Source of the DNA: Calothrix sp. PCC 7103
GTDB taxonomy: Bacteria; Cyanobacteriota; Cyanobacteriia; Cyanobacteriales; Nostocaceae
Direction: 5' to 3'
Length of the DNA stretch: 64,000 nt
NCBI RefSeq assembly: GCF_000331305.1
Contig: NZ_KB217483.1
Coordinates: 229,534-293,533, forward strand
The position numbers and the translations under genes were made by a program. The notes beneath the pieces were generated by a model. The model was not told the DNA's origin, did not search any database, and saw only the letters and a list, made by a program, of their open reading frames with translations. This document shows, one piece after another, positions 1-64,000 of this stretch (positions are counted from its first letter, which is position 1; each line of letters begins with the position of its first letter).

Positions 1-431
1 ATACCTACTGTTCCTGATATTTCTTTTGGCTCACCAATTTGTTTGGGGGTTGCACCTGACTCAAGTTCAAAAAGTCGGAATTCTACCATTTGTGAACTTG
101 ACATGTACCAAACTAACATTGGACGTGTCGAAGCGGTCTTACCAATAAATGCCTGTGGTGCAAGTTGCGTTATTGGAATACTATTGTTAATTGCACACCC
201 GCGCGAACCTCCTGCACGAGAATTTTCACTCGCTGGTTTGCGGTCACGTGGTTTAAATACGATACCTGAGCTAGGCGCCTTATTATTCTGATTAGCGGGT
301 TTAGGCGCCTGTGGTTTTACTTCCGCAAATGCGGGGAATACATTAATTAGTTTAATTATAAAAATTATTCCCACAATTAGACTTGTAAGTTTATGGCTCA
401 GAAGCAAAAATGAAAAATTTTGATAATTCAT
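1..431 (-). CDS. DUF928 family exported protein (3' part outside window)
   Basis: Open frame read from a minus-strand ATG at 429-431 to the window edge without a stop, about 143 codons. The N-terminus is a signal peptide with a hydrophobic stretch ending near VFPAFAE. After a proline/asparagine-rich linker comes the typical DUF928 opening, RAGGSRGC, followed by a segment with PMLVWYMS. DUF928 proteins are cyanobacterial exported proteins of unknown function, usually encoded next to CHASE2 sensors. Here the gene lies 51 bp downstream of the CHASE2 kinase on the same strand, so it is probably the last gene of the response regulator-kinase operon. The family call rests on the conserved Gly/Cys motif and the neighbourhood; the C-terminal half is not visible. 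Confidence 0.75.
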   Translation of the reverse strand, partial: MNYQNFSFLLLSHKLTSLIVGIIFIIKLINVFPAFAEVKPQAPKPANQNNKAPSSGIVFKPRDRKPASENSRAGGSRGCAINNSIPITQLAPQAFIGKTASTRPMLVWYMSSSQMVEFRLFELESGATPKQIGEPKEISGTVG

Positions 432-482
432 GATATATGTTCCTGGTTATAGAGTTGTTTACTAAAAACTAAACTAAAAAAT

Positions 483-2393
483 CTAAAATCTAAAATTCTT
501 CGTCGGTATCCAAGTAAGTTCGCATATCGTGCCACAAGGAGAAATTGATTCGCGTCTAAACTCGCCACCTAATTGTTTGGCAACTACTTTACAATGTTTA
601 GTGCCTTTATTTTCAAGCTTCGATTTAATTCCACAACCGTTGTCTTTAACCGACAGTTTATATTTACTTTCAGCATACACACCCGATGCTTGAACACGCT
701 TTGCTCCTTGGGCATGTTTACCAATATTACACAAAGCTTCTTCTAAAAACAAACAAATTCCGCGTTTATCTTCCATACTTACATACTTATCTTCAATTGG
801 TTCAAAATTGCGAACTTTGACTTTTAAGGTTTTAAAATTCTCAAAATTATCACGTTCTAACGTACTTGAATAAACTTCATATAGTAAATCATGAAGCGGT
901 CGGCTCAATTCAAGTATCAATCCGCTTCCTAAATGCAAGCTTTCTTCTTCTGTTAATGCTTGGAGCTTGAGTAAATCTCCAAGTTCTCGAATTTCTTTAT
1001 CAAGTTTTTCAAATTGTGCAAGCAGTTGTTCATATGAAATATCTTTCGAGCGCATGTGTTTTAATCCGTAACCAAGCGTTTGCAATGGACCGTTATGAAT
1101 TACATGAAAAGTGTTTTGAATTGTGTTTTGACGTTCGTTAATTTGCGAACGCAAAAATTTATCATGTTGGTAAAATGCAAAAGCACTCAGCCCAACTCCA
1201 TTCATAGTTAATATAAGTAAACTCGGCGCCACAGGAATCCATATACCCCACTGCCAAAGCATTATATACCCACAACAAAACAAACCAATCCCAGCAACAC
1301 CAACACTTAATACATTTCTCCAAACAGATTGGGTAAGTCGTCCGATAATAATAGGAAGAAAACCCCAAATAACTATCCATGTGTATTCTTCTATATCTCC
1401 CCAACTACCCAGCATTGGGCGCCCATCAATTACAGTACTAAGAATTTGACTAATTACGTGAGCATGATAATCAACTCCATAAATTACACCTTTTAATTCT
1501 AATGTATGTATAGCATTTGTATAAAAAATATCCCCAGCACTCATGTTTCGGTTGCCAATTAACACGAGGCGCCCGCGCAATAATTTTTGATTAACCTCGT
1601 CGTTTTTATCGTTTAAAATATTGCGTAGCGATAAAACATGAAAAGGTTTAGAATTATTGCGGAAATTCATCAAAATATACAATCCGTCATTCTTAACATT
1701 AACGTATCCACCAAAATTTTTGGTAATACGGGGTAATTCGACCTGATTAATCATTATTGTGTTCGGGTCATTTTTACCTGCACCACCATTAATTCCTTTA
1801 GCATCTAAATACGTGCTAACTAATCGTAGTGCTAGAGAATATTTATCTTCTTTTTGATTTTTAGGATTAGTAGGATTAGTTGTATATAACAAATAACGTC
1901 GATTTTTGATATCATTATCATGAACTAAATCACCAAATCCAACTTGTTCGGGTGGTAAATTGGGATGTGGTGGAATTTCTCCGGGTCGTAATACTTTTTC
2001 AATACCAATAATATTAGTATTTTTCTGAAACACCCGTGTGAGTTGTTCTGCACCAGGTTCAACAGGAACATTTTTAAAAATATCTAGCCCAATAGCTAGC
2101 GGTTGATAGGTTTCTAGCTTGGTAAGTAACTCTGCTATTTTCTCATCTGGAACCGGGTACTGTCCAACCCATTGAATATCCTTTTCATCGATTCCTACAA
2201 TTACGATACGTTCATCAAGTTTTTCTTGTGGACGTAGACGTAACATAGTATCAAAGAACATCCATTCTAAAGGTTGAAGTCCTCCAGTCATACGTATCAA
2301 TATCACCACAATCAGTACTATAATACCTGGAGGGGCAGCAAGCGACCACAACCCAAATTCCTTGCGAATGCGATTCCAGATTTTGTTTCTCAT
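483..2393 (-). CDS. CHASE2 domain sensor histidine kinase (NarL/DegS-type core)
   Basis: 636-aa membrane sensor kinase. One N-terminal membrane segment (about residues 18-36) precedes an extracytoplasmic CHASE2 domain (about 45-325, with VGIDEKDIQWVG and GLDIFKN). Three closely spaced membrane helices follow (about 345-420), then a cytoplasmic kinase core. The H-box is FHVIHNGPLQTL (His433), the form seen in HisKA_3 kinases that pair with LuxR/NarL-type regulators. The ATPase domain is at the C-terminus, with the N-box EEALCNIGKHA and the G1 motif DNGCGI. The response-regulator gene lies 3 bp upstream in the same operon and is the obvious partner. The ligand is unknown; CHASE2 is a predicted extracellular sensory module. 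Confidence 0.9.
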   Translation of the reverse strand: MRNKIWNRIRKEFGLWSLAAPPGIIVLIVVILIRMTGGLQPLEWMFFDTMLRLRPQEKLDERIVIVGIDEKDIQWVGQYPVPDEKIAELLTKLETYQPLAIGLDIFKNVPVEPGAEQLTRVFQKNTNIIGIEKVLRPGEIPPHPNLPPEQVGFGDLVHDNDIKNRRYLLYTTNPTNPKNQKEDKYSLALRLVSTYLDAKGINGGAGKNDPNTIMINQVELPRITKNFGGYVNVKNDGLYILMNFRNNSKPFHVLSLRNILNDKNDEVNQKLLRGRLVLIGNRNMSAGDIFYTNAIHTLELKGVIYGVDYHAHVISQILSTVIDGRPMLGSWGDIEEYTWIVIWGFLPIIIGRLTQSVWRNVLSVGVAGIGLFCCGYIMLWQWGIWIPVAPSLLILTMNGVGLSAFAFYQHDKFLRSQINERQNTIQNTFHVIHNGPLQTLGYGLKHMRSKDISYEQLLAQFEKLDKEIRELGDLLKLQALTEEESLHLGSGLILELSRPLHDLLYEVYSSTLERDNFENFKTLKVKVRNFEPIEDKYVSMEDKRGICLFLEEALCNIGKHAQGAKRVQASGVYAESKYKLSVKDNGCGIKSKLENKGTKHCKVVAKQLGGEFRRESISPCGTICELTWIPTKNFRF

Positions 2394-2396
2394 CTG

Positions 2397-3125
2397 CTAA
2401 TCAATTAGACCTTCTTCACGGGAACGAACTTCGGTTTGAATTCGCATATTCCTACCATATTGTTTACAATCTTCAGGATAGACCCCTAAAACATCCTGAA
2501 TCTTCGTCCAGTAAGTACGTACTGCGCGTTCTGATTTATACATGCGTTCAGCGATTGCTTTATCTGTTAAACTTTCTTCAAAAGCTAACCGCAATACGTC
2601 CAACCATTCGGGTTTCAGTTCAATCCCTGTTTTGATATCTTTTGTGTGGGTGGCGCCATTAAGTGCTAAATTAGCTCGCATCAGCATATCCGCTTCGGGT
2701 AATCCTTTGTCTGCAATTGCAAACCCACCTTGATGATTATCTATTTCGTGTTTAATTCGGATTAATGCCTTCACATAACTTGTTTGTACCATAAAATTTT
2801 GATTGGGGTACTGTTTGAGCAAAGTTTGCATCAGCTTAATTCCGGTATCAATTTCTGCCGTCTCCCCTAGTTGGTTAGGAATCGACAAATCCATCACAAT
2901 TAGTTCAAACTGGTGAGATTGAATTAGAGAAAGCGTCTCTTTAGCTGTCTGAGTCTTCACAATATCAGCTTCTGGATATGCGTTACTTAGTACATCTAAA
3001 GTACCAGTTAAAATTAATTGATGGTCATCAACCACAAGAATATCTAGTTTTTTTTCCACTGGTAAATACCCATAAACTTGATGTTCCTCTGAGCTTACCG
3101 ATACCATATTTTGACCTCTATTCAT
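2397..3125 (-). CDS. NarL/LuxR-like response regulator
   Basis: Receiver domain (about residues 27-150) with the acidic pair VVDD and phospho-acceptor Asp79 in VMDLS, followed by a C-terminal helix-turn-helix (about 190-225, SLTDKAIAERMYKSERAVRTYW). It probably receives phosphate from the CHASE2 kinase encoded 3 bp downstream and binds DNA. The first ATG gives 242 aa. The seventh codon is also ATG (about position 3107) and has an AGAGG ribosome-binding site at good spacing, so the real start may be there. It is the first gene of the RR-kinase-DUF928 operon. Its targets cannot be read from the sequence. Confidence 0.87.
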   Translation of the reverse strand: MNRGQNMVSVSSEEHQVYGYLPVEKKLDILVVDDHQLILTGTLDVLSNAYPEADIVKTQTAKETLSLIQSHQFELIVMDLSIPNQLGETAEIDTGIKLMQTLLKQYPNQNFMVQTSYVKALIRIKHEIDNHQGGFAIADKGLPEADMLMRANLALNGATHTKDIKTGIELKPEWLDVLRLAFEESLTDKAIAERMYKSERAVRTYWTKIQDVLGVYPEDCKQYGRNMRIQTEVRSREEGLID

Positions 3126-3231
3126 TTAAATTAATATTTTCTTAAGCTTCATTTAAAACCCTCCTTTTTACGCTAACACTCGTTACGGCATATTTCAGGT
3201 TAATGAGGTACGTATATGATACCCGAAACCC

Positions 3232-3261
3232 TGTAGAGACGTTACATGTAACGTCTCTACA
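3232..3261. repeat. 30-bp perfect palindrome of the GTAGAGACGT class
   Basis: A perfect 30-bp palindrome reading TGTAGAGACGTTACA on each arm. Palindromes of this type are common dispersed repeats in cyanobacterial spacers. Here it lies upstream of the response-regulator operon and could form a hairpin in either transcript. Confidence 0.8.
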
Positions 3262-3420
3262 TAATTTTTATAAATCCCCGAACCAAATTAGTTCAGGTAT
3301 GCGCTTATTCTAATTGGAGATCAATTTTTCATCTATACAGAAAAGTGCAAATTTTGTATAAGCGTGTATACGGTGACTCCAGTTGGCAATTCCTGCCGAA
3401 AGTGGGTACTCTCAATAGTC

Positions 3421-3540
3421 GATGCAGTTTTATGCACATCTCTGAGCAGAAAAGTCACTTACCAATCAAATTGTTATTACTTACTATGAATATCAGGAAG
3501 CAAAAAAGTTAGCGAACAAGCTAAATTTTGTATGAAAAAA
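3421..3540 (+). promoter_or_regulatory. Repeated upstream module, copy A
   Basis: Contains TGCAGTTTTATGCA at 3423-3436, then AAAGTCACTTA, an ACTTACTATGAATATCAG block and a GTTAGCGAACAAGC block. The first half matches 15860-15895. The second half matches 9246-9345 and, more loosely, the leaders at about 4170, 15150 and 17043. It precedes a 31-codon ORF and a small secreted protein. A shared promoter or 5' leader is inferred; no experiment supports it. Confidence 0.55.
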
Positions 3541-3573
3541 AATAATGATTTTCAAATTTTGGAGATTTTAATT

Positions 3574-3669
3574 GTGTTAACCGAAATTCTATTCGCTCCT
3601 TTAATCCGTTTTTTATTTATTTCAATAATACGTTTAATTAAGTTTTTGATTGGATTAGTTCGCAATTAG
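3574..3669 (+). CDS. 31-aa hydrophobic peptide
   Basis: Short ORF with a GTG start and a GGAG ribosome-binding site 9 bp upstream, ending in TAG. The product is almost entirely hydrophobic (for example FAPLIRFLFISIIRLIKFL) with four Arg and one Lys, so it could be a single membrane-spanning or amphipathic peptide. It follows repeat module A directly and lies 55 bp before the next small secreted protein. The expressed-peptide call rests only on RBS, composition and position. It could be a small membrane peptide, a toxin-like peptide or chance. Confidence 0.35.
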   Translation: MLTEILFAPLIRFLFISIIRLIKFLIGLVRN

Positions 3670-3724
3670 TAGTCACTTATAAATCAAATTATTCAATTTA
3701 ACCCAAATCCTCAAGGAGAAAATT

Positions 3725-3973
3725 ATGTTATCATATAGCCAAGTATTAAGAAATAAATTTATACTGCCTTTTGGTTCACTTCTTATTTTCGGCTCTGCAA
3801 TGTTTGGCTCTTCTAATCATGTATTAGCTGGAAACGTTCACAGATATGAAATTGGTCAAAATGTATCATTTCAACCTAATGTAAATAGGAATAATCAAAA
3901 TGCTACCCATCTAAAATTTGGTTCTAGGACAATCTTTATTCCTGACAAAATAATTTATAAGAACGACAAGTAA
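3725..3973 (+). CDS. Small secreted protein, unknown function
   Basis: 82-aa protein with an AAGGAGAA ribosome-binding site just before the ATG and an N-terminal signal peptide (hydrophobic core about residues 12-30, possible cleavage after HVLA). The mature part of about 46 residues is polar, rich in Asn and Lys, and has no Cys. No family is recognised. A strong terminator follows at 4026-4070. It belongs to a run of small exported proteins in this accessory region that sit behind a shared upstream module. Confidence 0.6.
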   Translation: MLSYSQVLRNKFILPFGSLLIFGSAMFGSSNHVLAGNVHRYEIGQNVSFQPNVNRNNQNATHLKFGSRTIFIPDKIIYKNDK

Positions 3974-4025
3974 GCTTCTTTAATAGTTTGCCGTTAGTTG
4001 TGCATCATAGTGGTTAAAAGCTCTT

Positions 4026-4072
4026 AATATAGTCAATCACGCTGCCAATGTTTTTAGCATGGCGGCTTTTTT
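4026..4072 (+). terminator. Rho-independent terminator
   Basis: GCTGCCA and TGGCGGC arms form a GC-rich stem around a T-rich loop, followed by eight T residues. It lies about 55 bp after the small secreted protein and would end that transcript. Confidence 0.75.
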
Positions 4073-4163
4073 TTAATCACAGTATGGGCATTGCACAGCA
4101 AAGCAACTCAAATCATCCCTTTCGGCGATGCAGCGCCTAAATAATACATTAGTCAATTTTATT

Positions 4164-4345
4164 TTAGGAATGCAGTTTTCTGCAATTAGGTGTTCTTATT
4201 CGTGCATTCTCTAAGTATGAATACTGAAGGAAAACAAGCAGAAAAGGTGAATGTATAACATTTCAATCAAGAATAGTATTGGTATTAAGAAAGAGGTTCA
4301 AGGTTAGCAAAAAAACGCTCACCTTACATTTCCCAAAAAACTTCA
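4164..4345 (+). promoter_or_regulatory. Repeated upstream module, copy B
   Basis: Starts with the inverted repeat TGCAGTTTTCTGCA (4171-4184), then a CGTGCATTCT word about 20 bp on, a TAGTATTGGTATTAAGAAAG block and a GTTAGCAAAAAAACGCTCAC block. It aligns along its length with the leaders at 15150-15320 and 17041-17212. It ends just before a small secreted protein gene. Coordinate regulation of the genes behind these leaders is inferred. Confidence 0.6.
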
Positions 4346-4364
4346 TTCCTCAAAGGAGAGAATT

Positions 4365-4646
4365 ATGTCTACAACTTCTAAGCAATCTATCAAAAGCAAA
4401 CTAGCTCTAATTTTCGCGGGTACAATATTTGCTGTAAGTGCTACCGTACCTGCGCGAGCAAATACAAAGAATAGCGTCTGGGATTGCTCCCTAAATTCCA
4501 ATAAGCAATACGCGGGTAGGGTTGTTATCTGGTGGGGACATAGGCCACAAGATGCCGCTTGGGCGTGCAACAACTGGAAATCCGAATGCGGTAATCAAGG
4601 CGGGTGCCAAGCCCGACTCGTCAACCCTAATGATATTGGTTACTAG
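4365..4646 (+). CDS. Small secreted WWGH protein, paralogue 1
   Basis: 93-aa protein with a GGAGAG ribosome-binding site and a clear signal peptide (about residues 1-31, ending PARA). The mature peptide has four Cys and the block RVVIWWGHRPQDAAWACN. The gene at 15343 encodes a paralogue with the same signal peptide and the same core. Cys spacing (one before the WWGH block, one in AWACN, later ones near the C-terminus) suggests disulfides after export. The function is unknown. Both copies carry the same type of upstream module, so they are probably duplicates kept under the same control. Confidence 0.75.
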   Translation: MSTTSKQSIKSKLALIFAGTIFAVSATVPARANTKNSVWDCSLNSNKQYAGRVVIWWGHRPQDAAWACNNWKSECGNQGGCQARLVNPNDIGY

Positions 4647-4797
4647 CACCTAGGATTGCTACCTCACTGACTTTTGTTATTAGTTCATTTTAATAGACTT
4701 AAACCACAACGCCTGTGGTTGAAAAGTATGGGCGTTGGGATTTGCATCACCTGGGTTATTAGGCGCCTCAAACAAACCATTAATTAGGAGATATTCC

Positions 4798-5085
4798 ATG
4801 ACAACGATTGCAAATATTCAAAAAATTCAAGAAGTTCTAGCTCAGGTTTGGGCAGATGAATCACTGAAACACAAGCTGTTGAACAATCCCAAGTCTATTT
4901 TTGCTGAACATGGACTAGAGTTTCCCAATTCTGTGGAGGTACAAGTGCATGAAAATACATCGAATTTGATGAACTATGTATTGCCACAAGCAAGTGAAAT
5001 TTCCGAAGGAGTAAATTTGGAGGAAATTGGGTTCTTGTCAAGTTTTGGTGAAAGCTTTGGAAACGTTCTTGGCAGAGGGCAGTAG
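4798..5085 (+). CDS. NHLP-leader RiPP precursor-like peptide, altered C-terminus
   Basis: 95 aa starting at the ATG behind TTAGGAG; an earlier alternative start at 4735 lacks support. The first 70 residues look like the nitrile-hydratase-like leader of NHLP precursors: IQEVLAQVWADESLKHKLLNNPKSIFAEHGLEF is followed by a VHENT..NYVLP segment. The usual Gly-Gly/Ala cleavage motif is missing. Instead the protein ends LGRGQ, where the reading frame runs into a tandem heptamer-type repeat (cagagggcag). The last 60 bp fall inside a 94-bp inverted repeat shared with 7534-7627. The core therefore seems to have been lost or remodelled by rearrangement. Its cognate exporter would be the NHLM system at 18.3-24.2 kb. 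Confidence 0.6.
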   Translation: MTTIANIQKIQEVLAQVWADESLKHKLLNNPKSIFAEHGLEFPNSVEVQVHENTSNLMNYVLPQASEISEGVNLEEIGFLSSFGESFGNVLGRGQ

Positions 5086-5123
5086 GCAGAGGGCAGAAGG
5101 AAGGAGTAAGGGTGAAGACATTT
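5029..5123 (+). repeat. Left arm of a 94-bp perfect inverted repeat
   Basis: Identical to the reverse complement of 7534-7628 over about 94 bp. It comprises the end of the NHLP precursor gene plus a short tandem repeat. The two arms enclose the ISL3 transposase and the four-helix-bundle gene. Confidence 0.85.
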
Positions 5124-5195
5124 GACTGTATAATTTTTTAGTTTTAAAATAAAAATAATAAATATTTATACTAGTATATTAGATTTCATTATAAT

Positions 5196-6870
5196 ATGGA
5201 AGTACTAAAAAGCTTATTACCAGATAAAAATCTTCTCCTGCTTGAAAGTTGTAATATTGACGAGGAGCGAAGGGAGGTAATCGTGCTTGTTTCTTCAGTA
5301 CAAACAGCAGTTAAATGTCCAGTCTGCAATGAGGCAACACATAAAATTCATAGCCACTATGAGCGTAAAATAGCTGATTTATCATGGGCGAACTATGGTA
5401 CTTTACTTCAACTGCGTGTGAGGAAATTTTTTTGCATCAATACGGAATGTAAAAGACGAATATTTACTGAAAGATTAACAGATATTGTGGCTCCGTGGGC
5501 ACGTCGAACTATGAGATTAGCGTCTCGATTAACTGCGATAGGTTTAGCATCAGGTGGTGCAGCAGGATTCAGATTATCACAAAAATTAGGCTTAAACACA
5601 AGTCGTAATACGCTATTAAATTTAGTTCGTAGAATACCTTTACCATCACCTGATTCTCTAAAAATTATAGGGGTAGATGATTTTTGTTTTCGTAAATGCA
5701 AAACTTACGGTACTATCGTTGTTAATTTAGAAAATAATCAACCTGTTACATTATTAAAAGACCGTTCATCTGAAACCTTAAGCTCATGGTTAAAAGAAAA
5801 TCCTGGTATTCAGATTGTTTCACGAGACAGAGCGAAAGCTTATGAAAAAGGAATTAAAGAAGGCGCACCCGATGCAATTCAAGTTGCAGACCGCTTTCAC
5901 TTACTACAAAATTTTAGCTCAAACGCTTTATGAAGTGTTTGGGATATATAGTAAAGACTTGAAAGAAGTCGAACAATTACAAAATCAAGCTTCTGTAATT
6001 AGGGATGAAGAAAACATCGTTGTTGTCACTTCTCCAACCGAAGCACCACCACCAGTTAAACAAAAACAAAAAGCAGAACAACGTCGTGCCAAAAGAAAAG
6101 AAAATCATCAAAAAACTTGGGAGCTACATAGTCAAGGAATGAATGCGGGAGTTATTGCTCAAAGGCTTGGTATTAGTCGCACAACAGTTTTCCGTAATCT
6201 CCGTAATCCGACTTTTGTAGAGCGCCGGGGGCGTAGTGATAAAGGTCGAGGTTTAGTAAAGCCTTATCAAGATTACATCATAAAACGATGGAATGAAGGC
6301 TGTCGTGAAACTAAAATAATATTTGAAGAAATTAAACAACAAGGATATGTTGGTAGCTATGCTACTTTAACTCGTTACACCGCACGTTTACGCGAATGCC
6401 AAGGTTTAAAAAAACGGCAGAGATTGTCAACTGTACGCCTACCAAAAATTGTTAAACCATCAAGAAAACCTCTCACTCCTTATAGCGTAACATGGCTAAT
6501 TTTAGGTAGCTCTGATTCTGGTGTTTCAGAGTCTGAGCGAGAAGAATTAGTCGTGTCTTTAAAAGCACAAAGCCCAAGCTTAAGAGAAGGAATTGAGTTA
6601 GCAGAAAATTTTATATCTCTTATCCGTCAACGACAACAAGAAGAATTAGATACTTGGCTGACTGTTGCTTACAACAGCATTTTATCACCTTTCCATCGCT
6701 TTGCCAAAAGCTTGCTTGAAGATTACAACGCGGTCAAAGCTGCTTTGACAACGCCTTGGAGTAATGGACCTGTCGAAGGACAAATTAATCGACTTAAAAT
6801 GCTGAAAAGACAAATGTATGGTCGTGCAAAACTAGACTTGCTAACTAGACGATTTTTGTTACAAATCTAA
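5196..6870 (+). pseudogene. ISL3-family transposase, broken by one extra T
   Basis: The first frame (5196-5933) encodes the ISL3 N-terminal zinc-binding domain (CPVC ... CINTECKRR), a helix-turn-helix and the start of the DDE core (IIGVDDFCFRK, VSRDRAKAYEKG, ADRFHLLQN). The second frame (from about 5910 to 6870) continues with LAQTLYEVFG, a second HTH (NAGVIAQRLGISRTTVFR) and the C-terminal catalytic part (TTPWSNGPVEGQINRLKMLKRQMYGRA). Removing one T from the TTTT run at about 5911-5914 joins HLLQN to LAQTL in one frame of about 557 codons. ISL3 elements are not known to need frameshifting, so this is either an inactivating mutation or a sequencing error in a homopolymer. Confidence 0.85.
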
Positions 6871-7037
6871 ATTTAAGTTGACTCGATTTGCTAGGTACAA
6901 ATATATTTTTGTAAATATTAATAACCAAATAATAACAATCATTAATTAATCTAACTTAGTGAAGACAAACCTAAGTATAAAAAACATATAATTAGTTCTA
7001 CTTCAAATCTTCAAATCTTCTGCTTTCCAACTTAACT

Positions 7038-7403
7038 ATGAGTTACCGAAACCAATTTGTATGGAAAAGGGCAGTACAACTAGCTATCCATTGCTATAAG
7101 TTTACTCAAGCATTTCCAAAACATGAATTATATGGTTTGACAAGTCAAATACGGCGTTCAGCAGTATCAGTAGCGTCTAATATTGCTGAAGGTTATGGTC
7201 GGCAATCAAGGCAAGAATATATAAAATTCTTATATATTGCTTTAGGCTCACTACGAGAATTAGATACCCAATTTATAATTGCTCAAGAGGTAGATATACT
7301 TGACAACAAAAATCGTTTTACGACCATCATGAACGAGGTGGAAGAAATGCAAAGTATATTGGTTGCAACCTTAAACAAACTAACTGCTGGAGTAAAGAAA
7401 TAG
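7038..7403 (+). CDS. Four-helix bundle protein (23S rRNA intervening-sequence family)
   Basis: 121 aa, matching the family throughout: VWKRAVQLAIHCYKFTQAF, then LTSQIRRSAVSVASNIAEGYGR, then EYIKFLYIALGSLRELDTQ. These small helical proteins occur within 23S rRNA intervening sequences, in diversity-generating retroelements (as Avd) and scattered in cyanobacterial genomes; here there is no rRNA or reverse transcriptase nearby. It lies between the ISL3 transposase and the right arm of the 94-bp inverted repeat, so it probably travelled with that segment. Its role here is unknown. Confidence 0.85.
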   Translation: MSYRNQFVWKRAVQLAIHCYKFTQAFPKHELYGLTSQIRRSAVSVASNIAEGYGRQSRQEYIKFLYIALGSLRELDTQFIIAQEVDILDNKNRFTTIMNEVEEMQSILVATLNKLTAGVKK

Positions 7404-7533
7404 TCTCAAAAAACTGAATTTTTAGCGTGATGTAATCCAACCTCTAAAAGCTTGTTGGAGCTTTAGTTTTATCTTATTGACTATAAAATTTAGTCACCGA
7501 GACAAAAATAAAGCTCCAAATTTTAATGTTATT

Positions 7534-7628
7534 AAATGTCTTCACCCTTACTCCTTCCTTCTGCCCTCTGCCTACTGCCCTCTGCCAAGAACGTTTCCAA
7601 AGCTTTCACCAAAACTTGACAAGAACCG
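7534..7628 (-). repeat. Right arm of the 94-bp perfect inverted repeat
   Basis: Reverse complement of 5029-5123. It carries an inverted copy of the 3' end of the upstream NHLP precursor gene and butts directly against a second NHLP leader that has lost its own N-terminus, so the repeat marks a rearrangement junction. Confidence 0.85.
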
Positions 7629-8000
7629 GAAATTGAGCCAGTTGCAGGGCAAGCGATCAAGTTAGCATTAACCAATGAAAGCTTCAAAACACTGCTGTTG
7701 AGCGAGCCAAAGTCTGCTATCACAGAAGCAACGGGTTTGACACTGCCGATATCATTCGAGATTCGAGTTTACGAAGACACCCCCACGGTGAAACATTTGG
7801 TTTTGCCCGTTAATCCTGCCAGCGAGGAGTTGAGTGATCTTGAACTGGAAGCTGTTGCGGGGGGTAAAGTAGGAGGATTACCCATTGGTAAGCCATATAC
7901 AACTCCGCGACCTGTTTTTAAGGTTCCAGGCTTTTCACAAGGCGAGGTGGAATTTGTCAGGCAAAGGCAGGAAGAAAGAAGACCGAGAATTAACCTGTAA
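7629..8000 (+). pseudogene. NHLP-leader RiPP precursor, 5' truncated
   Basis: The frame is open from the repeat junction at 7629 and encodes PVAGQAIKLALTNESFKTLL, PKSAITEATGLTLP, VYEDTPTVKHLVLP and ELSDLELEAVAGG. This is a textbook nitrile-hydratase-like leader ending in a double-Gly cleavage site. The core after GG is about 44 residues, with no Cys, rich in Pro, Arg, Lys and Glu. The start codon and first residues of the leader were replaced by the inverted repeat; only a weak in-frame TTG (7698) remains. It is homologous in position to the leader remnant at 15991, which also precedes a GNAT gene. Confidence 0.7.
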
Positions 8001-8079
8001 GCCATAGCAGATTTTCGGTAGGTTAAGCGCTTTCAACAACCAATACTGCAAGGAATAGCGAAAAATCTCAAAATTCGTA

Positions 8080-8160
8080 GGTTGGGTTGAGGGACGTTAA
8101 CGAAGTTATCGCTTATGAAAACCGAACGTTGATAAAACTTTGTTGGGTTACTACAAAAAC
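8080..8160. repeat. Dispersed GTAGGTTGGGTT / TTGTTGGGTTAC repeat
   Basis: Spacer carrying the GTAGGTTGGGTTGAG ... GAACGTTGATAAAACTTTGTTGGGTTAC type of repeat that is scattered in many bacterial spacers. It is followed at 8162-8178 by TTAACCGAGCAGTATTG, a word also present at 24343-24359 and, inverted with one mismatch, at 55156. Confidence 0.5.
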
Positions 8161-8241
8161 ATTAACCGAGCAGTATTGTTTCAAAATTGATGTTCGTCAA
8201 AAACCTCAAAACACAATTGGATATTAGGAAGGCATCCTGAA

Positions 8242-8912
8242 ATGTACACATTCAATTGCCTTGATAATGCTTTTGCTGCGATTGCATATCAGCCGTTCAC
8301 ATTTCCGCTTTAGCGCTCGCGTCTGCAAGAATTAAAACTTGCACCCTCGACTGTGGCGATCGCTGTCGCTGATGCTGCCAAGCAACCAGTCGGTTTAGCC
8401 CTAGCAAAAATCTGCCCCGATGGTCAATCAGCGGAAGTGCTTTCCATTTTTGTGCAACCAAATTGCCGCCAGCAAGGAGTAGGCGCCGCGCTTTTGCAGC
8501 GGTTGGTAGCAGAATTAAGTTTGCGTGGCGCCAAGAGTGTCCATTTAGTTTATACCACGGGACAATCGACAACGCCAGCCCTGGAACGTCTGTTACAAAA
8601 GGGTAACTGGACATCGCCCCAGCCTCGAATGTTGGTATGTTAATCTACCACTGACATCATTGCCAATGCCCCCTGGATGCAGCGGCAAACCCTGCCTTCG
8701 GCTTATGAAATCTTTCCCTGGCAGGATATTACAACCACCGAGTGTCTCGCAATTCAACAAACGCAGGCATCGTCTCCCTGGATTCCCAAAGATTTGTATC
8801 CAATTCAACCCGAAAAAAACTTCGAGCCGCTTAATAGCTTGGGTTTACGCTACCAGAGACAGGTAGTGGGCTGGATGATTACCCATCGTCTGGCGCCGGA
8901 AACGATTCGATA
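8242..8912 (+). pseudogene. Tandem-GNAT acetyltransferase, decayed copy
   Basis: Highly similar to the intact gene at 16054 from the first codon (MYTFNCLDNAF). Two in-frame nonsense changes are visible: TAC to TAG at 8311 and CGG to TAA at about 8641. The 3' end is lost after THRLAPETIRY. The intact middle still shows the acetyl-CoA loop RQQGVGAALL. The decayed order leader-GNAT-HlyD fragment (7629-9243) parallels the functional block at 15991-19716, which supports an ancient duplication. Confidence 0.85.
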
Positions 8913-9065
8913 CCAAGCAAGCAGGGCGCCCTGCTGGAGATGTTGAAAAAGTTTTTGCCGAAACAGCCAAACGCCTTCACCTGCCATTTGCCAATTGACG
9001 AATGTCACAAGACAAATTCAAAAGAACGGCAACTATGCTCTTTCTTTCTGGTTATCTAAATCCAA

Positions 9066-9123
9066 GGGACTTCCAAATAAAAAAATATCCAAAATTCTCT
9101 TGTGGAATTGGCAAGGATGCCAT
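9066..9123. mobile_element. Half copy of a GGGACTTCC MITE
   Basis: GGGACTTCCAAATAAAAAAAT at the left end followed by TTGTGGAATTGGCAAGGATGC, matching the left half of the complete 112-bp element at 34923-35034. The right inverted repeat is missing. It lies inside the decayed GNAT/HlyD block. Confidence 0.65.
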
Positions 9124-9156
9124 TGGCGTCAAGTTAAGGCTGGTGCCCATATGTCA

Positions 9157-9243
9157 AGAGACAATAATCGCTACAGGGGTTGCTTGGAGCGTGGTGGGTC
9201 GAATTCCAGTCACGGTCAACGGGCAGGGTGTGTTGATTTTTCC
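9157..9243 (+). pseudogene. NHLM HlyD-like secretion protein, N-terminal fragment
   Basis: Encodes TIIATGVAWSVVGRIPVTVN and then GQGVLIFP, nearly the same as residues about 44-70 of the intact HlyD-like protein at 18277, at both DNA and protein level. It has neither start nor remainder. It is what is left of the HlyD gene of the duplicated block, and repeat module F follows immediately. Confidence 0.75.
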
Positions 9244-9245
9244 AT

Positions 9246-9365
9246 GAAGTCACTTACTAATGAAATTGTCATTACCTACTATGAATATCAGAAAGCAGAA
9301 GAGTTAGCTAACAAGCGCTCACTTTGTATTTCTAAATTTTCCAAAACACCCAATTAATTAAAGGA
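9246..9365 (+). promoter_or_regulatory. Repeated upstream module, copy F (downstream half)
   Basis: GAAGTCACTTACTAATGAAATTGTCATTACC, TACTATGAATATCAG and GTTAGCTAACAAGCGCTCAC blocks, close to 3455-3520 and to 17180-17212. GTTAGCTAAC is a perfect palindrome. It precedes the SH3-domain protein gene. The TGCAGTTTT inverted repeat of the other copies is absent because the HlyD fragment abuts here. Confidence 0.5.
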
Positions 9366-9372
9366 TAAAATC

Positions 9373-9714
9373 ATGTTCAATTTCAACAAACCACTAGCAG
9401 CTTTAGCATTTTTAACACTAATCACCACTGGTGTAGCTTTGCCATCTGCTGCAAATGCTCTAACTCCAGCACAACGGTTATGTCGCGTAGATCAGCTACC
9501 ACCAGGAGTTAAGCCTGCTTGCACAGTGATAGTAACCTCCCGTGCTGGAGCTACTGTCCGAAGTAGTCCTGGTTCTAATTATAAAAAAATTCGTATTCTT
9601 CCTTATAATTATGATGTCAACGTTACGGTAAGCAAGTCTTCTCGCGATTGGGTAAAGCTTTCTGACGCTCCTGGTTGGATTAATACTCGGCAATTGGAAA
9701 AGGTTGGCGACTAA
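9373..9714 (+). CDS. Exported bacterial SH3-domain protein
   Basis: 113 aa. AAAGGA ribosome-binding site, signal peptide (residues 1 to about 29, ending AANA), then a short Cys-bearing segment (LCRVDQLPPGVKPAC) and one SH3b domain (VTSRAGATVRSSPGSNYKKI ... DWVKLSDAPGWINTRQL). SH3b domains bind peptides or cell-wall components, so a periplasmic or wall-associated role is likely. It is another small exported product behind the repeated upstream module. A 26-bp perfect palindrome follows. Confidence 0.8.
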   Translation: MFNFNKPLAALAFLTLITTGVALPSAANALTPAQRLCRVDQLPPGVKPACTVIVTSRAGATVRSSPGSNYKKIRILPYNYDVNVTVSKSSRDWVKLSDAPGWINTRQLEKVGD

Positions 9715-9784
9715 ATATGTTGTTACTTTAGCGCTTCGTTCTGATTCGTTATGTTATAACAAATAATCAAGTATTGTATGTACA

Positions 9785-9810
9785 TAGAGACCAAATTAAT
9801 TTGGTCTCTA
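9785..9810. terminator. Palindromic hairpin, possible terminator
   Basis: Perfect 26-bp palindrome with arms TAGAGACCAAATT. It lies 70 bp after the SH3 gene. It has no long T tract, so it may be a repeat rather than a terminator. Confidence 0.45.
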
Positions 9811-9839
9811 CAACAGTTAAAAACCTCTCACCCAACTTC

Positions 9840-10509
9840 CTAAATATATATCTGCCTATCCTCACTAGCATTATTTAATAAATAACGGTATTGAAATTCA
9901 AAAGCGTGCTTTATCTCCGGTAAGACAATTTTTATTTCCCAATCCGTTGTGAGTTTTTTTCGGTTCCTCGCTTGTAGTTCTTCTATGGATACATCACTAT
10001 TTTCCCACCAATATATACTAAAAAATGGTCCAATCATATGAGTTGCACCATCTGCGGAAGAGACGATTTGAATTTAAATATTAGAAGCTATTAACTCTTG
10101 AGAGTCTTTGCGGTCGATTATTTTGATGCTGTTAATAACTTGCTTTGCGAGCTTGGCAGAAACTCCACTGTCAATCAGAAATTTTTCTCCTGCTATTTCT
10201 GAATCATGTGCTGATCGATTTGTGATTTTTCCATAATCATGCATCCAAACAAGCAGTGATACGAGTTCTTGATTACCATTTTGATATATGCTGCAAAGTT
10301 TTATCGCAATTTATTCGACAATCAACAAATGATGTTTGGTATACCATTTGTGGTGTATAAATGTAGGGTTTTGAGCAAGCTTGAGAATTTGAAGAGCTAA
10401 CTTTCTCTATAAATTGACTTTCACTCACAACAACCTCGATTCTTGCACTCAAGCACATTGATTTACAATTATTGTATAGCATTACAGAATGAGGCATCAT
10501 CTCGCTCAC
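9840..10509 (-). pseudogene. HD-domain phosphohydrolase, broken
   Basis: Read on the minus strand, an N-terminal piece (10509 to 10273) ends in a stop. A second frame continues with YQNGNQELVSLLVWMHDYGK and SAHDSEIAGEKFLIDSG, then meets an in-frame TAA at about 10072, and goes on with IQIVSSADGATHMIGPFFS to 9840. The WMHDYGK and later SADGATH segments are the metal-binding motifs of HD hydrolases. One frameshift and one nonsense codon show that the gene is dead. The substrate of the ancestor is unknown. Confidence 0.65.
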
Positions 10510-10602
10510 CAGGCGCCTCGATGAATGATAATCTGAACGTATTACGAAAAATATTCACATCAGTAATATCGTGGATTTCATTATATCCAAGGAAGATTAT
10601 TT

Positions 10603-13600
10603 ATGAGTCAAGCTGAAACACTCAGTATTAAAAGTATTTTTTGTTTATGTTTAATATCCACTGCATTCGGCTTGGCTTCACCAGTTAAAGGACAAATTAT
10701 ACCCGATAACACTCTCAGTACAGAAACTTCTCGACTCAATCAAAATCAGATAATTAACGGCGCCCTAGGTGACAAAATTGAGGGTGGTGCAACACGTGGT
10801 AGCAATCTTTTTCATAGTTTTAGCGAGTTTAATATCCAAGATGGACAACGAGTATATTTTGTCAATCCTGCTGGAGTAGAAAATATATTGACGCGCGTAA
10901 CAGGTAAAAATGCATCAAATATTTTCGGAACTTTGGGAGTCCTTGGTACATCAAATTTGTTTTTGATTAATCCCAATGGAATTTTATTTGGGTCTAATGC
11001 TCAGTTAGATGTGCAAGGTTCCTTTTCGGCAAGCACTGCAAATAATTTCAAATTTACTGACGGCAACGAATTCAGTGCCACTACTCCCGAAGAACCACCC
11101 CAGTTGAGTATCAACGTCCCCCTCGGATTGCAAACTGGTTCGATCCCAGCTGGTAGTGTGCTTACCAACCGTGCGAACCTCACTGCTGGACAAGACTTGA
11201 GCCTGGGCGCCGATCAACTCGACCTGCAAGGACAATTGGTAGCTGGTGGAGATTTGAGGTTAGCAGCCAATACGGTGATAGCGCGAGACAGCATAAACAT
11301 CCCGTTTGTGGCATCGGCAGGCAGTAATTTACTAGTACAGGGGAATCAGGGAATTGATATTGCTGTCCTGAGTCACCCCAATAGCGGGTTGTTTGCAGGC
11401 GGGAATTTAGTGCTGCGCTCTAATGGTACAGTAGGAGGTAATACTCATTTTCGGAGCGGTGGCAGTTTTAGAACTGAACGGTTAAATGGTAGTTTGGGCA
11501 ATTTATCCAGTTCTCGTGGCTCAATTATTCTTACCAATGGTGATGTTGCCTTGGGGGATTATATAGGGGCTTCGCTGCACATTTTGGCAGGTGGAAGTGT
11601 TAGTCTGGGCAATGTCACTATTACAGAAACTGGGGATACTGGTGCTACGATTAACCTCAGCAATACGACTTTGTTTAATAGCAGCAAGACCTATGCTGAT
11701 CTGGCAAACTTTAACTTGACGGAATATAAAGCTACGCCGAATAGCGATGGTAGTGTTAGAAGTGTTGATCCAGTTGCGGCGCCTATCGCGATTAATGGTA
11801 GTACTCAAGCCACATTGGATGTGAGAACTGGGGTGGATTGGACAACATTGGGCGGTTTACAGACAAGTTCTGTGGCTTCCGGTAGCGTGGCGCCTGCACC
11901 AACTGCAACTGGAACGGCTTCTAGCGCCGACATCATACTCAATGGTAATATTCAGGTTGCCCAACCAGGGGGGCTGGTGTTGTTGACCAATCAGTTTCGC
12001 CCCAACGCCTTGCCAGGAACAATATCTATCCGAGGAAATGTAGATACCAGCACAAGTGTTTCTGAGGTAAATGGTGGAGATATTCGGGTGTATGGACGCG
12101 GGGATATTATGGGCAATCCTGTTAATCCCATCTCTCTGAACTCGAACTTTTTGTCCTTAGACGGTGAGGGCAAAGGCGGAGATATTTCTCTGTTCAGCAA
12201 CGTTGGCAATATTTCCTTGAGGGTTTTTATGCCTTTTCCTGGTAGCGGAGGAGATATTTCTCTTTCCACAAACGTTGGCAATATCTCTGTAACGAACTCA
12301 AACTGGAGCGCGGGGTTTAGGGGTAACGTAGGAAGCTTTTCCGTTGCTACCAATATCGGCAATATTTCCCTTAAAAACTCGGGTTTGTCTGTAGGTAATA
12401 CAGGGGATGGGGGGAGCATTTCCTTCGCTGCTAATATTGGCGATATCTCCTTAGAAAACGCGAGCTTGTACTCTTACTCTTATTGGAGTTCAGCTTCGGG
12501 TGGTGGTAATGCGGGAAATGGGGGGAACATTTCGTTCTTCAGCAACTCCGGCAATATTTCCTTAACGAACGGGTATTTGGACTTGTACTCGGAAGCACGA
12601 TTAAACTCTGGCAATTCAGGGAATGGCGGGGCAGTTTCCTTTGCCACCAACTCCGGCAACATTTCCCTAAACAATATGCAATTGCGAACACACGCGCAAT
12701 CTGGCTCTAACAATTCAAGGGATGGAGGGGCGATTTCCTTCTTTACCCGCTCCGGTGACATCTCTCTAAAAAGCTCTCTCGCTAACTCGTACTCGTTCTC
12801 AGCTATAGGCACTGCGGGCAACGGAGGGAGCATTTCCGCCATCACCCAATCCGGCAATGTTTCTCTAGAAAATTCGTTCTTGTCCTCGACTTCGACCTCG
12901 AACACAGGTACTGCGGGAAATGGGGGATCAATTTCCGTCTCCACCCGTTCCGGCAACATCTTTCTAAAAAAAGGCGCCTCTGCTGACTTTTCCCCGTCCC
13001 TGTCCTCGTACTCGTTCTCGAATACGGGTAATGCGGGGAACGGGGGAACGATCAATTTGAGTGCAGCAGGTGGAACAATTTTCGGCAGTTCTAACTTGCT
13101 GAATTCGTTTTCCGTTTCTTCGACAGCAAGCTCAGGTAATGGTGGCAATGTAACGCTGGCAGCAAGCAGAGAAATATCTGGTTTGGCAGTTACCACCACC
13201 GCTTCCAATGGTCTTGCTGGGAGTGTGGAAGTCATTGGGCTTGATGATCTCCGGGTTGTCAATACAAATTTGCAGACCGCTCAACAGGTTAAAATAAGCC
13301 TGCCTCTCTCTAGCAACCCTATTACAATCAATTTAAGTGACTTAGGTAGGGCTGCAAATGTGGCAGCAATCAGTGAGGGCAGTCTAACGTTTAGTAATAG
13401 CACGATTGCCAGCGATACTAATGGAGGCAATCCAGCTGGGGATATTACGTTCAAAGCAAATCAAGGCATAACCATTGCCGACAGCAGCAACATCTCCGCC
13501 AGAAGCAGTAGCGGTGGGAAAGCTGGAAATATCACCTTTGAGGCGCCAACGCTCGTTGTTGCTGGAGACGCGCGCGTTTTAGCAGAAACTACCAGTACTG

Positions 13601-15120
13601 GTGATAGTGGCAGCATTTTTGTGAATGCCCCTACATCCGTAAACCTTATAAGGCAAGATAATTTGTCTCCCGTGCTTTCGGTCGAAACCAGTGGAGCAGG
13701 AAAGGCGGGCAATATTACTATCAACACGAACAGCCTCAACCTTTCTGAGCAGGCAAGCATCACCGCGACCGCAACCGCAAACGCAACCAATCCCCGAGGT
13801 GGCGGTAGCATTACGATCAACGCTTCTAACCTAAATTTGGCAGGTATCGTTGGTATTTTTGCCGAAACCAAAGGAGAGGCGCCGGCTGGCACTTTACAAC
13901 TTAATCCTTACAATAATCAACCCGATTTAGATATTGCGTTAACTCCCAACTCAAAGATTTCGGCATCCACCTCTGGCAGCGGTAAGGGGGGTGACTTGAT
14001 TGTGACGGCGCCTCAATCAATCACCATTGCTGGTTCTGGAAAATTAGCTGTGGAAACTAGCAACATCGGCAATGCTGGTAATATGAATTTTACTACCCAA
14101 CAACTGACCTTGAAAGACGGAGTAGAAATTTCTGCCTCCACATCAGGCATTGGAAAAGCTGGAGAAATTAGCATTAATGCAGAGAAGTTTACCCTAAGTG
14201 GAGGGGCAAAAGTCTCAACGAATACCTCTAGCAGTGGTTCAGCAGGCAACCTTACTGTCCAGGTAAACGATCAACTTTTCCTAACTGGACGAGGTACAGG
14301 ACTATTTGCCACTACAACTGACAATTCTACTGGTATCGGTGGTAACATCATTATTGATCCTAGACTGGTGCAAATTGAAGACGGCGCCACTATTGCAGTT
14401 GATAGTCGGGGTAGTGGCATCGGTGGCAATATTTCACTGCAAGCAAGTCGGTTAGTATTAAATCAACAAGGTTCCATCACCGCTAAAACTGCTAGTACTA
14501 CTGGCGGAAACATTTCGTTGAATGTCAAAGACCTAACTTTGTTGCGGCGCAATAGCCTAATTTCAGCCAGTGCTGGAACGGATAAGGCAGGGGGTAATGG
14601 CGGTAACATTAACTTTGATGGCAAGTTCATTATTGCTCTCGAAAACGAAAACAGCGACATTAGTGCTGATGCTTTCAGTGGAACTGGTGGAAACATCCAA
14701 ATTAACTCGCAAGGTATCTTCGGTATCGAGTCACGTCCAAAACTAACTGCTAAAAGTGATATTACTGCCAGTTCGGAATTAGGCATTTCCGGTACAGTAA
14801 ATCTTAATCAACCCGATAACAGTTCTATTCAAAACAGCTTTACCGAGTTATCGCCAAACGTGATTGATACTAATGCACTTATTGCTAATAGCTGCATTGC
14901 ACGCGGCGCCAAGCGAGAAGAAAACACTTTTACAATTACAGGTTCTGGTGCCTTACGCAATAGCCCAGGAGACGCATTAATTTCAGCTTATACAACTGGT
15001 GATGTACGTAATGTTGAACCAACATCGCGTCCTTGGAAAAAAGGCGACCCAATAGTGGAGCCACAAGGATTATATCGATTACCATCAGGGCAATTGCTGT
15101 TAAGTAGAGCTTGTAATTAG
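10603..15120 (+). CDS. Filamentous haemagglutinin-type exoprotein (TpsA-like)
   Basis: 1505 aa. Signal peptide (about 1-30), then the two-partner-secretion/haemagglutination domain (about 31-180: VNPAGVENILTRVTG, LINPNGILFGSNA). A very long beta-helix region (about 200-1380) follows, and a conserved cyanobacterial C-terminus with NSCIARG and RPWKKGDPIVEPQGL. Between about residues 520 and 830, units of 35-45 residues repeat the pattern NAGNGGSISF ... SGNISL. Such proteins are exported by an outer-membrane TpsB pore and act as adhesins or large surface proteins. No TpsB gene is in this window. Several long minus-strand frames inside it are shadows of the repeat coding. Confidence 0.9.
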   Translation: MSQAETLSIKSIFCLCLISTAFGLASPVKGQIIPDNTLSTETSRLNQNQIINGALGDKIEGGATRGSNLFHSFSEFNIQDGQRVYFVNPAGVENILTRVTGKNASNIFGTLGVLGTSNLFLINPNGILFGSNAQLDVQGSFSASTANNFKFTDGNEFSATTPEEPPQLSINVPLGLQTGSIPAGSVLTNRANLTAGQDLSLGADQLDLQGQLVAGGDLRLAANTVIARDSINIPFVASAGSNLLVQGNQGIDIAVLSHPNSGLFAGGNLVLRSNGTVGGNTHFRSGGSFRTERLNGSLGNLSSSRGSIILTNGDVALGDYIGASLHILAGGSVSLGNVTITETGDTGATINLSNTTLFNSSKTYADLANFNLTEYKATPNSDGSVRSVDPVAAPIAINGSTQATLDVRTGVDWTTLGGLQTSSVASGSVAPAPTATGTASSADIILNGNIQVAQPGGLVLLTNQFRPNALPGTISIRGNVDTSTSVSEVNGGDIRVYGRGDIMGNPVNPISLNSNFLSLDGEGKGGDISLFSNVGNISLRVFMPFPGSGGDISLSTNVGNISVTNSNWSAGFRGNVGSFSVATNIGNISLKNSGLSVGNTGDGGSISFAANIGDISLENASLYSYSYWSSASGGGNAGNGGNISFFSNSGNISLTNGYLDLYSEARLNSGNSGNGGAVSFATNSGNISLNNMQLRTHAQSGSNNSRDGGAISFFTRSGDISLKSSLANSYSFSAIGTAGNGGSISAITQSGNVSLENSFLSSTSTSNTGTAGNGGSISVSTRSGNIFLKKGASADFSPSLSSYSFSNTGNAGNGGTINLSAAGGTIFGSSNLLNSFSVSSTASSGNGGNVTLAASREISGLAVTTTASNGLAGSVEVIGLDDLRVVNTNLQTAQQVKISLPLSSNPITINLSDLGRAANVAAISEGSLTFSNSTIASDTNGGNPAGDITFKANQGITIADSSNISARSSSGGKAGNITFEAPTLVVAGDARVLAETTSTGDSGSIFVNAPTSVNLIRQDNLSPVLSVETSGAGKAGNITINTNSLNLSEQASITATATANATNPRGGGSITINASNLNLAGIVGIFAETKGEAPAGTLQLNPYNNQPDLDIALTPNSKISASTSGSGKGGDLIVTAPQSITIAGSGKLAVETSNIGNAGNMNFTTQQLTLKDGVEISASTSGIGKAGEISINAEKFTLSGGAKVSTNTSSSGSAGNLTVQVNDQLFLTGRGTGLFATTTDNSTGIGGNIIIDPRLVQIEDGATIAVDSRGSGIGGNISLQASRLVLNQQGSITAKTASTTGGNISLNVKDLTLLRRNSLISASAGTDKAGGNGGNINFDGKFIIALENENSDISADAFSGTGGNIQINSQGIFGIESRPKLTAKSDITASSELGISGTVNLNQPDNSSIQNSFTELSPNVIDTNALIANSCIARGAKREENTFTITGSGALRNSPGDALISAYTTGDVRNVEPTSRPWKKGDPIVEPQGLYRLPSGQLLLSRACN

Positions 15121-15148
15121 AAACTCGACCGGCATCACCACTTTACTG

Positions 15149-15325
15149 GAATGCAGTTTTCTGCAATCAAGCAATCATTTTCGTGCATTCTTCAGGTGTT
15201 AAAACCGCACGCAAATATACATAAAAAGTGAATGTACAAGATTTGAATTAAAAATAATATTAATATTAAGAAAAAACGAAATAGCTAATAAAAAAGCTAA
15301 CTCTGCATTTTCCCAAAACTCTATT
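15149..15325 (+). promoter_or_regulatory. Repeated upstream module, copy C
   Basis: TGCAGTTTTCTGCA at 15152-15165, CGTGCATTCT at about 15182, TGAATGTACA, AATATTAATATTAAG and TAGCTAATAAAAAAGCTAACT blocks in the same order as copy B. It precedes the WWGH paralogue 2 gene. Confidence 0.6.
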
Positions 15326-15342
15326 TTTAAAAGAGAAAAATT

Positions 15343-15612
15343 ATGTCTACTAATTCTAATCAATCGATAAAAAGCAAATTTGCTCTAATTTTCGTTTCAA
15401 CAATTTTTGCTGTAACCACTACCGTACCTGCTGGCGCAGCGAACCGTACAAGTGATTGGACTTGCTTACACAAATATACTGACCAACAACTGGGGCGTGT
15501 CATTATTTGGTGGGGACATAAACGCGAGGATGCTGCTTGGGCGTGTAATAGCTGGCTGCCTCAATGTGCTAATAGTTATTGTCGAACCATTAATACAATC
15601 ACTGGGCGGTAG
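15343..15612 (+). CDS. Small secreted WWGH protein, paralogue 2
   Basis: 89 aa. Signal peptide nearly identical to that of the 4365 product (MSTNSNQSIKSKFALIF ...), cleavage probably near AGAA. The mature part holds RVIIWWGHKREDAAWACNSW and four Cys. The WWGH block and the DAAWACN block are kept in both paralogues while the rest has drifted. That pattern suggests the conserved block matters for an unknown extracellular role. The gene is 230 bp past the large exoprotein. Confidence 0.75.
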   Translation: MSTNSNQSIKSKFALIFVSTIFAVTTTVPAGAANRTSDWTCLHKYTDQQLGRVIIWWGHKREDAAWACNSWLPQCANSYCRTINTITGR

Positions 15613-15651
15613 ATTTAGCTTTTAAATTTTTTATTTTAACTGAGAATAACC

Positions 15652-15855
15652 ATGTATTTACAAATAGCTGTTCCACCTCAAGTCTCTGGTAGTAAAGAAA
15701 ATAATATTCCTGTGAATCCAATTGCCGGATATTTAATTGTATTAGCACCTTTGATATTTTTATTAACAATTATTGCTTATCGTAAATGTAAAATTGCTAT
15801 TTTTCGACTAAGTGTTGAAAAGCTAGAACGGATATGGCTGTTAACTGCAAAATAA
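15652..15855 (+). CDS. Small single-pass membrane protein
   Basis: 67 aa with one central membrane helix (IAGYLIVLAPLIFLLTIIAY, about residues 24-43) and a basic C-terminal tail. A weak GAGAA ribosome-binding site precedes it. It lies 39 bp after the WWGH paralogue, so the two may be cotranscribed. No family is recognised. Confidence 0.5.
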   Translation: MYLQIAVPPQVSGSKENNIPVNPIAGYLIVLAPLIFLLTIIAYRKCKIAIFRLSVEKLERIWLLTAK

Positions 15856-15857
15856 GT

Positions 15858-15990
15858 AATGCAGTTTTATGCACGTTTATGAGCATAAAAGTCACTGATA
15901 CAAACGATATTAATTAGCTATTGTACTAAATAGGTAGAAAGTCCAATAACTAAATTTACCTCAAACAAACCATTAATTAGGAGACATTCC
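15858..15990 (+). promoter_or_regulatory. Repeated upstream module, copy E, plus NHLP leader RBS
   Basis: TGCAGTTTTATGCA at 15860-15873 and AAAAGTCACTGA match copy A. The last 30 bp (CAAACAAACCATTAATTAGG and on to the ATG) are almost identical to the stretch in front of the NHLP precursor at 4798. Confidence 0.55.
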
Positions 15991-16053
15991 ATGACAACGA
16001 TTGCAAATATTGAAAAAGCCGCCTACTTTTTTGTAAAACCCAGCCATCCTTAA
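15991..16053 (+). pseudogene. NHLP leader remnant
   Basis: ATGACAACGATTGCAAATAT is shared with the start of the 4798 precursor, as is the RBS region. After nine residues (MTTIANIEK) the frame drifts and stops at TAA after 20 codons. The stop directly precedes the GNAT start codon, so the leader was deleted but its translation start still sits in front of GNAT. Confidence 0.65.
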
Positions 16054-17034
16054 ATGTATACATTCAATTGCCTTGATAATGCGTTTACTGCGAGCGCATA
16101 TCAGCGTTTCACGTTTCCGCTCTACCGATGGCGCCTGCAAGAATTAAAACTGGCGCCCTCGACTGTGGCAATCGCTGCTTCTGATGCTGCCAATCAACCG
16201 ATTGGTTTAGCTCTAGCAGAGATTCGCCCATCGGGGCAATCGGCAGAAGTGCTTTCCATTTTTGTGCAACCAACTCACCGTCAACAAGGAGTAGGCGCCG
16301 CACTTTTGAAGAGGTTGACAGCAGAATTAAGTTTGCGTGGCGCCAAGAGTGTCCATTTAGTTTATACCACGGGACAATCGACAACGCCAGCCCTGGAACG
16401 TCTGTTGCAAAAGGGCAACTGGACATTGCCCCAACCTCGGATGTTGGTCTGTCGGTCTAGTATTGAAATTATCGCCAACGCCCCCTGGATGCGGCGGCAA
16501 ACCCTACCTTCGGTTTATGAAATTTTCCCTTGGCAGGATATTACAACCGCCGAGTGTCTCGCAATTCAACAAACGCAGGCATCGTCTCCCTGGATTCCCA
16601 GAGATTTGTATCCATTTCAACCAGAAAAAAACTTAGAGCCGTTGAATAGCTTGGGTTTACGTTATCAGGGACAAGTTGTGGGCTGGATGATTACCCATCG
16701 TCTGGCGCCAGACACCATTCGATATTCCTACGGTTTTATCCGGCAGGATTTGCAAAAAATGGGGCGGTTGATTTCTCTGATTGCCAATGCGATTCAGCTT
16801 CAAATCGATGCTGAAAATATACCAAACGGGATTTGGGTAGTTTCTTGCTCGCGTGCTCCCATGCTTCAGTTTGTCAGAAAACATATGGCGCCATATTTAA
16901 TCTCGATTGAGGAGACCAGGGGTTGCTTCAAATCTCTGATCAACGGTGCGAGCCAACCAACTACATCAGTTCAAATTGCTGATCGTGAAACGTTAATTAT
17001 AGAAAAACCCACTGCCTGCGTCACCTCCTCATGA
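16054..17034 (+). CDS. Tandem GNAT-family acyltransferase, putative RiPP maturase
   Basis: 326 aa. The N-terminal GNAT fold is clear: LSIFVQPTHRQQGVGAALLKRL holds the R-Q-Q-G-V-G acyl-CoA pyrophosphate loop. The C-terminal half (from about 140) looks like a second, degenerate GNAT unit with a WIPRDLYPFQPEKNLEPLNS segment. GNAT enzymes encoded beside NHLP/Nif11 precursors and NHLM exporters are known as maturases that fatty-acylate Lys or Orn side chains (selidamides). Here it stands 702 bp before a Nif11 precursor and 1.2 kb before the exporter. The acyl donor and site are unknown. A general detoxifying acetyltransferase is the alternative. Confidence 0.75.
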   Translation: MYTFNCLDNAFTASAYQRFTFPLYRWRLQELKLAPSTVAIAASDAANQPIGLALAEIRPSGQSAEVLSIFVQPTHRQQGVGAALLKRLTAELSLRGAKSVHLVYTTGQSTTPALERLLQKGNWTLPQPRMLVCRSSIEIIANAPWMRRQTLPSVYEIFPWQDITTAECLAIQQTQASSPWIPRDLYPFQPEKNLEPLNSLGLRYQGQVVGWMITHRLAPDTIRYSYGFIRQDLQKMGRLISLIANAIQLQIDAENIPNGIWVVSCSRAPMLQFVRKHMAPYLISIEETRGCFKSLINGASQPTTSVQIADRETLIIEKPTACVTSS

Positions 17035-17040
17035 ATTAAT

Positions 17041-17212
17041 TATGCAGTTTTCTACAATTAGGCAATCACATTCATGCATTATCCAGGTATTAATACTGCA
17101 CACAAACAAGCAGAAAAGGTAGATGTATACCATTTTGATAAATAATAGTATTGGTATTAAGAAAGAGCAAAGGAGTTAACAAACAAGCGCTCACCTTGCA
17201 TTTTCCAAAAAG
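17041..17212 (+). promoter_or_regulatory. Repeated upstream module, copy D
   Basis: TGCAGTTTTCTACA (17043-17056), CATGCATTAT, GTAGATGTATACC, TAGTATTGGTATTAAGAAAG and GTTAACAAACAAGCGCTCAC in the order of copies B and C. It is the first element upstream of the gene at 17346 and the Nif11 precursor. Confidence 0.6.
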
Positions 17213-17345
17213 TCAATAGTATTGATTTGCCAATATCAGATTTGTGTCAATGCTTAATTCCTAAAAAGTTGTCTCTGAAGACAAATTTGTCAAAATTACA
17301 ATGCTACTACAAACTTACAAACTTAGACTCAAAAAAGGAAATCAG

Positions 17346-17637
17346 ATGTTTAATCAACGTTTTTTGGCTGTTTTTTTTCGCTGTAACAACTGTAACGACA
17401 ACTATTGCTGTTAATATTTCTCCATCATATGGTGGTGTGTTTAGTCTATTTCGTAAAATTCAACCCTGTGCTAAAAACTGTGCAAAAAAAGTAGGAGGTA
17501 ATGTTAAAAAAGTTCCTCAAAGAAATACATACGGAGAAGATGCGATTAATGCTGGAAAAACTGGTTACCAGATTTACGATGGCGTTAAAAAAAATGAGTC
17601 TTCCAATAATTCGCAGGAAGAACAAAGAAGAAGATAA
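17346..17637 (+). pseudogene. Small secreted basic protein, frame-shifted at an eight-T run
   Basis: An ATG at 17346 with a good AAGGAAA ribosome-binding site starts MFNQRFLAVFF. The run of eight T at 17371-17378 then throws the frame out and a stop follows. With seven T the frame would continue AVTTVTTTIAVNISPSYGG, giving a proper signal peptide and a mature part of about 65 residues with two Cys (PCAKNCAKK) and many Lys. The long open frame from 17227 has only a TTG start, no RBS and a non-signal N-terminus. So either the gene is newly inactivated, the run is miscounted, or expression varies by slippage. Confidence 0.55.
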
Positions 17638-17643
17638 GGCTAT

Positions 17644-17682
17644 AGTCAGTAGCTTGCCTTCTGTATCCTACTGACTGATTTT
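17644..17682 (+). terminator. Stem-loop, probable terminator
   Basis: AGTCAGTAG and CTACTGACT arms form a nine-bp stem followed by GATTTTATT. It lies between the small secreted protein and the Nif11 precursor, so the precursor may have its own transcript. Confidence 0.55.
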
Positions 17683-17735
17683 ATTCGCAATATTTTTTCA
17701 GTTCAAACAAAAACTTATCCATCAAGGAAAAATCC

Positions 17736-18164
17736 ATGTCAATCGAAAATGTCAATCAATTTTATCAAATTGTATCGCGAAATCCAGAACTACAACTACA
17801 GTTTCAATTTGCAACCGACGAGGAAAACCTGGTAAATATGGCTGTGGAACTGGGGCAACAACATGGCTACAGTTTCACAAAAGAAGAAGTGATTCAAGCG
17901 ATTGCCCTCGCCCAACCCTCTACTGAAACCACGGGCATGGTCGAACTTGCCGATGAGCAGTTGGAAGTAGTAGCAGGTGGCGGGAAAGTGTCAGATAGGA
18001 TTGGTGAAGCCTATGGGAGCGTCTTTGGTACGGTCACCGGTGCTGGCATAGCTGGTGTGCAGGCTATTAGGGGTAAGCCTTCTGATCTTGGCGAACATGC
18101 GGTTGGGGGAGCTAAAGCGGGGCGCGAGATATTTGGAGCTATTACTAAATGGCTTCCCTTTTAA
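17736..18164 (+). CDS. Nif11-type leader RiPP precursor
   Basis: 142 aa. AAGGAAAAA ribosome-binding site. Residues 1-80 form a Nif11-like leader (FYQIVSRNPELQLQF, ATDEENLVNMAVELG, GYSFTKEEVIQAI) ending ADEQLEVVAGGG, the double-Gly cleavage site for a C39 peptidase. The core of about 59 residues (84-142) has no Cys, is rich in Gly and Ala with GxxxG-like spacing, contains Lys at 84, 114, 127 and 138, and ends ITKWLPF. Without Cys it cannot form lanthionines, so other chemistry or no modification is expected. It is followed by the exporter genes; Lys acylation by the nearby GNAT is possible. Confidence 0.85.
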   Translation: MSIENVNQFYQIVSRNPELQLQFQFATDEENLVNMAVELGQQHGYSFTKEEVIQAIALAQPSTETTGMVELADEQLEVVAGGGKVSDRIGEAYGSVFGTVTGAGIAGVQAIRGKPSDLGEHAVGGAKAGREIFGAITKWLPF

Positions 18165-18276
18165 CTACTACCCAGTAAGCATTAACGCTTGCTTTAGCAG
18201 CTGATTGTCACCCCGATTAGCGCTCGCAACCTTCTCATCGCCTAATTTCCCATCACATTCCTCAACAGGCGCCCCT

Positions 18277-19716
18277 ATGTTTACACAAAAGCATAATTTA
18301 TTCCGCAAAGAAGCATTAGAGAGAATTTCATCACCTGAACGACTTGATCAAATTATGCAAGTTGTCAGTTTCCAGAAATGGATTCCGCTGGCAGCGTTCG
18401 GTACAATAATCGCCGCAGGTGTAGCCTGGAGCGTGTTAGGTCGAATTCCAGTGACAGTCTCAGGACAGGGTGTATTGATTTTCCCTAGTAAAGTGATGCC
18501 GTTCCAAAGTTCGGGTGCAGGGCGCCTTCTTACCTTGAATGCTCGCGTTGGTGATATGGTTAAAAAAGGACAGGTAATTGCAACGCTCGACCAGGCGGAA
18601 CTGCAAAAGAGACTGCAACAGTCGCAGGCTAAACTTGGGCAACTTCTTTTGCACTATAACAATGCTAGCATTTTGCAACAGCAACGAATTGGGTTAGATC
18701 AAGTTGCACTGCAACAGCAGCGAGCTACACTCTTAAACAGTTTGCAAACTCGGCGCTCAGTAAGTCCTTTGTTGCGCGAGAAGGGTTTAGAATCTATTCG
18801 CAGCGACCGCCAAAACCTTCAGCAACGTTTGCAAACCACCCGTGAACTGCTACCGACGCTCAAACAGCGATTCGAGATTCGCCAGCAGTTATTAAAAGAA
18901 GGTGCAATTTCTGGGGATTCGGTGCTGCAAGCACGGCAAGAGTTTATTGATGCACAAACCAAAGTCAATGATGTTCAATCTCAACTCAAACAACTGGATG
19001 TCAAAGAAGCGGATGCACAACGGCAATTTCTAGAAAATCTCAACTCCATCCAAGAGATTCAGGCTCAGTTAAAAGAACTGGATACCAAAAAAGCCAGCCA
19101 AGCGCAACAAGATTTAGATGCTGTAACCAATCGTAAAAAAGAGATACAGGAAACACAACGAGAAATCGCTCAACTTGAACTGCAACTCAAAAACACTAGC
19201 CAAATTACTAGTAATTATACCGGACGGGTAATTGAACTCTCAACAACCCCCGGACAACTAATTGCTCAAGGAAACGCGCTTGGATCGATTGAGGCGCAAG
19301 AGCGTTCTGGCAAACTAATGAGTGTTACTTTTTTTGCCCCCGGCGAAGGCAAAAAGCTTAAACCCGGCATGAAACTCCAAATTACGCCCACCACTGTTAA
19401 GCGAGAAGAATTTGGGGGTATCGTCGGTACTGTCAGCAATATCTCCGCCTTTCCGGTCACACAAGAAGGCGCCGTCAGTTTAGTCGGTAGTGCCGAAGTG
19501 GTCAAAGGGTTGCTATCTCAAGGTCCACAACTTCAGGCATTTGCCACACTTCAGCCTGATACTTCCACTTTCAGTGGTTGGAAGTGGTCATCCTCTAAAG
19601 GTCCTCGCCAGAAAATTACCTCTGGCACCCCAACGACGGTGCGCGTCACCGTGGAAGAACGGGCGCCAATTTCGTTTGTATTTCCCATCCTCAAATCTTG
19701 GACGGGGGTTTATTAA
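18277..19716 (+). CDS. NHLM bacteriocin system HlyD-like secretion protein
   Basis: About 479 aa from the ATG at 18277; an upstream in-frame start at 18205 gives an unlikely extension. One N-terminal membrane helix (about 32-55), a lipoyl/barrel-sandwich half (about 75-105), a long coiled-coil hairpin rich in Gln/Leu (about 105-330), and the second lipoyl half and beta-barrel (about 330-450). This architecture is that of a periplasmic adaptor for an ABC exporter. The next gene starts 1 bp after its stop. A decayed fragment of a sister copy lies at 9157-9243. Confidence 0.88.
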   Translation: MFTQKHNLFRKEALERISSPERLDQIMQVVSFQKWIPLAAFGTIIAAGVAWSVLGRIPVTVSGQGVLIFPSKVMPFQSSGAGRLLTLNARVGDMVKKGQVIATLDQAELQKRLQQSQAKLGQLLLHYNNASILQQQRIGLDQVALQQQRATLLNSLQTRRSVSPLLREKGLESIRSDRQNLQQRLQTTRELLPTLKQRFEIRQQLLKEGAISGDSVLQARQEFIDAQTKVNDVQSQLKQLDVKEADAQRQFLENLNSIQEIQAQLKELDTKKASQAQQDLDAVTNRKKEIQETQREIAQLELQLKNTSQITSNYTGRVIELSTTPGQLIAQGNALGSIEAQERSGKLMSVTFFAPGEGKKLKPGMKLQITPTTVKREEFGGIVGTVSNISAFPVTQEGAVSLVGSAEVVKGLLSQGPQLQAFATLQPDTSTFSGWKWSSSKGPRQKITSGTPTTVRVTVEERAPISFVFPILKSWTGVY

Positions 19717-19717
19717 T

Positions 19718-21946
19718 ATGCAAATCCTACAAAAATGTATTCGGGCGCCAATACAATGGCTGAAACAGAAATGGATACGACGACGCAGACATACACCCAC
19801 GCTACTCCAAATGGAAGCCGTCGAATGTGGTGCAGCAGCTTTAGGAATTATTCTCTACTACTACAAGCGTATCGTTCCCCTGGCTGAACTGCGGCAGAAG
19901 TGTGGCATTTCGCGCGACGGTAGCAAAGCCGCTAATATCCTTTTGGTCGCACGAAGCTATGGGCTGGAGGCAAAAGGACTTAAGACAGACCTGGAAAGGT
20001 TGCAGCAATTAGTTTGTCCTTACATTGTGTTTTGGAATTTAAACCATTTCTTGGTGGTCGAAGGATTCAGTAAAAGGCGTGTTTATCTCAATGATCCAGC
20101 TACAGGACCACGCACCGTTTCCCGCACAGAATTTGCAGAGTCGTTCACTGGCATTGTTCTGTCACTAAAACCTGGCGCCGAGTTTCAACCGGGGGGAAAA
20201 AAGCCGAGTATTTTGCTATCGCTCTGGGAACGACTACAGGGTTCATTGGGCGCCTTAATCTACTGTGTGCTAGCAGGATTGCTACTGGTAATTCCAGGGT
20301 TGGCAATGGCGGCGTTTTCGCGCGTATTTGTAGATGACGTGTTAGTGCAAAATCGAGAGGAGTGGTTGCGACCACTAATTATTGGCATTTTGTTCACGGG
20401 TGTACTGAATGGTTTTTTGACACTGCTGGAGTTGCAGTTTCTGCGTCGGATGAAAATCAAGCTATCGGTCGGCATGTCAAGCCGCTTTTTGTGGCATATT
20501 CTACGTCTCCCAGTGAGCTTTTACGATCAACGGTTTGCTGGCGAAATTAGCAGCCGCTTCAGCTTGAATGATAATTTAGCTGGCATTCTTTCTGGACAGT
20601 TGGCAACTACTTTAATTTCAGTAGTAACGGTAGTTTTTTATGCGATAGTTATGCTGCAATATGATGTCGTTTTAACTGCCATTGGCATTGCGTTTGTCAT
20701 TATCAATATTATGGCTTGGAGATTTGTTTCACGCCGACAAGTAGACTCCAATATGCAATTGATGCAGGAGCAGGGCAAAGTAAGTGGTGTGGCAATCGCC
20801 GGACTACAAAGTATGGAAACCCTCAAGGCATCCGGGTTAGAGTCCGACTTCTTTGCTCGATGGGCAGGATACTACGCCAAATCCAACAATGTGCAGCAAG
20901 CGCTCAACGTGTCGAACCAATCCCTGAACTTAGTGCCATCGTTGCTGTCGGCAATTGCCTCAATGCTGCTGCTGGTGATTGGTGGACTACGGGTCATGGA
21001 TGGCGTTCTTAGCCTTGGTATGTTAGTGGCATTCCAGGGATTGATGCAACGGTTTATGGAACCCGTCAACACACTCGTCAGTTTAGCCAGCGATTTGCAA
21101 GTTGTGGAAGGGGATTTAAACCGTTTAGATGATGTGTTAGAAAATCCAATTGATCCGCAGTTGGCTCTTAATCAAGTAGCAGGCGCCATCACTCCCACCA
21201 AACTACAAGGCTACGTCGAACTTTGCAACCTCACCTTCGGCTACAACCGAGTTGCACCACCGTTGATTGAAAACTTCAATCTTTCACTCAAACCAGGACA
21301 ACGAATTGCGCTGGTGGGTAGTAGTGGGTCGGGTAAGTCAACTATTGCCAAGCTGATTTGTGGGCTATATGAACCGTGGCAGGGTGAAATTCGGTTCGAT
21401 GGGCGACTACGGTCACAAATTTCGCGTGCAGCAATTGTAACGGGGATTTCCCTTGTTGAGCAAGATATCGTCCTTTTTGGCGGCAGCATCCGGGATAACT
21501 TAACGCTTTGGGATTCAACGGTTCCCGAATCCGATTTAATTCGAGCTTGTCGAGATGCTGCCATTCATGATGTAGTACTGGCGCAACCAGGTGGCTACGA
21601 TGCGGACTTGTTAGAAGGGGCAACCAACTTAAGTGGTGGACAACGACAACGCCTGGAAATCGCCCGTGCGCTAGTAAACAATCCCAGCGTGTTGGTAATG
21701 GATGAAGCTACAAGCGCGCTCGATGCTGAGACAGAGAACATTATCAATCAGAATCTTCGGCAGCGTAGTTGCACCTGTATCATCGTGGCACATCGCCTCA
21801 GCACCATTCGCGATTGTGATGAAATCATCGTTTTGGAGCGGGGAAAAGTGGTGCAGCGTGGCACCCATGAGGCATTACAACAGGTTGAAGGCGCCTATTT
21901 ACATTTGATTCGCAGCGAAGGGGAAGCCCTTGAGGAGAAAATTTAA
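19718..21946 (+). CDS. NHLM C39 peptidase/permease/ATPase exporter
   Basis: About 742 aa from the ATG at 19718. N-terminal C39 peptidase (about 22-150) with catalytic Cys37 in MEAVECGAAALG, His in LNHFLVVEG and Asp in LNDPATGP. Then a six-helix permease (about 175-460) and an ATPase domain with Walker A GSSGSGKST, signature LSGGQRQRLEIARAL and Walker B VLVMDEATSALD. It should cut precursors after the double Gly and export the core. Candidate substrates are the Nif11 precursor at 17736 and the NHLP relics. It is in an operon with the HlyD-like gene and the second ABC gene. Confidence 0.92.
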   Translation: MQILQKCIRAPIQWLKQKWIRRRRHTPTLLQMEAVECGAAALGIILYYYKRIVPLAELRQKCGISRDGSKAANILLVARSYGLEAKGLKTDLERLQQLVCPYIVFWNLNHFLVVEGFSKRRVYLNDPATGPRTVSRTEFAESFTGIVLSLKPGAEFQPGGKKPSILLSLWERLQGSLGALIYCVLAGLLLVIPGLAMAAFSRVFVDDVLVQNREEWLRPLIIGILFTGVLNGFLTLLELQFLRRMKIKLSVGMSSRFLWHILRLPVSFYDQRFAGEISSRFSLNDNLAGILSGQLATTLISVVTVVFYAIVMLQYDVVLTAIGIAFVIINIMAWRFVSRRQVDSNMQLMQEQGKVSGVAIAGLQSMETLKASGLESDFFARWAGYYAKSNNVQQALNVSNQSLNLVPSLLSAIASMLLLVIGGLRVMDGVLSLGMLVAFQGLMQRFMEPVNTLVSLASDLQVVEGDLNRLDDVLENPIDPQLALNQVAGAITPTKLQGYVELCNLTFGYNRVAPPLIENFNLSLKPGQRIALVGSSGSGKSTIAKLICGLYEPWQGEIRFDGRLRSQISRAAIVTGISLVEQDIVLFGGSIRDNLTLWDSTVPESDLIRACRDAAIHDVVLAQPGGYDADLLEGATNLSGGQRQRLEIARALVNNPSVLVMDEATSALDAETENIINQNLRQRSCTCIIVAHRLSTIRDCDEIIVLERGKVVQRGTHEALQQVEGAYLHLIRSEGEALEEKI

Positions 21947-21948
21947 CG

Positions 21949-24189
21949 ATGCAATTACACGAAAATACTCAACTAAATAGTTCCGCAGCGTGGTTTGAGG
22001 AAAAAGATCGTCTTAATCGTCAGGCAATGGAGGATACCCTAGTAGACCTGGCATCTGTCTTATATTCTCAAAACCCAACACACTTCCATAATATAGTACA
22101 CAAAACCGATTCGTATCAAGCGCTGCTGCTAGCGGTTGGAGCAGTGGGTAAAGCACTAGGAATTGCTATTGAGCCACCTGCCAAGTCAGAAGATATCAAC
22201 CGGGTGCGAGAGCCGATAGAAGCGATTGCTCGTGCCTCTAGGGTGCGAATGCGGCGGGTAACATTGCGCGATAACTGGTGGCAGAAAGATGGTGGCCCGA
22301 TGCTGGCATATACCCTAGAAGAAAACCATCCTGTTGCACTACTGCCTATTTCAGACACCCGTTACGAACTGCTTGACCCGTTAACATTTACCCGTACTCC
22401 AGTAGATCGTCACCGTGCGGGGACACTTGCTGCGACAGGTTATACCTTCTATCGACCTCTACCGCTCGTCCTCAAAACCCAGAGCCTAATGCAATTTGCC
22501 GTGCGGGGACATATCAAGGAACTCGTAATTATTCTATGTACTGGCATTTTAGCGGCACTACTCGAAATGCTGACTCCCCAAGCTACTGCCATTTTGATCG
22601 ACAGTGCAATTCCCGATGCTAATCGCAGCTTATTAGGACAAATCGCGTTAGGGCTGTTGGCAACTGCTTTTGGCGCCACGCTGTTTGAACTTACACAAGG
22701 CTTTGCCTTAATGCGGTTGGATACCTTTGCCAATTCTTCGATTCAGGCGGGGGTGTGGGATCGATTACTGAAATTGAAAGTATCATTTTTTCGTCAGTAT
22801 GCAATCGGCGATCTCAACTCACGGGTTAGCGCAATTAGCGAAATCCATAAAAAACTGAGTAACACCGTTCTCAAAACGATCTTCTCCAGCCTGTTTTCGT
22901 TACTCAATTTGGGGCTGCTGTTCTTCTACAGCGCGCCACTGGCACTTATTGCTGTGGTTGTGGCGTTAGTCAACATCGCAGTGACGATCGTCTCCGGTAT
23001 TCTCACCCTACGCCAGGTTAATCCTTTGCTGGAGCGACAAGGCAAACTCTTTGGTGTGGTAGTGCAGTTGATCAATGGTGTGACGAAACTGCGCGTAGCG
23101 GGTGCAGAGTCTAGAGCTTTTGCCTACTGGGGCAAACAGTATCGACACCAACTCAAATTGATCCTAGCTACTCAGGGAATTGAAGACAGTCTGGCAGTGA
23201 TCAACAAGGTGCTGCCCGCGCTCACAACGGCTGCTCTCTTCTGGTTTGCCATCACGTTGCTAAAGCAATCTCAGTCTCAAGGTGGTAGCTTATCCACGGG
23301 AACCTTTCTGGCATTTAATGCAGCGTTTGGCACATTTATTAGTGGTGCAACCAGCTTGAGCAGTACCGTGGTCGATGTACTGCAAGTTTTACCTCTTTGG
23401 AAACGCGCGCAACCAATTCTGAGTGCCATTCCTGAAGTGGACGCTAGCAAAACCGACCCCGGAAGATTAATGGGAAAGGTAATCGTAGACCATGTGATTT
23501 TTCGCTATCGTTCGGACGGAGCATTAACCCTCGATGATGTAAGTTTACATGCGGAACCGGGTGAGTTTATTGCTTTGGTAGGACCGTCGGGTAGCGGCAA
23601 ATCAACGCTGTTTCGGTTGCTATTGGGCTTCGACACGCCTGAGTCAGGTAGTATTTATTACGATGGGCAAGACTTAAACGGATTGAATGTAAACGCTGTA
23701 CGGCGCCAGCTTGGTGTGGTGCTGCAAAATAGCCGCTTAATGTCCGCTCCACTGTTTGAGAATATTGCAAGCGGCGCCTTGATTTCGATGGATGAGGCCA
23801 AGGAAGCAGCCCGGATGGCAGGGTTTGCCTCAGATATTGAAGCAATGCCGATGGGGATGCACACTATTATAAGCGAAGGCGGCACGAATCTTTCTGGGGG
23901 ACAACGGCAGCGATTGCTAATTGCCAGATCGCTTGTACTAAAACCCAAAATATTGTTATTTGACGAAGCCACCAGTGCCCTCGATAACCGCACCCAAGAG
24001 ATTGTTAGCCAAAGCTTAGATCAGCTTAAGGTGACACGGATTGTAATTGCCCATAGACTCAGCACAGTTCGCAACGCCGACCGAATTTACGTTTTAGATG
24101 CAGGTCGCATTGTGCAACAGGGAACATTTGCCCAACTAGCCCAGCAAGACGGATTATTTGCCCAACTTATCGCCCGTCAGATGATCTAA
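21949..24189 (+). CDS. NHLM second ABC permease/ATPase subunit
   Basis: 746 aa. It starts 2 bp after the peptidase/ABC gene. A large N-terminal region of about 180 residues lacks a C39 catalytic Cys. It is followed by a six-helix permease (about 190-460) and an ATPase with Walker A GPSGSGKST, signature LSGGQRQRLLIARSL and Walker B ILLFDEATSALD. Family members pair with the peptidase-bearing subunit as the NHLP/NHLM bacteriocin exporter. The operon ends here; no clear terminator is seen. Confidence 0.92.
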   Translation: MQLHENTQLNSSAAWFEEKDRLNRQAMEDTLVDLASVLYSQNPTHFHNIVHKTDSYQALLLAVGAVGKALGIAIEPPAKSEDINRVREPIEAIARASRVRMRRVTLRDNWWQKDGGPMLAYTLEENHPVALLPISDTRYELLDPLTFTRTPVDRHRAGTLAATGYTFYRPLPLVLKTQSLMQFAVRGHIKELVIILCTGILAALLEMLTPQATAILIDSAIPDANRSLLGQIALGLLATAFGATLFELTQGFALMRLDTFANSSIQAGVWDRLLKLKVSFFRQYAIGDLNSRVSAISEIHKKLSNTVLKTIFSSLFSLLNLGLLFFYSAPLALIAVVVALVNIAVTIVSGILTLRQVNPLLERQGKLFGVVVQLINGVTKLRVAGAESRAFAYWGKQYRHQLKLILATQGIEDSLAVINKVLPALTTAALFWFAITLLKQSQSQGGSLSTGTFLAFNAAFGTFISGATSLSSTVVDVLQVLPLWKRAQPILSAIPEVDASKTDPGRLMGKVIVDHVIFRYRSDGALTLDDVSLHAEPGEFIALVGPSGSGKSTLFRLLLGFDTPESGSIYYDGQDLNGLNVNAVRRQLGVVLQNSRLMSAPLFENIASGALISMDEAKEAARMAGFASDIEAMPMGMHTIISEGGTNLSGGQRQRLLIARSLVLKPKILLFDEATSALDNRTQEIVSQSLDQLKVTRIVIAHRLSTVRNADRIYVLDAGRIVQQGTFAQLAQQDGLFAQLIARQMI

Positions 24190-24436
24190 TTTTTAAAAGC
24201 AAATACTGCACTTATCCCAAAATAACAGTTACAGTTTTCATTAATCAATAAACTTGTATGAAGAATTTTTACCTAATTTCTAACAAAGTCAACACCCTAG
24301 GCTGAAACCCTTAATATTGCGTTTTTTTATACCTAAAAAGGCTTAACCGAGCAGTATTGGGCGCCGTTGTATACATTCAAAAACTAGAACGATTATGGAA
24401 AATTTGCCACAATCGTTCATACAAAGCGTACACAAC

Positions 24437-25210
24437 CTAAAACTCTGGCACAAACAATTTTTTCATAACTCCAGCATAATGTTCGTAAATCATCTTGGCG
24501 CTTGTACCAACTAATTTGGCGACATCTTTAGCATCGAGCATCTTGGTTCTTCCATCTGGCATGGTAATAGGTGTTTCCAATGCTGCGGTAATGAAGGTGT
24601 GTCTGGTCTGATAAAGCTTGCGGTACTCCATGTTGGTATTTAATTTTTTCAGAACCGCGCGCCAAGCTCTATTCGTCAGATTATGAACATCAATCCATCC
24701 TCCTTTCGGCGCCGGAAATACTTTCATGTTATCCGTGGCGCCTTCTGGTTTTATCGACTGTAACAGTGTTGCCAACTTGGGATTGACTGGAAATTGGCAC
24801 CTCCTCTGAGTCTTCAATCCTTGCTTGCAAACCAAACCATCTTCAGATATCACTACTGCTTGCTCAAACCGTATTGTCTTAAAGTCGGCGTTGCTGAATC
24901 ATGGGATGGTTTTGCCTAATTTCTAACGAATTATTAATGGTTTCAGGCACTAGTTCATCCCGCAAATAAGCAACGCCTTAAAGTCATTTGAGATGTGTTT
25001 CCACTGCAAAGCAATTCCTTCAGATGGTCTGCAACCTGTCATGAACAGAAATTCAATAAAAGGAGCATAGTACTTGTAGTGACGCTCATTTTTAAAGGTT
25101 TCGATGATTTTGTCTCGTTCTTCAAGGGTAAAGGGGTCAATGTCGGTATCCTCACATTGCCCTTTGGGAACTCTAAAGTCACCACCTACGTTCATAACTT
25201 TGGGCTTGTT
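24437..25210 (-). pseudogene. Tyrosine recombinase (integrase), interrupted by a MITE
   Basis: The upstream part (25210 to about 24987) encodes the beginning of the catalytic domain with the first active-site Arg in FLFMTGCRPSEGIALQW. The downstream part (24886 to 24437) encodes the rest, with KLYQTRHTFITAALE (Arg/His box) and IYEHYAGV (nucleophilic Tyr). Between them sits a 91-bp element flanked by an 8-bp duplication; removing it rejoins HISNDFK to TIRFEQ in frame. The N-terminal arm-binding region is not recognisable. The gene lies 175 bp from the tRNA-Cys fragment, the normal place for an integrase next to its att site. Confidence 0.8.
24887..24977. mobile_element. 91-bp MITE inside the integrase gene
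   Basis: Ends in imperfect inverted repeats GGCGTTGCTGAATCATGGGATG and its complement-like partner ending GCAAATAAGCAACGCC. It is flanked on both sides by TTAAAGTC (24879-24886 and 24978-24985), an 8-bp target duplication. It has no coding capacity, so it must have been mobilised in trans by an IS with similar ends. Confidence 0.85.
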
Positions 25211-25385
25211 CTGCGTTACTTTGTACGTGCCTGTGAAATCAGGGGAAACGCATCTTTAGTTGACTCTAACACTTTTTGCCGCGATGGAGAGTTGTGCTGG
25301 CTATTAATTAAGAACGATTTTAAGTATGCTAAATTTATTGATTGTTGAAACTTTTGCTATATAAAGGTTTTGCATTTTGTTTGAT

Positions 25386-25430
25386 GGTCTGCAAAACCTC
25401 CATCCCCCGGTTCAAATCCGGGTGGCGCCT
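25386..25430 (+). other. 3' fragment of tRNA-Cys(GCA): probable attachment site
   Basis: GGTCTGCAAAACCTC is the anticodon arm (GCA) of tRNA-Cys; then come a variable region, a TpsiC arm with GGTTCAAATCC, and the acceptor strand GGCGCCT. The 5' half (acceptor strand, D arm) is missing: upstream sequence diverges inside the anticodon stem. Tyrosine recombinases commonly use this crossover point. The fragment lies beside a broken integrase. It is therefore read as the distal att site of an element extending leftward, with an intact tRNA-Cys expected outside the window. Confidence 0.8.
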
Positions 25431-25827
25431 CTTTCAACTTATCACCCTTTCCGGCTCCACAACCAGCTTCTAGCTTCAAGAGCCGGAATTGTTATTTGTA
25501 TCATATTAGCCTCAAGTTTGTATGCCAAAGCAAACCTGATACGCGAAATCGCAAAAGGGTATGCGATGTCTTGGGTAGACTTGCTAAATTTGCCAAGCTT
25601 GACAATTTAGATGCAATTAAAGCTCGACTTTATCCATTTTTCCTCTTCGTTAAAGCTGAGGCTAAAACCCTTGTGCGACGCCTGTTTTACTTTTTAGATT
25701 TCACCGATAATTAGTGACATGCAAAAAGTTTTTGCCTGAAAGCTAGAGTTTTTGCGGATAAAGGAAACCAAGTTCTTAATTTTGGATAAAGTCGAGCTAA
25801 GAGGATGTTTGAAAAGTATCTATGAAT
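25431..25827. other. Spacer without recognised gene
   Basis: Stop-rich in all frames. It contains GCTCGACTTTATCCATTTTTC (about 25626), repeated at about 32826, and its inverted partner GGATAAAGTCGAGCT at about 25784. These look like arms of a dispersed repeat. No RBS-supported ORF was found; short frames of 60-80 codons here have no recognisable features. Confidence 0.5.
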
Positions 25828-26070
25828 GTCATGCTGAGGAACGCAAACGGAGTTTTCCCGCTTTCTTAGCATCTCTGACTTTTCACGGTATGTGGAAAAG
25901 GTCATTTTGCGCTTTCTCCCGACCCCTATTTTTCCGTTGACTATTGTCATTAGTTTAAGACTATTGCGAATAAGCCTGTGGAAAAAGCAACGTATTTTGG
26001 TTGGTTGAGGACTTACCGTGAAAAGTCAGTTAGCATCTCAGTATATGGGCGAAACCTTCCTCAGCATGAC
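25828..26070. repeat. 243-bp imperfect inverted-repeat element
   Basis: GTCATGCTGAGGAA at the left end is the reverse complement of TTCCTCAGCATGAC at the right end. Further in, TGACTTTTCACGGTA (25876) pairs perfectly with 26014-26028, and TTAGCATCTC occurs on both sides. It is probably a non-coding MITE-like or folded-RNA repeat. The word AACGGAGTTTTCCCG inside it is also found at about 55320. Confidence 0.6.
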
Positions 26071-26117
26071 AGAAGTCCAAATTTTACCCGTTTGCAGTAT
26101 AAAATTCTATGATTTTC

Positions 26118-26879
26118 TTACGAGGACTTCCCAATTCCCTTTAGCTTGCATAGCTGATTTGGTAAGTCTTTAATTATCTGGGATAACTCGGATGAGGGAT
26201 TAGCAACAGAATACGCTTGCTGCAATGCATCTGACCACAGTCCTTTATCAGCGAAATACTTAGCTTTTGCTAAAGCGATGGTTTCTGCTCCTGCACTTTG
26301 ATTTTTGTGCAATTTTTCCAAAAGCTTCAATTCAAGGGTGACACGGTTTCGTTGGGGTGCTTCCATGATTTGAAAAGGAACAAGCATCGCTGGAGAAGTA
26401 CTTTCTTGATTTAAGAAGATTAACCATTTATAAGTTTGACCGGGTTCCAAAGGTTCACCTTGATAACTTATGCTTTGTCTTCCGGTAACGATTTGAGTTT
26501 TTGAATATCCTTGACTATCTACTTGACTATCTAGAATTCCTACTGCTATTTTCTTAACTTCTTCAACTTTTTGAACTCCCTCACCTCTTTGAGCTTCTCC
26601 ATTTTTCCAGATAAATAAGGGTTTAGTGTTCCAAATGACTCTAGTTTGAGAAGGTGCATCTGGAGAAATTAGACAAAGCGTTTGTCCAGGACGAGAACCC
26701 CCCTTACGTGGTTTTATCGGGGGTTCTGGGTCACGCGCGGGTTTAAAAACCTTATCCCAAAAGCCAGGTGTGGGCGAAATTGTTTGGGGATAAGCTGGTT
26801 GATGGGTGAAGGAAAATAAACTAATAAAAGCTGTAACTGATAAGGTTGAACCACGTAATGCTAGTATAATTTTATTCAT
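26118..26879 (-). CDS. DUF928 family exported protein
   Basis: 253 aa. Signal peptide (about 1-32, ending PAYPQT). It has the DUF928 features KGGSRPGQTLCLISPDAP and VIWNTKPLFIWK, a mid-region PLEPGQTYKWLIF, and a C-terminal helical part. It starts 5 bp after the CHAT-CHASE2 gene and is the last gene of a four-gene operon (sigma-like, DUF1822, CHAT-CHASE2, DUF928). DUF928 proteins are of unknown function but usually sit beside CHASE2 proteins, as also at 1-2393. A periplasmic partner of the CHASE2 domain is an inference. Confidence 0.82.
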   Translation of the reverse strand: MNKIILALRGSTLSVTAFISLFSFTHQPAYPQTISPTPGFWDKVFKPARDPEPPIKPRKGGSRPGQTLCLISPDAPSQTRVIWNTKPLFIWKNGEAQRGEGVQKVEEVKKIAVGILDSQVDSQGYSKTQIVTGRQSISYQGEPLEPGQTYKWLIFLNQESTSPAMLVPFQIMEAPQRNRVTLELKLLEKLHKNQSAGAETIALAKAKYFADKGLWSDALQQAYSVANPSSELSQIIKDLPNQLCKLKGIGKSS

Positions 26880-26884
26880 GTTGC

Positions 26885-29332
26885 TTAGAATTTAAGCCGT
26901 GTATAAACAGTATGTAGAATATAGAACCAAAAAGTCGTTGTCGGTAACAACCAAGGTAGAAGAATAGCGGCAGATGAGATGTAAAGTTGTAAGCTAATCA
27001 GCGCATAAGCTATAGAAGCCACACTTAGTAGAATCAAAAATTGTCGGTGTTGTTCCGGATTCTTACTGAGATAGTTTAACGTTATTTTACCTAGCAATAT
27101 CGCTAAAGCTGTCATCCACAAATCGGGAATAGGTACAACCATTCTGCTGTTAAGATAGTGATGGGTCATGTAGGCATGAACTTCGCCACCTGTAAGTATC
27201 CCGCGAGTATTATCAGGGTTATCTTGATTTCGCCAATAACCCATTGCTGCTGGTAACTCGAAATTATCCTCGTTGTCTTTCCCGGTTCCTGCTTCTTCAT
27301 ACCCACCTGGTGCGACAATTACGATTTGCTGCTGTATTTTTTTTGGCAAACTGGAAATGGTTTCATATTCGAGTAATTTCCATGCAGGGGTGGTTTGATA
27401 TACCTGCTTTGGTGGAATCGAAAAATCTACTATCGGATGCAACCACATTTGATTTAGGTTATAGCTAAAAGCTGTTAATGGGTGTAGATGCAATCGCGCT
27501 GATGCCAATATCGTACTTTTACTGGTATTATTAATATAAGTATTTACCTGCTGCCACAAGTCTTGTTTACTTGTTAGTTGTGGTTGCGGTGAATTCCGAA
27601 ATTGCTGTAACTCTTGAGAAAGAGCTAACATAAACCCAAAAGCCCTAGGTTTAGAGCTTAATTTATTACTAGGCAGTAGTTGCATATACCACCCAGGCAA
27701 AATTTCCATTTCTCCTGTTAAACTCCAATTATCGCTAGCTATTTGTGGGTGGACGCTTAACCACTTACCTTGAGGATCACGGGTTGTTATAAATACAAAG
27801 CGTGTCGATTGTGACGAAGACTTGAACCCAGTTTGAATTGATTTAGCGAGAATGGGATCGCGTTTTAAATCGGGTCTATCCAATAAGTAATCGATACCCA
27901 CAACTGGCGCCTTCAGCTCCACTAGTTTATCAATTATTTGCGCCATATATTCGCGGTTTATTGGTCGCGGACTTAAAATTCCGGCTTTATTAATTGATTC
28001 ATTATCGATTTGTACCAGCAGTACAGGAGGAGTTATTTTCGCATCCACTTGATTTGTTAGATTACGGTACATTGCTTGTACTAAAACCCGTTTTTCTAGT
28101 AACCAAGTTTGTAAGGGAAGCTGTAAACTAATTACTGCTAAGGCTGAAATTGTAACTGCTTCTAAGGGTGTTGGTGCTAATCTTTTTATGAACTGTTTAA
28201 ATCCAAATGGTTCAAGGTAAAATAATGGCGCCGATGGGTGGCGAAATAAGGAAGGAATTAAATAAGCGCTAGGGTAGGTAAGATTTTTTTCGAGTTTGAG
28301 ATAATCGCAAGCTGTTAATAATGCTTGATGGACATCTTTATATTGGGCAATGGTATTTAAAAATTGAACAAAAATCTCTTCAGCTACACGATTATGCACT
28401 TGCTCTCGCATGACAGCAACTTGGCTTAAGCCCAAATCAATTAATTTATTAGCGATACTTAATCCATCACAGGAATTAAAAACAGCAAATTGCAATCCAT
28501 TTTTTATTGCTGTAGTTAATGGGTTTTCAATTTCGCTCAATAAAATAGTTGCATTTGGGGCGATAGATATTTGCCCACCCGTCAAGTCAGTTTCTTGGCT
28601 ATGTCCAGCAAAAAATAAAATATCCCAGCCTTTATCTGCAGTTAGGTTATTGACTATTTCAGATTTGAATTTTAGAATATCCTTTCCTTGCTGCCAGTCA
28701 ACTTGAACAACTTCAACTTGCTTTTTAAGGGTATCAATCGCCTGCTTCTCTTTCTCAAAATTTAACCCCGTATTATCACCAAAGATTGCTAAAATTCTCA
28801 ATTTACCAGGAGAACGCTTTACTTTTTTGATACTGCGATTAATATGTAATGGCTGTCGGGCGATACGAACTTTAGGGTTAGATAATTGGTCACCAATTTC
28901 CCACCCTTCCCAAGGTAAACGTATTAATTCAGGAGAATTGCAACTAATGAAGATATCTAGGTAATTATTTATATTATTTTTGATTTCCTTGAAGTCTTTA
29001 TTATTTAAATTATTTGTAGTTAAAATTAAACGAATATCATATAATTCTTTACTTCTTAGCCATTGATGGAATTCATATAAAAGCTTTGCCTCTGCCTGAA
29101 CTAATTGGGCTTGCCAATCAACCGGAGGTGGGGTGATAGTGCCTAAATTTACTACTTTTCCCCTCACCCCTTTACTGTAAAATTTCTGATAAGCACGTTG
29201 CCATTCTTGGTATAAATAAATGATACTTTCTGGATAGGGAAGTTCAGCAGTAATTTTTTGATTGTTACTCCATGAAAGCTGGAATAAACATTTATTTTCC
29301 ACTTTTTGTACTTGTAGGTAAAAGTTATTCAT
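26885..29332 (-). CDS. CHAT-CHASE2 membrane protein
   Basis: 815 aa. N-terminal CHAT caspase-like domain (about 90-365) with His244 in LFFAGHSQ and Cys288 in FNSCDG, the expected catalytic dyad. A membrane helix (about 388-410) leads into a CHASE2 domain (about 430-700, PVLLVQIDNESINKAGIL, PVVGIDYLLDRPD), and two or three helices close the C-terminus (about 745-810). A cytoplasmic protease tied to an extracytoplasmic sensor is implied: the CHASE2 signal could switch the CHAT protease. Neighbours in the operon are the DUF1822 protein upstream and the DUF928 protein downstream. Confidence 0.88.
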   Translation of the reverse strand: MNNFYLQVQKVENKCLFQLSWSNNQKITAELPYPESIIYLYQEWQRAYQKFYSKGVRGKVVNLGTITPPPVDWQAQLVQAEAKLLYEFHQWLRSKELYDIRLILTTNNLNNKDFKEIKNNINNYLDIFISCNSPELIRLPWEGWEIGDQLSNPKVRIARQPLHINRSIKKVKRSPGKLRILAIFGDNTGLNFEKEKQAIDTLKKQVEVVQVDWQQGKDILKFKSEIVNNLTADKGWDILFFAGHSQETDLTGGQISIAPNATILLSEIENPLTTAIKNGLQFAVFNSCDGLSIANKLIDLGLSQVAVMREQVHNRVAEEIFVQFLNTIAQYKDVHQALLTACDYLKLEKNLTYPSAYLIPSLFRHPSAPLFYLEPFGFKQFIKRLAPTPLEAVTISALAVISLQLPLQTWLLEKRVLVQAMYRNLTNQVDAKITPPVLLVQIDNESINKAGILSPRPINREYMAQIIDKLVELKAPVVGIDYLLDRPDLKRDPILAKSIQTGFKSSSQSTRFVFITTRDPQGKWLSVHPQIASDNWSLTGEMEILPGWYMQLLPSNKLSSKPRAFGFMLALSQELQQFRNSPQPQLTSKQDLWQQVNTYINNTSKSTILASARLHLHPLTAFSYNLNQMWLHPIVDFSIPPKQVYQTTPAWKLLEYETISSLPKKIQQQIVIVAPGGYEEAGTGKDNEDNFELPAAMGYWRNQDNPDNTRGILTGGEVHAYMTHHYLNSRMVVPIPDLWMTALAILLGKITLNYLSKNPEQHRQFLILLSVASIAYALISLQLYISSAAILLPWLLPTTTFWFYILHTVYTRLKF

Positions 29333-29454
29333 AATTAAGCCTCTTACAATTAAATCGCTTAACCCCCCACGTTACCTTATAGAGCAGAGTGGGAGGTTTG
29401 CAAAACCCTTAAAAAGTCAAGTATGATTGTAATTATAGTTTGGTAAATCATCTC

Positions 29455-30801
29455 TCAACCTGTCTGTCTAATATCAAATGCAAACGGTGGTAACGCCACC
29501 TCAACACCTGGAGCTATACTCACACTGGCAATAAATTTCTCATCCCAAGTACCTGCTACGGCAGTAAATAAATATGAGTCAGTCTGTTGTGGATGTACTT
29601 GCTGTTCTGCCAAAATACCAGTTTTATCACTAATTCTAAATTTCAAATTATTTGGAAGACTATTGGGTGCGGTGGCGCCTAAAATTAACAATAAACTCCA
29701 CGTACTTGGATTACTTTCTGTTGATGAGTTCCAAGCCACTGCATAAATTCTCAAAGGATTTCCAGCTAACAGAAAATTATGATGTCCACATCGCGCTACA
29801 GTCGGAATTTCTATACCTTGTGCTTGTAATTGCATTTGAATTCCTCGAAATTCTTCTGCTGGAGTGCGGAATTCACTGACAGGTGTGGGAGGTAATAATG
29901 TCCAAGCTAGGGATTCTCCTACTTCATCTAGTTCATCCCATAACCAGCGTCCTAAGTTTATCGCAGGTTGTGTAATTAATTTAATGAAATCTAATAAGTA
30001 CGTTTGTATAGATACTGAATTCGCCGTTTCTAGATTATTGATTTGCAAATGATATATCCATTCCAACAATTCAGGAGACCTTAAAACTATGCTTCCCTGT
30101 TCCCAATTTAAAACCTGCCACAGTTCGGTTTCGGGTGATTGTAACTGAGGTAATAATCGCACTAATTCACGTTCAATCGCAGCTAATTGCTGCTGGCGAT
30201 TTTCTGTTATAGCAGGTAAGGGAAGCGCTTCTGGTTCTAATGCGCGTAAATATAATAATAAGCGATTAGGGTCATGTTCAAACCAATTCAAAGGTATTTG
30301 ATATGTCCAGTCCGTTTGAGGGTGGTTAGTTTGAGTAGCTTGAAGATGTTCAATTAATTGTTGGTAAGGCATTAAACCTCGAACAACACAACATTCTTGT
30401 TCTTCGAGAACTTCTACCAATACATAAAAATGAGGAACATATTCAGGTAAATCAACGACTAGTTTTGGTAATAAGACTTGTTCTTCAAACAAATTACCAA
30501 TCGCAATAGTACAAATTTTAAATGAACCCACTTGTAAATTAGTGGCAACAGGAATTGCATTTGCAAGTTCGGGTTTAGCAATTGTTGATTCTTGCCAATT
30601 TACCGTAAAATTCCCATCCCGTTCTTTAATCCATTGCTTTAAACCAAATAATGCTAAACTATTTAAATAAGTTTGCCATTGACGTGAATCATCTGGAATT
30701 TTGCTACTTAAGATTATGGCGTGATTAATATCTTCGGTTTCGAGACTTATAGATTCTGTTGGTAAGCGGTCAAATTCTACTGACATTGTTATATTATTCA
30801 T
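29455..30801 (-). CDS. DUF1822 family protein
   Basis: 448 aa, soluble, no signal peptide. Conserved features of the cyanobacterial DUF1822 family are the Trp-rich N-terminal part (WQTYLNSLALFGLKQWIKE), YVPHFYVLVEVLEEQ and NWFEHDPNRLLLYLRALEP. The C-terminus has the LRIYAVAWNS strand region. The function is unknown. It overlaps the end of the sigma-like gene by 8 bp, so the two are translationally coupled. The same sigma/DUF1822 pairing recurs at 58835-60865, so this is a conserved module. Confidence 0.82.
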   Translation of the reverse strand: MNNITMSVEFDRLPTESISLETEDINHAIILSSKIPDDSRQWQTYLNSLALFGLKQWIKERDGNFTVNWQESTIAKPELANAIPVATNLQVGSFKICTIAIGNLFEEQVLLPKLVVDLPEYVPHFYVLVEVLEEQECCVVRGLMPYQQLIEHLQATQTNHPQTDWTYQIPLNWFEHDPNRLLLYLRALEPEALPLPAITENRQQQLAAIERELVRLLPQLQSPETELWQVLNWEQGSIVLRSPELLEWIYHLQINNLETANSVSIQTYLLDFIKLITQPAINLGRWLWDELDEVGESLAWTLLPPTPVSEFRTPAEEFRGIQMQLQAQGIEIPTVARCGHHNFLLAGNPLRIYAVAWNSSTESNPSTWSLLLILGATAPNSLPNNLKFRISDKTGILAEQQVHPQQTDSYLFTAVAGTWDEKFIASVSIAPGVEVALPPFAFDIRQTG

Positions 30802-32251
30802 AGTTATTATCTCTTGTTTGTAATTGGACTACTCTTCGAGAAGACAAAGCGTCTATAGCTAACTGTTTGCAAAGTCTTTCAGAGAATAAACTAACTGCAC
30901 AATTACTCTGCATACTGGTAGCTTCGATTTCTGCTTGAGAAATTACATTAATAACTTGTCCGTCAACCGCTTCTGTTATTTGTACTTCTAAATTTGCTAG
31001 GCTTGTGGGGCTTGAATATTTTTTTGCTAGCTCGATTACTTGCTCTTTCAATTTTACTAAAGTTTGTTGGCGCACATCCGCGCGAAATTCCTTAAGCTTT
31101 AATAAGCGAGCTACAGCATCTTGGGCACGTAAACCTAATTGATTGGCAATTTTACTCATTGATAGTCTTTGACAATGGAATAATTGTAGAGCTGCTAAAA
31201 AATTATTTGCCTTTTGTGTGTTCTTCTTTTGTAGTTCTTTCAGACGCGATTCAATTACAGTATTGAAGGCAGCATCTAGACATTCTACCATTTGCTTTCG
31301 ATAGTTTTTTAAAAAATCGTCTGTTTCATTAACTCCATCAATTTCGATAATTATATTTTCTGACTTAGCATCAGGGATTTGCTCAAGCAAAGTGAAATTT
31401 TCATTTAGTTCTGCATCTAAAGAGACTGCCGGAAATGAACTACTTCTGACATAAATGCGGTATTCTCGCAGTTGACTAGCAAGTTTTTGCAAATTTTGTA
31501 TCACTGCTTTTGTCGATAAACTATAAATTTCTTTTGTTCGTAAAACTTCAGCGATTTCTTTTAGCTGTTGGTTTGTGGGTGGGTTGCACTTGCCTTTAGC
31601 TTGTTGATTAGCGCGTTGGCGAAATCGTTCAGTGCGATAAATTTTATGATATGCTGATAGTAGTTTTTGCGCTTGCTCTACTTCTAAATTTGTAAAGGAA
31701 TAAAATTCACCTATAATTTTTGGTAATTGTTGAGGTTTGGTATCATTAAGTATTGCCCAATCACTTACCAGATATAAGCCACGCTCTAATAAATATTTAT
31801 TAAGTTCTCTGTGCTGTTTGACTTTTCGACTGACCCAAGTAGTAAGGCTGCTTTTGTCTGGGTCAAAAGTTTCTAAAATTTCCCTACTAAGACACTGGTA
31901 AGTGTTTGATGCTTGTAAACTACCATCGTCATCAAGAACATAAGCAAATAAATCACAACTTGTAAACCCGTGAAAATTGCCAAATAATTTTTCTAATGAT
32001 AAACAGACTTGTTCGATTTGCCAAGAAATAAAGCAAAGTAAACATCGCTGTGCAAATAAGCTTGATTGGCTCGCATTATTTTGAGATAACTCCAGTAATT
32101 GCTTTTGGATGACTATATCTGGCTCAGAATTAATATCACAAAAATTCACAAAAGTTTTAGTGAAAAATATTTTTGCCGACTCGATTTCTCTAAGTTGGCG
32201 TTTTCCACTAGCATTGAGCATTATTAGAGTGTAGTATTTTAGCTGCTTCAT
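30794..32251 (-). CDS. Sigma-70-like protein paired with DUF1822
   Basis: 485 aa. Residues about 95-170 resemble sigma region 2 (ILETFDPDKSSLTTWVSRKV, KYLLERGLYLVSDWAIL). The C-terminal part about 355-400 looks like a region 4 helix-turn-helix (RLSMSKIANQLGLRAQDAVAR). It is longer and more divergent than ordinary group 4 sigma factors. It heads an operon with DUF1822, CHAT-CHASE2 and DUF928, so it may direct transcription in response to the membrane sensor. Regulation of its own operon is inference. A role as a non-sigma DNA-binding adaptor cannot be excluded. Confidence 0.65.
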   Translation of the reverse strand: MKQLKYYTLIMLNASGKRQLREIESAKIFFTKTFVNFCDINSEPDIVIQKQLLELSQNNASQSSLFAQRCLLCFISWQIEQVCLSLEKLFGNFHGFTSCDLFAYVLDDDGSLQASNTYQCLSREILETFDPDKSSLTTWVSRKVKQHRELNKYLLERGLYLVSDWAILNDTKPQQLPKIIGEFYSFTNLEVEQAQKLLSAYHKIYRTERFRQRANQQAKGKCNPPTNQQLKEIAEVLRTKEIYSLSTKAVIQNLQKLASQLREYRIYVRSSSFPAVSLDAELNENFTLLEQIPDAKSENIIIEIDGVNETDDFLKNYRKQMVECLDAAFNTVIESRLKELQKKNTQKANNFLAALQLFHCQRLSMSKIANQLGLRAQDAVARLLKLKEFRADVRQQTLVKLKEQVIELAKKYSSPTSLANLEVQITEAVDGQVINVISQAEIEATSMQSNCAVSLFSERLCKQLAIDALSSRRVVQLQTRDNNYE

Positions 32252-33371
32252 TTGATTGCTTGATAGTTAATTTGTTTTGGATTGGCTTTTCTCCCTATTG
32301 ATTGCTGTTATCGGTTCTTAATTCTCAGCGGTAAGGGGATATGCAGTTTTGTGGTGACTAATAACCAGCTTTGCAGTAATCGCTCCAGGACAATTAATGG
32401 AGGTAGTACAGTAGTCGAGGTGTCATAGTCAGCTGACTGCCTGACAGAAGTCTGAAAAACCCGGTAAAATCAAGGATTTTAATAGAAAGGGTCACTCTTA
32501 CATAAGATGGTAAAGTTATCCGAAGGAAATTGCGAATTGTTTTAATGCCTTGATTGGCACATTTTTATCAAAGCTAGTTAAGTATAAATTAGCTAAGGCG
32601 CCTTTTTAACATCAGACTTTTCAAAAACATTTTTTTGAAGACTTTACAATTATAGAGGTCGAGCCGAGATACTGCCCGTTCGCTCATTTTTTTAGCTCAT
32701 GGCTTAATTAAGGCTTACTGGGCTTATAATCCAGACTAATCAATCGATTCAGGCATTTTCGTTTAGTATAGGGCTTTTAGCTATTTTACGATTTAAGCTA
32801 TCCCTATGCCTTAAATAACCGCTTAAGCTCGACTTTATCCATTTTTCCTGATGCTCCCGTATCTAGTTTTAGCAGAAATACCATTACGAGAGGCGCCTCT
32901 GTTCATCTAACTTTAATTTTAAATATGGTTAGTTATAACGCCCACTACAGATACTACAAAAAAAAGCAGAATTTTCTTTGTAATAGTACTCTTTAACTAT
33001 TTTTCGCAACAAGAGCTAAATATTAACCGAAAATAATACTAATAAAAACTAAATTCAACATAAGCGGAGGTTGTAGCCAAAGGCTGCAACGACGCCACGG
33101 CGCCTGTAATGAATTTAATAAATCATAATATTTTAAAAGATTCAGAAAGCTAATATATGAAAAATATCTAAATTATAGCAATTTGTTTAAAAGTTATGAA
33201 AAACGATTTGGTTTTGGATATTTAATATTCTTTACTAATAAAGTTTTAGTTTTGGCAAACAGTTTTGAACTTGACTATCAAATAAAAACGGAAAAAAAGT
33301 GCAAAAAAGCATAAATAGTAAATGTATTCAGAATCAGTAATAAAACCGCAACGCTCCGGGGGGAGGGCTGC
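32252..33371. other. 1.1-kb spacer without recognised gene
   Basis: AT-rich, stop-filled in all frames. It contains a second copy of GCTCGACTTTATCCATTTTTC at about 32826 (first at about 25626), a small hairpin around GGTTGTAGCCAAAGGCTGCAACG (33068-33091), and three GGCGCC sites. I see no protein or RNA gene that can be supported. It holds the promoter region of the minus-strand sigma-like operon at its left end. Confidence 0.5.
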
Positions 33372-34782
33372 CTTTCATGGGTAGGTATTTTAAATTCAGG
33401 CAGTAGAGAGGGTAATTTGGAAAACATCAAGTCTTGGAATTAAGGAAGGCCAAGGTGAGCGGGAAAAAACCGCCTAAAGGTAGTGGAAGACGATTAAGTA
33501 AGGCAGCTTTAATGGTTACGTATCCACGACGAAAACAGCTTAACCAACGATGGGGCACACTGTCCTTAAAATTGCGTCTAGCAACGTGACTCTTTGGTAA
33601 TTCATCTAAACTGCTAACAGGCATATTCGCATCCACTTTTCCCTTCGGGTTCGCCAGTTGCTTCAAGTCGGCACAGCCGCCCAACGCACTGGCTCACCAC
33701 CAACACTAATTTGCCATAAAGTCGCAATCGCTATAGCGCGAGCCTTTGTCTTTCAGCGCGCGATGGCTTGATAGTTTTAGTTTGATGCCAACAAAACCCG
33801 CCTATGCATACTGTCTTTAAATAAACACTCAATCCAAGACCGCATACTGTACCAACAAGCATCTGCAACTTCGGGTGATAGGTCAGTAACAATCAGCCAA
33901 GGGTCAGTATAACCTTCATCATAACGAGCGTCGAAGGTACATTCAATTGAATTAGTTTTAAAACAAGTAACTTTACCCTTCCATGATTGACCAACTTTGG
34001 GAACTAACGTGTTTAAAGCTATCCATAACTTTTCCCCTTGTTTTTGAAAAAGTCCAATTTGATTAATCCTCAAAAACGGATGCCAACCAACCAATTTAAT
34101 TTGTTCATACATCCAGTCGGCATAGAGTCCTCTATCTGCAGTCACGATTACAAACCAATCTGTTGGTACGGCACCATTAATGTGGTTAAACAGTTCTTGC
34201 CAATGCGGTTTCCAACTTCCTGGTTTAGTTGCCTCAACTATCTTCCAAGCGATAGGGATTCCGCAACCTCTGTACACAATACTAATAGCTAGCACAGTAA
34301 ACCTATCACTCAAAGTTGACGCATCTGCCGCCAAAGCCAGACATTTTTCATCTTCAGGTCAAAGGCTTAAAACCCAAAGTAGTAATGGGCTAAAGCAAGA
34401 TTTTACATCCAGCGATGCTCGTCCAGTTTTGGTTTTATCTTCTGCATCCCAATACCATTCTCGTAGTTGAGTCGCGTACTGTATTTTCTTTTTTACCTAA
34501 CAGTTCTGCTAAAAATACAGAAACTGTCGTCAGTCCACTCGATTGGGTCATCACGATTCCAAAACTCCACATTGCCAACACAACCGCTTGAGGCTTGGTC
34601 AAATTAGGCATTTTCTCTATTACTTTTCTAGTCCACTCTCTTAATTCCTCATTTTTTCCTACTTGCATGATTCTCTCCTACACCCTGACAATTGCGTGTG
34701 CCCTAAATATTTCTGCGGATACACGCTGGGTAAGTATTTTACCGCTATTGGTGCCCCTTTGTGAAATACCTACCCATGAAAG
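33372..34782. mobile_element. IS4-like insertion sequence, degenerate
   Basis: Bounded by inverted repeats CTTTCATGGGTAGGTATTT (33372-33390) and its reverse complement (34764-34782). The 1.4-kb interior carries a minus-strand DDE transposase broken in several places. No clear target duplication was found. Confidence 0.75.
33427..34668 (-). pseudogene. IS4-like DDE transposase, multiply disrupted
   Basis: N-terminal piece from ATG 34668 (EWTRKVIEKMPNLTKPQAVV) is followed by a frameshift near 34490 after GKKEN. The second frame (QLREWYWDAEDK) meets a TGA in VLSL-stop-PEDEK. The catalytic piece 34334-33777 has ALAADASTLSDRF, VIVTADRGLYADWMYEQ and SWIECLFKDS. It is followed by another shift and a C-terminal piece 33684-33427 (HVARRNFKDSVPHRWLSCFRRG). 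The pieces line up collinearly with an IS4-family transposase of about 400 residues. The element cannot move on its own. Confidence 0.78.
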
Positions 34783-34816
34783 AGGTTGGGGGAGAGGTTT
34801 AACCTGTAAAAAGTTG

Positions 34817-34860
34817 CTTTTTGCATACCCCCCTTTTAGCTGAGAAATATAGATAGGCAG
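34817..34860 (+). promoter_or_regulatory. GCATACCCC element 1
   Basis: TTTTTGCATACCCCCC followed 7 bp later by GCTGAGAAATATAGATA. Similar elements lie at 39529, 41990 and 42740, each upstream of a gene of the protease cluster. This copy lies about 260 bp before the CHAT gene at 35081, partly because a MITE was inserted between them. Confidence 0.5.
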
Positions 34861-34922
34861 AACCCTAAAGACTAGTTATCTATAGGTCGAAAAGTTGAAA
34901 AGCCATTACATTGGAGGAATTA

Positions 34923-35034
34923 GGGACTTCCAAATAAAAAAATCTCCAATTTTTTTTTGTGGAGTGGCACCGATGCTTGGAACGGGCAAGGATGCCCATT
35001 CCACAAAATGGAGAATTAAATTATTGGAAGTCCC
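34923..35034. mobile_element. 112-bp MITE with GGGACTTCC ends
   Basis: Terminal inverted repeats GGGACTTCCAAATAAAAAAAT and ATTATTGGAAGTCCC, with a nested inverted repeat TGTGGA ... TCCACA. It is flanked by a TTA duplication (34920-34922 and 35035-35037). It has no ORF. A half copy lies at 9066. It inserted between the upstream element 1 and the CHAT gene. Confidence 0.85.
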
Positions 35035-35080
35035 TTAAAATGAAAGCTTTAATAAGTTTATCGCTCGCAAACTTAAATTT

Positions 35081-36427
35081 ATGATACACATGTCCGCATC
35101 AAAAATAAATCTTCCTCATCGGTTTTACAAAATAGCTATAGTCAGTTTATCTATTTCAAGCTTGAGTCTATTGATATGCAGCATTCTAAATGTAGAAATA
35201 TCTATTCTGAAAGCATCTGTTATAGAAACACCTTCAGAACTTTTTGAAAGCACTGACAATCTTCTTTCCGGAAATTTACAAAAACAAACCCGACAAAATC
35301 AATCAAATAGTGAATATCTGAATGTAAAGCAAATTAAGCAAGTTGCAAAAACGCAAAATGCAACTCTTATCCAATATTCAATTATCTATAATGACGTGAC
35401 TATAAATGGGAAAAAACAAAGTCAAGAGTCACAGTTATTAACTTGGGTAATTCAACCTAATGGTGAAATATCAATGCGTCTGCTTAATTTGCAAGGAAAA
35501 CGATGTAAAGAAAGATTTTCATTTTTAAATTTAATCCATAAAAATCAAGGTTGTTTAACCCAAAATTTGAGATTAAAAGAGTTGCATCAAATATTGATTC
35601 AACCAATAACTGACCTATTATCGAAATCAGAGGGACGAATCATCTTTATTCCTCAAGGAGATTTATTCTTTGTTCCTTTTGCCGCGTTACAAAATAATGA
35701 CGGTCAATATTTAATTGAAAAATACACCATTTCTACGGCGCCATCAATTCAAGCATTAGATTTGCTCTACCAGCGAAAAATGAAGCGAAACGCGGAACAA
35801 TCATCTATTGCCAACAGAAAAAATAATGAATTTTTAATAATCGGAAATCCAACACTGCCAAAAATACCTTCTAAACCAGGAGAAAACCCCTCTCAATTAT
35901 TGCCAATACCGGATGCAGAGAGGGAAGCAAACACTATTGCAAGGATACTTAAAACTCAAGCTCTCACTGGTAATGCGGCAAGTGAAACTGTAGTTGTACA
36001 AAAAATGCCTCAAGCAAAAATTATACACCTAGCGACTCATGCTGTGGAGTTTAATGGCACCAATACAATCGCCCTTGCTTCATCGAATCAAGATGATGGA
36101 TGGCTGTCAATCGAAGAAATCCAAAACTTGAATCTTCAAGCTGATTTGGTGGTATTGAGGGCAGGTAAAACAGCCTTGGGAAAAATCACTAGCGATGGGG
36201 TAATTGGACTGCCTCGTGCATTTTTGGCAGCTGGTGCGGATAGCGTTATTGCTTCGCTATGGGTAGTGGATGATATGGCGATGACATTTTTAATGACTAA
36301 ATTTTATGAAAATTTAAGTAAAAGTCCGGATAAAGCTGGCGCATTACGTCAAGCTATCTTAGAAACAATGAAAAAGTACCCAAATCCTCAAGATTGGGGC
36401 GGATTTACGTCGATTGGCTTGTTGTAA
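35081..36427 (+). CDS. CHAT-domain protein lacking the catalytic cysteine
   Basis: 448 aa (a second ATG is at codon 4). One N-terminal hydrophobic segment (about 17-40) suggests a signal anchor. The C-terminal CHAT domain (about 130-448) aligns closely with that of the next gene (FIPQGDLFFVPFAALQ, IIHLATHA, SDGVIGLPRAFLAAGADSVIASLW). His320 is kept, but the catalytic Cys position, SACDTG in the neighbour, reads RAGKTA here (Gly362). It is therefore probably an inactive pseudoprotease, perhaps a regulator or substrate trap of the active TPR-CHAT encoded 18 bp downstream. Confidence 0.85.
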   Translation: MIHMSASKINLPHRFYKIAIVSLSISSLSLLICSILNVEISILKASVIETPSELFESTDNLLSGNLQKQTRQNQSNSEYLNVKQIKQVAKTQNATLIQYSIIYNDVTINGKKQSQESQLLTWVIQPNGEISMRLLNLQGKRCKERFSFLNLIHKNQGCLTQNLRLKELHQILIQPITDLLSKSEGRIIFIPQGDLFFVPFAALQNNDGQYLIEKYTISTAPSIQALDLLYQRKMKRNAEQSSIANRKNNEFLIIGNPTLPKIPSKPGENPSQLLPIPDAEREANTIARILKTQALTGNAASETVVVQKMPQAKIIHLATHAVEFNGTNTIALASSNQDDGWLSIEEIQNLNLQADLVVLRAGKTALGKITSDGVIGLPRAFLAAGADSVIASLWVVDDMAMTFLMTKFYENLSKSPDKAGALRQAILETMKKYPNPQDWGGFTSIGLL

Positions 36428-36445
36428 TAGTGGGGAGTTCTAAGT

Positions 36446-39400
36446 ATGCGTAATCAGAAAATTGAACAAAGTATTTTTCTTGGCTTGTTACTAGTCGCAT
36501 CTACTTCGTTTGTTCCGATGCCGATGCTAAGGGCAACATCGCAGGTTTGGGCACAAAGCAACGCACAACAAAAGGCAGAAGCAGATAGGATTTTAGAACA
36601 AGGGATACAACAGTATCAAACAGGTGAGTTGAAAGCTGCTTTGCTGTCTTATGAACAAGCACTGCAAATATATCGACAAATTAAAGATAGAAGAGGTGAA
36701 GGACAAACCCTAGGTAATTTGGGGAATGCTTACCACATTCTAGGAGACTATCAAAAAGCCATCGACTTCCACCAACAAAGTTTAGTCATCTTCAAAGAAA
36801 TTGGCGATCGCGCTGGTGCTGGTCGTTCATTGGGTAATTTGGGAGTTGCTTACGATGCTCTGGGGAACTATCAAAAAGCGATTGAGTTCCACCAACAGCG
36901 TTTAGCAGTTGCTAAAGAACTTGGAGATCGCCCTGGTGTTGCCTCTGCTTTGGGTAATTTGGGAGTTGTTTACTTTGAGTTAGGGGATTATCAAAAAGCG
37001 ATTAGCTTCCAACAACAGCGTTTAGCAATCTCCAAAGAAATTGGTGATAGTGCTGGTGTTGGGAAAGGATTGGGTAATTTGGGAAATGCTTACTATAGGT
37101 TGGGAGACTATCAAAAAGCGATTGAATTCTACCAACAAACTTTAACAATCGCTAGACAAACTGGTAATCGCACATTTGTTGGTAATACGCTGGGTAGTTT
37201 GGGAGCTGTCTATGCTTCCCAAGGAAACTACCAAAAAGCGATTGAATTCCACCAACAAGCTTTAACAATTAGTAAACAAATTGGCAATCGCGCTGCTGAA
37301 GGACAAGCATTGGATAGTTTGGGAAATGCTTATAATTCGCTAGGAGACTATCAAAAAGCGATTGACTTCCATCAACAAAGTTTAGGAATTTTCAAACAAA
37401 TCGGTGAGCGTGCAGGTGAAGCTGGTGTACTAGCTGGTTTAGGAAATGCTTATTATGGGCAGGGAGATTATAAAAGAGCGATTGACTTCCACCAGCAAAG
37501 TTTAACTATTTACAAACAAATCGGCAATCGCTCTGGTGAAAGTGGGGCATTGGGTGGTTTAGGAAATGTTTATTATGCTATAGGAGAATATCAAAAAGCA
37601 ATTGACTACCACCAACAACGTTTAGCAATTGCCAAACAAATTGGCGAACGTCAAGGTGAAAGTGCTGCTCTTAATAATCTGGGAAATGCTTACGGTGCTT
37701 TAAAGGATTACCAAAAAGCAATAGACTTCTACCAACAAGCTTTATTAATTGCCAAACAAATGGGTGACCGCTCCGGTGAGGGAAAAGCACTGGGTAATTT
37801 AGGAAGTAGTTATGATGCGCTGGGGGATACGAAAAAAGCAATTGAATTTTACCAACAACGTTTAGTTATTGCCAAACAAACAGGTGAGCGTGCTGGTGAA
37901 GGCGCCGCACTAATTAATTTGGGAAATACTCATGCTTCGCTGGGGGATAATAAAAAAGCGATTGACTTTTCTCAGCAAGCTTTAACAATCTTTAGACAAA
38001 TTGGCGACCGTAATAATGAAGGTGCTGCACTAAATAATTTAGGAGATGCTTTATTCAATTCTGGAAATTCTGTAGAAGCGGAAAAAGTATTAAAACAGGG
38101 AATTGAAGTTTGGAAGTCTCAAAGAGGTAAATTAGAAGGTCGAGATGATTTGAAAATTTCCATTTTTGAGGAACAAACACGCACCTATCGTAATTTACAA
38201 AAAGTGCTTATCGCCCAAAATAAAACTGATGCTGCCTTAGAAGTATCAGAAAGTGGACGTGCGAGAGCTTTTGTTGATTTATTGGTTAGTCGTTTAAACA
38301 AAAATGCTAATGATTCCACTACTGAAGTTAATATTAGTCAAATTAAGCAAATTGCCAAATCGCAAAATGCAACCCTCGTTCAATATTCGATTATTGACGA
38401 TGATTTTAAAGTTGCAGGTAGAGAGCAAACCAAAGAATCCGATTTATATATTTGGGTAGTTAAACCTACGGGAGAAATCATCTTCCGTAAATCAGACCTC
38501 AAACCATTGTGGCAAAAAGAAAATACAACCTTAAACGACCTCGTAACCACAAGTCGCGAATCTATCGGTGTAAGGGGTGTTGCTTTTCGCGGTGGCATTG
38601 ATGTGTCCTACAATCCAGATACACCCAAAGCAACCAGTCGTCTCAAACGTCTCCACGAATTGTTAATTAATCCCATCTCAGATTTATTGCCCAAAAATCC
38701 TAGCGATAGAGTAGTTTTTATCCCACAGAATAGTATATTTCTCGTTCCTTTTCCCGCACTTCAGGACAAAGACGGTAAATACTTGATTGAAAAACATACT
38801 ATTCTGACATCGCCATCGATTCAAGTTTTAGATTTAACCCGCAAACAAAAACAGCGCATAGGCAACAAACCAATTCAGGGAAACAATATGCTAATTGTTG
38901 GCAATCCTACCATGCCTTCGATTGCACCCAAAATTGGCGAACCACTGCAACAACTAAAACCACTACCCGGTGCGGAACTGGAAGCAAAAGCGATTGCAAA
39001 CTTATTCAAAACTCAATCCTTCATCGGTAATCAAGCCACAGAAGCAGAAATTACTCAGCGCTTACCTCAAGCAAGATTGATTCACTTAGCAACCCACGGT
39101 TTATTCGATGACACCCAAGGATTAAATAGTAGCATCGCCCTGGCGCCATCTCCCACTAGAAATGGGAACAATAACGGCGATGGTTTACTAACTGCGGAGG
39201 AAATCTTAAATTTAAAACTCAATGCCGAGTTAGCTGTACTCAGTGCTTGCGATACAGGACGGGGACGACTAACAGGGGACGGGGTAATTGGATTATCACG
39301 TTCGTTAATTAGTTCCGGTGTACCTAGCGTCTTAGTATCGCTGTGGGCGGTTCCAGATGCGCCGACCGCAGGGCTAATGACAGAATTTTATCAAAATCTG

Positions 39401-39514
39401 CAAAAAAACTCTGATAAAGCCCAGGCGTTGCGACAGGCAATATTAACAACAATGAAGCAACACCCAAATCCTCGCGATTGGGCTGCTTTTACTCTGATTG
39501 GGGAAGCCAAGTAG
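36446..39514 (+). CDS. TPR-CHAT caspase-like protein
   Basis: 1022 aa. Signal peptide (about 1-37, ending SQVWAQ), then about 12-13 TPR units of 40 residues (about 45-540) with the consensus LGNLGNAYxxLGDYQKAIDF, and a C-terminal CHAT domain (about 640-1020). The catalytic pair is intact: His884 in LATHGLF and Cys935 in LSACDTG. TPR-CHAT proteins are caspase-like proteases; related ones activate gasdermins or act with CRISPR effectors in other bacteria. The signal peptide points to a periplasmic place. The gene is in an operon with the upstream pseudoprotease. Confidence 0.9.
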   Translation: MRNQKIEQSIFLGLLLVASTSFVPMPMLRATSQVWAQSNAQQKAEADRILEQGIQQYQTGELKAALLSYEQALQIYRQIKDRRGEGQTLGNLGNAYHILGDYQKAIDFHQQSLVIFKEIGDRAGAGRSLGNLGVAYDALGNYQKAIEFHQQRLAVAKELGDRPGVASALGNLGVVYFELGDYQKAISFQQQRLAISKEIGDSAGVGKGLGNLGNAYYRLGDYQKAIEFYQQTLTIARQTGNRTFVGNTLGSLGAVYASQGNYQKAIEFHQQALTISKQIGNRAAEGQALDSLGNAYNSLGDYQKAIDFHQQSLGIFKQIGERAGEAGVLAGLGNAYYGQGDYKRAIDFHQQSLTIYKQIGNRSGESGALGGLGNVYYAIGEYQKAIDYHQQRLAIAKQIGERQGESAALNNLGNAYGALKDYQKAIDFYQQALLIAKQMGDRSGEGKALGNLGSSYDALGDTKKAIEFYQQRLVIAKQTGERAGEGAALINLGNTHASLGDNKKAIDFSQQALTIFRQIGDRNNEGAALNNLGDALFNSGNSVEAEKVLKQGIEVWKSQRGKLEGRDDLKISIFEEQTRTYRNLQKVLIAQNKTDAALEVSESGRARAFVDLLVSRLNKNANDSTTEVNISQIKQIAKSQNATLVQYSIIDDDFKVAGREQTKESDLYIWVVKPTGEIIFRKSDLKPLWQKENTTLNDLVTTSRESIGVRGVAFRGGIDVSYNPDTPKATSRLKRLHELLINPISDLLPKNPSDRVVFIPQNSIFLVPFPALQDKDGKYLIEKHTILTSPSIQVLDLTRKQKQRIGNKPIQGNNMLIVGNPTMPSIAPKIGEPLQQLKPLPGAELEAKAIANLFKTQSFIGNQATEAEITQRLPQARLIHLATHGLFDDTQGLNSSIALAPSPTRNGNNNGDGLLTAEEILNLKLNAELAVLSACDTGRGRLTGDGVIGLSRSLISSGVPSVLVSLWAVPDAPTAGLMTEFYQNLQKNSDKAQALRQAILTTMKQHPNPRDWAAFTLIGEAK

Positions 39515-39528
39515 CGTCTTATTTCCAA

Positions 39529-39575
39529 AAACTGCATACCCTCCAAATGGCTGAGAAATATACATCATTACAACA
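39529..39575 (+). promoter_or_regulatory. GCATACCC element 2
   Basis: CCAAAAACTGCATACCCTCC followed by GGCTGAGAAATATACAT, matching element 1 in both parts. It lies about 270 bp upstream of the subtilase. Confidence 0.5.
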
Positions 39576-39806
39576 CATATTTAAGTGCATCGAGTATCAA
39601 TTGTATTACTTTCCAGCGAATTATAACCTAACCCTCCAACCCCCTTCGTTTATCTTTCTTCGTGTCCTTTGTGCCTTTGTGGTTCCTTAATAGAGATAAA
39701 CCACAAAGGTCACAAAGGTGGGAATATACGAAACGTTATAAAGATGTGTGTACACAGCAGTTGTAGGGGAGAGTTTTAAACATGTTATTTAAAGGACAAA
39801 ACAATT

Positions 39807-41978
39807 ATGAATCGCAAGCGCATTGTATCAAATATTGTTATTGCTGCTAATATTTTGGCAATGACAAATATTTTCCCTTTGACAGCAATAAATCGCCAAT
39901 TGAATTCAACTGCTGTTGCTCAAACAGCAGAATCAAATACTCAATTATTTTATATTTATAAAGGACAGCGTGTTCCTTTAACTCAGCAACAAGATGCTGT
40001 TGCAGTTGAGTTTAAACCTGTAGCAAATACCCGCAGTGGGAATCCTCTTTATCTGCAATTAGAGCAAGATTTAAAAAAAGGTGGTGGTACTCGTAGTAGC
40101 GGTGGTTCCCAGGTACAGGTCAAACCTTTAGGAGGAAATTATGCTGTTGTTGCTTTACCTCGTGGCAGCGCTGATGCAATTAAAAATCAAATTCAAAATC
40201 AAAGTTATGTCAAAGCTTCTTTACCTGTGTTAAGCCGCACGAACAATCAAGATACGATTGTTTTACCTAACGAAATTGTTGTTAGCTTTCAACCAAATAT
40301 GAGTGAAAGCGAGAGGGAATCAATTCTCAATAAAAATAATTTAGAGATTATTCGTCCTCTACGCTTCTTTCCCAATATTTTTATTGTTAAATCAAGCAGT
40401 GTTTCTGGTACGGAAGTTTTAAATGTTGCTAATCAACTTAATCAAGTTAGAGGAATAAGCTCTGCTGCTCCCAATTTCCTCGAATCGATTTCCAACTCGG
40501 TGGATATCAATAAAGAACAGGTTCAGCGTTTCAATATCGAGTCAACCGAAACACAACCTAACGCAAGAACGCGCGGGAATTCCACAACAAATTATTTCGG
40601 GTTACAGTGGCATTTAAATAGCGCTCCTCTCCAGACATGTTTACAACAGGAAATTAATAGCTTTGATGTGCTGCAAAACTGTCTCCAACAACAAATTACC
40701 AAAAATAAACAATCAAAATCACCTTCAAAATTACCTCGCACTGACTTACGTGTTACTGAAGCTTGGCAAAACAGTAACGGTGGAAAAGGCGTAGTTGTTG
40801 CGGTTATTGACAGTTTAATTCAATGGAATCATCCTGATTTAAGAAATAGTTTACACAAAGTATCAGTAGCTGATAAATGTCCACAAGAAGAATATGGGTG
40901 GGACTTCTCAGAACCAAGTAATAGTAAAAATCCTTGCAACATAGGTGATGCAGATACAAAACTTAGTCCCTTAGAATTAAATATTCTACGAAGGAAATTG
41001 CAAGATAGCTTTAAATTATCTGATGGCGAATTAATTAAGCGATACTTATCATCTAGAGAATTAGCAAGAATAAATCCTCAAATTACACAAAAGCAATTAG
41101 CTGATTTTTGGCGTAAGAGAATTCGCTCGCAAGTTGGTGGTGAATTTCACGGTACTTTAGTGAGTGGCGTTATCGCTGCAAAACCTGGGAATTCTCAAGG
41201 TATATCGGGAGTGGCGCCTAACGCTAAAATTTTACCCGTGCGAGTGTTTGGTTTAAATGGCAGCATTCAAAGAAATTCAGTAATTGAAGCTGTGGGCTAT
41301 GCTGCTAGCCGAGGTGCAGATGTAATTAACTTGAGTTTGGGGGGTTCTGTGCCCATAGATGTGGAAGAATTAGCCTTCAAGCAAGTACTGCAACAAAATC
41401 CCAAGTTAGTTATAGTCGCTTCATCTGGTAATTCTAATCAGCCTATCGTTGGTTATCCTTCTGGGTATGAGGGAGTGTTATCCGTCGGCGCCACAAATTT
41501 ATTTGGCCATCGCGCGCCTTATAGCAACTATGGCAAAGGATTAGGTGTAGTTGCACCAGGTGGAGATTTGAGTACCTCAGTGGGATGGTTGGGTGGAATA
41601 CCCACCACAGGGGGAACTTGGATGGATACATTCTGGCAGGGTTTAGCTTTTCCAAATTTCCGTTGGTCTCCTGTAATTGATTTGCGTGGACAATATTGGT
41701 GGATGGAAGGTACTTCATTCTCATCCCCAGCGGTTGCAGGAGTAGTAGCTTTAATGAAGGGTGAAGATAGTGATAGAAAATTAAACCGAGAACAAATAAT
41801 TAATATCCTCAAATCAACTGCAAGTTACGATAGTTTAACCATTTCTGACCAAGAAAAACAACAATATCGTGCCTTAGTTAATCAAGGTTTTCTATCAGCC
41901 TCTGCCACAGAAAAACAACTTTTCTTCGGCAGTGGATTAATTAACGCTGAAGCTGCTATTAGGGCTGTAAAAAAATAA
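39807..41978 (+). CDS. Subtilisin-like S8 serine protease, exported
   Basis: 723 aa. Signal peptide (about 1-40, ending AVAQT), an N-terminal prodomain (about 45-235), then the S8 catalytic domain. Triad: Asp335 in VAVIDSLIQWNHPDL, His448 in EFHGTLVSG and Ser637 in EGTSFSSPAVAG. An insert of about 80 residues with Cys pairs separates Asp from His, longer than in classical subtilisins. The oxyanion Asn is in ASSGNSN. It should be matured by prodomain cleavage outside the cytoplasm. It stands between the TPR-CHAT and caspase genes, with the same upstream element, which suggests one proteolytic pathway. Confidence 0.9.
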   Translation: MNRKRIVSNIVIAANILAMTNIFPLTAINRQLNSTAVAQTAESNTQLFYIYKGQRVPLTQQQDAVAVEFKPVANTRSGNPLYLQLEQDLKKGGGTRSSGGSQVQVKPLGGNYAVVALPRGSADAIKNQIQNQSYVKASLPVLSRTNNQDTIVLPNEIVVSFQPNMSESERESILNKNNLEIIRPLRFFPNIFIVKSSSVSGTEVLNVANQLNQVRGISSAAPNFLESISNSVDINKEQVQRFNIESTETQPNARTRGNSTTNYFGLQWHLNSAPLQTCLQQEINSFDVLQNCLQQQITKNKQSKSPSKLPRTDLRVTEAWQNSNGGKGVVVAVIDSLIQWNHPDLRNSLHKVSVADKCPQEEYGWDFSEPSNSKNPCNIGDADTKLSPLELNILRRKLQDSFKLSDGELIKRYLSSRELARINPQITQKQLADFWRKRIRSQVGGEFHGTLVSGVIAAKPGNSQGISGVAPNAKILPVRVFGLNGSIQRNSVIEAVGYAASRGADVINLSLGGSVPIDVEELAFKQVLQQNPKLVIVASSGNSNQPIVGYPSGYEGVLSVGATNLFGHRAPYSNYGKGLGVVAPGGDLSTSVGWLGGIPTTGGTWMDTFWQGLAFPNFRWSPVIDLRGQYWWMEGTSFSSPAVAGVVALMKGEDSDRKLNREQIINILKSTASYDSLTISDQEKQQYRALVNQGFLSASATEKQLFFGSGLINAEAAIRAVKK

Positions 41979-41989
41979 CTAATGCATTT

Positions 41990-42030
41990 TTCCAAAACTG
42001 CATACCCTATATCGGCACAGAGATATAGAT
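41990..42030 (+). promoter_or_regulatory. GCATACCC element 3
   Basis: TTTTTCCAAAACTGCATACCC followed by CACAGAGATATAGATAAC, about 50 bp before the TPR gene start. The second part could include a -10-like TATAGAT. Confidence 0.5.
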
Positions 42031-42058
42031 AACTAGAACATTAAATGGAGTAATTCAA

Positions 42059-42580
42059 ATGAAAGGTCTAAAAGGTTTAGCTTCTGCAATCGTTTTATTT
42101 GGTTTAACAGTATGCATACCCCATACAAACGCTCAAATCCAATTGCAACAAAATCAACCCCTTGTAGAATCTCAAATCAGCCCAAATCAAGCGAATGATA
42201 ATAACCAAGCAACAAGAGCTAAATTAAAAAAAGCATATGATTTATTCTTTACAAAGAAAGATTATCGCGCCTCACTTCAACTGTTTACCGAAATTATTCA
42301 AGTTGAACCAAATAATCAATATGCTTATCTCGGCAGAGGTGCAAGTTACTACGAACTCAGAAATTACCAAGCAGCAAAAGTAGATTTAGAGAAATCAATT
42401 CAAATTGATTCTAGTATTCATTTTGCTTATTTCTTCAGAGGTTTATCTAACCACGGATTAGGGAATAAAACTGAAGCAATCGCTGATTTACAAATAGCCG
42501 CCAACCTGTTTGAGAAAGATGGGACTAAGGATATGGTGCAAATGACTATCAACTTAATTAACAAAATACGTAACGCATAA
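42059..42580 (+). CDS. Exported TPR protein
   Basis: 173 aa. Signal peptide (about 1-25, ending THTNA), a Gln/Asn-rich linker, then three TPR units (KKAYDLFFTKKDYRASLQLF, AYLGRGASYYELRNYQAAKVDL, AYFFRGLSNHGLGNKTEAI). It is probably a periplasmic scaffold. It follows the subtilase by 80 bp behind its own copy of the GCATACCC element and is followed by a strong terminator. Confidence 0.82.
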   Translation: MKGLKGLASAIVLFGLTVCIPHTNAQIQLQQNQPLVESQISPNQANDNNQATRAKLKKAYDLFFTKKDYRASLQLFTEIIQVEPNNQYAYLGRGASYYELRNYQAAKVDLEKSIQIDSSIHFAYFFRGLSNHGLGNKTEAIADLQIAANLFEKDGTKDMVQMTINLINKIRNA

Positions 42581-42600
42581 AATTAAACTATAGCCTTGGC

Positions 42601-42640
42601 AAATCCCCCCATCCCCCCTTAATAAGGGGGGATTTTTATT
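42601..42640 (+). terminator. Rho-independent terminator
   Basis: AATCCCCCC and GGGGGGATT arms around TTAATAA, followed by a T run. It ends the TPR gene transcript; by symmetry it could also work on the other strand. Confidence 0.8.
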
Positions 42641-42679
42641 ATTAACAAAGTAGTATTACAATATACTTATATAGTGAGT

Positions 42680-42775
42680 CAGGGTATGCAAAAGCCTACT
42701 TAGAAGTTTCAATACTAAGTATCAAAGAATATAAGTGGTGCAATTTGCATACCCCCCAAACTACCAGAAGTATAA
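42680..42775 (+). promoter_or_regulatory. GCATACCC element 4, inverted pair
   Basis: GGGTATGCAAAA (42682) and, 54 bp on, TTTGCATACCCCCC (42744) form an inverted pair upstream of the caspase gene. The second half sits about 55 bp before the ATG. This is the only copy with both orientations, which fits a dimeric regulator site; that is inference. Confidence 0.5.
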
Positions 42776-42805
42776 TTGACCAGAAAATCTAAATGCCTAA
42801 ATTCT

Positions 42806-45049
42806 ATGAAACGCCGCCATTTTCTCCAATTCGCTAGTTCGACCCTGACAACTCTGGGTTTAAGCCAGTTGGATATTATGCTACAGGGGGATAAGTATAC
42901 TCAAGCTTTAGCACAAAATACAGGGCGTAAGCTAGCCCTGCTAGTAGGTATTAATGCATACACTAATGGGATGAACCCCCTTAATGGCTGTGTTAATGAT
43001 GTGTTGTTACAAAAACACTTATTGATACATCGCTTTGGTTTTAATCCCAAGGATATAAAAATCCTCACCGATGAACAAGCTACCCGTCAAAATATCCTTA
43101 CTGCCTTTGAAGAACATCTTATCAACCAAGCAAAACCTGGTGATGCGGTTGTGTTTCACTTTTCTGGGCATGGTTCGCAGGTTGTCGATCCAGATAAAGA
43201 TAGTCCTGATGGTCTTAATAGTACACTTGTCCCGATTGATTCTGGATACAATGTCTCTGGTGGGGTAGTGCAAGACATCATGGGACATACTCTGTTTTTA
43301 CTTATGTATGCATTGAAAACCGATAATGTCACCGTTGTACTTGATAGTTGTCACTCCGGGGGAGCAAAACGGGGGAATTTTGTTGTACGTTCTCGCGATG
43401 GTGGCAAGAAATTCCAAGCCCTTCCGCAAGAATTTGCATATCAAAAACAGTGGTTAAAACGATTAAATTTATCTCAGCAAGAATTTATTAAATTACGGCG
43501 CCAAGGTGTTGCCAAAGGTGTTGTTATCGCTTCTGCAAAACGCGACCAATATGCAGCAGATGCCCCTTTTGATGATTTTCATGCAGGGGCATTTACTTAT
43601 TTATTTACTCAATATCTCTGGCAACAAACAGCTAATCAACCAGTGACAAGAATATTGCTTGATGTTAATCGCAGTACTAATATTCTATCGCGCAATAGTG
43701 GTGTTTTCCAAGAACCTGAATTGGAAATTAATAAAAAAAATCCTAATCCAGCAATTTATTTTACACCCTTTAAAACAACCTATGCTGAAGCTGTAGTGAC
43801 ACAAGTAACAGGTGATAAAGTCGAATTGTGGTTGGGTGGAATCGATATGCGCGCACTCGAAGCTTTTAGAAAAGATTCTGCTTTTAGCGTTGTTGATGCC
43901 AATGGGAAAGAAATGGGATTGGTAAAACTAGAATCGCGTCAGGGATTGATGGGGCAAGGTAAATTTGTGAGTGCATCACGAGGAAATTCAGTACTCAAAC
44001 CAGGCACACTTTTACAGGAAAGAGTTCGCGGTATTCCTGGAAATTTAAACTTAAAAATTGGTTTAGATGATAGCTTTGATGGTAATTCAACAAGCCAAGC
44101 TAAACAAGCTTTACAAGGAATTTCTCGTATTAATCCCTTACCGTTAAGGCAACAAGAAGTCCATTATATATTTGGTCGTATGACCGAAGCGCGATATCGA
44201 CAATTGCAAAAATTGAAGGTGACGAATTTACCCACTATCGGCAGTTTAGGTTTATTTTTGTCCTCATTCGACCGCATCGTTCCAAATTCCTTCGGTGCAG
44301 CTAACGAAGCTGTTCCCAATGCTGTACAGCGTTTACAACCTAATTTTAAATCTCTTTTAGCTGCGCGGATTGTCAAGCAGATGATAGGCAATAACAATAC
44401 ATCGCAACTAAAAGTAAAAGCCTCCTTAAATCTTGCTGATAGTAAAAAACTTATTGGTGAAACCCTTCCCACTCGCGGTATTATTAAACAAACTGGTGGA
44501 AGTACAAGTAATCCAACAAAACCAATAAGTATTAAAGAAGGAGAACTTCCTAAATTACCTATAGGTACACAAATCACCTTTGAAGTCGAAAATCAAGAAT
44601 CTGTTCCTATTTATGTTTCTATTTTAGTAATTGATGCTGCTGGTGAGATGGGAATAATATTTCCCAATGATTGGTCTGTCGCTGATGATGCAGCATTATT
44701 ATTAGCCAAAGATAAGCGAGTAGTTCCTGGCAATAATGATGGCTTTAAACTAACTGTGGGAAAGCCATTTGGAATTACAGAAGCATTAATTATCGCTAGT
44801 ACATCTCCACTAAGAAATTCACTCAAAGCACTAAAAGAAATTGCTAAGAATAAAGGTAAAGACCGTGGACCACTTGCTCCTAGTAATGATGAGTTTTTAA
44901 ATTTAACTGATAAATTACTAGGCGATTTTGATGACGATACCCGTGGTGGCATTAATGTTGAGGGAGTTCAACTAACAGCGGGTGTACGTGGCGCCGATAC
45001 AAAAAAAATTGCGGCAATGACAATAGCTTTTGAAGTTGTCGGTTCTTAA
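42806..45049 (+). CDS. Caspase-family (C14) protease with Tat-like signal and DUF4384-like region
   Basis: About 747 aa from the ATG at 42806; a TTG 30 bp upstream is less likely. The start MKRRHFLQFASS is a twin-arginine signal. The caspase domain (about 40-310) has His122 in HFSGHGSQV and Cys182 in DSCHSGGAKRG, the metacaspase-type dyad. A beta-rich middle follows, and near the C-terminus a DUF4384-like module (PIGTQITFEVENQ, YVSILVIDAAGEMGIIFPN). It would act in the periplasm after folding in the cytoplasm. It is the last gene of the export-signal-bearing protease cluster. Confidence 0.88.
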   Translation: MKRRHFLQFASSTLTTLGLSQLDIMLQGDKYTQALAQNTGRKLALLVGINAYTNGMNPLNGCVNDVLLQKHLLIHRFGFNPKDIKILTDEQATRQNILTAFEEHLINQAKPGDAVVFHFSGHGSQVVDPDKDSPDGLNSTLVPIDSGYNVSGGVVQDIMGHTLFLLMYALKTDNVTVVLDSCHSGGAKRGNFVVRSRDGGKKFQALPQEFAYQKQWLKRLNLSQQEFIKLRRQGVAKGVVIASAKRDQYAADAPFDDFHAGAFTYLFTQYLWQQTANQPVTRILLDVNRSTNILSRNSGVFQEPELEINKKNPNPAIYFTPFKTTYAEAVVTQVTGDKVELWLGGIDMRALEAFRKDSAFSVVDANGKEMGLVKLESRQGLMGQGKFVSASRGNSVLKPGTLLQERVRGIPGNLNLKIGLDDSFDGNSTSQAKQALQGISRINPLPLRQQEVHYIFGRMTEARYRQLQKLKVTNLPTIGSLGLFLSSFDRIVPNSFGAANEAVPNAVQRLQPNFKSLLAARIVKQMIGNNNTSQLKVKASLNLADSKKLIGETLPTRGIIKQTGGSTSNPTKPISIKEGELPKLPIGTQITFEVENQESVPIYVSILVIDAAGEMGIIFPNDWSVADDAALLLAKDKRVVPGNNDGFKLTVGKPFGITEALIIASTSPLRNSLKALKEIAKNKGKDRGPLAPSNDEFLNLTDKLLGDFDDDTRGGINVEGVQLTAGVRGADTKKIAAMTIAFEVVGS

Positions 45050-45084
45050 AAAGAATTACCAATAACGAACAATATTTTACAAAT

Positions 45085-45681
45085 ATGTCACATTACGAAA
45101 TTAATACCGGAAAACTCTTAACACCATTCCAACGTAAAATACTGCACAAAAGCTTAGAAGATAATTTAACAGAATCATACCAGCAGCGCATTCAAATTAT
45201 GTTGCTGGCAGATGAGGGTAAAACTCAAGCAGAAATTTGTCGTAGCTTGGGGTGTTGTGCAGCAACAGTAAGGCATTGGACACATATCGCGCGTACAGGA
45301 ATGGCTCACCAATGGCAGGATTGCCCAATTGGTAGGCGTAAGAGCGTTAATGACCAGCATTTAGAACGTTTAAAGGAATTGGTTAGCAATAGCCCTCGCG
45401 ATTATGGTTATCCTTTCCGGCAGTGGACAGGAACTTGGTTAAGCAGACATTTGGCAAAGGAATTTGGAGTTGATGTAACACCGCAGCATATAAATCGGCT
45501 GCTCAAACAAATGGGATTATCTACACGACAAAAACCCAACTGTGTCGAAGAAACCATTAATCAACAAAAAAATAGTTCACAGATATCTATTTCTGACCTG
45601 AAATCGCCTACTTTGGGCAATAGTTTTGAAATTTTACCTATTAATTTCGCTCCATTTGTAAAGCATTCTTCAAATTCATGA
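45085..45681 (+). CDS. Helix-turn-helix protein at head of bacteriocin export operon
   Basis: 198 aa. An N-terminal HTH (about 40-75, EGKTQAEICRSLGCCAATVRHW) is followed by a winged-helix part (about 85-150, WTGTWLSRHLAKEFGVDVTPQHINRLLKQMG) resembling transposase-type DNA-binding domains, but with no DDE core. Its stop codon overlaps the start of the exporter gene by 4 bp (ATGA), so it is translationally coupled to it. A regulator of the bacteriocin cluster is the simplest reading. A domesticated transposase N-terminus is a possible origin. Confidence 0.78.
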   Translation: MSHYEINTGKLLTPFQRKILHKSLEDNLTESYQQRIQIMLLADEGKTQAEICRSLGCCAATVRHWTHIARTGMAHQWQDCPIGRRKSVNDQHLERLKELVSNSPRDYGYPFRQWTGTWLSRHLAKEFGVDVTPQHINRLLKQMGLSTRQKPNCVEETINQQKNSSQISISDLKSPTLGNSFEILPINFAPFVKHSSNS

Positions 45682-48434
45682 CACAAAATCTATCCGAGCA
45701 GTTATCTTTAGAACAGCTCAATCATAATTTAGGATATTCCCTTTCAGAACAGCAGTGGAAGCAATATTTGCAGCAAGCTAAATTTTTAACTCCGAAAGTT
45801 GGCAAGTTCTGGGAAGGAAGCGAAGTTGAACCAGGTATTTATATTGTAGTTACTGGTAAAGTACGATTGCTTGATGATGAGGGTGAGTTAATTGCTACTT
45901 TGGAAGCAGGGGATTCCTTTGGAGAATTTACTTTGTTTTCGGAAGCAGGGTTAAAGCCTTATGGCGCCAGGGCAAGTGTAAATTTACAGCTTTGTTTTCT
46001 TTCGGGTCAGGTGTTATCGCCACTATTAGCTAAATATCCGCAAATTCGAGAATATTTGTGGGGCAAGGCACAAAAGTATAATTTGCATTCAGCAGATTCT
46101 CAGAACTCTGAGGTAACAGTAGGGAATCAATACTATGATAACTCTGCAATTGCAGCTAAAGCCCCGTCTTCCAATACCTATGCTGGAGAAGAAATTTACC
46201 CAGAACTAAAACGCCAGAAAAAAATCAGCAAAGCCTACTTCCCCAATCCTAGCGTTAGAGTTGGGCATTTATGGCAACGCTTTGTCCATCGCTATCCGTT
46301 TTTTGCACAACAAAGTTCCTCTGACTGTGGTGCTGCTTGTTTGGTAATGGTATCGCGTTATTGGGGAAAACGTTTTAGTGTCAATCGCCTACGGGATATT
46401 GCCAATGTTGACCGCGATGGTGCATCTTTACGTGGGTTGACAGCAGCAGCAGAGAGTATTGGTTTCAGTACGCGGCCTGTAAAAGCAAGTCTTGACCAGT
46501 TGGCAAAACAGAAATTACCTGCGATTGTTCATTGGGAAGGCAAGCATTACATTGTTCTTTATGAAGTTACACGGAAATATGTAATTGTTGCTGACCCTGC
46601 GATTGGTCAACGCACCCTTAGTTATGCTGAATTTAAGAAAGGTTGGACTGGTTATACCTTATTATTACAACCTACAGTTTTGTTTAAAAATATTAAGGAA
46701 GCCACTACCCCTTTTTGGCAATTTTTTGAGCTAATAAAACCTTACTATTTGGTAATATTTGAGGTGTTTATTGCTTCCATTTTTATCCAAATATTTGGAC
46801 TTATTACTCCTTTATTTACCCAGCTGATACTAGATAGAGTAGTGGTGCAACGTTCGGAACTAACCTTAAATGCTGTTGGGTTAGGACTGCTGATATTTAG
46901 TATATTCCGTGTGGCGATGACTGGGTTACGGCAATATCTTCTCGACCATACGGCAAGTAAAATAGATTTAGCGTTAGTTGTTGGTTTTATTCGTCATACT
47001 TTGCGATTACCTTTAAGTTTTTTTGAAACTCGTTATGTTGGCGATATTGTCTCTCGGTTGCAGGAAAATCGAAAAATTCAACGTTTTCTATCAGGGGAAG
47101 CATTATCCATATTACTGGATTTGCTTACAGTTTTTATCTATGTAGGATTGATGTTTTGGTATAGTTGGAAAATGGCATTGCTGGCATTAGTGATTATACC
47201 ACCATTTGCGATTTTGGCTTTAATCGCAACACCTTTTCTGCAAAAGATTTCACGAGAAATATTTGGTGCTGTTGCCCATGAAAGTAGTTATTTAATTGAA
47301 GCTTTGACAGGAGTGCGGACGATAAAAGCAACAGCAGTAGAACAAACAGTACGATGGCATTGGGAAGAGTTATTAGATAAAGAAATAAAAAATAACTTTT
47401 CTGGACAAGTTATTGGTAATAGACTGCAAATTTTCAGCAACTCAATTCAAGCATTAGTAACTACTGGTTTACTTTGGTTTGGTGCATATCAGGTTATTCA
47501 TAATCAGTTAACTATAGGTCAATTGGTGGCGTTTAATATGCTACTAGGAAATATTATTACACCATTTCAACGACTAACTGTACTGTGGAATGAAGTACAG
47601 GAAGTAATAATCGCTGTCGAACGTATTAATGATGTATTGGACACTGAAGCAGAGGAAGATTTGCATTATCAAGCAAGACAAACCTTAGCACAAATTCAAG
47701 GGCATATTCGTTTTGATAATGTTACATTCCGTTATCATCCCGAAAGCGATATTAATGTCTTAGAAAATCTCAGTTTTGAAGTCAAACCAGGACAAATGGT
47801 AGCGCTGGTAGGACGCAGTGGTTCTGGAAAAACTACCATTTCTAAATTAGTTTTAGGGCTGTATACACCTAGCGATGGTAAGATTTCCATAGATGGACAT
47901 GATATTACTAGCATTTCCCTACGTTCATTACGTTCTTCTGTAGGGGTAGTTGACCAAGATACATTTTTATTTGGTTCAACTATTCGAGAAAATATTACTT
48001 TAGGGTATCCAGGAGCAAGTTTATCAGAAGTTGTTGAAGCTGCAACTTTAGCAGGCGCCGATGAGTTTATTAAGAAGTTACCAATGGGGTATGAAACTAA
48101 AATTGGTGAAGGTGGGGGACTACTATCTGGTGGGCAAAGACAACGTATTGCGATAGCGAGGGCGTTGTTGGGTAATCCTAAATTATTAATTATGGATGAG
48201 GCTACTTCTCATTTAGATACCGAGTCGGAAAGAATTATTCAGCGTAATTTAAATACGATTCTCAAAGATAGAACTACTTTGATAATAGCTCATCGTTTAT
48301 CTACTGTGCGAAATGCTGATTTAATTTTAGTACTTGATAGGGGTGTGTTGATTGAGAGCGGTAATCATGAGGATTTGATGGCAAAGCGCGGGCATTATTT
48401 TTATCTCAATCAGCAGCAGAACCTAATCAGCTAA
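45678..48434 (+). CDS. cNMP-binding/C39 peptidase ABC exporter (HetC/SunT-like)
   Basis: 918 aa. An N-terminal cyclic-nucleotide-binding-like domain (about 35-140, EPGIYIVVTGKVRLLDDEG, GDSFGEFTLFSEAG) is followed by a linker and a C39 peptidase (about 205-330) with Cys217 in SSSDCGAACL, His in KHYIVLYE and Asp in VADPAIGQ. Then a six-helix permease (about 350-650) and an ATPase (Walker A GRSGSGKTT, signature LSGGQRQRIAIARAL, Walker B LLIMDEATSHLD). It should cleave the double-Gly leaders of the three CTB precursors encoded convergently at 51-52 kb and export them with the HlyD adaptor. Confidence 0.92.
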   Translation: MTQNLSEQLSLEQLNHNLGYSLSEQQWKQYLQQAKFLTPKVGKFWEGSEVEPGIYIVVTGKVRLLDDEGELIATLEAGDSFGEFTLFSEAGLKPYGARASVNLQLCFLSGQVLSPLLAKYPQIREYLWGKAQKYNLHSADSQNSEVTVGNQYYDNSAIAAKAPSSNTYAGEEIYPELKRQKKISKAYFPNPSVRVGHLWQRFVHRYPFFAQQSSSDCGAACLVMVSRYWGKRFSVNRLRDIANVDRDGASLRGLTAAAESIGFSTRPVKASLDQLAKQKLPAIVHWEGKHYIVLYEVTRKYVIVADPAIGQRTLSYAEFKKGWTGYTLLLQPTVLFKNIKEATTPFWQFFELIKPYYLVIFEVFIASIFIQIFGLITPLFTQLILDRVVVQRSELTLNAVGLGLLIFSIFRVAMTGLRQYLLDHTASKIDLALVVGFIRHTLRLPLSFFETRYVGDIVSRLQENRKIQRFLSGEALSILLDLLTVFIYVGLMFWYSWKMALLALVIIPPFAILALIATPFLQKISREIFGAVAHESSYLIEALTGVRTIKATAVEQTVRWHWEELLDKEIKNNFSGQVIGNRLQIFSNSIQALVTTGLLWFGAYQVIHNQLTIGQLVAFNMLLGNIITPFQRLTVLWNEVQEVIIAVERINDVLDTEAEEDLHYQARQTLAQIQGHIRFDNVTFRYHPESDINVLENLSFEVKPGQMVALVGRSGSGKTTISKLVLGLYTPSDGKISIDGHDITSISLRSLRSSVGVVDQDTFLFGSTIRENITLGYPGASLSEVVEAATLAGADEFIKKLPMGYETKIGEGGGLLSGGQRQRIAIARALLGNPKLLIMDEATSHLDTESERIIQRNLNTILKDRTTLIIAHRLSTVRNADLILVLDRGVLIESGNHEDLMAKRGHYFYLNQQQNLIS

Positions 48435-48469
48435 CAAATAATCTAAAATTTCAAATTCAAAATAGCTAT

Positions 48470-49975
48470 ATGTCAAATTCATGGAACGAACGGTTAATGC
48501 AGGATATATCAGAAGATGCTCCCGTTAAAGAATCATCAAAAGTAAATAATGATTGGTCTAATGTCACTCAGAATTCATTAAATAGTTTACCTCAAGTTTG
48601 GACAAGGGGAATATTATATTTTTTATTTTGCTTTGTTTCTATCATTTTACCTTGGGCGACGTTATCGAAAGTAGACGAAACTGGTGCTGCTAGGGGTAAA
48701 CTTGAACCGAAAGGTAAAACAGTTAAACTTGATAGTGCTGTTGCAGGAACTGTTGCAAATATTCTTATTAAAGAAGGTGAAACTGTCAAAGTCGGAGAAC
48801 CTGTACTAATTTTAGATTCGGAATTAGTTCAGGCAGAATTGCGTCAAGGTAAAGATAAATTAGAAGGTCAATTAAATAGACTGTCTCAATTAAAAATTCT
48901 CAAAAATCAATTAGTAGTAGCGCTTGCAACTCAAGAACAGCAAAGTCAAGCGCAAGAACTAGAAAAACAGGCACAAATTGAACAAGCACAACAGAGTTTC
49001 ATCGCTTTAAAAAATTCCTATGCAGTTCAAAACGAAGAAAAGTTAACACAAGTCAATCAGGCAAAACAAGCGATAGAAGAAACTCAAACAGCCAGTAAAT
49101 TAATGGCAAGCAGTTTAGCTAGCGCGAAACGGGAAGTAGAACGCTATCGCCAGTTAAAGGAGGTAGGGGCAGTACCAGAAATTAATGTGGTTGAAAAGCA
49201 GGATATTGCAAAAGAAAGACAAAGAATATATGAAAAAAGTCAATCAGACATTAAACAGGCTAGTTTACGTTTAGCGGAACAAAACAGTAACTATGAACGC
49301 ACTATTCGTCAAGCAAAGGCTGAAATTGAACAGGCATATTTGCGCTTGAAGGAGCAGCAAAGAAGTCATAAAACCTTAATTCACTCTGGCAAGCTAGCAG
49401 TTCTCAAAAGTGAGGAACAAATAAAGAACTTAGATACAGAAATGATGGGATTAAATGCCGAAATAACTCAAAGTAAGAACCAAATACAAAGCCTAAAATT
49501 GCAACTACAGCAAAGAAAAATAACATCCCCCATAACAGGTAAAGTCTTCCAACTACCAATTCAACGTCCCGGTTCAGTAGTTCAACCTGGAACAATGGTA
49601 GCAGAAATCGCACCTGAAGGTTCTCCATTAATTATTAGAGCAACAATGGCAACAACAGAAAGCGGTTCTTTAAAGAAAGGATTAGCAGTTAAAGTAAAAT
49701 TTGATGCCTATCCATTCCAAGATTATGGCGTTATCGAAGGAGAATTACTAAACATTTCTCCTACTACTGTAGACGTGGATACCCCAAACGGAAAAGTATC
49801 TGCATATAACTTAGAAATTATCCTGAAACAAGATTGTATACGTAGTAATAATCAATGTATTCCCCTACGTCCTGGCGATACAGCAACGGCAGAAGTAATT
49901 GTACGCCAACGACGAATTATAGACTTCCTTCTTGACCCATTCAAACAATTAGATAAAGGAGGCTTAAAATTGTAA
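48470..49975 (+). CDS. HlyD-family periplasmic adaptor
   Basis: 501 aa. One N-terminal membrane helix (about 47-66, RGILYFLFCFVSIILPWATL), barrel-sandwich halves (about 80-125 and 355-400, ITSPITGKVFQLPIQRPGSV), a long coiled-coil hairpin rich in Gln, Glu and Lys (about 125-350) and a C-terminal beta-barrel. It lies 35 bp after the exporter gene and bridges it to an outer-membrane TolC-type channel that is not in the window. Confidence 0.9.
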   Translation: MSNSWNERLMQDISEDAPVKESSKVNNDWSNVTQNSLNSLPQVWTRGILYFLFCFVSIILPWATLSKVDETGAARGKLEPKGKTVKLDSAVAGTVANILIKEGETVKVGEPVLILDSELVQAELRQGKDKLEGQLNRLSQLKILKNQLVVALATQEQQSQAQELEKQAQIEQAQQSFIALKNSYAVQNEEKLTQVNQAKQAIEETQTASKLMASSLASAKREVERYRQLKEVGAVPEINVVEKQDIAKERQRIYEKSQSDIKQASLRLAEQNSNYERTIRQAKAEIEQAYLRLKEQQRSHKTLIHSGKLAVLKSEEQIKNLDTEMMGLNAEITQSKNQIQSLKLQLQQRKITSPITGKVFQLPIQRPGSVVQPGTMVAEIAPEGSPLIIRATMATTESGSLKKGLAVKVKFDAYPFQDYGVIEGELLNISPTTVDVDTPNGKVSAYNLEIILKQDCIRSNNQCIPLRPGDTATAEVIVRQRRIIDFLLDPFKQLDKGGLKL

Positions 49976-50100
49976 ATTTTCCCCAAACTCTCCCACCCTC
50001 TTCCGAATTTTGCTGGGACGGAAACCTAACCCAATAATTTCTCTCTGCGTACTCCGCGTCTCTGTGGTCAGTCAATAAATCTAAATATTTGGAGCAAAAT

Positions 50101-50829
50101 ATGACACAAACAATCACTATCACCAACGAAGAAATCATCAACGAAATTAAGCTATCTTGCAAAATGCCTGAGATAGTCGAGCAAATAATTACCCGTAAAG
50201 CAATTGAAAATGCCGCAAAAGAAGCAGGTATCGAAGTAACCAACGAAGCACTCCAACAAACAGCAGATGCTCTACGATTAATGAGTAAACTCGAAACTGC
50301 TGATGACACCTGGGAATGGTTAGAAAAATTTAGTCTGACTTTAGATGACTTTGAACAAATCGCTTACACAAATTTCATTTCCGGACAATTAGCCAATCAT
50401 TTATTTGCAGATAAACTTGAGCGTTATTTCTTTGAACACCAGTTAGATTATGCAGGCGCCGCTTTGTACGAAGTTGTATTAGATGATGAAGACCTTGCGA
50501 TAGAGCTATTTTATGCGATAAAAGAAAGCGAAATAAGCTTTCATAATGTTACTTGCCAATACATAGAAGATAAAGAACTGCGCCGTAAAGGGGGGTATAA
50601 AGGAATAGTACACCGCAAAGATTTAAAGCCAGAAATCTCTGCCGCTGTTTTTGCTGCAAAACCACCACAACTTCTCAAGCCAATAGTCACCTCTAAAGGA
50701 GCGCATCTAATTTTAGTAGAAGAGTTAATTCAACCTAACTTAGATGATAAATTACGTGCGATGATTTTGTCCGATATGTTTTCGGAATGGCTAAAACAGC
50801 AAATAGAGCTATTTGAAATTATTCAATAG
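50101..50829 (+). CDS. Parvulin-type peptidylprolyl isomerase
   Basis: About 242 aa from ATG 50101 with a GGAGC RBS. An N-terminal helical SurA-like part (about 10-110) is followed by a PpiC domain (about 125-220: LAIELFYAIKESEISFHNV, RRKGGYKGIVHRKDLKPEI, GAHLILVEEL). There is no signal peptide, so it acts in the cytoplasm. Peptidylprolyl isomerases of this type often accompany cyanobacterial C39-exporter operons; a chaperone for the precursors or modifying enzymes is likely but unproven. A terminator follows. Confidence 0.85.
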   Translation: MTQTITITNEEIINEIKLSCKMPEIVEQIITRKAIENAAKEAGIEVTNEALQQTADALRLMSKLETADDTWEWLEKFSLTLDDFEQIAYTNFISGQLANHLFADKLERYFFEHQLDYAGAALYEVVLDDEDLAIELFYAIKESEISFHNVTCQYIEDKELRRKGGYKGIVHRKDLKPEISAAVFAAKPPQLLKPIVTSKGAHLILVEELIQPNLDDKLRAMILSDMFSEWLKQQIELFEIIQ

Positions 50830-50850
50830 TTATGTTCTCTTATATTTTAT

Positions 50851-50890
50851 ATCCCCGACTTCTTTAATAAGTCGGGGATATTTTTTCAAT
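50851..50890 (+). terminator. Rho-independent terminator of the export operon
   Basis: ATCCCCGACTT and AAGTCGGGGAT arms with a CTTTAAT loop and a T run. It ends the HTH-ABC-HlyD-PPIase operon. Confidence 0.85.
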
Positions 50891-50900
50891 GTATATGATA

Positions 50901-50940
50901 AAAAATACCTGTACCTTAATAAAATAAGATACAGGATATA
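50901..50940 (-). terminator. Shared CCTGTATCTTA hairpin, copy 1
   Basis: On the minus strand: CCTGTATCTTA, loop TTTTAT, TAAGGTACAGG, then a T tract. It is the terminator of the CTB precursor gene ending at 50971. Two near-identical hairpins end the other minus-strand units of this cluster. Confidence 0.8.
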
Positions 50941-50970
50941 ATGCAAGGCTTTAAATTGGCTGTAAATTAT

Positions 50971-51168
50971 TTAGCATACTTCCTTGGCGATACGACCAGC
51001 AATCGCGGCTCCTATGATTACACCCGCTATAAATGCCGCACCAGCAATAATGCTTCCACCCTTAGTTTCATTCAATTCAACATCTGTCAATTCGTTAAGA
51101 TAGCTTTCGGAATCAGTAAATAGTTCAGCACCAGAGTTACGTAGGTTAGAAATAGAAATTGTAGCCAT
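50971..51168 (-). CDS. CTB-family bacteriocin precursor 1
   Basis: 65 aa with a GGAG ribosome-binding site. The leader ISISNLRNSGAELFTDSESYLNELTDVELNETKGG is the CTB double-Gly leader, cut by the C39 exporter. The core of 27 residues is SIIAGAAFIAGVIIGAAIAG plus RIAKEVC: very hydrophobic, with GxxxG-like steps. It has only one Ser, at the first position, and one Cys, at the very end. If Ser were dehydrated and joined to Cys, a ring of the whole core would result; this is speculation. It has its own terminator and a 490-bp upstream spacer. Confidence 0.85.
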   Translation of the reverse strand: MATISISNLRNSGAELFTDSESYLNELTDVELNETKGGSIIAGAAFIAGVIIGAAIAGRIAKEVC

Positions 51169-51538
51169 TGAAATTTTACTCCATGTTTAAAATGTTTGAC
51201 TTTATTTAAAGATTTAAATTGCCTCATCTCATTTCCATCATTTAATCAAAATGTTTGAATTGAGATTAAGATTGCAATTGCCTCTTTTCTTTATTATAGT
51301 TTGTTATTTTATAGATTCAATAATATCAACAGTATCTAAATAACAAAAATGTTATAATTAAATTCGATATTCTATTGTTTTATTATTGTCATATATGGTA
51401 TTTAGCTAGTTTGCGAGTTTGGCAATTGTTTAGATAGAAAATATTTAGAACAAAATTAAAATATTATGGAAGCATCCCAATTTTTACTCTCATCCTCTAA
51501 GCCCTTATCCCTAATCGGATACTGCTGGCGAAATAAAT
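51169..51538. other. Spacer upstream of bacteriocin precursor 1
   Basis: 370 bp, AT-rich, with no ORF that has an RBS. It must hold the promoter of precursor 1 (minus strand). No clear operator was found. Confidence 0.45.
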
Positions 51539-51577
51539 AAAAAAACCTGCAACTTAATAAAATAAGATACAGGTTAT
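51539..51577 (-). terminator. Shared CCTGTATCTTA hairpin, copy 2
   Basis: On the minus strand: AACCTGTATCTTA, loop TTTTAT, TAAGTTGCAGGTT, then seven T. It ends the precursor 3-precursor 2 transcript. Confidence 0.8.
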
Positions 51578-51658
51578 ATAGTAATTATATTCGGTTTTTT
51601 AATAGAGTAAGGATTGACTAAATCCAGATGTACAGAGCGTGTAAAAGAAACTGACAAA

Positions 51659-51868
51659 TTATCGTAGTATAATTGTCTGCATTATGTCAGGAAATACAGG
51701 CTTTACAGTAAATATAGATGTCGGATATACAATAGGTGAAGTAATATAAAAATATCCACCTTTAGTCATGTCTAGTTCAGCTTCTGTAAGCTCATGAAGA
51801 TAGGTTTCTGTATCTATCAACAACTCAGAACCAGAGAGATTTAGATTTGAAATGGTAATTGTAGCCAT
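51659..51868 (-). CDS. CTB-family bacteriocin precursor 2
   Basis: 69 aa; GGAG ribosome-binding site identical in context to that of precursor 1. The leader is ITISNLNLSGSELLIDTETY and on to ELDMTKGG. The core of 31 residues begins YFYITSPIVYPTS and ends IMQTIILR. It has no Cys, is rich in aromatic residues, Pro and Ile, and has several Ser/Thr. Without Cys it cannot be a lanthipeptide by itself, so dehydrated or unmodified forms are the options. It lies 63 bp after precursor 3, probably in one transcript. Confidence 0.83.
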   Translation of the reverse strand: MATITISNLNLSGSELLIDTETYLHELTEAELDMTKGGYFYITSPIVYPTSIFTVKPVFPDIMQTIILR

Positions 51869-51931
51869 TGAGATTTTACTCCGAGCTAAGATTTTGTATT
51901 TGGATTGACTTGATTTTATGAAAGATACAAT

Positions 51932-52129
51932 CTACACTAATTTGCTTACTATTGAAGTAATTGTAATTGTTGTGATTGTATTAGTGGTAGGTCTAAATGT
52001 AGGAATAGGAAAACATCCACCCTTAGTCATGCCCAATTCGGTGTCTGTAAGTTCATGAAGATATGTTTCTGCATCCACAAACAAATCAGCACCGGAGATA
52101 CGTAAATCAGAAATAGAAATTGCAGCCAT
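51932..52129 (-). CDS. CTB-family bacteriocin precursor 3
   Basis: 65 aa. The leader is ISISDLRISGADLFVDAETY and on to ELGMTKGG. The core of 27 residues is CFPIPTFRPTTNTITTITIT plus SIVSKLV: a single Cys directly after the Gly-Gly and ten Ser/Thr residues. That composition, many Thr plus one Cys, fits a dehydratase/cyclase substrate better than an unmodified bacteriocin. It is the first gene of a two-precursor unit, 450 bp downstream of the HopA1-like gene. Confidence 0.83.
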   Translation of the reverse strand: MAAISISDLRISGADLFVDAETYLHELTDTELGMTKGGCFPIPTFRPTTNTITTITITSIVSKLV

Positions 52130-52482
52130 TGTAGTTTCGCTTCTAATTAAAGTTGTGTATTTAGATGAGGTATTAAATCGCCTCCTCCTATCACTATAAT
52201 CTGCTATTTAATAGATAGTTGCAAGTGTTTAAGCAAGAGTAAAGTAACAAAAAAGTTATACTTTTGTTATCCCATAAGTTATCTTTCAGCTAATTTAGAA
52301 TCTGGCGATTGATTTTATAAAGCGAATCGGAACATAATTGAAAAATTAAGACTCCCGACTTAATTATGGCTCAAAAACCTTATTAAATCGTTGCAGTGAG
52401 GGGTCAGACTTTCTGTGTCATAAAAGGGAGGGGCGAGGCATAATAGCCTCCCTCGACCTAACCTCAGAATCTAGTAAAAAAT
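52130..52482. other. Spacer between HopA1-like gene and precursor 3
   Basis: 350 bp, AT-rich, with no supported gene. It should carry the promoter of the precursor 3-precursor 2 unit on the minus strand. Confidence 0.45.
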
Positions 52483-52523
52483 AAAAAATCCTGCATCTTA
52501 AATAAAATAAGATACAGGATTTT
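52483..52523 (-). terminator. Shared CCTGTATCTTA hairpin, copy 3
   Basis: On the minus strand: AAAATCCTGTATCTTA, loop, TAAGATGCAGGATTTT, then T-rich. It ends the APH-HopA1 transcript with the same hairpin as the two precursor units. Confidence 0.8.
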
Positions 52524-52578
52524 GTTCGTAGTTGGTATTTAACCCCTCTTACTGAATGATTTAAGGACTAAAGCCTAA

Positions 52579-53688
52579 CTATAAACCTCCTATAAGCTCA
52601 TAAATATCCTCAGAACCAGCATTCAAATAAGCTCGCTCCACATCAATACCTAATCGCGAGAACTCCTCAAGAATAGCCTTCATCTTCCCTACTGCCGAAT
52701 TCTCGCCCTGATACCAACTTTCTAACAATCCATTCGCCACAATTTGACATCTGTTCATGCCAAAACTTTCCTGACTACCAAATTTCTGGTCTGGTTCTTC
52801 TGCTAAACCTAGCCCAGGCGCCAGTTGTTTGGTAAATAAGGGAATGTCAGAAATAAAATGCGATTTTTTTTCCTGGTAAACAACCTCTAAAACTTCTTTA
52901 ACAGCTGGATAATCTTTCTTGTCAAAGTATAATACTCCAGCATCATAACGTTTATAATCGCCTGGGTTATAAAGAACTTTGAATGTAAAGGAAAGAGCAA
53001 TAGCATTTAACTGCTCAGTTAAGTCACGCATAACTTCCACAGCACCATTAGGTGTAAAATTGAAATAGATACGTGTTATTTGCTGTTGTCCTTCAGAATG
53101 GTGGTGACTTTGTATACCTGCATTACCTACCGCCATGTAAAAGCCATTTTGCACTATATTTTTAGGTAGACGAATCGCGACTATTTCACCAACAGCAGCA
53201 GATTGTTTATCAAGCTGAAGGTGCTTGTCTCTATGTATATGCAGCCTCAAAGTTCCCTTTTTCACTGCTAAAGTGCCGTCTTCCTCTTCCTTGATTACAG
53301 ACCAACCTGGGTCAAAATAGCCTTCCCCTGAATTATTTTCATGCAACTGCTGGTAAAACGCTACATTTACTCCTAAAAATGTATTATTCTCCAAATCTAG
53401 AATTAAACTATTCTCATCTGCATCTGGCGCCAGTATATTCTGTAAATAACCGTTGTAATAAATGCCATAGAGAAAACTTCGCAATTGCAGGCTCATATAT
53501 TTCTGCTGCATTTGCTCAGGTAGTTTCTGGAAACGCTCAACAGCATCACTTGGCAATTCTAAGGGTTTATAACCTGGGTGGCGAATCGAAAAATCAGGAT
53601 AGATTTCAACATTGTGAAGGATATCTTCTAAAACCTTGAGCAATCGCCCAGTTATCTGATTTAGTGGATTATTGAGTAATTGTGCCAT
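52579..53688 (-). CDS. HopA1-family protein, putative class V lanthipeptide lyase (LanY-like)
   Basis: 369 aa, no signal peptide. The C-terminal two thirds carry the HopA1 family pattern: RIYFNFTPNGAVEVMRDLTE, DYKRYDAGVLYFDKKDYPAV, then DIPLFTKQLAPGLGLAEEP and ESFGMNRCQIVANGL. HopA1 was named for a type III effector. HopA1-like proteins are the phospho-Ser/Thr lyase component of class V lanthipeptide synthetases, where they act with an APH-like kinase. Both occur here: the APH gene ends 17 bp upstream. The neighbouring CTB precursors are the likely substrates. The N-terminal third is not recognised. Confidence 0.8.
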   Translation of the reverse strand: MAQLLNNPLNQITGRLLKVLEDILHNVEIYPDFSIRHPGYKPLELPSDAVERFQKLPEQMQQKYMSLQLRSFLYGIYYNGYLQNILAPDADENSLILDLENNTFLGVNVAFYQQLHENNSGEGYFDPGWSVIKEEEDGTLAVKKGTLRLHIHRDKHLQLDKQSAAVGEIVAIRLPKNIVQNGFYMAVGNAGIQSHHHSEGQQQITRIYFNFTPNGAVEVMRDLTEQLNAIALSFTFKVLYNPGDYKRYDAGVLYFDKKDYPAVKEVLEVVYQEKKSHFISDIPLFTKQLAPGLGLAEEPDQKFGSQESFGMNRCQIVANGLLESWYQGENSAVGKMKAILEEFSRLGIDVERAYLNAGSEDIYELIGGL

Positions 53689-53704
53689 TTGTCTATTTTT
53701 GGAT

Positions 53705-54841
53705 TTATACGATGTTTAAAGTCTCTGTGCCAAAAATGGTTGGCATTGATTCATAAGGGCGACACAGCAATGATTTTGCAACCTGAAGCATAACAATACC
53801 TGTATTACCAAAAGATTTTTGGTATTGAATCATTGCTTGAATTTGTTGAATTAAGGCGAACCCTGCAAATTGAATTGCTCGCTTTAAGAAATCTGGTCGT
53901 TGTTCTAGAATTTTTGGGAATTTTTCTAGATAAGCTTGAGTTAATATCAAAATTGAAGGTTGAAGTTTGTCTAAGGGGGTTACAGCTAGGCCTAAAGATT
54001 CATCAATGCTCAAAGATTTGCTAATGACTAAGCTACCTAACCAAATTTGTACATAGCTCGCGATGATAGTACCTAAATCAAAAGCTGGGTCTCCCCAAGC
54101 TGAACGTTCCCAATCTATTAATCGCACAGTTGAGTCTGTTGTTTGTTCCCAGTTACTATGTACCAGAATGTTATTGAGTTTTAGGTCATTGTGGGTAAGA
54201 CAAGAAGCAGTAAAGGCATTCGCTACCTCTGCTATTGCTTGCCCTAAACTATCATATCTTTGATACAAAGCAAAAAATTTCAACCCATCAGCAGGTACCA
54301 TGCCAAAGATTTCTGGTTCAATCCTGTCCAAACTTTGTTGTAAATCTTTCACCAGATTAATTTTGAGATTATCTTGTTTCTGAGAGAAGAAATCCCGATA
54401 TTCTTTGTGATTGAAAGTCTCACCGTGAATAGATGCTAAAAGGGTACCAATCGAGAAAGCAACTTTACTAGGAAAATTCTGCTCTTTTGTATAAAAGTCC
54501 ATCAAATCTCGATATTTATCTAAATATTTAACGACAAGAATTGAATTGTCTCTATCAAAATGTAATACCTCTGGGAGAAATAGATGAAGATTATTTACTG
54601 AAGAAAACGTTAGTAAAAATTCTTGAATTTTCCACTCTGCTAAAAATTCTCCAACTGCTTTCCCTTTCTGGTTATGGCGTTCCTGTTTAACAAGAAATTT
54701 TTCGTCATCTAAAAAAGTCACTAGTAAATTAAAATTTTTGGCTGTTAGTGGTTCTACCTTACTTAGAGGTCGCTTTGGTTGATTGCAATGCTTAAGTAAG
54801 TAATCGCAAACATTATGCTCGTTTATTAGAAATGTCATCAT
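53705..54841 (-). CDS. APH-like kinase, putative class V lanthipeptide kinase (LanK-like)
   Basis: 378 aa. Aminoglycoside-phosphotransferase fold: N-lobe about 20-115 (KFLVKQERHN holds the ATP-binding Lys), catalytic loop CLTHNDLKLNNILV (HxDxxxxN) and metal site RLIDWERSAWGDPAFDLG. No antibiotic-resistance context is present. The HopA1 gene follows by 17 bp, and precursors with many Thr lie further downstream. In class V lanthipeptide systems an APH-like kinase phosphorylates Ser/Thr of the precursor before elimination by the HopA1 partner. That is the proposed role here, by analogy. Confidence 0.8.
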   Translation of the reverse strand: MMTFLINEHNVCDYLLKHCNQPKRPLSKVEPLTAKNFNLLVTFLDDEKFLVKQERHNQKGKAVGEFLAEWKIQEFLLTFSSVNNLHLFLPEVLHFDRDNSILVVKYLDKYRDLMDFYTKEQNFPSKVAFSIGTLLASIHGETFNHKEYRDFFSQKQDNLKINLVKDLQQSLDRIEPEIFGMVPADGLKFFALYQRYDSLGQAIAEVANAFTASCLTHNDLKLNNILVHSNWEQTTDSTVRLIDWERSAWGDPAFDLGTIIASYVQIWLGSLVISKSLSIDESLGLAVTPLDKLQPSILILTQAYLEKFPKILEQRPDFLKRAIQFAGFALIQQIQAMIQYQKSFGNTGIVMLQVAKSLLCRPYESMPTIFGTETLNIV

Positions 54842-55622
54842 AAGTTACTGTTTAAAAATAATAGTCGCCAACTCCAAACTAAATGAAATATTAAAATATT
54901 GCTAATTAAGTGTAAATACCACTTAATTTTGAGCGATTAAATTTATTTAGCTTTCGTTCATTTTTCTTTTCATTTTTGATTTGTTGCCAAATTGATGCCA
55001 AATTTATATTTAACATTCACCAGCATAGTTACTGAATCTGACTTCTATATTCTACAAAAGAGTTAGAAAATTCTCAGTACTTATGCAATTATTAATTAAA
55101 CATAATTGAAACTTTTATGTTCTCAAATTTATTGCTAGCAAATAACCAGTGTAGGCAATACTGCTCGATTAAGGGAAAGAGGGGTAAAACAAGGGAGATT
55201 CTGTTCGCGTGTTAATATACTGTGAACGGATAAGATATAGACTTTTGTCATGAGTCGTTAACGTAAACGTAAACGCAGTTTTCCCGCAGGGTAGTTTTCC
55301 CGTTATCGAAGATATCCCGTAAACGGAGTTTTCCCGAAGGGTAGGGTAGCATCTTAAAGATTCTCACTGATTACAAAAGTAAAGTTATGACCCGTTTTTA
55401 CTATAACGATAACAAATAGTTCATTTTTTCTCTTTAAGAGGATGTCTTAAAACTTATATACACTTTTTTATAACTAAATAACTATAAATAAGCAACCTGT
55501 AGTAGACGTCTTATAGTTCAAATTTCAGTTCCTGCCCTAACTTATTGTGTGTGCTTCTCTGATATGATTAATAGTCTCCAGACATGTAAAGAATGCGCCC
55601 CGGAACGTAGGTAAAATTTACA
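54842..55622. other. 780-bp spacer with dispersed repeats, no gene
   Basis: AT-rich. It carries CAATACTGCTCGATTAAG (55156), the inverse of words at 8162 and 24343, and two GAGTTTTCCCG/CAGTTTTCCCG words with GGGTAG between 55270 and 55355, also seen near 25846. No ORF with features was found. The minus-strand promoter of the APH-HopA1 unit should lie in its left part. Confidence 0.5.
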
Positions 55623-56547
55623 ATGATTTGTAGTACAAATTTGCTACCCATTAAATTGATTCCCCTAGAAGGTAAAAAACCTCTCTTACCTCCGACCTCC
55701 GACAAAAAACCTTCAAATTCCACAGATATTCGTTGGTTAAAAGTACAAGAATTTTTACGAAGTGTAAGCTTGGCGCCAAACAGTCGTAAATTATACGAGC
55801 GTGAACTACGAAGATTCTTAGCTTGGAGTGAGCTAGGTTATCATGAACTCCGCACACGACATTTAGCACATTATAAAGAGTATTTAACTGAAGAAGTTAG
55901 CACCGATAAAGGTAGACCGCTTGCAAAGTCCAGTATAAATGCAGCATTAGGCGCCTTAAAAAGTTTTTTCCACTGGTTGCGCGACACATACCCTGATATC
56001 ATCGAAGTCAACCCAATGGCAAGAGTAAAATTTGAGAAATTACCACTTCCTGGTGCCCAAGACTTGGCACCATCAGAAGTAGAACAAATTAGGACAGCAT
56101 TAAATAACTTAGGAGAAACCAAACTACGCGACACTGCATTAGTCCATATATTATGTCATGGTCTGCGCGCTTCTGAAGTAGCAAGCTTAAACGTTGGCAA
56201 CTATAACGGCAAACTATTATATATAAAGGCGCTAATATTCGCACAAAAGTCGCTAATTTTTCGCACGGTCATGCAACTTTTTTCGCTATAAGCTTTATAC
56301 TGCAAGGAATATTGCCCAAGGTGGAATCCAAGCATGATATAAGTAAAAGCGCTCTCCAGTATCTACCACAATGCTTTTGGACTCCGTGCCAGTCAAATCC
56401 TGGAATTTGCACCCCAAAAGCGAATTGTTCTGGAAATTAGCGCGCATGTGCGAAAATAAGTGCCTGAAACAACGTAATCACGTTCAATAATTAGCATCTT
56501 TAACGCGAACCTACATCGACACCCAAAATCACTATAAATATGGCTAA
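55623..56547 (+). pseudogene. XerC/D-like tyrosine recombinase, interrupted
   Basis: The N-terminal core-binding domain (about residues 38-120: WLKVQEFLRSVSLAPNSRKLY) and the first catalytic box (ILCHGLRASEVASLNVGN) are intact up to about 56227. There a 237-bp element begins and the frame soon ends. After the element a remnant 56482-56547 encodes LASLTRTYIDTQNHYKYG with the probable nucleophile Tyr, with one internal stop. About 70 residues between the boxes are missing, so the insertion came with a deletion. Confidence 0.75.
56228..56464. mobile_element. 237-bp element with repeated TTCGCAC ends
   Basis: The left end has GGCGCTAATATTCGCAC and a second CGCTAATTTTTCGCAC 21 bp on. The right end, read inverted, has GGCACTTATTTTCGCAC and CGCTAATTT. 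It is non-coding. Repeated transposase-site-like words at both ends resemble Mu/Tn7-type or IS ends. No target duplication is visible. Confidence 0.5.
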
Positions 56548-56668
56548 AATATCATCTTTTTGAGAGTTATTATTAGTAACTGTGGTATTTGTAAAAATTA
56601 ATTTATATGCATATTTCTTGTAAAGTCTTGTTATTACACTCTTTCATCGGTTATTTATATAACCTTAA

Positions 56669-56728
56669 CTGGGCTGGGCAAAACCCTTAGACCAAGACAA
56701 AGACGGAATTGCCTGCGAATCAAACTAA
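56669..56728 (+). pseudogene. C-terminal remnant of an excalibur-domain protein
   Basis: Encodes LGWAKPLDQDKDGIACESN then stop, the calcium-binding DxDxDGxxCE end of excalibur domains. There is no start or remainder upstream. It is a relic only. Confidence 0.5.
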
Positions 56729-56913
56729 TTACAGCCGCTACTACCACAAATTTTTGAAAATGGTTATCAGTATATAGAACAGAAACTGATAGCCGATATA
56801 AGTATGTCAAATATACCAATCACATAAATCTACACACTATTTTGAAAAACCTGTTACAGTTCTTAATAGAGGCTTACAAACCTTTACATTACTTCTAGAG
56901 AATATACTTAGTT

Positions 56914-57105
56914 ATGCCAGATACTACAACTACAAAAACCACAAACATCAACACACCAGTTCAAGACCGCAACGCTTGGGTATGGGGTTTCACTCCACAA
57001 TCAGAAATTTGGAACGGTCGCTTTGCTCAGATTGGTTTTTTAGCAGCAGTTATTATTGAATTATCCTCTGGTAAAGGCTTTTTACACTTCTGGGGAATTC
57101 TCTAA
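56914..57105 (+). CDS. High-light-inducible chlorophyll-binding protein (Hli/Scp)
   Basis: 63 aa. A Thr-rich N-terminus is followed by the single chlorophyll-binding helix with SEIWNGRFAQIGFLAAVIIE, the ExxNGRxAxxGF signature. Hli proteins sit in the thylakoid membrane, bind chlorophyll and carotenoid and protect the photosystems and chlorophyll synthesis under stress. No RBS of strong match is seen. It is monocistronic, with a terminator at 57129. Confidence 0.93.
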   Translation: MPDTTTTKTTNINTPVQDRNAWVWGFTPQSEIWNGRFAQIGFLAAVIIELSSGKGFLHFWGIL

Positions 57106-57128
57106 ACTTTTACAAGTTTTAATTTAAA

Positions 57129-57168
57129 CCTGATAGGGACATCACTTGTTCCTGTCAGGTTTTTGATT
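57129..57168 (+). terminator. Rho-independent terminator of hli
   Basis: ACCTGATAGGGACA and TGTTCCTGTCAGGT arms followed by TTTTTG. Confidence 0.8.
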
Positions 57169-57523
57169 GTTTATCATACCTCACATCTTGCACCAGAACC
57201 ATTCGTAACAGCAGACGGTACACCCATACAAGAAAATATTCGTATTGCAGAATAAGCAATTAAGCAACGAATTGAACAAGTTAATAGAAATAATGAATTA
57301 ATGTAAATATAGCATCGGTAATCATCGGTGGTGCGTGAAAGCATTTTAACTTTTCGTTTAAAGTGAAGACTGTAATGGCTTTCACACACCTTACCCAACA
57401 TATCAAATTTTATGACACAGACCAATACTGGTTCATGTCAAAAATTTTGGTGTATTCTCTTCTCTTCTTTCTTCCTTTGCGTTCTTTGCGTGCTTTGCGG
57501 TTCGTTTCTTTAACCTCTCAAAA
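57169..57523. other. Spacer with a short coding relic
   Basis: 57191-57256 can be read on plus as LAPEPFVTADGTPIQENIRIAE followed by a stop, with no start; it looks like a decayed gene end. The overlapping minus-strand frame of 83 codons has no RBS or features and is not called. Confidence 0.4.
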
Positions 57524-58339
57524 TTAACGTTCTACACCTGCTCTAATTATATTGTGAAATATAGCATCAGGTAATAATGCGCGTAAAGTTAACAAAAACC
57601 CTGCATTACCACCTGCTGGATAACGTAGTTTCCAACTATTATCTGTAGCTGCACGATATATTACTTTTGCTGTGACTTCGGGTGGTGAACCTACATCTGG
57701 TTGTTGCATTTGTGGTAATACTTTAGATACATAATTTTTATAGTCTGTTAATTCTGGTTTTGTAGCTACAGACATGGAACGATTATAAAAGTCTGTTTTA
57801 ATTGGCCCTGGTTCTATAATTTTCACTTTTATATTAAATTGTCTTAGTTCATATTGCAGTGATTCTGAAAAACCTTCAACTGCCCACTTTGTCGCATGAT
57901 AAGGACTATATAGTGGGAATGTCATTTTACCACCTATCGAAGCGACATTTACTATAATTCCTTGTCGGCGCCCTCGAAAATGTGGCAATATCGCACGTGT
58001 CACTGCCATTAACCCAAAAACATTCGTCGCAAATTGCCGCTCTATTTCTTCAGATGTACACGCTTCAAAGGCACCTATCAACGCATAACCCGCATTATTG
58101 ATTAAAACATCAATGGCGCCAAACTTTTCTATCGCTGCTGTAATCGCTGCTTCTATGGTGTCAATTCGTGTTACATCCAATGGCAAACACAATATATTTG
58201 GTACTGAAGTACCTATTCCGATGGGGTTCCGCATTGTGGCAATTACGTTCCAACCCTGACTAGAAAATATTTTTGCCGTTTCTAAACCAATACCACTTGA
58301 GGCGCCTGTTATCAATACTGTTTGATTTTTACTAGACAT
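57524..58339 (-). CDS. Short-chain dehydrogenase/reductase (SDR)
   Basis: 271 aa classical SDR. Cofactor loop ITGASSGIGLETAK (residues 11-20), NNAGYALIG, catalytic Ser in VNVASIGGKM and YSPYHATK (Tyr-x-x-x-Lys). An NAD(P)-dependent oxidoreductase; the substrate cannot be told. It stands alone, divergent from a small secreted protein. Confidence 0.92.
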   Translation of the reverse strand: MSSKNQTVLITGASSGIGLETAKIFSSQGWNVIATMRNPIGIGTSVPNILCLPLDVTRIDTIEAAITAAIEKFGAIDVLINNAGYALIGAFEACTSEEIERQFATNVFGLMAVTRAILPHFRGRRQGIIVNVASIGGKMTFPLYSPYHATKWAVEGFSESLQYELRQFNIKVKIIEPGPIKTDFYNRSMSVATKPELTDYKNYVSKVLPQMQQPDVGSPPEVTAKVIYRAATDNSWKLRYPAGGNAGFLLTLRALLPDAIFHNIIRAGVER

Positions 58340-58432
58340 AGTTTATACAGAAATACTTAAAAAGTCTACTATACTGCATATTTTCAAAATAGCAACCATA
58401 TAAATAAGTGCAACGAATTAAAGCACAAAGCG

Positions 58433-58621
58433 ATGAAAAGGACTATAATATTATTCTTAATTTTTACAGGAACCCTTATATTCTGCAATAGTCAAAACAA
58501 CTATTATATATCTCACTTAAATAGTACGAACCTACATTCTAACAGAACGGCGCCGCCAACAACCGGAATTCCAGAAAAAAGAGAACCTGGCATTATAGAA
58601 TCCAACTTCGAGATATATTAA
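58433..58621 (+). CDS. Small secreted or lipoprotein-like peptide
   Basis: 62 aa. The first 20 residues form a signal peptide (MKRTIILFLIFTGTLIFCNS) with a Cys that could be a lipobox, though the match is poor. The mature part is polar and Pro/Asn-rich. An AAAGCGATG context gives no clear RBS. No family is recognised. Confidence 0.4.
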   Translation: MKRTIILFLIFTGTLIFCNSQNNYYISHLNSTNLHSNRTAPPTTGIPEKREPGIIESNFEIY

Positions 58622-58680
58622 TACTTATATAACCAGGGTTACAAAATTTACCAAATAAAATTATGAATAAACAAGTACAA

Positions 58681-58715
58681 GAAACCAGGTTTTCCGGAAA
58701 CCTGGTTTTTTAAAT
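58681..58715. terminator. GAAACCAGGTTT hairpin/repeat
   Basis: GAAACCAGGTTTTCC and GGAAACCTGGTTTTTT pair as a stem followed by T residues. Related AAACCGGGTTTCT and GAAACCAGGTTTCT words recur at 58741 and 58795. This is a common cyanobacterial repeat that may act as a terminator here. Confidence 0.6.
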
Positions 58716-58834
58716 GGAGTCTACATTTGAAGTACTTAAAAAACCGGGTTTCTGTGCAAAGTCGTTGTTTTGATTACAAGGTATCAACAAAGAAACCAGG
58801 TTTCTAAGAAATATGAAAACGGAAGCATCTAAAT

Positions 58835-59476
58835 ATGTTAAGCAACTCGTCATCATATTCGCACGATTATCTGTTAGCTGACTTAAAACAGCGTCGCATT
58901 ATCGAAAGAATTGCCAAGAAGTACGTACATGGGACTTCGGTCAGTTGGGAAGATGCAGTGCAAACTGGTTATATAAAGGTTTTAGAAGCTTATTCAGCAG
59001 GTCGGTTTCGTCGTGGGGATGCAGAAGACTTTTCTCGTTGGGCGACAGTTGTGGCGCGTTACGAGATAATAGACTTTGTACGCAAAGAGTTACGCAAACA
59101 GTGCCAAAGTCTAGACTGCGTTATCCCAGGAACTGACATATCTATATTAGATAACATTTCTGACGATTTTAACTCTTTCGATGCAGTCGAACGTGCTGAT
59201 TTTACGTTACAAGTCACCAAAGCAGTAAAAAATCTCGACGAACGTTATCCAGAACGGGGGTACTTAAAACTTTGGCAAGGACTAGTAAAAGGAACTAAGC
59301 AAACCCAACTTGCTTCATATCTTGGGGTCACACAACCCGAAATTTCTCGAAGACGCAAAGAGTTAGCGTTACGTGTCGTTATTGAGTTAGGACTAGTGCA
59401 ATCTAATTCTACCAAACACAAAAATCAAAAACAACCCAACCATTCAGAACGGCGCCGTACAAAAAACATATGGTAA
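58835..59476 (+). CDS. Sigma-70 family RNA polymerase sigma factor
   Basis: 213 aa. Region 2 lies at about 15-90 (SVSWEDAVQTGYIKVLEAYS, FSRWATVVARYEIIDFVRKE) and region 4 at about 140-185 (GTKQTQLASYLGVTQPEISRRRKEL). A basic tail ends the protein. It is ECF-sized. The next gene, 135 bp on, encodes a protein with a DUF1822 C-terminus, so the sigma/DUF1822 module of 29-32 kb is repeated. Its regulon is unknown. Confidence 0.85.
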   Translation: MLSNSSSYSHDYLLADLKQRRIIERIAKKYVHGTSVSWEDAVQTGYIKVLEAYSAGRFRRGDAEDFSRWATVVARYEIIDFVRKELRKQCQSLDCVIPGTDISILDNISDDFNSFDAVERADFTLQVTKAVKNLDERYPERGYLKLWQGLVKGTKQTQLASYLGVTQPEISRRRKELALRVVIELGLVQSNSTKHKNQKQPNHSERRRTKNIW

Positions 59477-59611
59477 TGGTGGGTTTAGGTGATTTGCGTA
59501 TGATTTTATGATATGGGTTAACCCGTCATTACATAAATTTGTAAAATACCCAGTATATAAAAATGCGGTTAAACGTTATCTTTATCACGCAAGTTTTTAA
59601 ACTAATTGATT

Positions 59612-60865
59612 ATGACACAACCATTACCTGGTGAAATTTGGGAACTTAATACAATATCAATTCCTCCGTGCCATCATCAGGCGCCCAGATATGTCATGAT
59701 TATTACAGAAGCAGAAGAAGTTGTACCGACTGTCTCTGTAATGCTATTATCAGAAGATACAAATTTTCTGAGTGAAGTTGATATATTAATTCCCAGTGAC
59801 ATTTCTGGGTTAAAAAAAGACTTGCTTGCCGAAACTTGGTTAGTCTTTCCCATGTTCGTATGCGATTTACGTCACCCCACAGGCGCCCGCTTATCATACC
59901 AAATATATGAAACACTATTAAATATAGGAGACTTATACCATAACTTGGCAGAACTACCAGCAAAGCATCATCTTCAGAGCTTAGGACTTCAACAAGGTAT
60001 TCAAGCACTTGTAAATAACGACATCCTCAAAGGGTTTCATACAAGTGAACAAAGTAAAATCAATAAATTCAAGGCGCCAGCACTATGTAACAATCAACAC
60101 AGTATAATGCGAATAGCAGAACAAGTATTAAATCAAGCAGTGCAAACCGAGCAAGACTTGATAGATACCACACGTCATAACATTATTGAATTCATCCCAA
60201 GCACCTTGACACCAATTACTCTTACCCACTGGCTACAAAATATACATCCACCTGAATGGCAAATTCCAACTCAAACACTAAAATTAGCAGTTGCAACCCG
60301 CAGTGTTAATCATCGTGAGTACATAATATCGACAATTGATGAGATTTCCACATTAATAAAACAATTACCGCTTCTAAGAGATGAATCTCAAAAGCGTAGC
60401 ATCGCAAAAAGACTGAGTGAAATTGGCAAAGATAATCAAAACGTGATACAAGCACTAATACATTTATTACAAACGACACAAGACGACGAAACATTGTGGA
60501 CAGCAGTTGAGAGTTTATGGCAAATAGACCCAGGAAATTCAGCGGTAGGAGTGCGAAGAGTCAAATTAATCGACTTAGGAATTGAGCTAGCAGGAGAAGG
60601 AATAGCTCTAGCTATCGCATTAATCCCGAAAATCAATAATCGATTTGGGATATTATTACAAGTCTACCCGACAGGCAGAGAAATTTATTTACCACCACAA
60701 TTAAAGTTAGCGCTACTTGACACAGCAGGTAAAGTGCTAAAAAAAGTAACAGCACAACTAGCAGATTTATTTATACAAATTAAATTTAGCGGAGAACTTG
60801 GTGAAGCTTTCATCGTTAAAATTTGTATAGGAGAAGCCGAAACTACCGAACATTTTATCATTTAA
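59612..60865 (+). CDS. DUF1822-like protein
   Basis: About 417 aa from ATG 59612; the TTG 6 bp before is not needed. The C-terminal 110 residues carry the DUF1822 ending: VKLIDLGIELAGEGIALAIAL, RFGILLQVYPTGREIYLPPQLKLALLD, FIVKICIGEAE. The N-terminal 130 residues (PLPGEIWELNTISIPPCHHQ ...) look like a small beta-barrel start and differ from the protein at 29455. No signal peptide. It is likely to work with the upstream sigma factor; its function is unknown. Its end overlaps the convergent histidine kinase by 8 bp. Confidence 0.7.
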   Translation: MTQPLPGEIWELNTISIPPCHHQAPRYVMIITEAEEVVPTVSVMLLSEDTNFLSEVDILIPSDISGLKKDLLAETWLVFPMFVCDLRHPTGARLSYQIYETLLNIGDLYHNLAELPAKHHLQSLGLQQGIQALVNNDILKGFHTSEQSKINKFKAPALCNNQHSIMRIAEQVLNQAVQTEQDLIDTTRHNIIEFIPSTLTPITLTHWLQNIHPPEWQIPTQTLKLAVATRSVNHREYIISTIDEISTLIKQLPLLRDESQKRSIAKRLSEIGKDNQNVIQALIHLLQTTQDDETLWTAVESLWQIDPGNSAVGVRRVKLIDLGIELAGEGIALAIALIPKINNRFGILLQVYPTGREIYLPPQLKLALLDTAGKVLKKVTAQLADLFIQIKFSGELGEAFIVKICIGEAETTEHFII

Positions 60866-61913
60866 CATCTTGCTTGACTGGTATAGTAATAACAAACTCT
60901 GCACCATTTCCGGGTGTCGAGTAACACTCTAATTTTCCCTTATGCAATTCCGTAATAATTTGATAGCTTATAGATAACCCTAATCCAGTCCCTTTACCAA
61001 CATCTTTGGTAGTAAAAAAGGGATTAAATAATTGAGACTGCACTGTTTCACTTATCCCAACACCATTATCAGCAATGCGAATTACTGCCCAATTCGTATT
61101 AAGCACTTCGGTGCTAATCCTAATTGTAGGGATTAATACATGTCCTGCATCTTCCAAAGCATCAATAGAATTCACCAGAATATTCATAAAAACTTGATTT
61201 AATTGACCTGGATAACATTCCAACTTAGGCAAATCACCATAATTCCGAATAACTTGAATACCTTGATGAAAACGTGCTGAAGGTTTGATACGGTTATTCA
61301 ATATCAATAAAGTACTATCAATTCCAGGATGAATATCAACGACTTTGAACTTAGCTTCATCGAGTCGAGAAAATGTCCGCAACGATTTAACAATTTGTTG
61401 AATTCGCTCCACTCCCATATTCATAGAATCAAATATATTTTGCCAATCTTTAATAATATAGTCCAGTTCAATTTTTTTAATTTGTTTTTGAATAGCAATT
61501 ACAGGTGTAGGATAATAATGTCTATATAAAGTTAATAAATTCAATAGTTCTTGAAAATAATTACTCACATGGTCTAAATTACCATAAATAAAATTAACAG
61601 GGTTATTTATTTCGTGTGCAACTCCAGCAACCAATACTCCTAACGCAGACATTTTTTCCGACTCAATAAGTTTAACCTGTAATGATTTGAGGTTTTTAAG
61701 CGCTGTTTCTAATTCAACAGTACGTTTTTCTAGAACAACTTGCGACTCTTCAAATTCTCGAATCACACTTTTGAGCAGTAATTCTTTGAGTTCGCTAGCT
61801 TTCTCTAAGTTTATACGGTCAGCTTCAGAGCGTTCTAATTTTTTTTGTAAAATCCGAACGCTTTTTTCTAATTGTTGAATTTTGCTTTCCACTTCCAAGT
61901 TTTCTATATCCAT
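60858..61913 (-). CDS. Cytoplasmic histidine kinase, partner of FIST sensor
   Basis: 351 aa from ATG 61913; an in-frame upstream ATG at 62021 lies inside the FIST gene and is unlikely. A long N-terminal coiled coil (about 5-90) leads to the H-box SALGVLVAGVAHEINNPVNF, then the N-box NQVFMNILVNSIDA, G1 IADNGVGI and G2 GKGTGLGLSI. It has no membrane segment. The gene starts 5 bp after the FIST gene. The FIST protein probably senses a small molecule and controls this kinase. No response regulator is adjacent. Confidence 0.9.
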   Translation of the reverse strand: MDIENLEVESKIQQLEKSVRILQKKLERSEADRINLEKASELKELLLKSVIREFEESQVVLEKRTVELETALKNLKSLQVKLIESEKMSALGVLVAGVAHEINNPVNFIYGNLDHVSNYFQELLNLLTLYRHYYPTPVIAIQKQIKKIELDYIIKDWQNIFDSMNMGVERIQQIVKSLRTFSRLDEAKFKVVDIHPGIDSTLLILNNRIKPSARFHQGIQVIRNYGDLPKLECYPGQLNQVFMNILVNSIDALEDAGHVLIPTIRISTEVLNTNWAVIRIADNGVGISETVQSQLFNPFFTTKDVGKGTGLGLSISYQIITELHKGKLECYSTPGNGAEFVITIPVKQDVK

Positions 61914-61918
61914 AGTCT

Positions 61919-63082
61919 CTACTGAGTCCCCAAAAGTAGAGTAATAAAAGTTTCTTGGTGGAAATAAGTCGCTCCTCGTGGTTCTAAAGGTGCAAATTCT
62001 CCATAAGTATAAAACCCACAAATAGGCGCCTCATACGGTAGCGTATTTTGAATCATTTGATACTCTTCTTTTGCCCTTGTACCTAAAAGCCAACGACGAC
62101 AACAGCAAGAGAATATGAGTACAGCATCTAACTTGTTACCAGGATAGTTTTGTAAAGCAGTTTTAAATGAATTCAAAGAAGCGGCAATTATTTCGTCTCG
62201 ACTGCTATCGGTAACTCGAACGCTTGCTTGTTCGGGTATATTTGCCAAAAAATTAATGCTACCATCATCATTACAACTATTAGGCACTCGCATATAATAA
62301 TACTCATTATCACGAGCATAAACAGCGAGTGGATTTTCGGCAGTTGGTAAACGGTTGCCTAAATAACGTTTATAAAATTCAACGGCAGTAATACCTTCTA
62401 CTTCATAAAGTATATTTCCCTTAGCTTTTGTTATTATGCTTTTGCGTCCTAGTGGACACCATCCACAAGATATTGCATGAGAAAAAATAATATTGCCACC
62501 AAAAGTCAAAATTGGTAACGAATCTGTTAAAATATTATTCCCAAAAAACTGATAAGTAGTTTTAAAACGATACTGGTCACCTGCGGTTCCACCAATAACC
62601 GGAACTGGTGACGAAAAAGCTAACTCTAAACCTTTGAGTAGCATCTCTCCATCTGTAGTGGCGCCACCTTCAGTATAACTAGCAGGTAGAGCAATACATA
62701 ATTTAATCGGAGTAGTAAATTTTTCAGATGCTTGTAGTACAGCTTGTTTTGCAGCAACGATTGGGTCACAACTCGCAGAAGTTCCAACTCCTGCATGAAT
62801 TTCCACGGTATCAGAACAAAATAGCACCAGCACCAAAGAATCTTGTTGAAACCCTATCTTAGATGACATTTCACCATCTGTAGTACAACCAATCAACTCA
62901 AGTCCAGGAAACACACGTGATATTTCCTCAAGAATAACAGCATGGTTAAAATCTATAGCTACGAATAGTATACCCGCACTAGGCGCCATATCCATTAAAT
63001 CTTCTTGACACTGCTGTACAACTTCTTTAACAGCACATATCGAATCTGGGTCTTCACTATGACCGATAACTACTTTTAACAT
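61919..63082 (-). CDS. FIST N/FIST C domain sensor protein
   Basis: 387 aa. FIST_N (about 20-215: GILFVAIDFNHAVILEEI, ELIGCTTDGEMSSKIGFQQD) and FIST_C (about 225-375, with LDAVLIFSCCCRRWLLG and PICGFYTYGEFAP). FIST domains are predicted intracellular small-ligand sensors, often for amino acids. It is in an operon with the histidine kinase downstream. Confidence 0.9.
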   Translation of the reverse strand: MLKVVIGHSEDPDSICAVKEVVQQCQEDLMDMAPSAGILFVAIDFNHAVILEEISRVFPGLELIGCTTDGEMSSKIGFQQDSLVLVLFCSDTVEIHAGVGTSASCDPIVAAKQAVLQASEKFTTPIKLCIALPASYTEGGATTDGEMLLKGLELAFSSPVPVIGGTAGDQYRFKTTYQFFGNNILTDSLPILTFGGNIIFSHAISCGWCPLGRKSIITKAKGNILYEVEGITAVEFYKRYLGNRLPTAENPLAVYARDNEYYYMRVPNSCNDDGSINFLANIPEQASVRVTDSSRDEIIAASLNSFKTALQNYPGNKLDAVLIFSCCCRRWLLGTRAKEEYQMIQNTLPYEAPICGFYTYGEFAPLEPRGATYFHQETFITLLLGTQ

Positions 63083-63252
63083 TTTACCCCCCGTAATTAT
63101 ACCCGCTCATTTCTACCTATCGCTAATTTAAGGTTGCCCATGATATAAACACAAGTAACAGGAACGAGCAAATTAATTTACCCACAGGGAGTATTGTTTT
63201 ACCTAGACAAACTCGTTAAGCTACAATTGTGAAGTTTTGATGAAGCGAGCGA

Positions 63253-64000
63253 ATGGAGCATCCTATAGACTTTGCATATCAAGACCTTCGTGGTCGTTCG
63301 TTTCGTGGCGCCAATTTAAGGGGTGCCAACTTTAGTTATTGTGACATACGCGGCGCCGACTTTAGCGAAACCACACTTATTGGCGCCAATTTTAGTCATG
63401 CGAAAGCAGGGTTGGGAAATTACCAAAATCTGCTTTTGATAGGAGTAGCTTTGATTTTATCGGGAATCTGCGGATTTGCGGCAGCGTTTTCAGGAGTTAT
63501 TGCCACAGATTTTATTTACTTTGCTGTTCAGGAAGGATTAAAATTTACTTTCGTTGCAGGTGGTATTGCCTTAGTAACGCTTTTCGTTTTTTGTGTGTTG
63601 AGTAATTATCAAGCACTCGAAGTTGCACTGGGTGCTTCAGCTGTAGTTGGTGCTGTAGCAATAGCTATAGCTGCTATTAGTGCTATTGATGGGGTAATAG
63701 CTGGTTCAGTAGCTGGGGTTTTGGTTGCTGTAAATGTGGCTTTTGGTTTGGTGATGGCTGTTTCGTTTACAATGACGATAATACTAACCCGCAATTTGGG
63801 TCTAATTATAGCTATATTTTCTGTAATAGTAGGTGGAATAGGGGGAGTAGCGTTAGGTGCTTTGATTACCAATAATAATAGTGCATTTGTCAGCGCCATT
63901 AGTGTGGGAATATGTACAGCGTCCACTGGGACATTTTTAGGTAGTTATTTAGCAAGACAAGTTTTTAAGAACGAAGAGAAGTTTTTGTTCTTTCGTACTA
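63253..64000 (+). CDS. Pentapeptide-repeat membrane protein (3' end outside window)
   Basis: The frame runs open from ATG 63253 to the window edge (249 codons). The N-terminal 60 residues are pentapeptide repeats (RSFRGANLRGANFSYCDIRGADFSE), forming a right-handed beta-helix. Then come several membrane helices (GVALILSGICGFAAAF; VAGGIALVTLFVFCVLS; a long Ala/Val/Ile-rich region). Such fusions are frequent in cyanobacteria and of unknown function. Three GGCGCC sites fall in the repeat region, encoding Gly-Ala. The stop and possible further repeats are not seen. Confidence 0.85.
   Translation, partial: MEHPIDFAYQDLRGRSFRGANLRGANFSYCDIRGADFSETTLIGANFSHAKAGLGNYQNLLLIGVALILSGICGFAAAFSGVIATDFIYFAVQEGLKFTFVAGGIALVTLFVFCVLSNYQALEVALGASAVVGAVAIAIAAISAIDGVIAGSVAGVLVAVNVAFGLVMAVSFTMTIILTRNLGLIIAIFSVIVGGIGGVALGALITNNNSAFVSAISVGICTASTGTFLGSYLARQVFKNEEKFLFFRT

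What the first reader, a model, noticed from the sequence alone, without database searches (positions are those of the whole stretch)
50971..54841. Candidate class V-like lanthipeptide system in a cyanobacterium
Seen: an APH-like kinase (HNDLKLNN, IDWE) and a HopA1-like protein (PLFTKQLAPGLGLAEEP, SFGMNRC) adjacent on the minus strand, followed by three CTB double-Gly precursors, convergent to a C39 exporter, HlyD and PPIase. Known: in class V lanthipeptide synthetases a separate APH-like kinase and HopA1-like lyase dehydrate Ser/Thr. Inference: these two enzymes modify the CTB peptides. No cyclase, decarboxylase or methyltransferase is visible in the window. A new minimal version, or cyclisation without a dedicated enzyme, is possible. 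CTB bacteriocins are usually treated as unmodified.
Basis: partly seen in the sequence, partly recalled or inferred. Interest (0 to 1): 0.88.

Follow-up and report, generated by a model that had tools for sequence, protein, structure and literature searches.

The report
Cyanobacterial kinase–lyase peptide dehydratase cluster
A cyanobacterium carries a two-enzyme machine that very probably strips water from serines and threonines of three small exported peptides; this pairing was already described in print, but I found no known product and no ring-forming enzyme beside it.

Summary
The genes are there as described: three double-Gly precursors, a HopA1-family protein and an APH-like kinase on the minus strand, converging on PPIase, HlyD and a C39-ABC exporter. 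The best structural matches of the two enzymes are the two subunits of the lexapeptide dehydratase LxmKY, and the lyase residues are present. So a class V-type dehydratase is supported. "Lanthipeptide" is not: no LanC, LanD or LanX was found at the locus, the genome's LanC domains are in three LanM-sized ORFs elsewhere, and one of the three cores has no Cys. The association is already published (Eyles 2021 "Family 1A"; related: Liang 2022, Wang 2011). My survey adds: 45 of 47 leader-bearing genomes also have HopA1; another HopA1 clade, often beside phylloquinone genes, has no leader peptides in the fetched stretches and lacks the catalytic Lys in 41 of 41; and in 8 relatives a LanM-like protein near the pair has substituted dehydratase residues but kept its presumed zinc-ligand positions. 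The last two may each be close to one evolutionary event. Best reading: the window peptides become Dha/Dhb-containing peptides, cleaved and exported by the C39 transporter, with little or no thioether cyclisation.

The parts
53705..54841 (-). APH-fold peptide kinase (LanK/LxmK-like); K52, E69, H217, D219, K221, N224, D243 present
   Evidence: PF01636; NF038156 E 7e-23, below cut-off; AF2 pLDDT 79.9, best PDB match 9dk3_A LxmK E 1.1e-13, methylthioribose kinases almost as good; residues
52579..53688 (-). HopA1-family phosphoSer/Thr lyase (LanY/LxmY-like); R206, K237, R247, Y254 taken as equivalent to CaoY R187, K219, R229, Y236 (by spacing and by the alignment to LxmY; no CaoY sequence was at hand)
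   Evidence: PF17914 E 2e-59; PDB 9dk1_B E 1.5e-8 by sequence; AF2 pLDDT 82.0 with residues 241-247 under 50, best PDB matches 9dk2_B/9dk1_B/9dk3_B; residues
51932..52129 (-). precursor P3, 65 aa; core CFPIPTFRPTTNTITTITITSIVSKLV (2 Ser, 8 Thr, 1 Cys)
   Evidence: leader profile E 1.5e-19; likely orthologues in L179 and L180 keep Cys1, a PT(T) and a TSIV segment
51659..51868 (-). precursor P2, 69 aa; core YFYITSPIVYPTSIFTVKPVFPDIMQTIILR (2 Ser, 4 Thr, 0 Cys)
   Evidence: leader profile E 4.3e-18; likely orthologue in L180
50971..51168 (-). precursor P1, 65 aa; core SIIAGAAFIAGVIIGAAIAGRIAKEVC (1 Ser, 0 Thr, C-terminal Cys)
   Evidence: leader profile E 2.7e-20; weak Bacteriocin_IIc hit E 0.017; near-identical core in L179, Cys absent in the nearest L180 core
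50089..50829 (+). PpiC-type peptidyl-prolyl isomerase, convergent
   Evidence: PF00639 E 5e-8; same gene cluster in 44 of 70 non-MEN contexts and 0 of 41 MEN contexts
48470..49975 (+). HlyD-type adaptor
   Evidence: PF13437, TIGR01843 over cut-off
45678..48434 (+). C39 peptidase-ABC exporter with N-terminal cNMP-binding domain (the 'long type' of Wang 2011)
   Evidence: PF00027, PF03412, PF00664, PF00005
45085..45681 (+). HTH protein, overlaps the exporter start by 4 nt; possible regulator
   Evidence: HTH families in Pfam; an HTH-annotated gene in the same place on NZ_CP050443.1

Best explanation
A peptide-dehydration and export cassette. The three precursors carry a shared double-Gly leader. 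The APH-like kinase phosphorylates Ser/Thr in the cores and the HopA1-like lyase eliminates the phosphate, giving Dha/Dhb (chemistry shown for the relatives CaoK/CaoY, inferred here). The C39 domain of the convergent exporter then cuts after Gly-Gly and the ABC/HlyD pair exports the product, with the PPIase perhaps assisting. No cyclase was found at the locus, so the product is expected to be mainly a dehydrated peptide: at most 10 dehydrations for P3, 6 for P2, 1 for P1. Any thioether (Cys in P1 and P3) would need spontaneous closure or an enzyme in trans. Shown: genes, homology, active-site residues, fold match, co-occurrence. Inferred: the substrate, the extent of dehydration, the lack of rings, the biological role.
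For: (1) Best structural matches of the two proteins are the two subunits of one solved dehydratase, LxmKY. (2) Equivalents of CaoY R187, K219, R229 and Y236 are present in the window protein and in 81 of 81 aligned rows (80 named loci plus window). (3) The kinase is adjacent on the same strand for 109 of 112 HopA1 ORFs and in 78 of 80 named loci. (4) 45 of 47 leader-bearing genomes also have HopA1, of 386 searched; 116 of the 150 leader matches that one search listed lie within 10 kb of a HopA1 match. (5) Natural control: a HopA1 clade with no leader peptide in any of 41 fetched contexts lacks the catalytic Lys in 41 of 41. (6) Cores in named loci: 133 of 135 contain Ser/Thr; Thr is 10.9% against 4.1% in the HopA1/kinase proteins. 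(7) In 8 relatives a LanM-like protein near the pair has a substitution at one or more of the CylM D252/D347/H349 equivalents while the presumed zinc-ligand positions are kept 8 of 8; 9 of 9 LanMs not near the pair keep the three residues.
Against: No product or activity is known. The kinase scores far below the LxmK equivalog cut-off (81 against 315 bits), and methylthioribose kinases match its model almost as well as LxmK. The Lys/leader association rests mostly on one evolutionary event: independent-pairs test not significant; 9 of 112 rows discordant, 3 of them with leader but no Lys. The LanM result may also be one event, and in CylM H349A and D252A kept some activity. Thr enrichment was compared with enzyme composition, not with unmodified bacteriocins. 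P1 has one Ser and no Thr in its core. 34 of 150 listed leader matches are not near HopA1. The CaoY His57 equivalent was not tested.
Confidence: 0.72

Rival explanations
1. A true (methyl)lanthionine-forming system: after dehydration, Cys in P1 and P3 closes rings spontaneously or through one of the genome's three LanM-like proteins acting in trans.
For: P1 and P3 each have one Cys, kept in one (P1) or two (P3) of the nearest cores in L179 and L180; 82 of 135 cores in named loci have Cys, 71 of them with Ser/Thr 2-7 residues before it (no chance baseline computed); the genome has three LanC-domain ORFs of 1072-1104 aa.
Against: No LanC, LanD or LanX found at the locus; 12 of 18 sampled genomes with this HopA1 group have no LanC domain; loci with a LanC-domain ORF nearby have Cys in 25 of 26 cores (mean 3.1) against 58 of 110 (mean 0.8) without; P2 has no Cys; the own-genome LanMs keep their dehydratase residues, so look like separate class II systems.
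Confidence: 0.17
2. The peptides are unmodified class II-type bacteriocins and the kinase-lyase pair acts on something else.
For: P1 resembles hydrophobic class II peptides (weak Bacteriocin_IIc hit); the MEN-clade copies show that the pair can exist without leader peptides nearby; 34 of 150 listed leader matches lie away from HopA1.
Against: Genome-level and locus-level co-occurrence; the 4 leader peptides found in this genome all sit at HopA1 loci; the copies without peptides have lost the catalytic Lys; Thr-rich cores in several loci.
Confidence: 0.08
3. The peptides are phosphorylated or only transiently dehydrated; the final product is a phosphopeptide or a reduced (D-amino acid) peptide.
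For: A gene related to aldo/keto reductases follows HopA1 in 14 of 80 named loci (one such protein checked against Pfam), which could reduce Dha/Dhb (inference).
Against: No such gene found beside HopA1 in the window; the tested lyase residues are present, so phosphate should not persist.
Confidence: 0.03

Closest known systems
Eyles et al. 2021 'Family 1A' cyanobacterial HopA1-phosphotransferase clusters (PMC8153245; passages and section 16 read)
   Same: Cyanobacteria, HopA1 plus phosphotransferase, multiple double-Gly precursors with conserved leaders and variable cores lacking conserved Ser/Thr/Cys
   Different: No difference established; their peptide lists were not readable here, so neither the leader sequence nor whether this locus is among their 183 clusters was checked
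Class Va lanthipeptide systems (lexapeptide LxmKYXD, cacaoidin CaoK/CaoY; PMC9486802 parts 1-3 of 5 read; PMC12291118 passages)
   Same: LanK- and LanY-like enzymes with the same lyase residues and fold
   Different: No LanD or LanX found, C39 double-Gly export, Cys optional in the core. Liang's 'type-B' cyanobacterial candidates may be the same peptides, but their figure was not seen
Wang et al. 2011 group II cyanobacterial bacteriocin clusters (PMC3140520; passages read)
   Same: Long-type C39 transporter, HlyD, SurA/PPIase, several precursors, extra modification genes
   Different: The text has no 'APH' or 'kinase' and is not among papers holding 'HopA1' and 'cyanobacteria', so its extra modification genes could not be equated with this pair
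HopA1 effectors and OspF/SpvC lyases
   Same: Appear in the same PDB fold search
   Different: Host-targeted effectors, not peptide maturation; much weaker matches than LxmY

Membership tests
Class V-type (LanKY) Ser/Thr dehydratase | LanY: HopA1-fold lyase with the CaoY residues K219, R187, R229 (mutated by Liang 2022) and Y236 | tested here: met
   PF17914; LxmY best PDB match; R206, K237, R247, Y254. CaoY His57 equivalent not tested
Class V-type (LanKY) Ser/Thr dehydratase | LanK: APH-fold kinase adjacent to LanY | tested here: met
   Adjacent gene, LxmK best PDB match, kinase residues present; but below the NCBIfam equivalog cut-off
Class V-type (LanKY) Ser/Thr dehydratase | Dehydration of the precursor in vitro or in vivo | not testable with these tools
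   Needs co-expression and mass spectrometry
Class Va lanthipeptide | LanD Cys decarboxylase and LanX cyclase | tested here: not met
   Locus proteins scanned; genome has 2 flavoprotein-family hits, both on contig C7; LanX judged only by absence of a second kinase-like gene among the scanned locus proteins
Class Vb lanthipeptide | LanC cyclase in or near the cluster | tested here: not met
   3 LanC domains in the genome, all in 1072-1104 aa ORFs outside the window
Lanthipeptide (any class) | (Methyl)lanthionine in the product | not testable with these tools
   P2 has no Cys, so cannot form one alone (sequence)
Eyles Family 1A RiPP cluster | Cyanobacterial HopA1-phosphotransferase pair with several double-Gly precursors with conserved leaders | tested here: met
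   description read. Leader identity with their peptides not checked
Wang group II bacteriocin cluster | Long-type C39 transporter, HlyD, SurA/PPIase, precursors | tested here: met
   group I shares these genes without the extra modification genes

The most novel reading that the evidence does not exclude
LanKY is a general, swappable dehydration module of cyanobacterial double-Gly peptides. Its basic output is a thioether-free Dha/Dhb peptide, as in the window. Some lineages add an aldo/keto reductase, others a LanM-like protein whose own dehydratase has decayed so that it works as cyclase only (a class II/class V hybrid). Nostoc-clade arrays make nearly Cys-free peptides with a conserved KS[FY] core motif, which suggests a physiological rather than antibacterial role.
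Probability: 0.45. Interest if true: 0.75.

Novelty: new member of a known kind. Interest (0 to 1): 0.5.

Why it matters
A 2025 review says class V lanthipeptides have so far been found only in actinobacteria (PMC12328550, passages read), while here the enzyme pair's HopA1 member turned up in 56 of 386 cyanobacterial genomes, mostly in the window's own family. The locus is small, has a single enzyme pair and three different cores, and so offers a direct test of whether the pair alone makes thioether-free dehydropeptides. The LanM-like neighbours with substituted dehydratase residues are a sharply testable case of one enzyme class taking over a step from another.

Tried and rejected
(b) That the pair is confined to RiPP loci: 41 of 111 contexts (MEN clade) have no leader match, and 29 of these 41 lie beside phylloquinone-type genes. 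(c) A claim of repeated independent Lys loss with leader loss: the tree test did not support it (one independent pair on supported branches).

Led nowhere: the 'CTB bacteriocin' literature search returned only generic cyanobacteria papers. The plasmid search with one leader gave one weak record. The pdb_via library was unavailable. I made no promoter, terminator or RNA-family analysis and did not scan all window genes.

Limits: the named-locus set is the best 80 of 328 relatives found through two sequence patterns, so it favours close relatives. 'Neither LanM nor reductase' loci (56 of 80) include some cut by contig ends. Leader absence means no match to my leader profile (E under 0.5) in the fetched stretch, at most 9 kb a side and sometimes cut by a contig end; other leader types would be missed. 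The clade labels WIN/NOS/MEN/OTH are mine, drawn by eye from a FastTree and then checked on a quick IQ-TREE tree (MEN 99, NOS 89 SH-aLRT; WIN needs 2 changes, so is not one side of a branch). Peptides dropped before counts: 14, 1 WIN and 6 NOS without a clear Gly-Gly, plus 1 of each without a Met. Fisher p of 1.2e-5 ignores relatedness. CaoY numbering was mapped by spacing and through LxmY, not with the CaoY sequence.
Full report
What is there. All genes named in the finding exist at the stated coordinates. On the minus strand the order is kinase (53705-54841), HopA1 protein (52579-53688, 16 nt later), then P3, P2, P1. The plus strand carries HTH, C39-ABC, HlyD and PPIase and converges on P1. 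The window lies in an 11.58 Mb cyanobacterial genome with three HopA1 copies and four leader matches, three in the window and one at a second HopA1 locus.

The enzymes. By sequence the only PDB relative of the HopA1 protein under E 0.5 is 9dk1_B (E 1.5e-8); Foldseek names 9dk1-9dk3 as the lexapeptide dehydratase complex LxmKY. The AF2 model of the HopA1 protein (pLDDT 82.0, residues 241-247 under 50) has the LxmY chains as its best three matches (E 2.3e-15 to 4.7e-14, TM 0.63-0.65 by query); two HopA1 effector structures follow, then class III synthetases and SpvC, all over E 1e-3. The AF2 model of the kinase (pLDDT 79.9) has LxmK 9dk3_A first (E 1.1e-13), with methylthioribose kinases almost equal. 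All 36 kinase relatives scanned match the LxmK model NF038156 at E <= 1e-3, but the window kinase is well below its cut-off. In CaoY, K219, R187 and R229 were tested by mutation and Y236 is the match to SpvC Tyr158 (PMC9486802 part 2). I take K237, R206, R247 and Y254 as their equivalents, from spacing and from the alignment to LxmY. They are conserved in 81 of 81 aligned rows (80 named loci and the window); the kinase residues in 77 of 78, the odd one a fragment.

Survey. HopA1 occurs in 56 of 386 cyanobacterial genomes; the leader profile in 47 of 386. 45 genomes have both. Leader only: G357 and G212 (the latter E 0.008). HopA1 only: 11, of which six carry only MEN-clade copies. I fetched 110 HopA1 contexts plus the window; one 66-aa fragment match was left out and one match already inside a fetched stretch was not fetched again. 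They hold 112 HopA1 ORFs, 109 with the kinase adjacent on the same strand; of the other three, one is a HopA1-kinase fusion (L139), one belongs to a tandem pair of HopA1 copies with a single kinase found (L050) and one has no kinase found (L082).

Three arrangements. 'WIN' (18 contexts, incl. the window): 27 of 29 leader matches are downstream of HopA1 on its strand. 'NOS' (41): 153 of 163 are upstream, often tandem arrays. 'MEN' (41): no leader match; 29 of 41 have at least one of five gene clusters whose representatives carry thioesterase, AMP-binding, MenC, UbiA or chorismate-binding domains, 26 at least two; 12 have none in the fetched stretch. PPIase relatives occur in 44 of 70 non-MEN contexts and 0 of 41 MEN; HlyD 31 of 70 and C39-ABC 28 of 70, neither in MEN. 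The catalytic Lys is present in 18 of 19 WIN rows (19 because L050 holds two copies; the odd row is L050_5742, which the tree sets apart), 41 of 41 NOS, 0 of 41 MEN and 8 of 11 OTH. MEN is one supported branch (SH-aLRT 99), so this is close to a single event; the independent-pairs test is not significant. Discordant rows: 6 with Lys and no leader, 3 with leader and no Lys.

Cores. In unnamed WIN contexts and the window 27 distinct peptides: 13 with Cys, none without Ser/Thr. NOS 153 distinct: 2 with Cys, none without Ser/Thr, 109 with KS[FY]. In the named loci (nearest: Calothrix sp. NIES-4101, 83%, and Dulcicalothrix desertica PCC 7102, 84%) 135 distinct cores from 66 of 80 loci: 133 with Ser/Thr, 82 with Cys, Thr 10.9% against 4.1% in the HopA1/kinase proteins; L219, L223, L226 and L211 have strikingly Thr-rich cores. 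The four Thr of the kintamdin core converted to Dhb, with a HopA1-like enzyme and a kinase homologue responsible for dehydration, are a precedent (PMC10880069, passage).

Cyclase. Of 18 genomes with WIN HopA1, 6 have any LanC domain, always in an ORF of over 1070 aa, and only G091 has one within 4 kb of HopA1. Among named loci 10 of 80 have a LanC-domain ORF within 4.5 kb downstream (two are fragments, L204 and L205); 14 have an aldo/keto reductase relative; 56 have neither. LanC-domain loci have Cys in 25 of 26 cores, the others in 58 of 110. The LanM-like proteins at 8 loci (7 of these named ones, plus unnamed L131) each have at least one substitution at the equivalents of CylM D252, D347 or H349 (kept in 1, 5 and 1 of 8), residues important for dehydration in CylM, although H349A and D252A kept some activity (PMC4550811 passages). 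The positions I take for the LanC zinc ligands (roles recalled) are kept in 8 of 8. Nine LanMs not near a HopA1 match keep D252, D347 and H349 in 9 of 9. Two rows were set aside: L254 (near HopA1, residues intact, other branch) and L266 (residues substituted, same branch as the eight, not near HopA1). The eight form nearly one branch, so this too may be one event. I found no report of it in searches 'LanM'+'HopA1' and LanK/LanY/LanM/cyanobacteria; listings seen, not all papers opened.

What is known. Eyles et al. 2021 report 1,340 HopA1 proteins, 96% with a phosphotransferase, and Family 1A: 570 double-Gly peptides in 183 clusters, exclusive to cyanobacteria, cores without conserved Ser/Thr/Cys. 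Liang et al. 2022 found that type-B candidate precursors near LanK/LanY are all cyanobacterial. I saw no characterised cyanobacterial product of such a cluster in the listings.

Verdict. A member of a known cluster family without a known product, with good evidence for LanKY-type dehydration and against an on-site cyclase. The extra findings (catalytic loss in the MEN clade, LanM-like proteins with substituted dehydratase residues near the pair) support the mechanism and are the more novel part.

Noticed in passing
L129 (G000 C7:6363070-6381609) and 40 other MEN contexts: A HopA1+kinase pair without leader peptides, beside phylloquinone-type (men) genes in 29 of 41 contexts; the lyase Lys is absent in 41 of 41 and the kinase HxDxK Lys in 27 of 41. 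Function unknown, possibly a repurposed non-catalytic pair.
   Followed up: partly
L222, L216, L218, L250, L186, L207, L212, L131: LanM-like proteins near LanKY with substituted dehydratase residues and kept zinc-ligand positions: candidate class II/V hybrid with LanM as cyclase only.
   Followed up: partly
NOS contexts, e.g. L081 4142-7066, L074 11700-13975, L056 5129-7286: Tandem arrays of near-identical, mostly Cys-free peptides with conserved cores (KS[FY] in 109 of 153 distinct peptides) and in many loci a distinct single peptide next to the kinase; unusual for bacteriocins, may be a physiological signal.
   Followed up: partly
L137 7579-10161 (-) and L139 8971-11472 (-): Natural fusions: a HopA1 ORF of 861 aa that also matches LanC, and one of 834 aa that matches both HopA1 and the kinase.
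   Followed up: no
L259 (NZ_CP050443.1, Tolypothrix sp. PCC 7910 plasmid): A very similar cassette (kinase, HopA1, aldo/keto reductase, PPIase, convergent PPIase-HlyD-C39-HTH) on a plasmid typed as mobilizable.
   Followed up: no
window 55623-56291 (+): Short integrase-like ORF (Phage_int_SAM domains, only a weak match to the start of the catalytic domain) about 0.8 kb upstream of the kinase gene.
   Followed up: no
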